Shown: positions 1 to 38,813 of the stretch, piece after piece
How positions within the stretch are numbered: position 1 is the stretch's first letter
Layout: every line of letters begins with the position of its first letter
Assembly: GCA_025358885.1 (NCBI GenBank)
Contig: JANYHW010000051.1
Location: 1-38,813, forward strand
Direction: 5' to 3'
Length of the DNA stretch: 38,813 nucleotides
Source: Cytophagales bacterium
Lineage (GTDB): Bacteria; Bacteroidota; Bacteroidia; Cytophagales; Cyclobacteriaceae
Program-made: the position numbers and the translations under genes
The notes under the pieces: generated by a model
The model's database searches: none
The model's input: the letters and a program-made list of their open reading frames with translations, nothing else
What the model was told of the DNA's origin: nothing

Positions 1-111
1 GGATCGTTCCAGAGCCTGGTCTCATTTTTCGCTTCTGAAAATAGACTGGATATCCGCGATATCGATCAATTGGTTAAGGAATTGGAAGGTCTAAAAAAGA
101 AAAGACCATGA
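1..111 (+). CDS. BlaI/MecI/CopY-family transcriptional repressor, C-terminal fragment
   Basis: Only the last 36 codons are in the window; the reading frame is open from base 1 and stops with TGA at 109-111. The visible tail (SLVSFFASENRLDI followed by a Lys/Glu-rich helix) matches the C-terminal dimerisation helices of BlaI/MecI-type winged-helix repressors, which usually end with a helix of the form LEELxxLLxELKKK. The stop overlaps the start of the next gene (ATGA at 108-111), and that gene is a BlaR1-like M56 peptidase, the usual partner of BlaI. The family represses its own operon until it is inactivated by proteolysis. The DNA-binding domain is outside the window, so the family call rests on the tail and the neighbour. 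Confidence 0.75.
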   Translation, partial: GSFQSLVSFFASENRLDIRDIDQLVKELEGLKKKRP

Positions 112-1841
112 ATGCTTTATTGAACTATTTAATAGAAGCAAACCTCGGCCTTGTATTCTTTGCGGCAATCTATTGGGCCTGGCTCAGGAGTGAGCATGAA
201 TTTTCATTGAAGAGGGCATATCTATTGACCTCTATTGGCTTACCATTGACTTTTCCGCTCCTGCACATCCACAGCATAGCGAGCGATGAGTTTGTCCCTT
301 CTCTTGGCCAAGTCGTACCTACCTATTGGCTGCCAGAAATCATCATACATGGGAATATGTTGGCCCAGCCAGGTGCATCAGCCTCCAATGTCTGGTCTGT
401 CGTTGGAGCGCTCTACTTGATTGTTACGATCGTATTGGCAGTCATATTTGTATTTCAATTGAAAAAAATCCTCAGCTTCTTCATTCGCTCAAAGAAATAT
501 TCCTGGAATGGCTGTCAAGTGTGCGAATCGGAAGAGCCCAAGCCTACGTTTTCCTTTTTCAGGTTCATCTTCCTAGGTCAGGTCGACAAACTCAGCCAGC
601 AAGAAAAAGAAGACATATTAAAACACGAATATGTCCATGTTTACAAACTGCACTCACTGGATATCATTTTGATCGGCGTCGTTGGCATTCTATTCTGGTT
701 CAATCCCGTCATTCGGTTTTATAAATCGACTCTCTTCCAACTGCATGAATTTGAAGCGGATGCCGAGGTGGTGAAGAATAAGAATATTGACGCTTATTGC
801 AATTTGCTTTCAAAACTGACATTGGATGCAATCGGTTTCACATTGACCCATCACTTCAATAATTCATTAACCATCAAACGCATCAACATGATGAAAACAA
901 TGAAAAGAAACATTCAATCCTGGAAACTTTTCATAATCCTCGCCGCAGTGCCCCTGTTGTTCTTTTTGGTCTCATGCCACGACCAGATTGGCCAGGAAAT
1001 TTCAAAGAGTACGGTCACGCAGGTTGGCAACTATCCGCCGGAGGTACAAGCAGAAATTGAAAAGCTAAAAAAACAGCATCCTGAGCAAACATTTACATAC
1101 ATCGAGGGAAGCCGGGAAGATTTGATAAGGTTGATTGATAAAGCTGGTAAATTCAATTATATGCGGGCCGGCTGGGTCTGGAACAGAAATGGCCAGCAAA
1201 TTAATGGAGCTCTCTTAAGCAATGTGATTGGCCACGCCGAAGAATTAAAAATGGATGGTGAGGTTTTTACTATTGTCGAGGAATCTGCAGCCCCTGCTAC
1301 TGGCCAAACTGCTTTCAATGAATACATTGCCACCCACCTGAAGTATCCAGATGCTGCAAGAACGGCAGGGTTTGAAGGAAAAGTATTCGTTGAGTTCATC
1401 GTCAATCCTGACGGTACACTTTCTGATTTCAGAATCATTAAATCACTAAGGGAAGATTGTGATCAGGCAGCCATCAATGTATTGTCCAGCAGCCCATTGT
1501 GGATTCCGGGCAAGCAAAGAGGAGTCGCTGTAAAGCAACGTTATGTATTACCGATCGTTTTTAGTATGAATGGAAATCCAGGCAACAACGAAGGTATGCT
1601 TGAATCAATTAACGAAAAAATGAATATCACGTACGAAAAAATTGACATCGGGGACTTGGTGCGTTGGAATGGTACGGTCATGGCATCAAACGGGACACCA
1701 TTACCTGGGGTCAACGTAGTAATAAAAAATCATAATCAGGGAACGGTAACTGACTCAAATGGAAAATTTCAACTGGATGCTGAAAAGGCTTCGGCACTAG
1801 TAGCCTCTTTTGTGGGTTTTCAATCAGTGGAAATAAAATAA
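108..1841 (+). CDS. BlaR1-like M56 peptidase with TonB C-terminal and carboxypeptidase-regulatory-like domains
   Basis: A 577-residue membrane protein. Hydrophobic segments lie at about residues 8-25, 35-53, 98-118 and 185-200. The zinc motif HEYVH is at 173-177 and the downstream HEFEAD at 213-218 supplies the further Glu of M56 peptidases. A fourth membrane helix at about 272-290 leads into a periplasmic part. That part holds a TonB C-terminal-like domain (about 405-490, with YPDAARTAGFEGKVFVEF) and a short carboxypeptidase-regulatory-like beta domain (about 523-577, PLPGVNVVIKN). The penicillin-binding sensor domain of classical BlaR1 is absent. It overlaps the upstream BlaI-like gene by 4 bases, so the pair probably forms a signal-responsive protease and repressor module. 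What it senses cannot be read from the sequence; the TonB and CarboxypepD parts suggest an envelope or outer-membrane transport signal. Confidence 0.88.
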   Translation: MNALLNYLIEANLGLVFFAAIYWAWLRSEHEFSLKRAYLLTSIGLPLTFPLLHIHSIASDEFVPSLGQVVPTYWLPEIIIHGNMLAQPGASASNVWSVVGALYLIVTIVLAVIFVFQLKKILSFFIRSKKYSWNGCQVCESEEPKPTFSFFRFIFLGQVDKLSQQEKEDILKHEYVHVYKLHSLDIILIGVVGILFWFNPVIRFYKSTLFQLHEFEADAEVVKNKNIDAYCNLLSKLTLDAIGFTLTHHFNNSLTIKRINMMKTMKRNIQSWKLFIILAAVPLLFFLVSCHDQIGQEISKSTVTQVGNYPPEVQAEIEKLKKQHPEQTFTYIEGSREDLIRLIDKAGKFNYMRAGWVWNRNGQQINGALLSNVIGHAEELKMDGEVFTIVEESAAPATGQTAFNEYIATHLKYPDAARTAGFEGKVFVEFIVNPDGTLSDFRIIKSLREDCDQAAINVLSSSPLWIPGKQRGVAVKQRYVLPIVFSMNGNPGNNEGMLESINEKMNITYEKIDIGDLVRWNGTVMASNGTPLPGVNVVIKNHNQGTVTDSNGKFQLDAEKASALVASFVGFQSVEIK

Positions 1842-1849
1842 ATCTAATC

Positions 1850-2605
1850 TTACTTCATCCACTCCTTTATTCTATCATAAGGTATCAACACCTCCGTTGG
1901 TCCCATTACATACGGTGCCACTTCATAACTGTTGAAATAGAAGGAAATGCCCTCCTGGCTAAATCCGTAGTTGTCATTGAGGCCAAAGTGATTGTCTGGG
2001 AAAGTGTACCCGTTAAATTCAAAGGAAGCCGTGTCAGGCAATTCCCTGGTCTTGCGGAATACCTCCTCTCCGATCACATTCAGGGCTTTGTCATAGCCGG
2101 GCTTCAGGATATCAGACAACCGAAACGTCTCACCTGATTCCGGACGAACATTGATAAATGTAAGGGCATAGTTGCCATGCGCTCCACCAGCATACGATTC
2201 GTCGGTCACCTGAAGGCTTAGCAAGGAATCATTAAACAACAAAAGGGTGATGGCCACATTGCGGTACCACCCTGTCGCATTATCCGGTGTAAGTGCCTTG
2301 AACTCTTTGTACTCATCTATGAATTCCTTCCCTTCCGCGTCCATGGATTTCACGTCGCCGGGCTCACCACTATTGACGGCTTTATCAAATTGCTGTTGTA
2401 ATTTCGTTTGGACTGTCTTGTCCAATCCAGGAAACAACGGATAGTTGACCTCAAAACGGGCGCAGGGTACGGAATCAGAGTTACAGGGAACAGTGGACTC
2501 CGCAACGAACTTCTTCATCTCGACGCTTGTCCTGGATTCCTTAAGCTTCGTACCGCAAGCGACAGCCAGGATCCATACAAGCAAGATGATAGATGGCCGG
2601 ATCAT
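1850..2605 (-). CDS. DUF3298/RsiV-like lipoprotein
   Basis: A 251-residue protein with a lipoprotein signal peptide (hydrophobic core at 5-16, lipobox AVAC with Cys17), so probably anchored in the envelope. The C-terminal half has the DUF3298 pattern seen in RsiV and PdaC-like proteins: a YAGGAHGN motif, then a segment ending VAPYVMGPTEVLIPYDRI. A DUF4163-like region precedes it. These domains bind or sense glycans or lysozyme in some Gram-positive proteins, but the role in Bacteroidota is not established. Its ATG lies inside the end of the TlpA-like gene (4-base overlap at 2602-2605), so it is translationally coupled as the last gene of the gatB-tlpA cluster. Its stop is only 8 bases from the convergent M56 gene. 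Confidence 0.8.
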   Translation of the reverse strand: MIRPSIILLVWILAVACGTKLKESRTSVEMKKFVAESTVPCNSDSVPCARFEVNYPLFPGLDKTVQTKLQQQFDKAVNSGEPGDVKSMDAEGKEFIDEYKEFKALTPDNATGWYRNVAITLLLFNDSLLSLQVTDESYAGGAHGNYALTFINVRPESGETFRLSDILKPGYDKALNVIGEEVFRKTRELPDTASFEFNGYTFPDNHFGLNDNYGFSQEGISFYFNSYEVAPYVMGPTEVLIPYDRIKEWMK

Positions 2606-3738
2606 ATTTTCTTGTTCAGCACTTCTTCGAGTTTCTTTTGGAGATCGATTCCCCTCAGATTCTTAGCAATGATCACCCCATTCGGATCCACTAAGACTGA
2701 AAATGGAATGCCTTCAATATTATAATCCTTTGCCGCCTGACAGTCGAAGTATTTCAAATCGGAAACCTGTGTCCACACCAGTCCATCCTCTTGAATGGCG
2801 GCGATCCAGTCTTGCTTCACACGGTCCAGCGACACACCAAGGATCTCAAAACCTTTGCCGTTAAATTGTTTATATGCTTTTACCACATTCGGATTTTCCT
2901 GACGACAAGGACCACACCACTTCGCCCAAAAATCCACCAGCACGTATTTTCCCTTAAAGGAAGAAAGGCTCACCACCTTGCCTTCCGGGGTAGGGAGAGA
3001 AATCTCCGGTGCCGGCTGCCCAATGGCCGTTTTCTTCAACCGGTCCACGTAGCTCACAAACTCTTTGCTGTATAGATTTTCAGGCCATTCCTTCTTTGCT
3101 CTGTCCGACGTTTCCAGGTAAAGGGAAAAATACCTGTCCTTGTCGAAGGCACTTGAGTTCTGAAGCAGGTATATCAATCCAAGTGAGACCGGTGCTTTAC
3201 GAACAAGGGATGCAGCCGAATCATAAGCCTTAAACATGATTTCTTCCTGATACCTTTTCTGCAGTTGCATGATCTTAGTCTCATTGCCTTCACGGGAGGC
3301 ACCTTCAAATTCGTTTCCAATCGCCAACGCCGCTTCTGACTTTTGTGCATCTTCCACTATTTTCTGCAGTTGCAATACAAGGTCCTGGTCGGGTGAACCT
3401 TTGATCTCAAAAAAACCGTCAGGCTCATTCGCGTCTGCGGTAATGTCAAGATCGCTCTTGTCGAGAACGATATTGATGAACTGACGCTTATAGAAGTCCA
3501 ATTTATAGTAGCCTGGCTCTGTGATTCTGATCTTCTTTTCAAACGTGTGATCAAACTTGAGTTTGATGGTATCTTCATAGGGTTTCTGGCTGTCCTTTCG
3601 AACTTCAGAAAGGACAATGTCTCCGGGCTGGGGATAAGTTACCCTGCCCCGAATGGTGATTTCCTTTCCAGGCTTGTTCCCTGAACAAGCGACCAGCGCA
3701 AAGCCAGCAAGGATGAACAGTAATCGAACGTGCTTCAT
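2602..3738 (-). CDS. TlpA-family thiol:disulfide oxidoreductase with N-terminal DUF4369, lipoprotein
   Basis: A 378-residue protein. It has a lipoprotein signal peptide with lipobox LVAC (Cys18), a DUF4369-like beta domain at about 25-115, a helical linker, and a thioredoxin-like TlpA/AhpC-TSA domain from about 240 to the end. The redox motif WCGPC has cysteines at 275 and 278, and a cis-proline segment GIPFSVLVDPNG follows near 350. Family members reduce or oxidise periplasmic disulfides, often in cytochrome maturation or redox stress; the substrate here is unknown. It overlaps gatB by 4 bases upstream (3735-3738) and the DUF3298 gene by 4 bases downstream, so it sits in a tightly coupled operon with a translation gene, an odd functional pairing. 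Confidence 0.92.
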   Translation of the reverse strand: MKHVRLLFILAGFALVACSGNKPGKEITIRGRVTYPQPGDIVLSEVRKDSQKPYEDTIKLKFDHTFEKKIRITEPGYYKLDFYKRQFINIVLDKSDLDITADANEPDGFFEIKGSPDQDLVLQLQKIVEDAQKSEAALAIGNEFEGASREGNETKIMQLQKRYQEEIMFKAYDSAASLVRKAPVSLGLIYLLQNSSAFDKDRYFSLYLETSDRAKKEWPENLYSKEFVSYVDRLKKTAIGQPAPEISLPTPEGKVVSLSSFKGKYVLVDFWAKWCGPCRQENPNVVKAYKQFNGKGFEILGVSLDRVKQDWIAAIQEDGLVWTQVSDLKYFDCQAAKDYNIEGIPFSVLVDPNGVIIAKNLRGIDLQKKLEEVLNKKI

Positions 3739-5195
3739 AGTGTATCTAATTTCCTCTCAATTAATTCTGCTGCAATCTTCGGATCGGCCTTACCCTTACT
3801 TCTTTTCATGACCTCACCCATAAACATACTGATAATCCCTTTTTTTCCCTTCTTGTATTCTTCCACCTTGAGCGGAAATTCCTTGATCACCTCATCCGTG
3901 AGGGCCGACAGGGATTCCATGTTGCTGTTCTGAATGAGATTCATCTCCCGTGCCAGTTCGAATGGATCCACTCTGGCATCCTTCAACATTACCGGAAATA
4001 ACTTTTGGGATGCTGCGGCAAAGCTAACTTTTCCCTCGTCAATAAGCTTGATAAGTGAGGATAAGTGTACCGGTTCCAGCGGGAATTGATCCATGGCGAT
4101 ACCTTCATCGTTAAGGAAAGATTTCACAGGCCCCATCATCCAATTGGAGACTGCCTTGAAGTTGCCGGTGTGAAGGCAAACCATCTCGAAATATTCCGCA
4201 ATATCCCTTGTTTCCGTCAGGACAGCAGCATCATATTCGGGCAACAGATACACTTTTACGAACTTCTCCTGGAGTTGTTGAGGAAGTGTGGGCATGGACG
4301 CCTTCACTTCGTTAAGCCACTCTTCTGAAATAATCAAAGGACTCAAGTCCGGATCAGGGAAATAGCGGTAATCATTAAGTTCCTCCTTCGTGCGCATGCC
4401 ATAGGTACGGCCGTCTGAGGCCTGGAAGGTTCGGGTCTCTGAAATCACAGATTTTCCCAGTTCCAAAAGTTCAATCTGCCTTTCAATTTCATGGTCAATG
4501 GCATACTGCACGTTGCGGATGGAATTCATGTTCTTGACCTCCACTTTTTTTCCAAATTCCGTGGCACCAACAGGCATCACGGAGACATTCGCGTCGCAGC
4601 GCAAGGATCCTTCTTCCATATTTCCGTCACAAATATTGAGGTAACGGACAAGCTTCCGTATCTCGCTCAGGAAGACAGTTGCCTCTTCCGAGTTCCTCAA
4701 TTCGGGATGAGTGACAATTTCAATAAGTGGAACCCCTGACCTGTTGAAATCTGCCAGTGTGTCGGTTCCTCCCCCCAAATGGATCAGCTTGCCCGCATCT
4801 TCCTCGAGGTGAATTCTGTGAAGGCCCACTTGTCGCTTTCCAATCGACTTCGTATGAATGGTGACATATCCGCCCATGCAGATGGGGGTTCGGTCCTGAG
4901 TGATCTGGTAGCCTTTGGGAAGGTCCGGATAAAAGTAATTCTTCCGATCAAAAATCTGCCATGCCGAAATCTCCGAATTACAGGCTAGCCCCATTTTCAT
5001 TGCACATTCCACCGTCGCACGATTCAATTTGGGTAAAGTGCCCGGATGAGCCAGGGTGATTACACCGACATTAGTGTTTGGCGCGGAACCGTATGCTGTA
5101 GAATCACCGTTGAATATCTTGCTGGAGGTGAGCAATTGAGCGTGCACTTCAAGGCCGATGACTGCGGTGTATTTGTTGCGTATGGAAACGTCCAT
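3735..5195 (-). CDS. gatB: Aspartyl/glutamyl-tRNA amidotransferase subunit B
   Basis: A 486-residue GatB of normal length. It begins with VIGLEVHAQLLTSSKIFN, the conserved GatB N-terminal signature, and has DFNRSGVPLIEIVTHPE and the YRYFPDPDLSPL motif of the kinase-like cradle domain. A YqeY/GatB tail domain ends the protein, with a lysine-rich GEVMKRSKGKADP stretch. GatCAB converts Glu-tRNA(Gln) and/or Asp-tRNA(Asn) to the amidated forms in the cytoplasm; subunits A and C are not in this window. It lies 48 bases downstream of alaS on the same strand and overlaps the TlpA-like gene, so the four genes from alaS to the DUF3298 lipoprotein may be one transcription unit. The start chosen gives the canonical N-terminus. 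Confidence 0.97.
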   Translation of the reverse strand: MDVSIRNKYTAVIGLEVHAQLLTSSKIFNGDSTAYGSAPNTNVGVITLAHPGTLPKLNRATVECAMKMGLACNSEISAWQIFDRKNYFYPDLPKGYQITQDRTPICMGGYVTIHTKSIGKRQVGLHRIHLEEDAGKLIHLGGGTDTLADFNRSGVPLIEIVTHPELRNSEEATVFLSEIRKLVRYLNICDGNMEEGSLRCDANVSVMPVGATEFGKKVEVKNMNSIRNVQYAIDHEIERQIELLELGKSVISETRTFQASDGRTYGMRTKEELNDYRYFPDPDLSPLIISEEWLNEVKASMPTLPQQLQEKFVKVYLLPEYDAAVLTETRDIAEYFEMVCLHTGNFKAVSNWMMGPVKSFLNDEGIAMDQFPLEPVHLSSLIKLIDEGKVSFAAASQKLFPVMLKDARVDPFELAREMNLIQNSNMESLSALTDEVIKEFPLKVEEYKKGKKGIISMFMGEVMKRSKGKADPKIAAELIERKLDTL

Positions 5196-5243
5196 TTTTC
5201 TTAGACTGTTACTGAGGCCCTCAACCGGATCATGTTAATAGCA

Positions 5244-7847
5244 CTATTCTTTGATTAGCAATTTTGCCTTGTCCAGCACGGTCTGTAATCCTCCCAGGTT
5301 CCTGCCTCCGGCGGTTGCATAGAAAGGCTGACCACCGCCGCCACCATCAATTTCTTTTGCAAGCTCCTTCACCAGGTTGCCGGCATGAAACCGTTTGGTT
5401 GTCTCCAATTTCTCGCCGATCATCACGGCCACCTGAGGTTTGCCGTCAATATCCGTCGCGAGCACCAGGAGCAGGTCCTCAAATTGATTGCGCAAGCCGT
5501 AGGCAATATTTTTCAAGGCCTCAACATTTGGCAAAGTGATTCTTTCCAAAATCAGGGTGTACCCATTAATCTTAACAGCCTTTGCCGCTAGTTTGTCTTT
5601 GATTTGGTTAGCCTGTTCCTGGTTCATCGTCTCCACCCTTTTTTCAAGGGCGTGCTTTTCTTCCAGGAGATTCTGCAAAAAAGATGTTGTGTCTTTTGGG
5701 TTCTTAAGGAGGGTCTTGATCTCGTTTAGCAAAGCCAAAGACCCATTAACATACTCTTGTGCACCTTCCGCCGTGACAGCTTCAATTCTTCGCACCCCTG
5801 CTGCGACTGAACTTTCAGATACAATTTTAAAAAGCCCGATGTTGCCAGTCGCCGGAATGTGTGTGCCCCCACAGAGTTCAACCGAAAATTTTGGGTCAAA
5901 GGTGATGACTCGTACATGCTCACCATATTTTTCGCCGAAGAGCGCCATAGCACCCATACCTTTGGCTTTTTCTATGGGCACATCGCGTTGCTCATTCAAA
6001 CGAATGTTTTCTCTCACCTTCTGATTCACAATCGCCTCCACTTTATAAATCTCTACTTCAGTCATCGCGGCAAAGTGTGAAAAGTCGAATCGAAGAATCT
6101 TTTCGTTGACCAGGGAACCCTTTTGTTCAACATGCTTACCCAAGATTTGACGAAGGGCCGCATGGAGAAGATGGGTGGCAGAATGATTATTCATAGTCAG
6201 CTTCCTTTTGCCTTCATCCACAGAAGCATAAAACTCAGCATCCAGCTTTTCAGGCAAAGTTTCAGCGAAATGAATAATCAGATCATTTTCCTTCTTTGTA
6301 TCAATTACTGAAATCTTTTCGTTGATGGATTCCAGTTTCCCGGTATCCCCTACTTGTCCACCACTTTCCGCATAAAAGGGCGTCTTATCCAAAACGAATT
6401 GAAAGACTTCCTTGCTCTTTTGTTTCACCCTTCGATACTTGATGATCCTGGATGTTGCCGAAAAGTGATCGTATCCTATAAACTCCGATTTGCCCTCGTC
6501 GCCAATCAATATCCAATCTCCGGTTTCTTTAACGGCTGCTGTCTTTGAGCGCGTCTTCTGTTTTTCCATTTCTACGATGAAGGCTTTTTCGTCGACAGCA
6601 AGACCTCGCTCTCTGGCGATCAGGGAAGTGAGGTCAAATGGAAATCCAAATGTATCGTATAACTCAAATGCCTGCACTCCGGTGATGGTAGGGATAGATT
6701 CAATCCTTTTCAACCCTCTTTCCAATGTCCTCAAAAAGGAAATTTCTTCTTCATGCATTACCCTGCCGACATATTCCATCTGCTGATGCAATTCAGGGAA
6801 GACCTCCCTTAACTGAATTCCCAATAGGGGAACAAGCCTGTACATGAAGGGCTCTTTGAAATTCAAATAGGAAAATCCATAGCGCACGGCCCTTCTTAAA
6901 ATCCGTCTAATCACATATCCGGCACCCGTATTGGATGGAAGCTGTCCGTCGGCAATGGCGAATGAAACTGCACGAACATGGTCCGCCATTACGCGAATGG
7001 CAATGTCGGTCTTCGAATCGGCGCCATACTTGGTACCGGCGTGTTGTGCAATAAAATCCATCAAAGGGCGAAATACGTCTGTATCATAGTTGGACATCTT
7101 GGCCTGAATAGCCATACACAACCTCTCAAAGCCCATCCCCGTATCCACGTGCTTGTCTGGCAATGGCTCGAGCGTCCCTGAGGCAAGTCTATTGAACTGG
7201 ATGAAGACAAGATTCCATATCTCTACCACTTGGGGATGATCGCTATTCACCAACTCCCTTCCGGGTTTTTTCTTTACGTCCGATTCCGGTCGCAAATCAA
7301 TATGTATCTCCGAGCAAGGCCCGCACGGTCCTGCTTCACCCATCTCCCAGAAATTATCTTTTTTACTCCCATTCAGGATGCGGTCATCCGCGACAAATTG
7401 CTTCCACAAATCCTTCGCTTCATCATCCACGGGGAGACCATCAGCTTTGTCACCCCCAAAAACGGTAACGTACAGCCTGTCCTTAGGCAGCTGGTAAACA
7501 TCGGTAAGTAGCTCCCATGCCCAACCGATGGCTTCCTTCTTGAAATAATCACCGAAAGACCAGTTGCCCAGCATCTCAAACATCGTGTGGTGATAGGTAT
7601 CTAATCCAACATCTTCCAGGTCGTTGTGCTTGCCACTGACTCGAAGGCATTTCTGGGTATCCACAACGCGTTTGTATTTCGGGATGCTGTTGCCAAGAAA
7701 ATAATCCTTGAACTGCACCATTCCCGAATTGGTAAAGAGCAACGACGGGTCGTTTTTCAATACCAACGGAGCCGACGGTACTATCTGGTGACCTTTGCTT
7801 TCAAAAAATTGCAGAAACTTCTGTCGTATCGTTGCGGAATCCATCAT
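5244..7847 (-). CDS. alaS: Alanyl-tRNA synthetase
   Basis: An 867-residue full-length AlaRS. The class II catalytic core is N-terminal (FxxKGHQIVPSAPLV, then GMVQFKDYF), with the motif GPCGPCSEIHIDL. The editing domain carries the zinc and active-site motifs HSATHLLHAALR and CGGTH. A C-terminal DHHA1 domain ends in the glycine-rich GGGGGQPFYATAGG. It charges tRNA(Ala) and clears mischarged Ser and Gly in the cytoplasm. An exact TAnnTTTG element lies about 20 bases upstream of the ATG at 7847. It is followed after 48 bases by gatB on the same strand. No broken motif was seen. Confidence 0.98.
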   Translation of the reverse strand: MMDSATIRQKFLQFFESKGHQIVPSAPLVLKNDPSLLFTNSGMVQFKDYFLGNSIPKYKRVVDTQKCLRVSGKHNDLEDVGLDTYHHTMFEMLGNWSFGDYFKKEAIGWAWELLTDVYQLPKDRLYVTVFGGDKADGLPVDDEAKDLWKQFVADDRILNGSKKDNFWEMGEAGPCGPCSEIHIDLRPESDVKKKPGRELVNSDHPQVVEIWNLVFIQFNRLASGTLEPLPDKHVDTGMGFERLCMAIQAKMSNYDTDVFRPLMDFIAQHAGTKYGADSKTDIAIRVMADHVRAVSFAIADGQLPSNTGAGYVIRRILRRAVRYGFSYLNFKEPFMYRLVPLLGIQLREVFPELHQQMEYVGRVMHEEEISFLRTLERGLKRIESIPTITGVQAFELYDTFGFPFDLTSLIARERGLAVDEKAFIVEMEKQKTRSKTAAVKETGDWILIGDEGKSEFIGYDHFSATSRIIKYRRVKQKSKEVFQFVLDKTPFYAESGGQVGDTGKLESINEKISVIDTKKENDLIIHFAETLPEKLDAEFYASVDEGKRKLTMNNHSATHLLHAALRQILGKHVEQKGSLVNEKILRFDFSHFAAMTEVEIYKVEAIVNQKVRENIRLNEQRDVPIEKAKGMGAMALFGEKYGEHVRVITFDPKFSVELCGGTHIPATGNIGLFKIVSESSVAAGVRRIEAVTAEGAQEYVNGSLALLNEIKTLLKNPKDTTSFLQNLLEEKHALEKRVETMNQEQANQIKDKLAAKAVKINGYTLILERITLPNVEALKNIAYGLRNQFEDLLLVLATDIDGKPQVAVMIGEKLETTKRFHAGNLVKELAKEIDGGGGGQPFYATAGGRNLGGLQTVLDKAKLLIKE

Positions 7848-7865
7848 GAAATATCAATCAAACGG

Positions 7866-7873
7866 CAAATTTA
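7866..7873 (-). promoter_or_regulatory. Candidate -7 element (TAAATTTG) of alaS
   Basis: Exact match to the Bacteroidetes TAnnTTTG element, 18 bases upstream of the alaS start. No clear TTG is found 19-21 bases further upstream, so only the -7 part is supported. Confidence 0.5.
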
Positions 7874-7896
7874 AGCAGAAAAACGAGACGGAAAGT

Positions 7897-7961
7897 AATC
7901 GGGACGACGGCAAGAGACAACAATCCTATCTCAAAACTTTTTAGCTTCTTGCCGTCCGATT
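7897..7961. repeat. Long inverted repeat (stem-loop) between alaS and the MerR gene
   Basis: GACGGCAAGA (7906-7915) is followed by its exact complement TCTTGCCGTC (7947-7956). The stem extends by AATCG (7897-7901) pairing with CGATT (7957-7961) after a 4-base bulge, giving 15 pairs in all around a 31-base loop. A second short hairpin, AGCCC/GGGCT (7965-7980), follows directly. No gene is seen in the whole 402-base stretch 7848-8249 apart from the two flanking promoter regions. It may be a structured RNA, a protein-binding site or a relic. Confidence 0.6.
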
Positions 7962-8181
7962 AATAGCCCGTTGCTGGGCTGAATGGACTCGCACCCATCA
8001 TCAAAGTATTCACAAGCCCCACAAACGAATTTTCCCAGGCACACCTTACAGCTACTAACCAAAGTGAACGCAACAAAGCAGAATCGATAGTGGAAAACGC
8101 ACATTGCGGTTGGAGATGATGCGGGTGAGGAAATCCACAAATTGATGTTGACATCTTGTAGATGAAATAAATTTCACTTCA

Positions 8182-8212
8182 TTGCATGGTGTTTAAAAGA
8201 ATTGCTACTTTG
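8182..8212 (+). promoter_or_regulatory. Candidate promoter of the MerR gene
   Basis: TTG at 8182-8184, a 21-base spacer, then TACTTTG at 8206-8212, close to the Bacteroidetes TTG-N19/21-TAnnTTTG consensus but one base short. It lies about 38 bases before the ATG at 8250. Confidence 0.35.
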
Positions 8213-8249
8213 CGTGAGGTGATGGGAACAGCACCGGCTAATTGACTGC

Positions 8250-8588
8250 ATGGCCTACAAAGAAAAAGAAATAGAAAAGTTATATTACTCGATCGGTGAA
8301 GTAGCCGAGCAGTTTAATGTAGCCCCCTCTCTTATCCGTTTCTGGGAAACAGAATTTGACATCCTCCAGCCCAAGAAAAATCGCAAAGGCAACCGCCAAT
8401 TCACCAAAGAAGACATTGACCAGATCAGAGTGATCTACCACCTCGTAAAGGAAAAAGGATTTACCCTCAATGGAGCAAAAGAGATGCTGAAGCAGGACGC
8501 CATCGCTATCAAAGACAAGATGGAAATGATCGATTCCCTGCGAAACATCCGCAAATTCCTGGCTGAAGTCAGGGATAAGATGCAGTAA
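8250..8588 (+). CDS. Small MerR-family transcriptional regulator
   Basis: A 112-residue protein made almost entirely of a MerR winged helix-turn-helix: YYSIGEVAEQFNV, PSLIRFWETEFDIL and NRQFTKEDIDQIRVI at residues 10-60, then a short coiled helix. It has no effector-binding domain or metal-binding cysteines after the helix. Such short MerR proteins near housekeeping genes are common in Bacteroidota and their targets are unknown. The gene starts after a 402-base gap that carries a long inverted repeat, and dprA follows 89 bases downstream on the same strand. The ATG at 8250 gives the usual short N-terminus. Confidence 0.93.
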   Translation: MAYKEKEIEKLYYSIGEVAEQFNVAPSLIRFWETEFDILQPKKNRKGNRQFTKEDIDQIRVIYHLVKEKGFTLNGAKEMLKQDAIAIKDKMEMIDSLRNIRKFLAEVRDKMQ

Positions 8589-8677
8589 CTGCTTCCCTGC
8601 TCCTTACAATCACGTTTAATTTTACCCTGATTTCCTGATTGCACCCTAAGTGTGATTATCCGTTATTTTAATCAATA

Positions 8678-9781
8678 ATGGATCAGGAAAGGATTTCATT
8701 TGTAGCCCTTCACCTCGTGCCTGGCGTTGGTGATTTCCTCATCAAACAACTGGTTAGTTACTGCGGATCGGCCGAGGAGGTGTTTAGACAATCCAGTGCA
8801 CGGCTATTGAAAATTCCAGGCATTGGTGAGATAACGGCACGCGCCATCCAGGAAGGTAAATTGCTTGCCCAGGCTGAAAAGGAACTCAGGAAAGCTGAAC
8901 GGGAATTCACCCAAATACTTTTTTTTACAGACAAAGCTTATCCCCTTCGCCTCAGGGGCATAGACGATGCACCCTCCATGCTTTATGTAAAGGGCAACAT
9001 AAATCTTAATCACCCCAAGACTATAGCCCTGGTAGGCACCCGACAAGCAACCCCCTATGGCAAGGAACAAGTTGAAAAACTTATCGAAGATCTTGTTCCC
9101 CATGCACCTCTCGTTATCAGTGGGCTTGCCTATGGAATTGATATCCACGCACACAAGCTTGCTCTTAGGCATCACCTGCCCACGGTTGCCGTGCTCGGAA
9201 GTGGCATTGATGTGATTTATCCCGCTGCTCACAAGGAGATTGCCAATAAGATGGTGGACCAGGGTGCCCTTATTACAGAAAACGGTTTTGGCACAGCACC
9301 GGATGCACATAACTTTCCTGCCCGCAATCGCATTATTGCAGGCTTGTGCGATGCGCTGATTGTCATCGAGGCGGCAACAAGAGGTGGCGCCCTGATCACC
9401 GCAGAAATCGCCAATAGCTACAATAAAGATGTCTTTGCAATTCCCGGAAATCTGGGGAGCATTTATTCCGAAGGCTGCAACAAGTTGATCAAAATTCACA
9501 AAGCCAACTTGCTCACTTCGGTGAAAGACATTGAGTATATCATGAATTGGAATGTCCTCGACACTAAGTCCGAGGCACAGCTCAGTCTCGATTTGTCCAT
9601 GCTGGAGCCGGATGAGCTTGCCGTATTGACGGTGTTGAAGGAGAAGAAGAATCCCACCTTGATCGATGAAATTTGCTTCAAGACCGGAATGGAACAAGGA
9701 CTTTTGGCCTCCGTACTATTGTCCCTGGAGTTCAAGAACCTCGTTGCCTCACTGCCAGGAAAAATGTATAGACGGAAATAA
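8678..9781 (+). CDS. dprA: DNA-processing protein DprA (Smf)
   Basis: A 367-residue full-length DprA. The N-terminal part (1-75) contains helix-hairpin-helix segments, including LLKIPGIGEITARAIQEG. The Rossmann-like domain (about 100-300) has VGTRQATPYG, VISGLAYGIDIHAH, VAVLGSGIDVIYP, NFPARNRIIAGL and ATRGGALITAEIA. A winged-helix DML1-like tail follows (about 310-367). DprA binds incoming single-stranded DNA and loads RecA during natural transformation in the cytoplasm, and it is also widespread in species not known to be competent. It ends 16 bases before the convergent HMG-CoA lyase gene with no obvious terminator between them. Confidence 0.97.
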   Translation: MDQERISFVALHLVPGVGDFLIKQLVSYCGSAEEVFRQSSARLLKIPGIGEITARAIQEGKLLAQAEKELRKAEREFTQILFFTDKAYPLRLRGIDDAPSMLYVKGNINLNHPKTIALVGTRQATPYGKEQVEKLIEDLVPHAPLVISGLAYGIDIHAHKLALRHHLPTVAVLGSGIDVIYPAAHKEIANKMVDQGALITENGFGTAPDAHNFPARNRIIAGLCDALIVIEAATRGGALITAEIANSYNKDVFAIPGNLGSIYSEGCNKLIKIHKANLLTSVKDIEYIMNWNVLDTKSEAQLSLDLSMLEPDELAVLTVLKEKKNPTLIDEICFKTGMEQGLLASVLLSLEFKNLVASLPGKMYRRK

Positions 9782-9797
9782 CAGAAGAAAGTATGAC

Positions 9798-10646
9798 CTA
9801 TCCGGCAAAAATTTCATCCGCCAGCTTCATGGACTTTCCAAACTCTCTCCGGTCCAGGGCTGTATTAATTCCCTTGGAGTCCAGGAATGAAAGTATCGTT
9901 TCTGTGGCCACGTTGCCAACCAATTCATCTTCGGCCATAGGGCATCCGCCAAAGCCCTTGATGGCGCCATCAAAGCGCTGACATCCTGCCTCAACGGCCG
10001 CTGTAATCTTTTCAATAGCTTTTGATGGATGTGAGTGTAAGTGGGCACCAAACTCAATGTCTGGAAAGTCCATGGTCAATTTAGAAAACAAATAATGTAT
10101 CTGCTCCGGCTTGGAAATACCAATGGTATCGGCAAGAGAGATGATTCGGATTTCAAGGGTGGTGAGTATATCAACAAATTTTGCCACAACTTCAAGATTA
10201 TAGGGGTCATTATAAGGATTTCCAAAGCCCATGCTGATATACGTCACCAGGGATTTGCCTCGCTTTACACACACTTCCTGAATGTCGTTAAGTGTGTTGA
10301 GGGCTTCGGGTATTGATTGGTTTGTGTTTCGTTTTTGGAAGGTCTCAGACAATGACAATGGAAAACCTAACTGGCTCACCTTCGGGTGGAGGCTGGCCTC
10401 CTCTGCGCCCCTGAGGTTGGCGACAATCGCCAGTAGTTTCGTGGTGCTGCTGCCGAATTCAACATGGTTCAATACCTCTGAGGTATCACGCATCTGTGGA
10501 ATCATTTTAGGAGAAACAAAACTTCCTGCATCAATTGTGTCGAAGCCAACTTTCATGAGTTGGTTTAGGTAGCGCACTTTATCCTCTGTGAGGATGAATT
10601 TCTTCATTCCCTGCATGGCGTCGCGTGGGCACTCAATGATCTTCAT
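9798..10646 (-). CDS. Hydroxymethylglutaryl-CoA lyase
   Basis: A 282-residue cytoplasmic TIM-barrel enzyme of the HMGL-like family. It cleaves HMG-CoA to acetoacetate and acetyl-CoA, the last step of leucine breakdown. It begins MKIIECPRDAMQG, where PRD supplies the catalytic Arg and metal-binding Asp. It has the metal-binding HLHSHP motif and the signature GFGGCPMAEDELVGNVATE with the catalytic Cys. The frame stays open 58 codons further upstream to 10820, but that extension has no family similarity and would run into murB on the other strand, so the ATG at 10646 is chosen. No other leucine-catabolic gene is adjacent. Confidence 0.93.
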   Translation of the reverse strand: MKIIECPRDAMQGMKKFILTEDKVRYLNQLMKVGFDTIDAGSFVSPKMIPQMRDTSEVLNHVEFGSSTTKLLAIVANLRGAEEASLHPKVSQLGFPLSLSETFQKRNTNQSIPEALNTLNDIQEVCVKRGKSLVTYISMGFGNPYNDPYNLEVVAKFVDILTTLEIRIISLADTIGISKPEQIHYLFSKLTMDFPDIEFGAHLHSHPSKAIEKITAAVEAGCQRFDGAIKGFGGCPMAEDELVGNVATETILSFLDSKGINTALDRREFGKSMKLADEIFAG

Positions 10647-10676
10647 GATTGTAAATCTGGCAATAAAATTCAACAG

Positions 10677-10730
10677 CCTCAAAATAGATTGTCTCAATCC
10701 GACATGTAGATGAGAATTTTCTATTTGAGG
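10677..10730. repeat. Nested imperfect inverted repeat between HMG-CoA lyase and murB
   Basis: CCTCAAAATAGA (10677-10688) pairs with TCTATTTGAGG (10720-10730), 11 pairs with one bulged A. Inside it TCTCAATC (10692-10699) pairs with GATGAGA (10709-10715), 7 pairs with one bulged base. The structure is in the middle of the 112-base divergent intergenic region, 31 bases from one start codon and 29 from the other, which fits an operator or a leader hairpin. Confidence 0.55.
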
Positions 10731-10758
10731 TATTTTTTCTTCCTTGTCTGTTGATATC

Positions 10759-11781
10759 ATGATCAGGATAGAAGAAAACGTCTCTTTAAAGGGACTGAAC
10801 ACGTTTGGTGTAGACGTCACGGCGGCCTACTTCACTGAAATTCATACGGAGGTGCAGTTTCAAGAGCTGCTGTTACACCCGATCTATCATGGTTCCAGGC
10901 ACCTGATCCTTGGGGGTGGCAGCAATATTCTTTTCACGAAGCATTTCGATGGGCTGGTCATCAAGGCAGGCGTAAGCGGCATTTCCACAACAAAAGAATA
11001 TGATCATCATGTTTTTGTGAAGGCTGGCTCTGGCGACAATTGGCATCAGTTGGTGTTGCACTGTTTGCAACACGGTTGGGGCGGGGTAGAAAATCTCTCG
11101 TTGATACCCGGCACTGTCGGTGCAGCGCCAATGCAAAACATCGGAGCATATGGCGTAGAAATCAAAGATGTGATCGAAAATGTTACCGGATTGGATATGA
11201 TCACAGGTGATATCAGAGTCTTTAACAATGCAGATTGTCTCTTTAACTACCGTGAAAGCGTCTTCAAACAGGAGTTAAAAGAAAAATATTTTATTTCAAG
11301 TATTACTTTAAGGTTAACCAAAGGAAAGCATCAATTGAATGTGCAATATGGTGCCATTCAGGATGTACTTAGGCACCAGCATATCGATCATCCGACAATC
11401 ATTGATGTGAGTAAGGCTGTGATATCGATTCGACAAAGTAAACTACCAGATCCAACAGTGATTGGCAATGCAGGGAGTTTCTTCAAGAACCCTGCTATAA
11501 GCGAGGAAGCATTCACCTTGTTGAAAAAAGGCTATCCTACAATACCATTCTATCCTGTTGATAATCAAAATGTTAAAGTACCTGCAGGCTGGCTCATTGA
11601 GCAAAGTGGTTGGAAAGGAAAAAAAATTGGAAGGATTGGTGTGCATCCACATCAGGCGCTCGTGCTGGTTAACTATGGAGGTGGATCAGGTGACGAAATT
11701 CTTGAACTTGCGATGAAGATTCAGTCTTCAGTCAAAGATAAATTTGGTATTGCATTAACAACTGAAGTAAATGTTGTTTGA
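10759..11781 (+). CDS. murB: UDP-N-acetylmuramate dehydrogenase
   Basis: A 340-residue type I MurB. It reduces UDP-N-acetylglucosamine enolpyruvate to UDP-N-acetylmuramate with NADPH and FAD in peptidoglycan synthesis. Visible motifs are NTFGVDV, the FAD-binding LILGGGSNILF and LSLIPGTVGAAPMQNIGAYG, the proton-donor serine segment GNAGSFFKNP, and the C-terminal Glu in TEVNVV. The YRESVF segment typical of E. coli-type enzymes is present. An in-frame TTG lies 15 bases upstream at 10744, but the ATG at 10759 gives the usual N-terminus. It is a solitary cell-wall gene here, divergent from the HMG-CoA lyase gene. Confidence 0.97.
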   Translation: MIRIEENVSLKGLNTFGVDVTAAYFTEIHTEVQFQELLLHPIYHGSRHLILGGGSNILFTKHFDGLVIKAGVSGISTTKEYDHHVFVKAGSGDNWHQLVLHCLQHGWGGVENLSLIPGTVGAAPMQNIGAYGVEIKDVIENVTGLDMITGDIRVFNNADCLFNYRESVFKQELKEKYFISSITLRLTKGKHQLNVQYGAIQDVLRHQHIDHPTIIDVSKAVISIRQSKLPDPTVIGNAGSFFKNPAISEEAFTLLKKGYPTIPFYPVDNQNVKVPAGWLIEQSGWKGKKIGRIGVHPHQALVLVNYGGGSGDEILELAMKIQSSVKDKFGIALTTEVNVV

Positions 11782-11868
11782 TGTATTGATCATATAGTTT
11801 CTGGTAACGAAAAGTTGTGAATAGACTACAAGAATTTATCACACTTCAAAAAAAACCGTCAAAAATTT

Positions 11869-11897
11869 TTGTCCTTTCATAATTTATTATACCTTCG
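11869..11897 (+). promoter_or_regulatory. Candidate promoter of the Lys/Ala micro-gene
   Basis: TTG at 11869-11871, an 18-base AT-rich spacer, then TACCTTCG at 11890-11897, one mismatch to TAnnTTTG. The start codon is 41 bases downstream of the last base of this element, after an A-rich leader. Confidence 0.5.
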
Positions 11898-11937
11898 AAT
11901 ACGTTTAACGATTATTTAACCAAAAATTTTAAACGCT

Positions 11938-11994
11938 ATGGCAAAAAAAGCTAAGAAGGCTGCTAAGAAAAAAGCAGCTAAGAAAAAGAAGTAA
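11938..11994 (+). CDS. 18-residue lysine/alanine micro-protein
   Basis: ATG at 11938, 17 further codons using only GCN, AAA and AAG, and TAA at 11992. The product is Met followed by only Lys (12) and Ala (5), arranged as KKAKKAAKKKAAKKKK after MA. It resembles the repeated tail of bacterial histone H1-like proteins (Hc1, AlgP) without any globular domain. It appears to be its own transcription unit: a candidate promoter at 11869-11897, an A/T-rich leader of the kind that favours initiation without Shine-Dalgarno in Bacteroidota, and a strong terminator 25 bases after the stop, giving a transcript near 150 bases. The next gene downstream also begins with a Lys/Ala/Thr-rich tail. It could bind nucleic acid, or the transcript itself could be the functional product. 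I do not know a described family of this size. Confidence 0.6.
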   Translation: MAKKAKKAAKKKAAKKKK

Positions 11995-12018
11995 TTAGGT
12001 AACAACCTATCTTCTTAC

Positions 12019-12051
12019 AAAGGGAAGCGATCCAGGATTGCTTCCCTTTTT
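12019..12051 (+). terminator. Intrinsic terminator after the Lys/Ala micro-gene
   Basis: AAAGGGAAGC (12019-12028) and GCTTCCCTTT (12040-12049) form a perfect 10-base-pair stem with an 11-base loop. The downstream arm runs into five T (12047-12051). It separates the micro-gene from the gene at 12236. Confidence 0.85.
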
Positions 12052-12183
12052 GTTTGTCATCCATGTTGCCTTTTGGATATCTGCATCACCAGAAATGCCC
12101 TCATTCCCTGCGGGTGGGGAATAGAAATCATTGCCAAAGCCTTTAGAATGGCAACGGTTGCGTAAAATATTGTTCCAAAGTCC

Positions 12184-12215
12184 TTGGTTGCTGGGTGCAT
12201 ATCTCTCTAATTTTA
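12184..12215 (+). promoter_or_regulatory. Candidate promoter of the gene at 12236
   Basis: TTG at 12184-12186, a 21-base spacer, then TAATTTTA at 12208-12215, one mismatch to TAnnTTTG. The ATG follows about 20 bases downstream, which supports that start over the in-frame ATG at 12131, as the latter lies upstream of this promoter. Confidence 0.4.
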
Positions 12216-12235
12216 CAACCTCAAACAATCACACC

Positions 12236-12556
12236 ATGGCCAAAGCGACAACAAAGACCCCGGCAAAGACTGTAGCAAAGAAGGCTGCACCAAAGAAAGC
12301 GCTTAGCAGCACTGATCTCATCGTTAAGGTTTGCCAGGCATCATTGGCAAAGCTTAGCGAGCTTGGCATTGAACCTGAATTGCAATCTGAAATCAATTGG
12401 TGCATTGGCAGTTTTCACAATGACGGCAACCCTGTCGGGCTTTATCAAATGGCAGAGCGCTCTTTGATGGTTTTCAGAACGGAGAAAGCAAAGAAGACGA
12501 AAGGTATTACGGCAACACTGATTGGAGATATCGAGAAGTCGCTGAAAGGCATCTAG
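12236..12556 (+). CDS. Uncharacterised 106-residue protein with histone-like Lys/Ala/Thr-rich N-terminal tail
   Basis: I do not recognise a named family. Residues 1-25 form a basic low-complexity tail rich in Lys, Ala and Thr with two prolines (KTPAKTVAKKAAPKKA), like the tails of histone-like proteins. Residues 26-106 look like a small helical domain (LIVKVCQASLAKLSELGIEPELQ, then AERSLMVFRTEKAKKTKG), without signal peptide or membrane segment. An ATG 35 codons upstream is in frame, but the 12236 start has a promoter-like sequence just before it. The gene follows the Lys/Ala micro-gene and its terminator, and it converges with the dCMP deaminase gene at a distance of 10 bases. DNA or RNA binding through the tail is an inference only. 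Confidence 0.8.
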   Translation: MAKATTKTPAKTVAKKAAPKKALSSTDLIVKVCQASLAKLSELGIEPELQSEINWCIGSFHNDGNPVGLYQMAERSLMVFRTEKAKKTKGITATLIGDIEKSLKGI

Positions 12557-12566
12557 CCCAGATCAC

Positions 12567-13049
12567 CTATATCATGTGTGTCACGTTCTGCAATGTACCC
12601 CCGTACCTTGTACAAGGAATCCCAAACCGATTCAAGAAGTCGACGCCCTCATCGCTGGGTAAGCCCTTGTGTTCTGCATAGGAATTGAGATAGATCACCC
12701 GGTTTATCCCCATACTGAAGATAATCCTGGCGCATGCCAGACAAGGAGAAAGGGTTACATACAAAGTGGCATGCTCAACCGATGTCTTATTCTTCACTGC
12801 GTACAGAATCGCATTTTGTTCGGCATGTATGGCCAAAGAGCAACCTCCCTTGGAGTCCCTTGGACAACCTGTGTCCGGCCACTCCTCATCACAATTGTGT
12901 GTCCCTGAAGGTGGGCCATTGTATCCAATGGAAATAATGCGGGTGTCCTTGGTAAGCACGGCGCCAACATGCCGTTTGATGCAATGAGACCGCTTGGCCA
13001 GATTCACTGCCAATTCCATATAAATGTCATCAAAGGCCGGGCGTATCAT
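12567..13049 (-). CDS. dCMP deaminase family protein
   Basis: A 160-residue zinc-dependent deaminase that would convert dCMP to dUMP for thymidylate synthesis. The zinc and catalytic motif HAEQNA (His75, Glu77) and the second zinc motif PCLAC (102-106) are both intact. The insertion with CDEEWPDTGCP and GGC before HAE is typical of the deoxycytidylate deaminase/ComEB branch rather than cytidine deaminases. It is transcribed divergently from the DUF2911 gene across a 55-base gap holding a perfect palindrome, and it converges on the gene at 12236. Confidence 0.94.
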   Translation of the reverse strand: MIRPAFDDIYMELAVNLAKRSHCIKRHVGAVLTKDTRIISIGYNGPPSGTHNCDEEWPDTGCPRDSKGGCSLAIHAEQNAILYAVKNKTSVEHATLYVTLSPCLACARIIFSMGINRVIYLNSYAEHKGLPSDEGVDFLNRFGIPCTRYGGTLQNVTHMI

Positions 13050-13070
13050 CCTGCAAAGTAAAGAATGGAA

Positions 13071-13089
13071 TCAAAATTCTTAATTTTGA
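13071..13089. repeat. Palindrome in the dCMP deaminase/DUF2911 divergent promoter region
   Basis: TCAAAATT (13071-13078), CTT, AATTTTGA (13082-13089): a perfect 8-base-pair inverted repeat of operator size. It overlaps the exact -7-like element TAATTTTG (13081-13088) that would serve the DUF2911 gene. Confidence 0.6.
13081..13088 (+). promoter_or_regulatory. Candidate -7 element (TAATTTTG) of the DUF2911 gene
   Basis: Exact TAnnTTTG match 16 bases upstream of the ATG at 13105, giving a very short leader. No clear TTG was found at the right distance upstream. Confidence 0.45.
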
Positions 13090-13104
13090 GTCCTAAACAT
13101 TAGA

Positions 13105-13644
13105 ATGAAAGCAACTGTATTATTCTTTGCACTTTGTTTATCAAATGCGGTGCATGGGCAAGAGTCGTCGGCCAAACCGCGTCCCAGCCCGCTGGCTATC
13201 GCGGCAGCACGATATAAGGACACCTATTGCAAACTTACCTATAGCCAACCGAGCAAAAGAGGAAGGGAAGTCTTTGGCAAGCTGGTACCCTTCGATCAGG
13301 TCTGGCGCACGGGTGCCAATGAGGCCACGGAATTGACCGTGACAAGAGATTTGAAGATAAATGGAGCCGACCTGAAGGCTGGAACGTATTCTGTGTTCAC
13401 CATCCCGGGAAAGGATAGGTGGACAATCATTATCAATGGCGATCTTGGACTCTGGGGTGCATACAATTATAACCCCAAGACCGATGTTATGCGAATCGAT
13501 GTCCCCACCACAACAGATACGGAGATGGTATACGAAACATTTACCATGTGGATCGATCAAAAGAATGACAAAGCAGATTGGCAAATGGCCTGGGACAGGA
13601 CCAAAGTGATCGTACCTATCCAATTCTTAGAGCCCAAACTATGA
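13105..13644 (+). CDS. DUF2911 domain-containing exported protein
   Basis: A 179-residue protein with an N-terminal signal peptide (hydrophobic core at 3-15, probable cleavage after VHGQ near residue 19). The rest is one DUF2911 domain: YCKLTYSQPSKRGREVFG, VPFDQVWRTGANEATELT, LKAGTYSVFTIPG and WTIIINGDLGLWGAYNY. This domain is abundant in Bacteroidota and has no established function; the protein probably sits in the periplasm or at the surface. The next gene starts inside its stop (ATGA at 13641-13644), so the two are co-translated. Confidence 0.93.
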   Translation: MKATVLFFALCLSNAVHGQESSAKPRPSPLAIAAARYKDTYCKLTYSQPSKRGREVFGKLVPFDQVWRTGANEATELTVTRDLKINGADLKAGTYSVFTIPGKDRWTIIINGDLGLWGAYNYNPKTDVMRIDVPTTTDTEMVYETFTMWIDQKNDKADWQMAWDRTKVIVPIQFLEPKL

Positions 13645-14150
13645 AACCATTCTTATTCGCATCCCTGTTTATAGTGACGCATGTTGCCTTAGGTCAGGAC
13701 CTAGCGGAGCTGGACCGTCGAAATGGGTTTAAGGACCTGAAACTGGGCATGCACATCGATAGCCTCAAGGGTGCAGCATTTAAGAAAGATGTAAAGGAGA
13801 AAAATGAATATCCTGTCAAACTGTACGAAGTTGACAATGATGAGTACAAATCTATTGGTGAGGTGAAAGTGAAAAAGGTTGAAGTCAAAACCTACAAGGA
13901 CCTGGTGTATGAAATAACGGTGGTCACCAAAAAAGATACACGACTCATGAAGGGAATGGAGAAGTCATTCGGAAAACCTATCTATATGACCCCAACCGAT
14001 ACCTACAACTGGAACACTCAAAAGATGAGCCTCACCTTCCGCGATCATTCAAAGAATGAACTGCGCCTCACCTACCGTTGTTACCCTATTCTACAAATGA
14101 TGCGGGTTGACAAAGGAAAAAAGATCGACGACATCGCTACCGACTTCTAG
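13641..14150 (+). CDS. Uncharacterised exported protein
   Basis: A 169-residue protein with a signal peptide (FLFASLFIVTHVALGQ, cleavage near residue 19-20). The mature part starts with a short motif FKDLKLGMHIDSLKG, similar to that of small periplasmic proteins that begin with FxxLxLGMxxxxL, and is otherwise a charged alpha/beta sequence without a domain I can name. The ATG at 13641 is preferred to an in-frame start at 13578 because it gives a proper signal peptide and a 4-base overlap with the DUF2911 gene. Its TAG stop shares three bases with the stop of the convergent dehydrogenase gene (CTAG at 14147-14150). Confidence 0.8.
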   Translation: MKPFLFASLFIVTHVALGQDLAELDRRNGFKDLKLGMHIDSLKGAAFKKDVKEKNEYPVKLYEVDNDEYKSIGEVKVKKVEVKTYKDLVYEITVVTKKDTRLMKGMEKSFGKPIYMTPTDTYNWNTQKMSLTFRDHSKNELRLTYRCYPILQMMRVDKGKKIDDIATDF

Positions 14151-15337
14151 CCTTTGTAGGTGATCCGGTAGATTACGTTGGCCTGGTCGTCGCTCACCAG
14201 CATTGAACCGTCTGGCAAAACCAGCAAATCCACCGGACGGCCCCACTTCTTCTGGGTTGACTTGTCTAGCCAGCCACTGGCAAAGATTTCATAACCTTTC
14301 GATTGATTGTTTTCTATTTTCACCATGCTGATGCGGTAGCCGATGTGTCCAGCTTCATTGCTCCTATTCCAGGAGCCGTGCTCAGCGATGAACAAACTTC
14401 CCTTGTAGGAATCCGGGAACATGCCGGCAGTATAGAATTTCAGACCCAGTGGCGCTACATGGGGGCCCAGATTCTGCGCAGGCTTTGTGAATTCACTGCA
14501 TGCGCGTTTGCCTCCAAATTCAGGATCCTTGATAGTTCCTCCATGGCAATAGGGATATCCAAAATGCAAGCCCATCTTGGAGGCTGTGTTCAGTTCGCAA
14601 GGCGGAATGTCGTCACCCATCAAATCGCGACCGTTGTCGGTAAACCATATCTCTTTCGTGATGGGGTGCCAGGTAAAGCCAACGGTATTGCGAACGCCGC
14701 TGGCAAAAACTTCCATGTCGCTGCCATCCTTATTCATGCGTGTAATGCTGGCAAACACCGGGTCCTTTGACTCGCAGATGTTGCACGGGGCCCCAACCGG
14801 AACATAAAGTTTCCCGTCAGGACCAAAGGCGATGTATTTCCATCCATGATGTGTTTCCGTCGGGTATTTGTCATAGATAACAACTGGCTTACCCGGATTG
14901 GCAAGCTTGGCTTCAATCCCGGCGAACTTGGAAATCCGATTCACTTCAGCCACATAAAGGTCTCCATCCTTAAATGCCACACCATTAGGCATATTCAAGC
15001 CGGAAGCAATTACCCATTTCTTATCTGCCTTGTAATCTCCATCAGTGTCCCTAACAGCATAGACCTTGTCGCCGGCCTTGTTGCCAACAAACAAAGTTCC
15101 AGAAGGTGAAATTGCCATCGACCTTGCGTCTTCTACCTCAGCATAGATTTCAATCTTGAATCCCAAGGGAAGTTTGATGGTGTTCAGTGGAAGTGTGGCA
15201 CTGGCATCCGTGATAGCCGGCAGGGATCCATCTTCGGATACGTTGGTACCTATTTTACCATCCGCCCCATTCCTGGATGAATTGTTGCAGCAAAGCGCCA
15301 ACAGGGTAACGTATGGAAGGATTTTCAGGAGCTTCAT
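14147..15337 (-). CDS. PQQ-dependent sugar dehydrogenase (sorbosone/glucose dehydrogenase-like) lipoprotein
   Basis: A 396-residue beta-propeller protein. The N-terminus is a lipoprotein signal peptide (LLALCC, Cys at 16-17) followed by an Asn/Ser/Gly linker. The body matches the sorbosone/soluble glucose dehydrogenase family: LPLGFKIEIYAEVEDARSM, VASGLNMPNGVAFKDGDLYVAE, KLYVPVGAPCNIC, SGVRNTVGFTWHP, WFTDNGRDLMGDDIPP and GSLFIAEHGSWNR. Members oxidise sugars with PQQ in the periplasm, but many Bacteroidota homologues have no proven cofactor or substrate and no PQQ synthesis gene is visible here. It is divergent from the ABC-F gene across a 121-base gap. Confidence 0.88.
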   Translation of the reverse strand: MKLLKILPYVTLLALCCNNSSRNGADGKIGTNVSEDGSLPAITDASATLPLNTIKLPLGFKIEIYAEVEDARSMAISPSGTLFVGNKAGDKVYAVRDTDGDYKADKKWVIASGLNMPNGVAFKDGDLYVAEVNRISKFAGIEAKLANPGKPVVIYDKYPTETHHGWKYIAFGPDGKLYVPVGAPCNICESKDPVFASITRMNKDGSDMEVFASGVRNTVGFTWHPITKEIWFTDNGRDLMGDDIPPCELNTASKMGLHFGYPYCHGGTIKDPEFGGKRACSEFTKPAQNLGPHVAPLGLKFYTAGMFPDSYKGSLFIAEHGSWNRSNEAGHIGYRISMVKIENNQSKGYEIFASGWLDKSTQKKWGRPVDLLVLPDGSMLVSDDQANVIYRITYKG

Positions 15338-15344
15338 GAAGTGT

Positions 15345-15381
15345 GGATTTGGTCAGCAAGTTAGTGCACGCCACCAAATCC
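15345..15381. repeat. Perfect 9-base-pair inverted repeat between the dehydrogenase and ABC-F genes
   Basis: GGATTTGGT (15345-15353) and ACCAAATCC (15373-15381) are exact complements around a 19-base spacer, just upstream of the dehydrogenase start at 15337. A run of seven T follows at 15399-15405. It could be an operator or a leader hairpin. Confidence 0.5.
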
Positions 15382-15419
15382 GATGTGGGATTCAAGGATT
15401 TTTTTGGCGATGGAATTGG

Positions 15420-15427
15420 TATCTTTG
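15420..15427 (+). promoter_or_regulatory. Candidate -7 element (TATCTTTG) of the ABC-F gene
   Basis: Exact TAnnTTTG match, 31 bases upstream of the ATG at 15459. A TTG lies upstream, but only 13 bases away, so the -33 part is not supported. Confidence 0.45.
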
Positions 15428-15458
15428 TGGCATTTTTTAAGAAGCGCAAAAGGCATTC

Positions 15459-17378
15459 ATGATCTCGATCTCCAACATCTCCTATTTCATCGGCGGAAGG
15501 GCTCTTTATGAGAACGCGTCAATGTTCATCAAACCAGACGACAAAATCGGGTTGATTGGACTCAATGGCCGTGGAAAATCCACACTCCTCAAATTGATCT
15601 ACGGTGAAATCAAAATTGACTCCGGGAGCATTAGCAAAGCCAAGGACTGCACCATCGGCTTCCTGAACCAGGATTTGTTGTCCTTTCAAAGTGAAGACGC
15701 CATCATTACCGTGGCCATGGGTGCCTTCAAAGATGCGGTAGACACCCAGCGTGAAATTGAAAAAGTGCTCCACACCCTGGAAACAGAATACTCGGAAGAA
15801 CTGGTACACAAACTCACCCGGCTACAGGAAAAATTTGAGCACCTCGACGGATACACCATGCAGGCTAAAGCGGAAGAAGTTCTTGAAGGAATTGGCTTCG
15901 CCACCGCTGACCTTCATCGGCCATTAAAAGAGTTTTCAGGTGGTTGGCGGATGCGCGTGATGCTGGCCAAGCTCCTTCTTGAAAAGCCCTCCCTCCTGAT
16001 GCTGGATGAACCCACCAACCACCTTGACCTTCCATCCATCGAATGGGTTGAAAACTATCTCCGCAATTATGAGGGGGCTGTAGTCATTGTTTCTCACGAC
16101 CGCCAGTTCCTCGACAATGTTGTGACCAAAACGGTAGATGTAACCCAGCAGCAACTCATTACCTATGAAGGGAACTACAGTTTCTACCTGCAGGAAAAAG
16201 AGCTGAGGGAATATATACAGCAAAATGCGTTCGACAACCAGCAGGCGAAAATCAGGCAGGCAGAACGCTTTATTGAACGGTTTAAGGCAAAGGCAAGTAA
16301 AGCACGCCAAGTGCAATCCAAAGTTAAGGCGATAGGCCGGATGGACCTTATCGAAGAAGTTGTGGATGACACCGCTGCAGTAAATTTTAAATTCAAATTT
16401 AAACAGCCTTCAGGCAGACATGTTGTTACGCTTAAAGACGTGTCAAAGTCCTATGGACCGGTGGAAATCCTACGGCATACCCATGCGATCATAGAAAGGG
16501 GCGACAAGATTGCCCTCATCGGCGCCAATGGAAAAGGAAAGTCGACTTTACTGAGGATTCTTTCCGGCACGGAGCCGGTAATGGGAGACCGCACGATTGG
16601 TTTTAACGTCATCCAGGGCTTTTACGCACAACATCAACTGGAAGCATTGCATGTTGAAAACGAAATCTTGGATGAGCTCAAGCAGGCCGGCAGTGGCAAG
16701 ACCGAACAAGAACTGCGCGGAATTCTGGGTTGCTTCCTGTTTTCCAATGACGATCAGTTCAAAAAAATCAAAGTGCTCTCCGGTGGAGAGAAATCGAGGG
16801 TAGCCCTGGCCAAGACACTGATCTCAGAGGCAAACTTCCTCCTCCTGGATGAACCTACCAATCACCTGGATTTCATTTCTGAGAATATACTTATTCAAGC
16901 CCTTCAGCAGTATGCGGGAAGTTTTGTAGTTGTATCACACAACCGCTACTTTATCAGTCAGATCGCCAACAAGATCTGGTATATCGACAATCACCAGATC
17001 AAGGAATACCCTGGTACTTATGAAGAGTATGAGTACTGGAAACAGAATAATAGGGTGGCTCCAGAAACCTCTTCGAAAGTGGAGGCTGTCAAGGGAAAGA
17101 CGGTGGATGTGGAGACGAAGCCCAATGCCGTCTATGGTCCTTCAGTAAAGAAGCTGTCGAAGCAGCTGCAAACGGCAGAGGAAAAAATTGAGGAACTTCA
17201 GAATGAACAGGCTAAGCTCCAACTGGAAATGACAAAATCTGAAGTCTATTCCAGGTACGACCTATTGGCCACCTATGAATCGGAACTTCGCAAAATACAG
17301 GTACAATTGGAACAACTGAACAGCGAGTGGGAAAAACTTGTGCTGGAGATAGAGGAATTGGAGCAGTCTAAATCTTGA
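15459..17378 (+). CDS. ABC-F family ATP-binding protein
   Basis: A 639-residue cytoplasmic protein with two ABC ATPase domains and no membrane segment. First domain: Walker A GLNGRGKS (34-41), signature FSGGWRMR, Walker B LLMLDEPTNHLDLPS. Second domain: Walker A GANGKGKS, signature LSGGEKSR, Walker B LLLDEPTNHLDFIS. The linker between them (about 235-310) is basic and helical, like the P-site tRNA-interaction motif of the family. A C-terminal coiled coil (about 560-639) resembles that of Uup-type proteins. ABC-F proteins act on ribosomes, in translation quality control or antibiotic protection; which class this belongs to is not certain. The type IX plug gene follows 150 bases downstream. Confidence 0.93.
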   Translation: MISISNISYFIGGRALYENASMFIKPDDKIGLIGLNGRGKSTLLKLIYGEIKIDSGSISKAKDCTIGFLNQDLLSFQSEDAIITVAMGAFKDAVDTQREIEKVLHTLETEYSEELVHKLTRLQEKFEHLDGYTMQAKAEEVLEGIGFATADLHRPLKEFSGGWRMRVMLAKLLLEKPSLLMLDEPTNHLDLPSIEWVENYLRNYEGAVVIVSHDRQFLDNVVTKTVDVTQQQLITYEGNYSFYLQEKELREYIQQNAFDNQQAKIRQAERFIERFKAKASKARQVQSKVKAIGRMDLIEEVVDDTAAVNFKFKFKQPSGRHVVTLKDVSKSYGPVEILRHTHAIIERGDKIALIGANGKGKSTLLRILSGTEPVMGDRTIGFNVIQGFYAQHQLEALHVENEILDELKQAGSGKTEQELRGILGCFLFSNDDQFKKIKVLSGGEKSRVALAKTLISEANFLLLDEPTNHLDFISENILIQALQQYAGSFVVVSHNRYFISQIANKIWYIDNHQIKEYPGTYEEYEYWKQNNRVAPETSSKVEAVKGKTVDVETKPNAVYGPSVKKLSKQLQTAEEKIEELQNEQAKLQLEMTKSEVYSRYDLLATYESELRKIQVQLEQLNSEWEKLVLEIEELEQSKS

Positions 17379-17481
17379 ATATCTCCAGTAATGAACTCAC
17401 CAGCAACAGGGCAGCAATAAACAACGCCGCATCAAGGTAGCGTGCGATACGTTTTTTAATGGATGAATTGAGGGCCTCCAT
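17368..17481 (-). CDS. Possible 37-residue single-span membrane peptide
   Basis: ATG at 17481, TAG at 17368-17370. The product has a basic amphipathic start (SSIKKRIARYLDAA) followed by a hydrophobic stretch of about 16 residues (LFIAALLLVSSLLEIF), the layout of a small membrane peptide. It is antisense in the gap between the ABC-F and type IX plug genes and overlaps the last 11 bases of the ABC-F gene. There is no recognisable -7 element, and I do not know a matching family, so it may be a chance reading frame. Confidence 0.35.
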   Translation of the reverse strand: MEALNSSIKKRIARYLDAALFIAALLLVSSLLEIFKI

Positions 17482-17528
17482 AGATAATCAACTTTAATAT
17501 TTATCGTTAATTCCATGAACCTGTAACC

Positions 17529-18788
17529 ATGCTCAAGCGATATTATCTTTCCGGAACCCTGATTTTGGCCTGTTTGTTCGCGTTTGGTCAAAAGGCTCTT
17601 CTGCTTCAGGACAAAGCCTATGAAGGACAAATACGCACCATTTTGTGCTATCCGAACCAAACCACCGATGGAAACATGCTCCTGTCTGCCATTGCAAGGA
17701 TGGATGCACAGAACCTGGTACTCGAATTCGATGATTTGCGGGAGCAAAGGCAGAACTATTATGTTAAATTCATCCATTGCAATTATGACTGGAGCAAGTC
17801 AAGCCTGATGGACCTTGACTATATGCATGACTACAATGAGTTTCTTATCAACGATTACTCTTTTTCCATCAACACATTTGTGCCTTACGTACATTACCGG
17901 TTCGCTCTACCACCCGTTAAAATTCCCGGCAACTACGTGGTTATCGTCTATCGCGATGGCAACAAGCAGGACCTTGTATTATCGAGAAGGGTGGCTGTCT
18001 TCGACACCCGGCTGGACCTCGTCATGGATGAAGGCATTGCGGGACTGGGAAATATCCGAAATACGAACCAGGCGCTTAATTTTATCATTGACTACGGACG
18101 AAGCGAAATCATTAACCCCATGGGCAATGTCCATGTCACCCTTCGTCAAAATCAACGATGGGACAATGTAAAGGAGGATATCAAACCAAGCTTCATTCGG
18201 GAAGATGTCAACCAACTGGAATACCGGTTCTTCGACATGGATAAGACATTTCAGGGTGGCAACGAATTCAGGTTTGTTGACTTCAAGTCGCTCAATTATC
18301 CGGGTCAAAATACCTTAAGGCTGGACAGAGGACACAAACCTTATGATCTGTACGTCAACGTCGACCGGCCGCGTCAGTTTCAGTCCTACTCACAATATCC
18401 GGACCTTGATGGCGGGTTTATTGTCGACAACACGGACTTTCAGCAAGAGCCATGGATCAGTGCTAACTACATCAATGTGACATTCGCCCTGCAGACCCCT
18501 GCTATGAAAGGCGATGTATATGTGATCGGGGCATTCAATAGCTGGGCCCGCACGGAGGAGAACAAACTGACCTATGATGGGGAAATGTATTCGAAGAAAA
18601 TGTTGTTGAAACAGGGATTATACAATTATGCCTATTGGACGGGCCCTCCTGAGCCTGACGGGAATCAGATTGAGGGCAATCATTTTCAAACCGAGAACCT
18701 ATACGAGGCTCTCGTATACTATCGTGCCTTTCAGCCGAATGCCGATCTCTTAATTGGATATTTTCCTATTCCAGTGAATCCCCGCTAA
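17529..18788 (+). CDS. Type IX secretion system plug protein (DUF5103)
   Basis: A 419-residue exported protein with a signal peptide (hydrophobic core LSGTLILACLFAFG, cleavage near residue 20). The body matches the DUF5103 T9SS plug family: ILCYPNQTTDGNMLLSAIARM, LVLEFDDLREQRQNYYVKFIHCNYDW, FLINDYSFSINTFVPYVHYRF, PGNYVVIVYRDGN and VYVIGAFNSWARTEENKLTYD. In the type IX system the plug closes the SprA translocon channel on the periplasmic side when no cargo is engaged. No other T9SS gene lies in the window. Its stop shares bases with the stop of the convergent cas6-like gene (CTAA at 18785-18788). Confidence 0.92.
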   Translation: MLKRYYLSGTLILACLFAFGQKALLLQDKAYEGQIRTILCYPNQTTDGNMLLSAIARMDAQNLVLEFDDLREQRQNYYVKFIHCNYDWSKSSLMDLDYMHDYNEFLINDYSFSINTFVPYVHYRFALPPVKIPGNYVVIVYRDGNKQDLVLSRRVAVFDTRLDLVMDEGIAGLGNIRNTNQALNFIIDYGRSEIINPMGNVHVTLRQNQRWDNVKEDIKPSFIREDVNQLEYRFFDMDKTFQGGNEFRFVDFKSLNYPGQNTLRLDRGHKPYDLYVNVDRPRQFQSYSQYPDLDGGFIVDNTDFQQEPWISANYINVTFALQTPAMKGDVYVIGAFNSWARTEENKLTYDGEMYSKKMLLKQGLYNYAYWTGPPEPDGNQIEGNHFQTENLYEALVYYRAFQPNADLLIGYFPIPVNPR

Positions 18789-19585
18789 GCGTAAACGAGC
18801 TCAAGATCGGCTTCTTTCCGGATCGAGTCATGGTTTGCCATATCCAGCATACCAAATCCCTTGTGTGAGAAGTGACCTAGTCCATGCTCATAGACAAACT
18901 GTTGGACTGTTGGAGGAGCAAAGAGAGTGAATGGGAACGTATATCCCCTTACCTCATATTTGATATCAGAATCAAAAAGGGGATAAATGCGTGCAAACTT
19001 TTTGTGGGTCGCCTGAATTCGATTAAGGTAGTCCTTATCGGGAACAAGCTGAAACTTGTAAAACTCTGTCAGTTGTGCGGCCGTGAATTTGCCTGAGCTT
19101 TGCATTTGTGCGATGGTAGCATCGTAAAGCAAATCTGAAAACTCATCACTTTCAGGCGAGATGAAACGTTTGCCCGACTCATCATTAAAAGCTGCGGGCA
19201 TAAGCACAATGGGTGAGATGCACAAGAACTTCACACTTTCCGAAACAGCGACCGGTTCCTCATGCTCCACTACCACTGGTGAAAGTTGGAGCGTTCCAAT
19301 CATGATTTCTTTATGATCAAACAGGATGGCCAGGAAATAGTCGAGGAACCCTTTGTCGGCCGTTGAGAATACCAGGGTCACCCGCGATGAATAGAAGTGA
19401 AGTCCCTTGCGGCTAATTTTGGTTTGTCCTTTTAATCCGGAAAAATTAAAATGAGTGAACTGCTGATAGGCAGGATTCTTTCCGGCTACGACCAACCCTT
19501 TCACCGTTTGCGCCAGGAGAAATTGGTGGTGGAAGGGTACGAAAGCACCCTTATTCTTAAGCGAAAAAACAATCCTGATTCTCAC
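18785..19585 (-). CDS. cas6: Solitary Cas6-family CRISPR RNA endoribonuclease
   Basis: A 266-residue RAMP-fold protein. The N-terminal MRIRIVFSLKNKG and LLAQTVKGLV match the first strand and helix of Cas6, and QFTHFNFSGLKG (42-53) occupies the position of the catalytic loop; His45 and Lys52 are candidate active-site residues. The central stretch IGTLQLSPVVVEHEEPV, FLCISPIVL and FISPESDEFSDLLYDA is typical of the family. The C-terminal glycine-rich loop GLGHFSHKGFGMLDM (about 235-250) is the Cas6 RNA-binding signature. Cas6 cuts CRISPR precursor RNA, yet there is no CRISPR array and no other cas gene here; the neighbours are ychF and a T9SS gene. The start is GTG at 19585. It may act with a distant array or on another hairpin RNA. 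It shares stop bases with the plug gene. Confidence 0.82.
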   Translation of the reverse strand: MRIRIVFSLKNKGAFVPFHHQFLLAQTVKGLVVAGKNPAYQQFTHFNFSGLKGQTKISRKGLHFYSSRVTLVFSTADKGFLDYFLAILFDHKEIMIGTLQLSPVVVEHEEPVAVSESVKFLCISPIVLMPAAFNDESGKRFISPESDEFSDLLYDATIAQMQSSGKFTAAQLTEFYKFQLVPDKDYLNRIQATHKKFARIYPLFDSDIKYEVRGYTFPFTLFAPPTVQQFVYEHGLGHFSHKGFGMLDMANHDSIRKEADLELVYA

Positions 19586-19599
19586 AAAACTTGATCAAA

Positions 19600-19647
19600 G
19601 GGAAAAAATACTACCAGTGACCGCAAAAAATTCGATTGTGCGGGTAG
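19600..19647 (-). terminator. Bulged hairpin with U-run between ychF and cas6
   Basis: Read on the minus strand, CTACC and CGCA (19647-19639) pair with TGCG and GGTAG (19625-19611), 9 pairs with a 6-base bulge, followed by TATTTTTT. It can be the ychF terminator, or a structured leader, since the cas6 start lies only 25 bases downstream. The rest of 19586-19757 is AT-rich without a gene. Confidence 0.4.
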
Positions 19648-19757
19648 CTAAAGTACTAAAAATCAGGCTCTACCAAATATGTGTTGATAGGAATATTTGA
19701 ACTATGGCATAATCAATTGATAATGAGATAATTCTACCCAATCATTTTATTATTCAA

Positions 19758-20855
19758 TTAAACATTAAAACGGAAGTGCATAACATCTCCATCTTCTACA
19801 ACATACTCCTTCCCTTCCACTGCCAGGCGTCCGGCTTCCTTAATAGCAGATTCAGTCTTGTACTTCTGGTAATCTGGAATCTTGATCACTTCTGCCCGTA
19901 TAAACCCCTTTTCAAAGTCTGTATGAATGACTCCAGCAGCCTGAGGTGCCCTCCAACCCCTGTGAATGGTCCAGGCACGAACTTCCTGAACACCCGCAGT
20001 GAAGTACGTAATGAGGTCAAGCAGGTGATACGCAGCCCTAATGAGTTTATAGAGGCCAGATTCCTTGAGTCCATATTCTGCCAGAAAAGCGTCTCGGTCA
20101 TCCTTTGATTCCAACTCAGCAATTTGGGCCTCAATAGCTGCACAGACCATAACCACTTCCGCACCTTCATCTTTCACCAGATTCTTAAGCGCATCAACAT
20201 GCTTGTTTCCGGTAAGTACGGCCGTCTCTTCTACATTGGCCACATATATCACAGGTTTATCCGTTAGCAATTGAAGGTCTTCAAGGGCCTTCCTGTCTTC
20301 TGCATCCGTAATCACTGTTCGTGCATTTTTTCCCGCAAGCAATGCATTCTGAAATAACTGAAGCACAGCAAGTTCCTTTTTGGCCTTTACATCCCCACTT
20401 TTAGCTGTTCGCTCAACCTTGGCAATCTTCTTCTCCACTGATTCAAGGTCGCGGAGTTGAAGTTCGGTGTCGATGATTTCCTTGTCTGCCACCGGATCTA
20501 CCCTTCCATCAACATGGATGATGTTATCGTTGTCAAAACACCTTACGACGTGGGCGATCGCATCCACTTCGCGTATGTTGGCCAGGAATTGGTTGCCGAG
20601 GCCTTCGCCTTTGGAAGCACCCTTCACCAGGCCGGCAATATCCACAAACTCAAAAGATGTAGGAACCACCTTATTCGGGTTGACCAGACCAGAAAGTATA
20701 TTGAGTCGCTCGTCCGGGACAGAGATCACGCCTACGTTTGGCTCAATGGTACAGAATGGAAAATTGGCAGCCTCAGCCTTATTATTGGACAGTGCATTGA
20801 AAAGTGTAGACTTCCCCACGTTGGGCAAACCCACAATTCCACATTTTAGACTCAT
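19758..20855 (-). CDS. ychF: Ribosome-binding ATPase YchF (Obg family)
   Basis: A 365-residue protein of the usual length. The N-terminal P-loop domain has GLPNVGKST (G1), [26 protein letters not shown] (G3) and a YVANVEE motif in place of the usual NKxD, in agreement with the ATP preference of YchF. A coiled coil follows at about 135-200, and the C-terminal TGS domain includes [39 protein letters not shown]. YchF binds ribosomes and tunes translation and stress responses. The frame is open 46 codons further upstream, but the ATG at 20855 gives the canonical [15 protein letters not shown] start. A -7-like TATATTTG lies 66 bases upstream. Confidence 0.97.
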
Positions 20856-20920
20856 AGGATAATTCCTTCTTCGTGTTACCTGGTCAACAGAATCATTTTG
20901 TGAGCCAGCAAAAAAGTCCG

Positions 20921-20928
20921 CAAATATA
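20921..20928 (-). promoter_or_regulatory. Candidate -7 element (TATATTTG) of ychF
   Basis: Exact TAnnTTTG match upstream of ychF. It implies a leader near 60 bases and excludes the longer upstream start at 20993, which would lie before the promoter. Confidence 0.5.
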
Positions 20929-20991
20929 AGGGATGGATGGCGGTTATGCGTGGGGGCCTTAGAAATTAGAAACGCTGATACTCGGTAAGTC

Positions 20992-21025
20992 AAAAAAAAA
21001 ACCCACCTCAGTAAGCAGAGGCAGG
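20992..21025 (-). terminator. Intrinsic terminator of the PUR-type gene
   Basis: On the minus strand CCTGCCTC and GAGGTGGG form an 8-pair stem with two G-U pairs and an 8-base loop, followed by ten T. It is 34 bases after the stop of the gene at 21059-21436. Confidence 0.85.
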
Positions 21026-21058
21026 GACTTTCGGTTTAGGAAAGGTTAGGTAAGATTA

Positions 21059-21436
21059 TTAGTCCCACTTTAGCTCTGAGTCAACAGATGCCGCAGGTTT
21101 GGGATCATGGGTTGAATCCAGAATAATTTCTTCCCGCTCTTCGCGAACATGATCGAATTGGGTGAAATCAACACCGGGCATCAACTCATTCTTCACGTGA
21201 TTAACCGTGTTGTTGAGGGCTCCCATGAACTTGTTAAAATCCTCTTTGTAGAGGAATATCTTGTGCTTTTCGTACGTAAAACCTTCGTCATCTTTGTTGT
21301 ACCGCTTCTTGCTTTCGGTAATAGTCAGGTAGTAGTCATTTGACCGGGTTGACTTAACATCAAAGAAATAGGTACGCTTGCCAGCCTTTACTTTTTCGGA
21401 GTAAATCTCGTCTCTTCCGTTCTTGTTCTCTTCCAC
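21059..21436 (-). CDS. PUR family DNA/RNA-binding protein (DUF3276)
   Basis: A 125-residue cytoplasmic protein. One PUR-type repeat covers residues 9-85: IYSEKVKAGKRTYFFDVKSTRSNDYYLTITESKK and YEKHKIFLYKEDFNKFMGAL. The tail is acidic. The family, related to the Borrelia PUR-alpha homologue, binds single-stranded nucleic acid and is nearly universal in Bacteroidota. The start is GTG at 21436, which gives the usual MEExxxGxDEIYS N-terminus; no in-frame ATG is seen close upstream. The gene is a single transcription unit, with a good promoter (TTTG-N19-TATCTTCG) 41 bases upstream and a strong terminator. Confidence 0.93.
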   Translation of the reverse strand: MEENKNGRDEIYSEKVKAGKRTYFFDVKSTRSNDYYLTITESKKRYNKDDEGFTYEKHKIFLYKEDFNKFMGALNNTVNHVKNELMPGVDFTQFDHVREEREEIILDSTHDPKPAASVDSELKWD

Positions 21437-21476
21437 AAATCGAAGGTTTAGGTTTGCTTTGGGGTCTTGGTGCGAT

Positions 21477-21506
21477 CGAAGATAATAGTTTCATAAATTA
21501 TTGCAA
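21477..21506 (-). promoter_or_regulatory. Promoter of the PUR-type gene
   Basis: On the minus strand TTG (21506-21504), exactly 19 bases, then TATCTTCG (21484-21477), one mismatch to the Bacteroidetes TTG-N19-TAnnTTTG promoter. The leader would be about 35 bases. Confidence 0.65.
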
Positions 21507-21593
21507 ACTCATGCCAATAAAATCGGGGGTTGCGACGTTATTTTTAGTTTATTGGCTCAAAATTGCAGCCCTAACTACTACTTTTTCCTTCCC

Positions 21594-22502
21594 GTGAGCA
21601 CAAAACTTAAAGACGTCCGTCCTACTGGCAGCCTTGAACTCCTGGCCAAACAGCTCGTTGAGGGATTTATTACAGGCCTTCACAAATCGCCTTATCATGG
21701 GTTTTCTGTTGAGTTTGCAGAGCACCGCCTGTACAATGAGGGCCAGAGCACCAGGCACCTTGATTGGAAGGTGTTTGCGCGGACAGACAGGCTATACACT
21801 AAGCAATATGAAGAAGAGACGAACCTCCGTTGCCTGATTGTTCTGGATTCTTCATCGTCTATGTATTACCCGGCGGATAGCATGGGGAAAATCAAATTCA
21901 GTATCTACGCCATTGCAGCCCTTGCCTACCTGCTCCACAAACAGCGTGATGCGGTAGGACTTTGTCTCTTCTCAGACAAGATTGATGAAATCACTCAGGT
22001 CAAATCCACCCGTTCTCATCTTGATAAACTGTTTACGGTATTGGAGAAGATCCTGGAGTTCAAAGGACCAGTAAGGAAATCTACCCGGGTTTCAGGGGTG
22101 CTTCATGAAGTTGCAGAGAAAATCCATAAGCGTTCACTCGTCATACTTTTCAGCGACATGTTTGACGGATCTGACGATACAGAAGATGTATTTAAGGCTC
22201 TGCAACACCTGAAACACAACCGGCACGAAGTCCTCCTCTTTCATGTCAGCGAACACAATACGGAGCTGGAATTCAATTTCGAAGAGAGACCGTATGAGTT
22301 TGTTGATCTGGAAAGTGGCGACAAGCTTAAACTCAACCCTGCGGAGATCAAAAGTCAATACACAACCTCCTTGCAGGAGTTCTATAAAACATTGAGGCTG
22401 AAATGCAATCAACTGAAGATTGACTTTATCTCGGCGAACACACAGACAGATTTCTCAACCGTCCTTCAGGCATATCTCATCAAAAGATCTAAAATGAGAT
22501 GA
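21594..22502 (+). CDS. DUF58 domain-containing protein
   Basis: A 302-residue protein. The N-terminal part has FITGLHKSPYHGFSVEFAEHRLYNEGQSTRHLDWKVFART in the place of the DUF58 motif (GxGxEFxxxRxYxxGDDxRxIDW). A von Willebrand A-like domain follows with the metal site DSSSSM. DUF58 proteins usually work with MoxR-type AAA ATPases in envelope or metalloprotein assembly, but no MoxR gene is in the window. The start is GTG at 21594, which gives VSTKLKDVRPTGSLELLAKQ; the reading frame can begin 31 codons earlier at a TTG, but that part lacks family similarity. No membrane segment is seen, unlike longer DUF58 proteins. Confidence 0.88.
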   Translation: MSTKLKDVRPTGSLELLAKQLVEGFITGLHKSPYHGFSVEFAEHRLYNEGQSTRHLDWKVFARTDRLYTKQYEEETNLRCLIVLDSSSSMYYPADSMGKIKFSIYAIAALAYLLHKQRDAVGLCLFSDKIDEITQVKSTRSHLDKLFTVLEKILEFKGPVRKSTRVSGVLHEVAEKIHKRSLVILFSDMFDGSDDTEDVFKALQHLKHNRHEVLLFHVSEHNTELEFNFEERPYEFVDLESGDKLKLNPAEIKSQYTTSLQEFYKTLRLKCNQLKIDFISANTQTDFSTVLQAYLIKRSKMR

Positions 22503-22583
22503 GCTTTGATCAGGTGTTATATGCTGAATGTTAAATCCCAGGGATATTCTGGATATACCGAAACTTATTGGGCCAATACCCTC

Positions 22584-22928
22584 TTAAGCCTGAAGTTGTT
22601 CTGCATGCAGACGGGCCTTCTTTACGGTGAGTTCTGCTTTCGTTTCCACATGATCTGGGTCGGGAACACAACAATCGACAGGACACACGGCTGCACATTG
22701 AGGCTCTTCGTGAAAGCCGGTGCACTCTGTGCATTTTCCGGAAACGATATAGTAGAATTCGTCTGAAACCGGAGTTTGCGGCACTTTGGCATCTGCTCCT
22801 TCCACCTCTGTTAATTTGGTGCCTCCAGCCCAATTCCATTCCCTGCCCCCTTCATATATGGCGGTATTAGGGCATTCTGGTTCGCAGGCACCGCAGTTAA
22901 TGCACTCATCTGTAATCTTAATCGCCAT
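22584..22928 (-). CDS. 4Fe-4S dicluster ferredoxin
   Basis: A 114-residue electron carrier with two cluster motifs. The first is [12 protein letters not shown] (residues 9-20), and the second is [18 protein letters not shown], whose longer spacing is typical of Alvin-type 2[4Fe-4S] ferredoxins. The region between them contains an insertion of about 45 residues (NTAIYEGG to FYYIVSG). The ATG at 22928 gives the standard start [13 protein letters not shown]; the frame is open further upstream but that would run through the promoter. It is divergent from the LuxC-type acyl-CoA reductase gene across 89 bases, an arrangement I recall from other Bacteroidota. Its redox partner cannot be told from the sequence. 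Confidence 0.95.
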
Positions 22929-22943
22929 TCTCTCAGTTTCCTC

Positions 22944-22951
22944 TAATTTTG
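22944..22951 (+). promoter_or_regulatory. Candidate -7 element (TAATTTTG) of the acyl-CoA reductase gene
   Basis: Exact TAnnTTTG match, 66 bases upstream of the ATG at 23018. No good -33 element was found, and it lies within the ferredoxin leader on the other strand. Confidence 0.3.
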
Positions 22952-22955
22952 GCTG

Positions 22956-22985
22956 CAAAAATACAGCCGTTTGTACAACTGTCAA
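22956..22985 (-). promoter_or_regulatory. Promoter of the ferredoxin gene
   Basis: On the minus strand TTG (22985-22983), exactly 19 bases, then TATTTTTG (22963-22956). This is a full match to the Bacteroidetes TTG-N19-TAnnTTTG consensus, 27 bases upstream of the ATG. A short hairpin GGCTG/CAGCC (22951-22968) overlaps the -7 element. Confidence 0.75.
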
Positions 22986-23017
22986 AACGATCAAGGAGCC
23001 TGAAAGTTCAAACCACC

Positions 23018-24031
23018 ATGAAGTTATCCGCCAGAATTAATGCCTTCTCCCGACTGGGAAATGAACTCGGCAAGATGTCACTGCCTGAAAGAATGGGGCT
23101 TGCCGAAACGGTCAGGAATGAAAATCCCTGGTTTGTTGAGGATAGTGTCCTCCTGGCGATCAAGGGTGTTGTGGAACTCCTTGATGAAGGACGGCTCAAT
23201 TCGTGGGCCCAGTCTTATTATCCCGAACCCATTCTCCCCCGGACAATAGGCGTAGCCATGGCGGGCAACATTCCTATGGTAGGTTTTCATGACTTGCTCT
23301 GTGTGTTAATGTCAGGACATCGGCTAAAGGCAAAGTTGAGTTCACAGGACTCTGTCTTGGTAAAGTCTCTGGTCTCAAGGCTTGTAGAAATAGAACCACG
23401 TTTTCAGGATCAGGTATCATTTGCTGAAAACCTGAAAGAAGTGGATGCCATCATTGCTACGGGCAGCGACAACACATCAAGATATTTTGAGTATTACTTC
23501 AGAAAAATTCCACACCTGATAAGGAAGAACAGGTCTTCCTGTGCAGTTATTCTTGGGGAAGAATCGAAGGAAGAGTTTGGGCTATTGGGGCAGGATGTGT
23601 TCAGTTATTTTGGACTCGGCTGTCGCAATGTTTCAAAACTTTATGTGCCCGGTGAATTTGATTTCGAACCGCTCCTCGCAGCATGGGAACCTTATCAGCA
23701 GCTGATCAACAATAACAAGTATGCCAACAATTATGATTACCAGAAGGCAATCATGCACTTAAATAAGGAACAATTTCATGATGGCGGTTTTGTGATCTTA
23801 AAAGAAAATCATCAATTCGTTTCTCCCGTCAGCACGGTCTATTTTGAAAAATACCATGATCAACAGGAAGTTCATGAGAAACTTCAACAAGTAGAGTCAA
23901 AGCTGCAGGTGATTGTCTCCGCCCGGGGTTGGTTCACGGGAAGCTTACCTTTTGGCAAGGCACAATTTCCAGACGTCGGCGACTATGCTGATCAGGTTGA
24001 CACCATGAAATTCCTGTTAGCGATAAAATGA
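23018..24031 (+). CDS. Acyl-CoA reductase, LuxC family
   Basis: A 337-residue protein of the aldehyde-dehydrogenase superfamily. LuxC-type enzymes reduce acyl-CoA or acyl-protein to fatty aldehyde with NADPH. Visible segments are [26 protein letters not shown] (76-101), [19 protein letters not shown] (143-161), [12 protein letters not shown], the likely catalytic cysteine in [14 protein letters not shown] (Cys202), and [10 protein letters not shown]. There is no luxD, luxE or luciferase here, so light production is not indicated; a role in lipid or aldehyde metabolism is more likely. The ATG at 23018 is preferred to a TTG 69 bases upstream. It converges with the small membrane protein gene 6 bases downstream. 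Confidence 0.9.
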
Positions 24032-24037
24032 TCACTT

Positions 24038-24565
24038 TCAGAATCGCCGGTTCAGGATCTCGCTCATGATGAAGGCCTTCCTGAAGCCCTTCGGATCCTT
24101 AAGTTCTTTAATGTATTCAGACAGAACGCTAGGCTTTACTTCGTTCTCATATCCTTTAAACTGCTTGAAGCGGACAATCGTATCCTCCAACTTCATGGTT
24201 TCCTCCAGGGATGGCCGTGCGAATGCCTGACGGGTGGCATTCTCATAGACCTCATAGATCTTGTCCTGGTTCCGGTAGTCGTAGTTGACGTCTTCAATCT
24301 GCTTCCTCTCAGGAACGGCATAATATGGTTCTATTTCATATTCCGGCCGGACTGAAGGCTTGGCAGGCGCCACTGGCTCAGGTTTCTTCATTCCCTGAAT
24401 CTCCCGCAGTAGCTCTTCGAACGTCGCAGGTGCAGGAGCGTCATATTCAGCTTCCTGCTCTCCTGATTTCTTCGCAGGAGGAAGTGGAGCCTGGCTCTTT
24501 TTTCTCCGGGAGAAAAGATAGACCAGGCCGATAATTATCCAGAATATGATCTTGACCTCATCCAT
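24038..24565 (-). CDS. Uncharacterised single-span membrane protein
   Basis: About 175 residues. The N-terminus is one transmembrane helix (VKIIFWIIIGLVYLF) ended by basic residues SRRKK, then a proline, alanine and glutamate-rich linker and a charged C-terminal part that ends LKDPKGFRKAFIMSEILNRRF, which looks like a short conserved helix. I do not recognise a named family. The frame also allows an ATG at 24583, but an exact TACCTTTG element lies at 24579-24572, between the two candidate starts, which favours the ATG at 24565 with an almost leaderless transcript. It is divergent from smc. Confidence 0.75.
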   Translation of the reverse strand: MDEVKIIFWIIIGLVYLFSRRKKSQAPLPPAKKSGEQEAEYDAPAPATFEELLREIQGMKKPEPVAPAKPSVRPEYEIEPYYAVPERKQIEDVNYDYRNQDKIYEVYENATRQAFARPSLEETMKLEDTIVRFKQFKGYENEVKPSVLSEYIKELKDPKGFRKAFIMSEILNRRF

Positions 24566-24571
24566 GAAATT

Positions 24572-24579
24572 CAAAGGTA
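24572..24579 (-). promoter_or_regulatory. Candidate -7 element (TACCTTTG) of the membrane protein gene
   Basis: Exact TAnnTTTG match immediately before the ATG at 24565. If used, transcription starts close to that ATG. The -33 part is not clear. Confidence 0.4.
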
Positions 24580-24712
24580 TCAATTATTCCCCCAACCCAC
24601 TTCTCCTGAAGCCGAGGGCCAAAACCCAAGCACAAGTCCAGGCGGCACTCTGGGGATTAAAGCAATACTTTAACAAGCTAAAAATCTCTGCCCTGCGATT
24701 CATATTTCCTTC

Positions 24713-24720
24713 TATCTTTG
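24713..24720 (+). promoter_or_regulatory. Candidate -7 element (TATCTTTG) of smc
   Basis: Exact TAnnTTTG match 34 bases upstream of the smc ATG. No TTG at 19-21 bases; a CTG lies 22 bases upstream. Confidence 0.45.
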
Positions 24721-24754
24721 CCAACTTTATTAATGGATAATCACTTTTCATAGA

Positions 24755-27700
24755 ATGCAGTTAGCCAAATTAGAGATCAAGGGGTTCAAGAGTTTTGCGG
24801 ATAAAATCGTAATTAATTTTGATGAGGGAGTCACGGGTATCGTAGGGCCAAACGGCTGCGGGAAGTCAAATGTGGTTGATTCCATTCGCTGGGTTTTGGG
24901 CGAGCAGAAGACAAGCGCATTGCGCTCAGAGAAGATGGAAAATATCATCTTCAACGGGACAAACCAGCGTTCTCCATTGCAAATGGCGGAAGTTTCGCTC
25001 ACCATCAACAACACCAAGAACCTTCTTCCGACAGAGTATTCTCAGATCACCATTACACGCAGACTGTATCGCTCCGGAGAAAGTGAATATCTTCTCAACG
25101 GCGTAACCTGCCGGCTTAAGGACATTACCAACCTTTTCCTTGACACCGGTGTAGCCTCCAATAGCTATTCCATCATCGAATTGGGCATGGTGGATGATTT
25201 GCTGAATGACAGGGACAATTCCAGGCGTATGCTATTTGAAGAAGCGGCCGGGATTTCCAAATTCAAGAAACGCAAAAAAGAAACCCTCAAGAAACTCGAA
25301 GACACCGATGCCGACCTGGAGCGCGTCGACGATTTGCTCTTTGAGATAGAAAAGAACATGAAGAGCCTTGAGAAACAGGCAAAACAGACTGAATCATATT
25401 ATAAGGCCAAGGAAGACTACAAGGAGAAAAGCATTCTCCTGGCCAAAGTAGTTGTGAATAAACAGAAGGAAAAATTCAATCACGTCAATAGCCAGATCGA
25501 GGAAGAAAATGACCGGAAAGTCAAGTTGGCGGCTGAAATTGCAGAAAAGGAAGCTTCCATTGAAAGTGAAAAGGCCGAACTGATTATTAAGGAAAAGACC
25601 CTTTCAACACGGCAAAAAGGAATCAATGACCATGTGGCCAACATACGCCAGCATGAAAGCGAAAAGCAAATCAACAATGAGCGGCAGCGTTTCCTGAATG
25701 ACCGTGCGGCCAGTCTTCGTGATCAAATTGATCAGGACAAGAAGAGTAATGAACGGGCCCACTTTGCTATCCAAAGCCTTCAGACAGAAGAATTATCGGC
25801 ACAACAAATACTTACGGACATTGCCCGGAAGGCCGAGACAATCAAGGCCGAATATGATGCCCAAAAATTGGCCACAACTCAATTGCAGCTGGATGTAGAT
25901 ACGCTGCGTCAACAACAACGAAGCAAGCAGGAAGAACACTTTCAAACCAATAAAGGAGTTGAAATCAGGGAAATTCAGATTACATCACTGAAGCAGGAAA
26001 TTGATCGCGCCACAACAGACACACACCAGCAGAGTGCAAGTCTGGTGGAGTTCGAGAACAAGCTGGTTATACTCCAAAATGAAATCCAGGAGAAGAACAA
26101 TCGCCTGAATGAAATAAAACATGAGGAAACTGAAGTCCTCGCACGCATCAGTTCGCTGGAAAAGACCATTGACATGATCCGTGAAGAACTGACGGAAACC
26201 GGCCGCAAGCTGGATGCACGCCAGAATGAATATCAACTTACCAAGTCACTGGTAGAAAATCTGGAAGGATTCCCGGAGGCCATCAAGTTCCTCAAGAAGA
26301 AAGTTGAATGGACGAAGAATGCTCCCCTCCTTTCCGATATCCTCACATGCCCGGAAGAATACCGCGTGGCCATTGAAAATTACCTTGAGCCTTATCTCAA
26401 TTACTACATTGTCGATCACGAATTGGAGGCTTACGATGCCATCAACATCCTTAGCGACGCCAGCAAGGGTAAGGCCAATTTCTTTATCCTGGATGCATTC
26501 GAAAAGTTTGTACCCAGCAATACACAGCTCTACCCCAACGCATACCCTGCCACCCAAATCATTGAGTTTGACCCCAAGTATGGCAAACTGATGTCATTTA
26601 TCCTCGACCGTGTCTATTTCTTTGAAGGTGACCTAAAATCTGTTCCACCAGAAGAAGAGAACACTTTTATCACCAAGAGCGGAAAATACACACGAAGGAG
26701 GTTCAGTCTTTCGGGCGGATCGGTGGGTTTATTTGAAGGTAAGAAGATCGGACGGGCCAAAAACCTTGAAAAGCTCGACAAGGAAATCAAAGAACTCAAC
26801 AAGAAGTTAGAAGAAGTTCGCTACTCCCTCCTGGACCGCCAGCGTGAACTTGAGCGGTTGCGCAACCACAATCTTAAAGTCTCCATTGAAGAGGCTCAGA
26901 ATGCCATCAAGCAAGTCAATGACGAGTACATTTCTGTTAAGACCAAGAAAGAGCAGTTCGCCGAGATGATCAACAATGCCGATCTGCGGCGAGAAGACAT
27001 ACTCGAGAAAATTGACGTCCTGGTAAAGGAGCTGACTGAACTTCAACCCAGGTCGCAACAGATTTTCCACGAACTGGAGCAGTTTGATGAAAAGGTGAAG
27101 CAACTTTCCAATGAATTGACTTCTCAAAATGAGCTCCTGGGTCAGAAGTCGAATGCTTTTAATGAACAGAACATCTTCTTTCATCAGCAAACGAACCGGG
27201 TGAAGAGCCTGGAGCAGGAGATTCGATTCAAGCAGGAAGCAGTAGAACAGAGCAATCAGCGGATTGGCTCAAATTCCTCTGAATTGAAACACAATGAAGA
27301 TGAAATTCGGACCATCTTTGAAAGCACCCAAACAGGCGATGAAGAGCTCATCAAATTGTATGAGCAAAAAGATGCCATGGAGCGAGGTCTAAATGAAGCG
27401 GAGAAAGACTATTATGCAGCCCGCGGAGAAATCGACCAGGTAGAAAAAGATCTTCGCAATATCCAGCATCAGAGAGAAAACATCGACTCCCTCCTGATGC
27501 AACTTCAAAATGAGTTGAACGAGAGTAAACTTGAATTGAATTCTGTCAAGGAGCGGCTGTCCGTAGAATTTAATGTGGTGATGGATGAAGTGATTACCGC
27601 AGTGACTGAAGAAGAAAGTAAATTCCTGACGGAAACCAATGAAGAAAAAATTCGGGGAGATGTAACTCGAATCCGTGAAAGACTGGATGCCATGGGTCCC

Positions 27701-28297
27701 ATTAATCCCATGGCCATGGAGGCCTATAATGAGATCAAGGAACGCAACGATTTCATCAACACCCAGAAAGAAGACCTGGTAAAAGCCAAAGAATCGCTTT
27801 TTAATACCATCAACGAAATCGAAGGTGTGGCGAGCCAGACTTTCATGGAAGCTTTCACGAAGATCAAGGAGCACTTCATTACTGTGTTCCGGTCCCTGTT
27901 CAATGAAGGAGACGATTGCGACCTCAAGCTCGTCGACCCGACAAAACCCCTGGAGTCAGAGATAGACATCATTGCAAAACCAAAGGGAAAGCGACCACTA
28001 ACAATCAATGCCCTGAGCGGAGGAGAAAAGACCCTCACCGCCACAGCGCTGCTGTTTTCCATGTACCTGCTGAAGCCGGCCCCGTTCTGTATTTTCGATG
28101 AGGTAGATGCTCCACTAGATGACGCCAACATCGACAAGTTCAATACTATCATCCGGAGTTTCAGCAAGGATTCCCAGTTCATTATTGTTACACACAACAA
28201 GCGCACGATGACGACCACAGATGTGATTTACGGAATCACCATGGTGGAAAAAGGTATATCCCGCGTTGTACCGGTAGATTTAAGGGAACTGGCTTAA
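24755..28297 (+). CDS. smc: Chromosome segregation ATPase SMC
   Basis: An 1180-residue SMC of normal size. The N-terminal head has Walker A GPNGCGKSN (31-39), followed by SIRWVLGEQ and the early motif NEVSLTINN-like EVSLTINN. Long coiled coils cover about 170-500 and 670-1000. The hinge lies in the middle (about 505-660; EYRVAIENYLEPYLNYYIVD). The C-terminal head has the ABC signature ALSGGEKTLTATALLFSMY and Walker B PFCIFDEVDAPLDDANIDKF, and then the D-loop and VTHNKRTM. SMC with ScpA and ScpB organises and separates the chromosome in the cytoplasm; the two Scp genes are not in the window. The gene is divergent from the small membrane protein gene. Confidence 0.98.
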   Translation: MQLAKLEIKGFKSFADKIVINFDEGVTGIVGPNGCGKSNVVDSIRWVLGEQKTSALRSEKMENIIFNGTNQRSPLQMAEVSLTINNTKNLLPTEYSQITITRRLYRSGESEYLLNGVTCRLKDITNLFLDTGVASNSYSIIELGMVDDLLNDRDNSRRMLFEEAAGISKFKKRKKETLKKLEDTDADLERVDDLLFEIEKNMKSLEKQAKQTESYYKAKEDYKEKSILLAKVVVNKQKEKFNHVNSQIEEENDRKVKLAAEIAEKEASIESEKAELIIKEKTLSTRQKGINDHVANIRQHESEKQINNERQRFLNDRAASLRDQIDQDKKSNERAHFAIQSLQTEELSAQQILTDIARKAETIKAEYDAQKLATTQLQLDVDTLRQQQRSKQEEHFQTNKGVEIREIQITSLKQEIDRATTDTHQQSASLVEFENKLVILQNEIQEKNNRLNEIKHEETEVLARISSLEKTIDMIREELTETGRKLDARQNEYQLTKSLVENLEGFPEAIKFLKKKVEWTKNAPLLSDILTCPEEYRVAIENYLEPYLNYYIVDHELEAYDAINILSDASKGKANFFILDAFEKFVPSNTQLYPNAYPATQIIEFDPKYGKLMSFILDRVYFFEGDLKSVPPEEENTFITKSGKYTRRRFSLSGGSVGLFEGKKIGRAKNLEKLDKEIKELNKKLEEVRYSLLDRQRELERLRNHNLKVSIEEAQNAIKQVNDEYISVKTKKEQFAEMINNADLRREDILEKIDVLVKELTELQPRSQQIFHELEQFDEKVKQLSNELTSQNELLGQKSNAFNEQNIFFHQQTNRVKSLEQEIRFKQEAVEQSNQRIGSNSSELKHNEDEIRTIFESTQTGDEELIKLYEQKDAMERGLNEAEKDYYAARGEIDQVEKDLRNIQHQRENIDSLLMQLQNELNESKLELNSVKERLSVEFNVVMDEVITAVTEEESKFLTETNEEKIRGDVTRIRERLDAMGPINPMAMEAYNEIKERNDFINTQKEDLVKAKESLFNTINEIEGVASQTFMEAFTKIKEHFITVFRSLFNEGDDCDLKLVDPTKPLESEIDIIAKPKGKRPLTINALSGGEKTLTATALLFSMYLLKPAPFCIFDEVDAPLDDANIDKFNTIIRSFSKDSQFIIVTHNKRTMTTTDVIYGITMVEKGISRVVPVDLRELA

Positions 28298-28314
28298 AGG
28301 ATTCACTGCCTACC

Positions 28315-28322
28315 TACTTTTG
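28315..28322 (+). promoter_or_regulatory. Candidate -7 element (TACTTTTG) of msrA
   Basis: Exact TAnnTTTG match 80 bases upstream of the msrA ATG and 17 bases after the smc stop, suggesting a separate transcript with a leader near 75 bases. Confidence 0.45.
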
Positions 28323-28402
28323 ACGGCTTGCCGACAAATAGGATAATTACCCTGAACAGAAAGTGCACATGTTCCGTTATTGGAAGCATAAACAATATAC
28401 CC

Positions 28403-29050
28403 ATGAAACGCACCCTCACCCTGATTGCAGTATTGACCTTCGCCAGTTTGCTCATTTCTACTTATGCTCAAACCAGGAAGAAGGGTGCCGTTGATACCCG
28501 GATCAATCTAACGGCCCCGGCAGGCAAAGCCGTGGCAGCCTTTGCGGAAGGTTGCTTCTGGTGTTCTGAGCATATTTTTGAATCCCTCGTCGGTGTGGAT
28601 TCTGCAGTTTCAGGATATGCGGGAGGTACTGCTCCCAATCCGTCCTATGAACTGGTAAGTACGGAGACTACCGGTCATGCGGAATCAGTGCTCATCTATT
28701 ACGATCCAAAGAAAATTACCTACGCCGAATTGTTGAAAGCATTCTTTACATCCCATGACCCCACCACGCTGGATCGGCAAGGACCAGACAGAGGCAATTC
28801 ATACCGGTCGATTGCCTTTTACAAGACAAATGAGGAAAAGGCCCTGGCCGAGCAGGCCAAGAAGGATTTCGAAAAGGAGTTCAAAAGCCCCATTGTCACC
28901 GAGATCAAGCTCCTAACTGAGTTTTACAGGGCAGAAGGGTATCATCAGAACTATGTGGAGGGTAACCCGTCTAACCCATACATAAGCAATGTGTCTATAC
29001 CCAGGTTTGAGTTGTTCAAAAGAACTTGTAAACTTCCCCGGAAAAAATGA
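28403..29050 (+). CDS. msrA: Exported peptide-methionine (S)-S-oxide reductase
   Basis: A 215-residue MsrA with an N-terminal signal peptide (LTLIAVLTFASLLISTYAQ), so it probably repairs oxidised methionine outside the cytoplasm. The catalytic motif GCFWCSEHIF contains the active cysteine. Further family motifs are AVSGYAGGTAPNPSYELVSTETTGHAE, FFTSHDPTTLDRQGPDRGNSYRSIAFY and FYRAEGYHQNY, which carries the C-terminal recognition residues. No MsrB is adjacent. The ATG at 28403 gives the signal peptide; a TTG 25 codons upstream in frame is unlikely. The methyltransferase gene converges 55 bases downstream. Confidence 0.95.
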   Translation: MKRTLTLIAVLTFASLLISTYAQTRKKGAVDTRINLTAPAGKAVAAFAEGCFWCSEHIFESLVGVDSAVSGYAGGTAPNPSYELVSTETTGHAESVLIYYDPKKITYAELLKAFFTSHDPTTLDRQGPDRGNSYRSIAFYKTNEEKALAEQAKKDFEKEFKSPIVTEIKLLTEFYRAEGYHQNYVEGNPSNPYISNVSIPRFELFKRTCKLPRKK

Positions 29051-29105
29051 GGTTCAAGATTGGACAAAAGTCTTTGACTAACTGACCGGGAGAAAAGCGA
29101 AGTAG

Positions 29106-29918
29106 TTAAGGCTTCGTGCCCGCAGCCCAATTGATGGTGTACCATAGAGCCGCCTCTGGATTTTTTGCCCACTCCTCCAGGTGATTTACTGCTGACTGAA
29201 AAGATATCTTATCAATAAGCGCCTGTTGCAGCATGAGTTCTCGTGCCCCCTCCAATATCCCAATGAGGTTAGTAACATACGCCTTGAAGGTCGGACTCTC
29301 CCCACTGTCGCCGAAAAAGACTACGTTATTGCGAATATTCCTCAAGCCAGTATCATATAGAAGTGAAACGAGCCTCCTTCCAATGTGCGGATCATTGCCA
29401 AGACGATCATATGACCTCATGTATGCATTCCAAAGAGTCAAGAATCCGGGAGGGTTTGGATGGAGACACATTTGTGCATGGTCATCATCCTCGACCACTA
29501 CTCTTCCTCCGGAACGAACGGCCTTCACCATGCCTGACATGATGCTCTCTGGACTTCTGACGTGCTCAAGTATAAATCGGGCATGAGCCAGATCGAAGGA
29601 GCCCCACTCTGCCTGGCTAAGCTCCAGATTTTCCGCATTTCCCTCCCGAAACTCTACCCATGAGAACTGGCGGACATGTTGATTTTGAATGGATGCAGTC
29701 AATTGTTTTTTATCCCTTTCTATTCCAAGGCATTTTCCGGTTGGGCCAGCTTGTTCAGCCATGCGCAAAGTAAATTGTCCGAGACCGCTACCCACGTCAA
29801 GGATGTTGTCTCCGGTGGAAATAGTGAGCAGGTTCAGGCAGCGGTCATTGATAAGGTCATTCAATTTTGACAATCGTGCCTGCTCCACCGGTTCCGAACC
29901 ATGAATATAATTGGACAT
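29106..29918 (-). CDS. Class I SAM-dependent methyltransferase
   Basis: A 270-residue protein with a Rossmann-like SAM domain. Motif I is ILDVGSGLGQFTLRMAE (residues about 39-55), the acidic residue at the end of strand 2 is in GIERDKK, and the segment AEWGSFDLAHARFILEHVRSPESIM covers motifs III and IV. The C-terminal third is helical. The substrate is not clear; the pattern is that of small-molecule or UbiE-like enzymes. The ATG at 29918 is 26 bases after the stop of the AsmA-like gene on the same strand, so the two probably share a transcript. Confidence 0.88.
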   Translation of the reverse strand: MSNYIHGSEPVEQARLSKLNDLINDRCLNLLTISTGDNILDVGSGLGQFTLRMAEQAGPTGKCLGIERDKKQLTASIQNQHVRQFSWVEFREGNAENLELSQAEWGSFDLAHARFILEHVRSPESIMSGMVKAVRSGGRVVVEDDDHAQMCLHPNPPGFLTLWNAYMRSYDRLGNDPHIGRRLVSLLYDTGLRNIRNNVVFFGDSGESPTFKAYVTNLIGILEGARELMLQQALIDKISFQSAVNHLEEWAKNPEAALWYTINWAAGTKP

Positions 29919-29944
29919 GACGCTATTTGTTAAGGACTATAACA

Positions 29945-32900
29945 CTAATTCGAAAGGGAATCCTCAGGTAGTACATGCCCCTTGCCTATCGCTACTTTGG
30001 GGTTGTCGTAGGTGCCAGTGACATGAAAGGGTATCTTCATCCCGAAAGGGAGCAATCCCACTTTCACGAGGTACCTGATCTCACCCGTGATCTCGCTCAC
30101 TCCTTCCACGTCTGTATCGAATCCGGAAACTTTGATACTAAAAGGCTTGATGAAAATCTTGTTATCCTTGATTTCAGAGCGCATCACAAAGTCCTTCAGG
30201 TGGGGATCATTTACTTCCGTTTTCTTTGATGCCTTGCTCAACTCTTCAAAAATCTTCATTCCATTTATTTTTGCATTGGCAATCCGCATCTCACCTTTTC
30301 CAGCTACTGTTTCCATTTTGGGATACAAGTCCGACATCAGTTCACCTTTCAGTTTGTAGGAAATAGAGAATATACCTTCTGAATCGCCTGCTGCCGGGAG
30401 CAATTCACGAACGATTCTCATCTCACGGTAGGCCTTGTTGATATCTAATTCCTTGATGTCCAGCGCTACGTCAAACAAGGGATGTTGAATATCCCGGGTA
30501 TCATAATCACCGGAGATATTAAATTCGGCATCAAGGGTGTTGAATCCGGTTTCATGGAATGTCAACACCCCATTCTTCAATTCAATTTCACCATTCAATT
30601 TTGAAATTCTCATGTCTTCATACAGTACAAAGCCAATTTCAGAGTCAAAGTTGCCATTCACATTGAATGGCACCTGCCAGACCATTATTTTGTTTGTGGG
30701 CTTACTACCTTTTGAAGTGGATGTGGGTTCTGCCAGCCACTGATTAAGGTCAAGGGTGTCACATTTCAGGTCAAGGTCGGCTATGATCAGGTCGTTTGTT
30801 CTTGTAGCGAAAGACATGTAATTAATTAGGTCGCCTGTCATTGAAAAGGCACTTTTACCAAGTCTTCCCTCCAGTTTCTCCATGACCACCTTTGATGGGG
30901 TAAATGCAAATTTGGCATCGCTCACCGTCAACATGGTAGATGAGGCAACATCTTTCACCTGGAAACCTTTAATTGCCACGCGACCATCTGAAACAACTTT
31001 TTCATAATGACCCTCCTCAACGTCCGATAACCGCCCGCGTGTTTCAACATCCGATTCGATGACGCCCTTTAGCTCAAAGCCGTCAATGGGGTACAATTGG
31101 GTTAGCTTTTCGAGGTCTATCAATCCTTTAATTTTCAAATCATAGTCGAACTTATCCAGGTTATTCACCGAGCCCATAATTTCAAATGGTTCCTGCTCGA
31201 GGGTATAGGTCAGGCGGTTAATCGCGATACGCGTATCTGAAAAATTACCATCGGTATTAACTATCTCGCCGGAAAAATGAATATTCTCAAGGGGCTGCGG
31301 ATACCCCTTCGTCTGCAGAAATCCATCCTTCAGGCTGATCTTTGCGTCGACTGCCGGAAACTTTTTTTTCTCGCGGTTATAGGTCCCCTCGGCTTCAACA
31401 TCAACGGATAAATTCCCCTTCATTACAACTCCTTCCATAGGATACATGGATTCGAGGTCGGCAAGATCAATATCCGCCGTTACATCAGACTTGATTTTCA
31501 TGTCCTCAATACCTTCGATCTTCACAAATCCATGAACCCTGTTCTTGTCGAGATCCAGGTGCAGGCTGCGAAAATCCAGAACCGTAGCTTCCGGGTTGCC
31601 GGTTTGATTATCGGCGACCAAATGAAATTGAATACTGTCGATGGCAGAGGGCAGGTGATCGTATTTAACTCTGCCATTGGTGAGTTTCATGTTCAAATGG
31701 AATTGAGGTAACTTTTGAAATGCGTTTTGATTTATGACCATCGGCCCCTGAGCCTTTAGTTCAAAATCCACTTTCCCCATCAGGTCCAACCCACGGATTG
31801 GATACATCAACTCCAATTCTGCCAGGTCCAAATCGGCAATGATATCGGTATCAATTCGCAGGTTATCCATTCCCTGCACTTTAATTCTTCCCTTCACCAC
31901 ATGTTTTCTCATCTCGCATTGAAATTTCTTGAGATCAAATGTGGTACTGTCCCTTACCCCGTGAAGATTCCGTACCTGTAGTTCCATTTGAATGTTCTCT
32001 ATGGGATCAGGGAGCGTGTCAATTTTAAACCGTGCATCTGAAACCTTGAAATTTGCCATGATAGAGGGTATTTCACCGGTGGACGGAATATAACGACCTG
32101 TTATGAATCCATTAAAGGCTAACTCACCTTGTGTTGAAATCTGATTGAAGTCGGCCATGAAAATTCCCGGCACCAGTGATACGATGTTCTTGAAGTCGGT
32201 TTCCTGGGTAGCAAAAGACAAATTCAAATCATAACCATCGGCCAACACTGCTATATCTCCATCCACATTGAATCTAAAATGATTCATACGCAGACGATTT
32301 TCCTTCACCGCAAAGGTGTTTTTGTTTAAATCCATTTCCATGATCAGGTCAATCTCCACCTCCTTTTTTGAAAAATATCTCAGTTTCCCCATTTCCAGGG
32401 TGAATTCCCCGATCGTGATGATCGTACGTAAGTCAAAAACATCTTTTTGGAAATCTCCTGTACCTGAATAGGTTACGTTCTTTAATAATGCATCAAGTTC
32501 CCTGCTCTTGTCCACATAGGATATCTCTCCATCACTTATTCTTATTTGGTCCAGGGTAAGATTGAGATAGGGCTTTTCAGTCGAGGCTCTTGCGGCCCGA
32601 ATGCTATCGGACGGCACGATGTTATAATTTGCGTGGCCATTCTTCAAGACCACAATGAATAACTCGGGTCTCCGCAGGTGGATGCCCTTCAGCTCACTTT
32701 CCCTCCACCACAGGAGGCTGGCCGTTTTTATTTCAAAATCAAATTCATCTACAATGGCCAGGGTGTCGTTGGCGAATTCTTCTTTCCCTACGACCGTCAG
32801 GTTGTGCAGCGTCACGGTGATGTTGGGGAAATCCCGCAGGATGGTGATGCCCAGGTCATCAAATGTTACCAATGCGTCCAACTGCTGGTCAAGAAACTGT

Positions 32901-33016
32901 TCGGTCTTAAGCCGCACGTCATCACGGAAAATGACTGCCGCAGCCCATGTTACCGCCAGAACCAGGATGAACAGCCCGGCCAAAGTCAAAATAAATTTCT
33001 TAATTAGTTTAATCAA
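29945..33016 (-). CDS. AsmA-like envelope protein
   Basis: A 1023-residue protein with one N-terminal membrane helix (FILTLAGLFILVLAVTWAAAVIF, 8-30) followed by AsmA-type sequence: LDALVTFDDLGITILRDFPNITVTLHNLTV and LLWWRESELKGIHLRRPELFIVV. The rest is predicted beta-rich periplasmic sequence, and the C-terminal part (about 790-1010) is an AsmA C-terminal domain. Three copies of a motif of the form IDLxxLxxxYPxxGxxLKG are spaced about 120 residues apart (394, 514 and 631). AsmA-like proteins probably move phospholipid between the membranes as bridge-like beta proteins. The start is TTG at 33016; no ATG is available before the membrane helix. A TTTG-N18-TATTTTTA promoter precedes it. Confidence 0.88.
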   Translation of the reverse strand: MIKLIKKFILTLAGLFILVLAVTWAAAVIFRDDVRLKTEQFLDQQLDALVTFDDLGITILRDFPNITVTLHNLTVVGKEEFANDTLAIVDEFDFEIKTASLLWWRESELKGIHLRRPELFIVVLKNGHANYNIVPSDSIRAARASTEKPYLNLTLDQIRISDGEISYVDKSRELDALLKNVTYSGTGDFQKDVFDLRTIITIGEFTLEMGKLRYFSKKEVEIDLIMEMDLNKNTFAVKENRLRMNHFRFNVDGDIAVLADGYDLNLSFATQETDFKNIVSLVPGIFMADFNQISTQGELAFNGFITGRYIPSTGEIPSIMANFKVSDARFKIDTLPDPIENIQMELQVRNLHGVRDSTTFDLKKFQCEMRKHVVKGRIKVQGMDNLRIDTDIIADLDLAELELMYPIRGLDLMGKVDFELKAQGPMVINQNAFQKLPQFHLNMKLTNGRVKYDHLPSAIDSIQFHLVADNQTGNPEATVLDFRSLHLDLDKNRVHGFVKIEGIEDMKIKSDVTADIDLADLESMYPMEGVVMKGNLSVDVEAEGTYNREKKKFPAVDAKISLKDGFLQTKGYPQPLENIHFSGEIVNTDGNFSDTRIAINRLTYTLEQEPFEIMGSVNNLDKFDYDLKIKGLIDLEKLTQLYPIDGFELKGVIESDVETRGRLSDVEEGHYEKVVSDGRVAIKGFQVKDVASSTMLTVSDAKFAFTPSKVVMEKLEGRLGKSAFSMTGDLINYMSFATRTNDLIIADLDLKCDTLDLNQWLAEPTSTSKGSKPTNKIMVWQVPFNVNGNFDSEIGFVLYEDMRISKLNGEIELKNGVLTFHETGFNTLDAEFNISGDYDTRDIQHPLFDVALDIKELDINKAYREMRIVRELLPAAGDSEGIFSISYKLKGELMSDLYPKMETVAGKGEMRIANAKINGMKIFEELSKASKKTEVNDPHLKDFVMRSEIKDNKIFIKPFSIKVSGFDTDVEGVSEITGEIRYLVKVGLLPFGMKIPFHVTGTYDNPKVAIGKGHVLPEDSLSN

Positions 33017-33022
33017 GGCTGG

Positions 33023-33051
33023 TAAAAATACAACTACGCAATAAATAACAA
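33023..33051 (-). promoter_or_regulatory. Candidate promoter of the AsmA-like gene
   Basis: On the minus strand TTG (33051-33049), 18 bases, then TATTTTTA (33030-33023), one mismatch to TAnnTTTG. The TTG start codon at 33016 lies only 7 bases further, so the transcript would be almost leaderless. Confidence 0.45.
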
Positions 33052-33082
33052 ATTTTCATTCGATATTCATCCGGATGAAATA

Positions 33083-34378
33083 TTACTGGGGAAGTTTTAC
33101 AACCTGCATTCTAGGGGCAAGAATGTGCATCACCCCCCATGCAATGCAATAGGCGAATCCCGAAATCATAAACAGTATGTTATACCCAGTTGTAATTTCC
33201 CCCATTGCCTTATAGTGATCCAGTAAGTACCCAACGAGCAATGGGAACAAAAGCCCACCCATTGATCCCGCCATACCCCCCAGGCCAACAACCGAGCTCA
33301 GCACCCTTTTTGGAAACATGTCAGAAGCCGTCGTAAATATCGTTGCACTCCAGGCCTGGTGTGCCGCTGCAGCGAGGCTAATCAAGAACACCGCAGTCCA
33401 AACATTATTGGCATACTGAGCCGTTACCACGGGCACCACACACAAAGCAAACACCAGCATGGAGATCTTGCGGGCCCTGAAAACCTGCCACCCGCTACTG
33501 ACCAGGTAAGAAGAGAGGTACCCCCCCCCAATACTTCCTGCCGTAGTAGCCATGTATACAACAAATAATTCGATGTTAGGTTTCCGGAAATCAATTCCGT
33601 ATGCCTCTGCGAAATAAGATGGTAACCAAAAGAGAAAGAACCACCATATCGGATCCGTCAGAAATTTTCCAAAAACAAATGCCCACGTCTGACGGATTCT
33701 TAACAAATCAAGGATTGAGACGTGCACCCCTCCGGAAGTTTCTTGTTCATCGTCCGATCTAATAAAATCGTATTCAGTTTGAGTCAGTCGCTTCTGGCGA
33801 GCCGGGATTTCATAAAAATATAACCAAAACATAAGCCAAACGATGCCCAGGCCACCCGTCCAAAGAAAGGCGTCCTGCCATCCGTACGCTCCCAATATCC
33901 AGGGCACCAGCACAGGTGCAATCATGGCACCTATGTTAGCGCCAGAATTAAATATCCCTGTAGCAAAGGCCCTTTCTTTTTTAGGAAACCATTCTGCGGT
34001 AGCCTTTATCGCTGTAGGGAAGTTGCCAGCCTCACTCAGACCCAGGAATGAGCGCACGCCTATGAATCCAAGGGTTGAAGAAACTCCGGCGTGGAGCATA
34101 GCTGCCAGGCTCCATAGAGAAACAGAAAGGGTGTATCCAACTTTAGTTCCTACGCGATCAACAATTCTGCCAAAGCCCAGCAATCCAAACGCATAGGCAG
34201 CGCTGAAGGCCATAACAATATTCGCATAGTCAGTCTCGCTCCAGTGAAAATCCTGCTGAAGGGTTGGCTTTAGAAGTCCAATAACCTGCCGGTCAACGTA
34301 ATTGATCGTGGTAGCAAAAAATAGCAGGGCGCAAATGATCCAGCGATAATTTCCGGAATGAAAGGGTTTGTTTTCCAC
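33083..34378 (-). CDS. MFS transporter, anion:cation symporter family (hexuronate transporter-like)
   Basis: A 431-residue inner-membrane protein with about 12 transmembrane segments. The N-terminal motif INYVDRQVIGLLKP and the loop FGRIVDRVGTKVGY between helices 2 and 3 match the ACS family that includes ExuT. GVRSFLGLSEAGNFPTAIKATAEWFPKKERAFATGIFNSGANIGA is also characteristic. The upstream genes on the same strand are KDPG aldolase (37 bases away) and KDG kinase, and an altronate dehydratase is divergent, so the likely substrate is galacturonate, glucuronate or another sugar acid. Substrate choice is an inference from context. Confidence 0.93.
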   Translation of the reverse strand: MENKPFHSGNYRWIICALLFFATTINYVDRQVIGLLKPTLQQDFHWSETDYANIVMAFSAAYAFGLLGFGRIVDRVGTKVGYTLSVSLWSLAAMLHAGVSSTLGFIGVRSFLGLSEAGNFPTAIKATAEWFPKKERAFATGIFNSGANIGAMIAPVLVPWILGAYGWQDAFLWTGGLGIVWLMFWLYFYEIPARQKRLTQTEYDFIRSDDEQETSGGVHVSILDLLRIRQTWAFVFGKFLTDPIWWFFLFWLPSYFAEAYGIDFRKPNIELFVVYMATTAGSIGGGYLSSYLVSSGWQVFRARKISMLVFALCVVPVVTAQYANNVWTAVFLISLAAAAHQAWSATIFTTASDMFPKRVLSSVVGLGGMAGSMGGLLFPLLVGYLLDHYKAMGEITTGYNILFMISGFAYCIAWGVMHILAPRMQVVKLPQ

Positions 34379-34415
34379 CAGGATTCTGATCTGCGGGCTT
34401 TGGTTGGATAAGAAA

Positions 34416-35087
34416 TTATTTTTTCAGCCGTTGAATAATGGACAAACACTGTCCCACATTTTGACGCAACTTCACCCAATTGCCTGTTGTCACGATATCT
34501 TTGGTAAACAATTGAGACCCCAGTCCAACACAGGTTGCCCCGGCATTAAACCATGCTGCCAGACTTTCGTTAGTAGGCTCAACCCCTCCTGAAACCAACA
34601 GTTGCAGGTCGGGCACTACAGCAAGCACTGAAGAAACAAATTCAGGCCCTAACACAGTTCCGGGAAACACCTTCATCATCAATGCCCCATGTTCCCTTGC
34701 CGTTATCAGCTCGGTAAAAGTAGCGCAGCCCGGAATCCATGGGATGCCATGATCCGCGCAAATTTTTCCCATCGAAGGTTTCACTATGGGCGACACTATG
34801 AATTGGGCGCCCGCATCGATGAATCGTTGTGTTGTTGATTCGTCAAGAACTGTACCTATACCCAAAATAAAGTCAGGATATTTCTGTACGTAGTTTATCA
34901 AATAAGCAAACGTTTCAAAAGAATTGCTTTTACGGTTTGTGAACTCAAAAACCCGGATTCCTCCGGCATAAGAGGCGTCAATTACCTGAGCCGCAATATC
35001 CCGGTCTTCATGGGTAAACAATGGAATTGCTCCTCCTTCGATGATCGCCGTGTGAACTTGTTCCCTGGAAAATCTTTTTACCATCAC
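34416..35087 (-). CDS. eda: Bifunctional KHG/KDPG aldolase
   Basis: A 223-residue class I aldolase that splits 2-keto-3-deoxy-6-phosphogluconate into pyruvate and glyceraldehyde 3-phosphate. Visible family segments are AIIEGGAIPLFTHED, AGGIRVFEFTNRK, LGIGTVLDESTTQRFIDAGAQFIVSPI, PWIPGCATFTELITAREHGALMMKVFPG (with the Schiff-base lysine in MKVFPG) and SGGVEPTNESLAAWFNAGATCVGLGSQLF. Its ATG overlaps the kdgK stop by 4 bases, so kinase and aldolase are co-translated. The final step of the sugar-acid pathway encoded by this locus. Confidence 0.95.
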   Translation of the reverse strand: MMVKRFSREQVHTAIIEGGAIPLFTHEDRDIAAQVIDASYAGGIRVFEFTNRKSNSFETFAYLINYVQKYPDFILGIGTVLDESTTQRFIDAGAQFIVSPIVKPSMGKICADHGIPWIPGCATFTELITAREHGALMMKVFPGTVLGPEFVSSVLAVVPDLQLLVSGGVEPTNESLAAWFNAGATCVGLGSQLFTKDIVTTGNWVKLRQNVGQCLSIIQRLKK

Positions 35088-36085
35088 CTTAGGAGCTTAC
35101 CAATGTTTTCTCCACGAATCAGTAGGTCTACCTCTTCGACACTCACCCGGCTTACATCGCCGGCTACCGTATGTTTTAGGACGCAAGAGGCCGTTGCAAA
35201 ATCAAGCGTTCCCAAGTCCCCCATCCCTTTCATTTCGCCATAAATCAGTCCCGCCATGAATGCATCACCAGCACCCACCCGATCCACCACATGTGCAATG
35301 GCATATTGACGTGAGGTAATGAGTTCTTTTCCATCCCACAAAACACCCGTTAACTTTTCCTGGGAAGAACTTGTAGTCTCCCGTTCTGTCGCAGCTATTT
35401 TCTTCACATTTGGAAATGACTTCATCAACTGTCGGCAGGAAGATTCAAAAGAGTCCCCCTGTATCGCCGCACAGTTGGCCATGTCCACTGAACTGGCAAC
35501 GATTAAATGACTCAATTCAATAAAGGAAGGCATAACCTGAATTGCCGTCTTCCCATATTGCCAAAGGTTTCTCCGATAGTTAATGTCACCCGAAACGGTG
35601 AGTCCCATTTTTACAGCTATCTGTAGAGCTTCCCGGCAAACATCAGCAGCACCTTGAGAGATGGCAGGTGTGATGCCACTCCAATGAAATCTGGAGGCAT
35701 CTTTAAAGATCATCCCCCAATCAATCGCGCCTTTCTGTATGTTCGCGAAAGAACTGTCAAATCGATCATAGACAATTCGCGAAGGACGTTGACTTGCGCC
35801 CTGTTCAAAGAAATAAAGTCCCATCCGCTCCTTACCATACACGATGTGCCGTGTATCTACGCCAAAATGTCTGAGGTGTTGGGTCGCCGCCTGTCCAAAA
35901 TCGTTTTCTGGAAATCTTGTAACATGAACAGTGGGTACGCCAAAGTTGCAAAGCCCCACAGCAACATTTGACTCCGATCCGCCATAGCCTAGTGTAAGCG
36001 TTTCCGTCTGCCCCAAACGGGTAAAATGGGGCGCAGAAAGTCTCATCAGGACCTCACCAAAAGTAACTACGTATCCGGATTTCAT
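35084..36085 (-). CDS. kdgK: 2-dehydro-3-deoxygluconokinase (PfkB family sugar kinase)
   Basis: A 333-residue ribokinase-fold enzyme that phosphorylates 2-keto-3-deoxygluconate to KDPG. The N-terminal part has VVTFGEVLMRLSAP and LTLGYGGSESNVAVGLCNFGV, and the C-terminal PfkB signature is DRVGAGDAFMAGLIYGE with the catalytic Asp in GAGD. The specificity for KDG comes mainly from the downstream KDPG aldolase and the divergent altronate dehydratase; PfkB sequence alone does not settle it. An exact TACATTTG element lies 38 bases upstream. First gene of a kdgK, eda, transporter operon. Confidence 0.92.
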   Translation of the reverse strand: MKSGYVVTFGEVLMRLSAPHFTRLGQTETLTLGYGGSESNVAVGLCNFGVPTVHVTRFPENDFGQAATQHLRHFGVDTRHIVYGKERMGLYFFEQGASQRPSRIVYDRFDSSFANIQKGAIDWGMIFKDASRFHWSGITPAISQGAADVCREALQIAVKMGLTVSGDINYRRNLWQYGKTAIQVMPSFIELSHLIVASSVDMANCAAIQGDSFESSCRQLMKSFPNVKKIAATERETTSSSQEKLTGVLWDGKELITSRQYAIAHVVDRVGAGDAFMAGLIYGEMKGMGDLGTLDFATASCVLKHTVAGDVSRVSVEEVDLLIRGENIGKLLR

Positions 36086-36122
36086 TAGGCAATTTCAGTC
36101 GATGGAGAGAAAATCATATTAA

Positions 36123-36130
36123 CAAATGTA
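36123..36130 (-). promoter_or_regulatory. Candidate -7 element (TACATTTG) of the kdgK operon
   Basis: Exact TAnnTTTG match in the 143-base divergent region, 38 bases upstream of the kdgK ATG. The -33 element is unclear, which would fit an activator-dependent promoter. A direct repeat of GTTACA (36190-36202) lies nearer the uxaA side. Confidence 0.5.
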
Positions 36131-36228
36131 TTCATAGCTGGCTAATCTGCCGAATGCTTCTTGATTTCTTCAATTTTTACTAATTAGCTGTTACAAGTTA
36201 CATTTTTGTCATACCGACGCGGTTCCAA

Positions 36229-37875
36229 ATGTCTCACAGCATACTGAAAATCCATCCCAGGGACAATGTGTGGGTGGCGCTGGTCAACCTGAAAGCCGGT
36301 GATCATGTTTCATATGAGGGTCAGAATATCTTACTGGTTAATGATATACCTGCCAAGCACAAGATAGCCACCGAAAAGATGATGCCTGGTGATGAGGTGA
36401 TTATGTATGGCGTTGTCGTGGGCAAAGCAGTTCAAACAATCGCATCTGGAGGAGTCATTGGCATCCACAATGTCAAACACAAGTCTGCCCCATTTTCCGA
36501 AAAGAACAAGGAATATGCCTGGACACCACCTGATATCTCGCGGTGGAAGAACAAAACATTCATGGGCTATAAGAGGACCGATGGGCAGGTGGGAGTCGCC
36601 AACTATTGGCTTCTCATTCCGCTTGTGTTTTGTGAAAACCGAAACATAGATGTTGTGCGCCAGGCCTTTGAAAAGGGCCTGGGTTTCTCCCAGCCAGACC
36701 GATACAAAAAGTATGTAGATGATCTTGTGGCACTTTATCGGAACGGAAATACGGACGCCATATCCTCATTATCCTTACCCGAAAGGAATCAACAAGACCA
36801 AAACCGAATATTCAAGAACATCGATGGCATCAGGATGCTGCTTCATGAGGGAGGATGTGGAGGCACACGACAGGATGCCAATACCCTTTGTACATTGCTC
36901 GCTGGATATATTCACAACCCCAATGTAGCAGGTGCCACCATACTTAGTCTCGGCTGCCAGCATGCTGAAGTTGATATTCTCCAAACGAAACTAAAGGTGC
37001 TTGACCCTGGGATGTCAAAACCCATTATCATCCTGGATCAGCAACAAGCCGGAACAGAACAGGAGCTGATGGTAAAGGCGATTCGCCAGACATTTCTAGC
37101 CCTTGTTAAAGCCAATGAGCAGGTTCGCATCCCTGCTCCACTCAGCAAGCTTGTCGTAGGGCTCAAATGTGGAGGCTCTGATGGCTTCTCGGGGTTGTCG
37201 GCTAACCCGGCCATTGGACATACATCAGATTTGCTCGTGGCACTTGGGGGAAGCACCATCCTGTCGGAGTTTCCTGAGCTGTGTGGGGTGGAGCAAGAGT
37301 TGATCAACCGCTGCGATACACACGAATCAGCAGATCTCTTTATACGACTCATGCGAACCTATGCAAAGGAGGCTGAAGCAGTGGGCTCTGGATTTGACAT
37401 GAACCCTTCGCCTGGAAACATCAAGGATGGGTTGATCACAGACGCTATGAAATCCGCAGGGGCTGCAAAAAAAGGTGGGACCGCTCCGGTCGCCGATGTC
37501 CTCCAGTATGCAGAATATATAAAGAGACAAGGACTCAACCTGCTGTGCACACCCGGCAATGATGTCGAAAGTACCACTGGCACAACGGGTTCCGGTGCTC
37601 AAATCATATTATTCACTACTGGGCTGGGTACGCCAACAGGGAATCCGATATCACATGTCCTGAAGTTATCAACAAATACTAAACTGGCCGGCAAGATGCC
37701 TGACATTATTGATTTTGACTGCGGGTCAATTATTACCGGTCAAAAGAATATTGAACAGGTCGGGGAAGAAATACTCGATCTCATTATTGACGTTGCCAGC
37801 GGAAAAATTACACCCAAAGCCGTAGGGCTTAACCAGAACGATTTCATTCCGTGGAAACGAGGGGTCTCACTGTAG
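36229..37875 (+). CDS. uxaA: UxaA family altronate dehydratase
   Basis: A 548-residue protein. The N-terminal SAF domain (1-95; ILKIHPRDNVWVALVNLKAGDHV) is followed by a D-galactarate dehydratase/altronate hydrolase domain: FMGYKRTDGQVGVANYWLLIP, LHEGGCGGTRQDANTLCTLLAGYIHNPNVAGATILSLGCQHAE, LKCGGSDGFSGLSANPAIGHTSDLLVALGGSTILSEFPE, and TGLGTPTGNPISHVLKLSTN. It dehydrates D-altronate to 2-keto-3-deoxygluconate, the substrate of the kinase encoded divergently. Galactarate dehydratase is a possible alternative, but the N-terminal SAF and the length favour UxaA. UxaB (altronate oxidoreductase) and UxaC (isomerase) are not in the window. Confidence 0.92.
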   Translation: MSHSILKIHPRDNVWVALVNLKAGDHVSYEGQNILLVNDIPAKHKIATEKMMPGDEVIMYGVVVGKAVQTIASGGVIGIHNVKHKSAPFSEKNKEYAWTPPDISRWKNKTFMGYKRTDGQVGVANYWLLIPLVFCENRNIDVVRQAFEKGLGFSQPDRYKKYVDDLVALYRNGNTDAISSLSLPERNQQDQNRIFKNIDGIRMLLHEGGCGGTRQDANTLCTLLAGYIHNPNVAGATILSLGCQHAEVDILQTKLKVLDPGMSKPIIILDQQQAGTEQELMVKAIRQTFLALVKANEQVRIPAPLSKLVVGLKCGGSDGFSGLSANPAIGHTSDLLVALGGSTILSEFPELCGVEQELINRCDTHESADLFIRLMRTYAKEAEAVGSGFDMNPSPGNIKDGLITDAMKSAGAAKKGGTAPVADVLQYAEYIKRQGLNLLCTPGNDVESTTGTTGSGAQIILFTTGLGTPTGNPISHVLKLSTNTKLAGKMPDIIDFDCGSIITGQKNIEQVGEEILDLIIDVASGKITPKAVGLNQNDFIPWKRGVSL

Positions 37876-37933
37876 AACTTCGAATTTTGGGAATTACAAT
37901 TTACTAATTTGGAAGCGTCCTCAATTCCTTTAA

Positions 37934-38813
37934 CTACTCATATTTAAGTGTCTCCGCTGGATTGACCAATGCAGCTCTGATGGCATGGTAACTCACAGTT
38001 GCCATTGCCACGAGAAGGCCAGATATCATACTTACGGCAAACAGTTCCCACCCAATCTCGATCTTGAATTTAAAATCCGAAAGCCACTTGTTCATAATGT
38101 ACCCCGAGAGCGGCGCAGCAAGGGCAAAGGCAATTAATGACAATCCAATATATTGCCTGTTGAGCAGAACGAAGATGTTTCTCAGCTCCGCTCCCATCAC
38201 CTTCCTGATACCAATTTCCTTCGTCCTGTTAACGGCATTAATTCCCGACAGGCCAAACAGCCCAAGGCAAGAGATCAATATCGCGAATCCGGTTGCCAGC
38301 CCCATGATGCTCATCCAGCGTTGATATGACTCATATTGCTTTGCAACATCCTGATCCTGGAAGGTATAGTCAAATGGTTTGTCCGGCGCAATTTCCTTCC
38401 AGAGCGAATGGATTTTTCCCACGGAGCCAGATAAATCTCCCGGCCTAACTTTAATCAGGATGGTGGTAAGGTACCCGGCTTCCTTCTTGTTCATGGAAAG
38501 AAACATAGGTTCAATATTTCGCTCAAGTGAAAGAAAGTGATAGTCTTTCACCACCCCTATGATGGGTGAACCCAACCCGACTGTGTCTTCGCGCCAATTG
38601 AGATACTCATTGAGCGGGTCGGTCCATTTCATATCCCGGACAAGTGCCTCATTGACTATAACCCCCGAAGAATCAGAAGCAATGGCCGCATCAAAATTAC
38701 GGCCTTGTGCCATCGTCACATTCAGGGTGGTGAGGTAATATGGATCAACCCCATATACATAGGCCGACTTTTGTTCACCTTTAATTTTGTAACCATATCG
38801 GGAATACCCCTGG
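37934..38813 (-). CDS. ABC transporter permease (MacB/FtsX type), C-terminal part
   Basis: The frame is open to the window edge; at least 293 residues are visible and the N-terminus is outside. The start of the visible part is a MacB-PCD-like periplasmic segment (KIKGEQKSAYVYGVDPYYL, GRNFDAAIASDSSGVIVNEAL). It is followed by FtsX membrane segments: GLATGFAILISCLGLFGLSGINAVNRTKEIGIRKVMGA, LNRQYIGLSLIAFALAAPLSGYIMNKWL and VSMISGLLVAMATVSYHAIRAALVNPAETLKYE. The KEIGIRKVMGA and NPAETLKYE segments are typical of the large Bacteroidota permeases that work as mechanotransmission exporters of peptides or lipids. It converges with uxaA; the 58 bases between hold no clear terminator. Confidence 0.93.
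   Translation of the reverse strand, partial: QGYSRYGYKIKGEQKSAYVYGVDPYYLTTLNVTMAQGRNFDAAIASDSSGVIVNEALVRDMKWTDPLNEYLNWREDTVGLGSPIIGVVKDYHFLSLERNIEPMFLSMNKKEAGYLTTILIKVRPGDLSGSVGKIHSLWKEIAPDKPFDYTFQDQDVAKQYESYQRWMSIMGLATGFAILISCLGLFGLSGINAVNRTKEIGIRKVMGAELRNIFVLLNRQYIGLSLIAFALAAPLSGYIMNKWLSDFKFKIEIGWELFAVSMISGLLVAMATVSYHAIRAALVNPAETLKYE

Follow-up and report, generated by a model that had tools for sequence, protein, structure and literature searches.

A Cas6-family gene without the canonical catalytic residues, apparently maintained as a housekeeping gene in Bacteroidia with or without CRISPR

The window, that is, the whole stretch of 38,813 nucleotides that was analysed, comes from a Cytophagales bacterium and carries a Cas6-like gene together with a putative leader (Table 1). 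The original prediction described a solitary Cas6-family RNase in a core-genome setting. The setting was confirmed, since the neighbours were identified by profile as ychF and a type IX plug gene, and the overlap with the latter was also found as described. Neither a CRISPR array nor an Rfam match was found in the window, in agreement with the gene being solitary.

Table 1. Features at the Cas6-like locus of the window, and class 1 CRISPR loci of four other genomes that carry the Cas6-like gene
Feature	Position	Strand	Description
Cas6-like gene	18785..19585	-	ORF of 266 aa with GTG start; predicted Cas6 fold; canonical Cas6 His segment missing
Candidate structured 5' leader	19583..19647	-	short hairpin and two A-U6 tracts; ends at start codon
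Leader hairpin CCGCA...TGCGG	19621..19643	-	pattern CCGC-N6-14-TTTTTTGCGG, found once in the genome
Promoter-like conserved stretch TGATTTTTAGTACTTTAG	19648..19665	-	precedes leader
ychF	19758..20855	-	directly upstream of Cas6-like gene; NCBIfam TIGR00092 509.9 bits (cut-off 279.2); start set at internal ATG of the 19758-20993 ORF
Type IX secretion plug gene	17529..18788	+	NF052315 343.7 bits; convergent with Cas6-like gene, stop codons overlap
DUF3276 gene	21059..21436	-	upstream of ychF, same strand; often in the same block
G051 class 1 locus	own cas6 at L151:4283-5080		Cas1b type and array
G038 class 1 locus			III-B: Cmr1, 3, 4, 6 and Cas10; array; own cas6
G057 class 1 locus			III-B; own cas6
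G049 class 1 locus			I-B: Cas3, Cas5, Cas7, Cas8b; own cas6

The predicted family membership was upheld by profile searches and by the predicted fold. Pfam Cas_Cas6_C (PF01881) covers residues 109-248 with an E value of 7.5e-20 and a score of 72.5 bits, well over the curated cut-off of 23, and PADLOC Cas6b covers residues 1-250 at 2.7e-27; the score of NCBIfam TIGR01877 (cas_cas6), 57.0 bits, is marginally below the threshold of 58.65. With a profile built from 17 orthologues, four PDB sequences, all Cas6 or Cas6-related, were reached at 6e-13 to 4e-14, and the further PDB Cas6 sequences 3pkm and 3i4h at 6e-6. The top five fold matches of the AlphaFold model (mean pLDDT 79.1) are Cas6 or Cas6-related: 3qjj (Z 21.9), 3ufc (21.7), 5yi6 (21.4), 3i4h (21.2), and 3pkm (20.2). 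Next in rank, at Z 13.1, comes a further Cas6. Full-length Cas6 chains align to residues 1-253 of the model at Z 20-22, as expected for the Cas6 fold of two tandem RAMP domains. The lower rows of the fold search contain CRISPR RAMP proteins and human RNase P (6ahr_E, Z 7.8); the latter likeness, as modelled, falls within the range of a common arrangement. The profile matches and the predicted fold mean that the protein is a Cas6 by descent and fold; in other words, the gene is real and is a member of the Cas6 family by sequence and predicted structure.

Cas6 grips RNA through its glycine-rich loop, and its canonical His and Lys cut pre-crRNA. The loop, which had been noticed in the C-terminal region, is retained: G235, G237, G243, and G245 are invariant in 46/46 order-level and 10/10 class-level orthologues. 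The catalytic role proposed for His45 does not hold, because residue 45 is His in only 7 of the 46 orthologues (Gln in 21, Phe in 6, Asp in 5, Glu, Arg, and Tyr in 2 each, and Leu in 1). For comparison, 19 His-bearing Cas6 proteins of the phylum were used, and the cas6 of G038 was aligned alongside and left out of the 19; among 20 stretches retrieved, 18 had a Cas6 match and two (L172 and L173) had none. The column of the catalytic His, mostly in an LH motif, is occupied by His in all 19 and by a gap in all 11 core rows aligned, the core clade being that of the present gene. From the N terminus of the protein through the FS strand motif, the 46 order-level core proteins comprise 42-54 residues, against 55-63 residues in 17 of the His-bearing Cas6, and 68 and 80 in the two with N-terminal extensions. 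The LH His is likewise missing in all ten class-level orthologues. The His segment is gone in those from families f93 and f125, and is mostly retained, minus the His, in those from f108. The latter (L185, L186, and L187) represent an intermediate form, in which most of the segment is kept, the His is replaced, and ychF already adjoins the gene; this form provides a handle for dating the loss of the canonical His.

In the 19 His-bearing Cas6, the catalytic Lys position before the FTFS strand is occupied by Lys (17 proteins) or Arg (2), and it corresponds to Lys52 of PfuCas6 in the structural chain alignment (offset of 5 for the tag). The matching residue 44 of the core clade is Lys in only 3 of 46 proteins. 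The gap in the His column and the rarity of Lys at residue 44 mean that both canonical residues have been lost in the core clade: neither the catalytic His of the PfuCas6 / I-B / III type nor the catalytic Lys of a CRISPR Cas6 endoribonuclease was found. Lys52, which had been considered to be in a plausible catalytic place, is indeed invariant (46/46), but it is placed after the FSG strand, whereas Lys52 of PfuCas6 is placed before its FTYS strand. These are opposite sides of the strand, and therefore the shared residue number is a coincidence. Residue conservation and alignment thus argue against an RNase with His45 and Lys52 as its catalytic residues. As a whole, the original prediction correctly recognized a Cas6 relative without CRISPR, but chose the wrong catalytic residues in a protein from which the usual ones have been lost. 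This loss suggests that the protein probably handles some other cellular RNA.

Seven other positions, His20, Gln21, Lys52, Gln54, Lys195, Lys196, and Arg199, are invariant in all 46 order-level orthologues, and four of these (His20, Lys52, Lys195, and Arg199) also in the ten class-level ones. His20 opens the first helix (residues 20-34) of the AlphaFold model. Of the 19 His-bearing Cas6, two have His at the position of His20 and none has Lys at that of Lys52. This pattern is in line with the main rival explanation, namely a working RNase with a relocated site, in which His20, Lys52, and Lys195-Lys196/Arg199 would cut a putative housekeeping hairpin RNA. The catalytic His of Cas6e and Cas6f also sits in helix 1, according to PMC3652601. 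However, structural alignments show that the His of the PYNHQ motif is present in PfuCas6 and 5yi6 as well, beside their other catalytic segment, and such a His may thus be structural. A relocated active site seems rather unlikely to us, although it is the strongest of the alternatives.

It should be mentioned that loss of the canonical His does not imply loss of cleavage, because SsoCas6 (Sso1437), which resembles the core clade in having no canonical His, nevertheless cuts, as stated in PMC3652601. SsoCas6 works in CRISPR with its own set of Lys residues, and the crenarchaeal Cas6 structures are more distant folds (e.g. 4ill and 4ilm at Z 9.3). PfuCas6nc / PH0350 from Pyrococcus (3UFC and 3QJJ; 18% identity, same domain layout) is among the closest folds, tied with 5yi6 and 3i4h. 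The Pyrococcus species in question have both working CRISPR systems and a working Cas6. The likeness between PfuCas6nc / PH0350 and the present protein is one of fold only; RNA binding without cutting is a trait of the former type, and 3UFC is termed non-catalytic in PMC3652601. Moreover, PfuCas6nc / PH0350 is archaeal, whereas the present clade is bacterial and is kept without CRISPR. The I-B/III CRISPR Cas6 proteins of the phylum (e.g. that of G051) share with the core clade the best PADLOC profile (PDLC01782), the FxFS strand, and the glycine-rich loop. They differ in having the LH His, the Lys or Arg before the FTFS strand, and Cas neighbours (7/10 tested gene neighbours of His-bearing Cas6 were Cas proteins), whereas the core clade has neither residue and is often found by ychF.

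The distribution of the gene is broad. A match was found in 48 of 58 relatives, the window included. Within the genus, 35 of 36 genomes, again including the window's, carry the gene, two of them only as pieces at contig ends; the sole genome without a match, G004, is 77% complete. Among 341 genomes sampled from the order, 167 gave a match, of which 161 were retained (E 2.7e-70 or better) and six (E 1.5e-5 to 4.9e-11) were excluded as probably ordinary Cas6, as judged by score. In the window's own family, 57 of the 59 sampled genomes have the gene, provided that the listed misses cover this family in full. In the phylum sample (395 genomes, 64 matches), nine matches from this family were at 1.6e-116 or better, and the other 55 were no better than 9.4e-24. 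The impression of an order-confined distribution given by the phylum sample was dropped, since the class sample (247 genomes, 23 matches, six of them from the window's family and seven weak) added ten genomes from three more families, f93 (5), f125 (2), and f108 (3), at 1.7e-72 to 7.6e-52. Named carriers among the best 80 of 378 relatives include Chryseolinea serpens, Ohtaekwangia koreensis, Dawidia soli, Nafulsella turpanensis, and many Cyclobacteriaceae MAGs; Chryseolinea and Ohtaekwangia belong to the Cytophagales. In maximum-likelihood trees, constructed with 18 core and 19 other rows and then with 21 and 21, the core clade is on one side of a 100/100 branch that separates it from the His-bearing Cas6 of the phylum. 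Comparison of close-species pairs gave dN values of 0.03-0.11; dS was saturated in seven of the ten pairs, and omega was 0.011-0.029 in the remaining three. The gene is under purifying selection with strong constraint, and it is apparently a deep housekeeping gene that has been kept vertically. No genome of the order's families f11 and f13 (e.g. G045, G047, and G065) is among the strong core-gene matches listed, and many of them carry Cas1. These two families form a natural set for seeking what compensates for the gene.

The ribosome-linked gene ychF is the immediate upstream neighbour, in the same orientation, in 30/30 genus loci, in 80/80 named loci, and in 5 of 13 loci from the order's other families, the remaining 8 being not adjacent; these three sets partly overlap. 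Outside the order, it adjoins the Cas6-like gene in 4 of 10 class-level loci, in two families, and two of these four were checked by profile. The long-settled position that had been deduced from the overlapping stop codons was thus an understatement, as the clade spans families and extends beyond the order. Where the Cas6-like gene has been relocated, the scanned neighbours are metabolic, envelope, or regulatory genes or genes without a named family, and share no theme. YchF is described as a regulator of leaderless mRNA translation in PMC8138138, and the Cas6-like protein might be functionally tied to it.

The relation to CRISPR was examined both in the window's genome and across the order. 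The former (246 contigs, 98% complete) was searched with Cas1, Cas9, RAMP, and Cas6_C profiles and one repeat pattern, a search that an orphan array with another repeat would escape; no Cas1, Cas9, RAMP, or second Cas6_C match and no copy of the relatives' type II repeat was found, nor was any CRISPR locus lacking its own cas6. Of the sampled genomes of the order, 85 carry the core gene together with Cas1, 76 the core gene alone, 43 Cas1 alone, and 137 neither. This association is positive (Fisher p 5.8e-8 on raw genome counts), and we take it to be probably due to clade composition, namely to families lacking both. In the window's family, Cas1 is present in 25 of 57 carriers and in neither of the two non-carriers. 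In the genus, Cas1 is present in 12 of 36 genomes, 11 of which also give a Cas9 match above the cut-off. Genus loci L154 and L155 contain Cas9, Cas1_II, and arrays, and L156, from another family, contains Cas9 and an array. CRISPR among the close relatives is mostly of type II with Cas9. No linkage of the Cas6-like gene to cas genes or to an array was found. A set of 100 core loci, 1.76 Mb in total and with some genomes represented twice, contained a single array-like run, in which an 18-mer occurs three times at intervals near a core locus (L070:935-1082).

All four inspected carriers with class 1 loci (Table 1) have a different cas6 in the CRISPR locus and the core gene elsewhere. In G038, G049, and G057, this cas6 is from a separate Cas6 subfamily (PDLC01381/PDLC02104), which was detected by PADLOC alone and left unreported by PF01881. 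This subfamily was seen in I-B and III-B loci at L149:8564-9226, L152:4171-4986, and L147:17817-18506. The Cas6-like gene is kept with or without CRISPR and is decoupled from it.

These observations bear on the proposal that the protein serves a distant CRISPR locus, as a trans-acting Cas6 for arrays elsewhere in the genome, one that would be retained because class 1 systems are gained and lost through transfer. The order-wide association with Cas1 is in its favour, as is the absence of a cas6 among the genes scanned around the III-A genes of G049 (L148). However, G049 has its own cas6 in the I-B locus, 76 of the 161 carriers have no Cas1, the Cas1-bearing genomes of the genus nearly all have Cas9, every inspected class 1 carrier has a different cas6, the canonical His and Lys are lost, and the window's genome is negative for Cas1, RAMP, and Cas9. 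We consider this role highly improbable. We find it equally hard to credit that the protein belongs to an unrecognised RAMP-type defence complex with other, overlooked subunits. Although the Cas6 fold would suit it and defence genes are often located in conserved blocks, the neighbours here are ychF, DUF3276, and the plug gene and elsewhere mostly metabolic, envelope, or regulatory genes, and the retention in the window's family seems unlike that of defence genes.

The region between ychF and the start codon contains the conserved promoter-like stretch, which may resemble the Bacteroidota -7 motif, and a leader whose length is 61-82 nt and in which a hairpin and several A-U6 tracts are present. 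The promoter-like stretch and hairpin leader at 19583-19665 recur in many of L063-L136. GTG or TTG serves as the start codon in 41 of the 46 distinct loci and ATG in four, and none was found in one (GTG or TTG in 45/50 rows, with four genomes listed twice). Such start codons would point to low or regulated expression of the gene.

The leader hairpin was analysed in two alignments, which comprised 42 of 44 genus-type leaders (without L016 and L096, and with the window in place of L001) and 31 of 32 sister-group leaders (without L109). In the sister group, the five hairpin pairs are formed in 88.4% of cells, compared with 58.1% for the best slid control. Four of the pairs have changed on both sides, which was equalled in 3/500 shuffles, and the covariation score was reached by 0/500, although related sequences may beat such shuffles without any structure. 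RNAalifold gave four pairs in the sister-group alignment and none in the genus alignment. The arms of the genus hairpin have a mean pairing of 13.6, compared with 10.1 (sd 0.3) for shuffled arms and 12.9 (sd 0.3) for swapped arms (best of 300 swaps, 13.8), the swap test being based on 41 hand-picked leaders out of 86 distinct ones. Among eight leaders without CCGC, five show stronger pairing with their own partner than the average over the other partners and three show weaker pairing, and only L030 beats the best of the other partners. Covariation thus supports the putative hairpin in the sister group, and the support in the genus is only moderate. By eye, some sister-group leaders resemble intrinsic terminators, and in some the AACCCC strand could pair either with a GGGGUU further upstream or with the GGGUUUG that lies at the start codon.

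Visual inspection revealed no similar leader in other families. The leader as a general client RNA was rejected, since its pattern occurs once in the window's genome and none like it was seen in other families; for the same reasons, the hairpin leader is a cis element at most. It may be a cis-regulatory RNA. In L043, L034, and L037, unrelated hairpins (e.g. CGCGAAAGCG in L034 and L037) were noticed by eye just upstream of the relocated gene.

On balance, the protein is best explained, with some reserve, as a Cas6 that departed from CRISPR long ago and is now a housekeeping RNA-binding protein of Bacteroidia, a binder rather than an RNase, which limits itself via its leader. An ancestral Cas6 would have left CRISPR and become a housekeeping gene. 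It has retained the two RAMP (RRM-like) domains, the invariant basic residues, and the glycine-rich loop, and has lost the canonical His and Lys. As a chaperone or regulator, the protein would then most likely bind a single specific RNA of the cell or a small number of them. Self-regulation is suggested by the hairpin leader ahead of the start codon, through which the protein may limit its own synthesis. The analysis demonstrates the family and the fold, the distribution, the independence from CRISPR, the loss of the canonical residues, the purifying selection, and the association with ychF; the binding of RNA, the lack of cleavage, the self-regulation, and any link to translation are what we infer. 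A more elaborate account is a tentative one that we hold to be possible at best: a CRISPR nuclease fold would have been domesticated in the ancestor of several Bacteroidia orders and fixed by ychF as a translation- or RNA-linked housekeeping factor, with a rebuilt site centred on His20 and Lys52 and, in the family of the window, a leader RNA acting as a feedback switch.

In the literature searched, at the level of titles and abstract openings, no earlier description of this clade was found. CRISPR components are usually regarded as gained and lost along with defence. Here, one such component is inherited as a near-universal family gene under strong constraint, and CRISPR is not required. The profile label "Cas6 endoribonuclease" could therefore mislead CRISPR surveys of Bacteroidota. 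The clade may provide an entry to its RNA partner and to the way in which an RNA-processing enzyme would have turned into an RNA-binding regulator.
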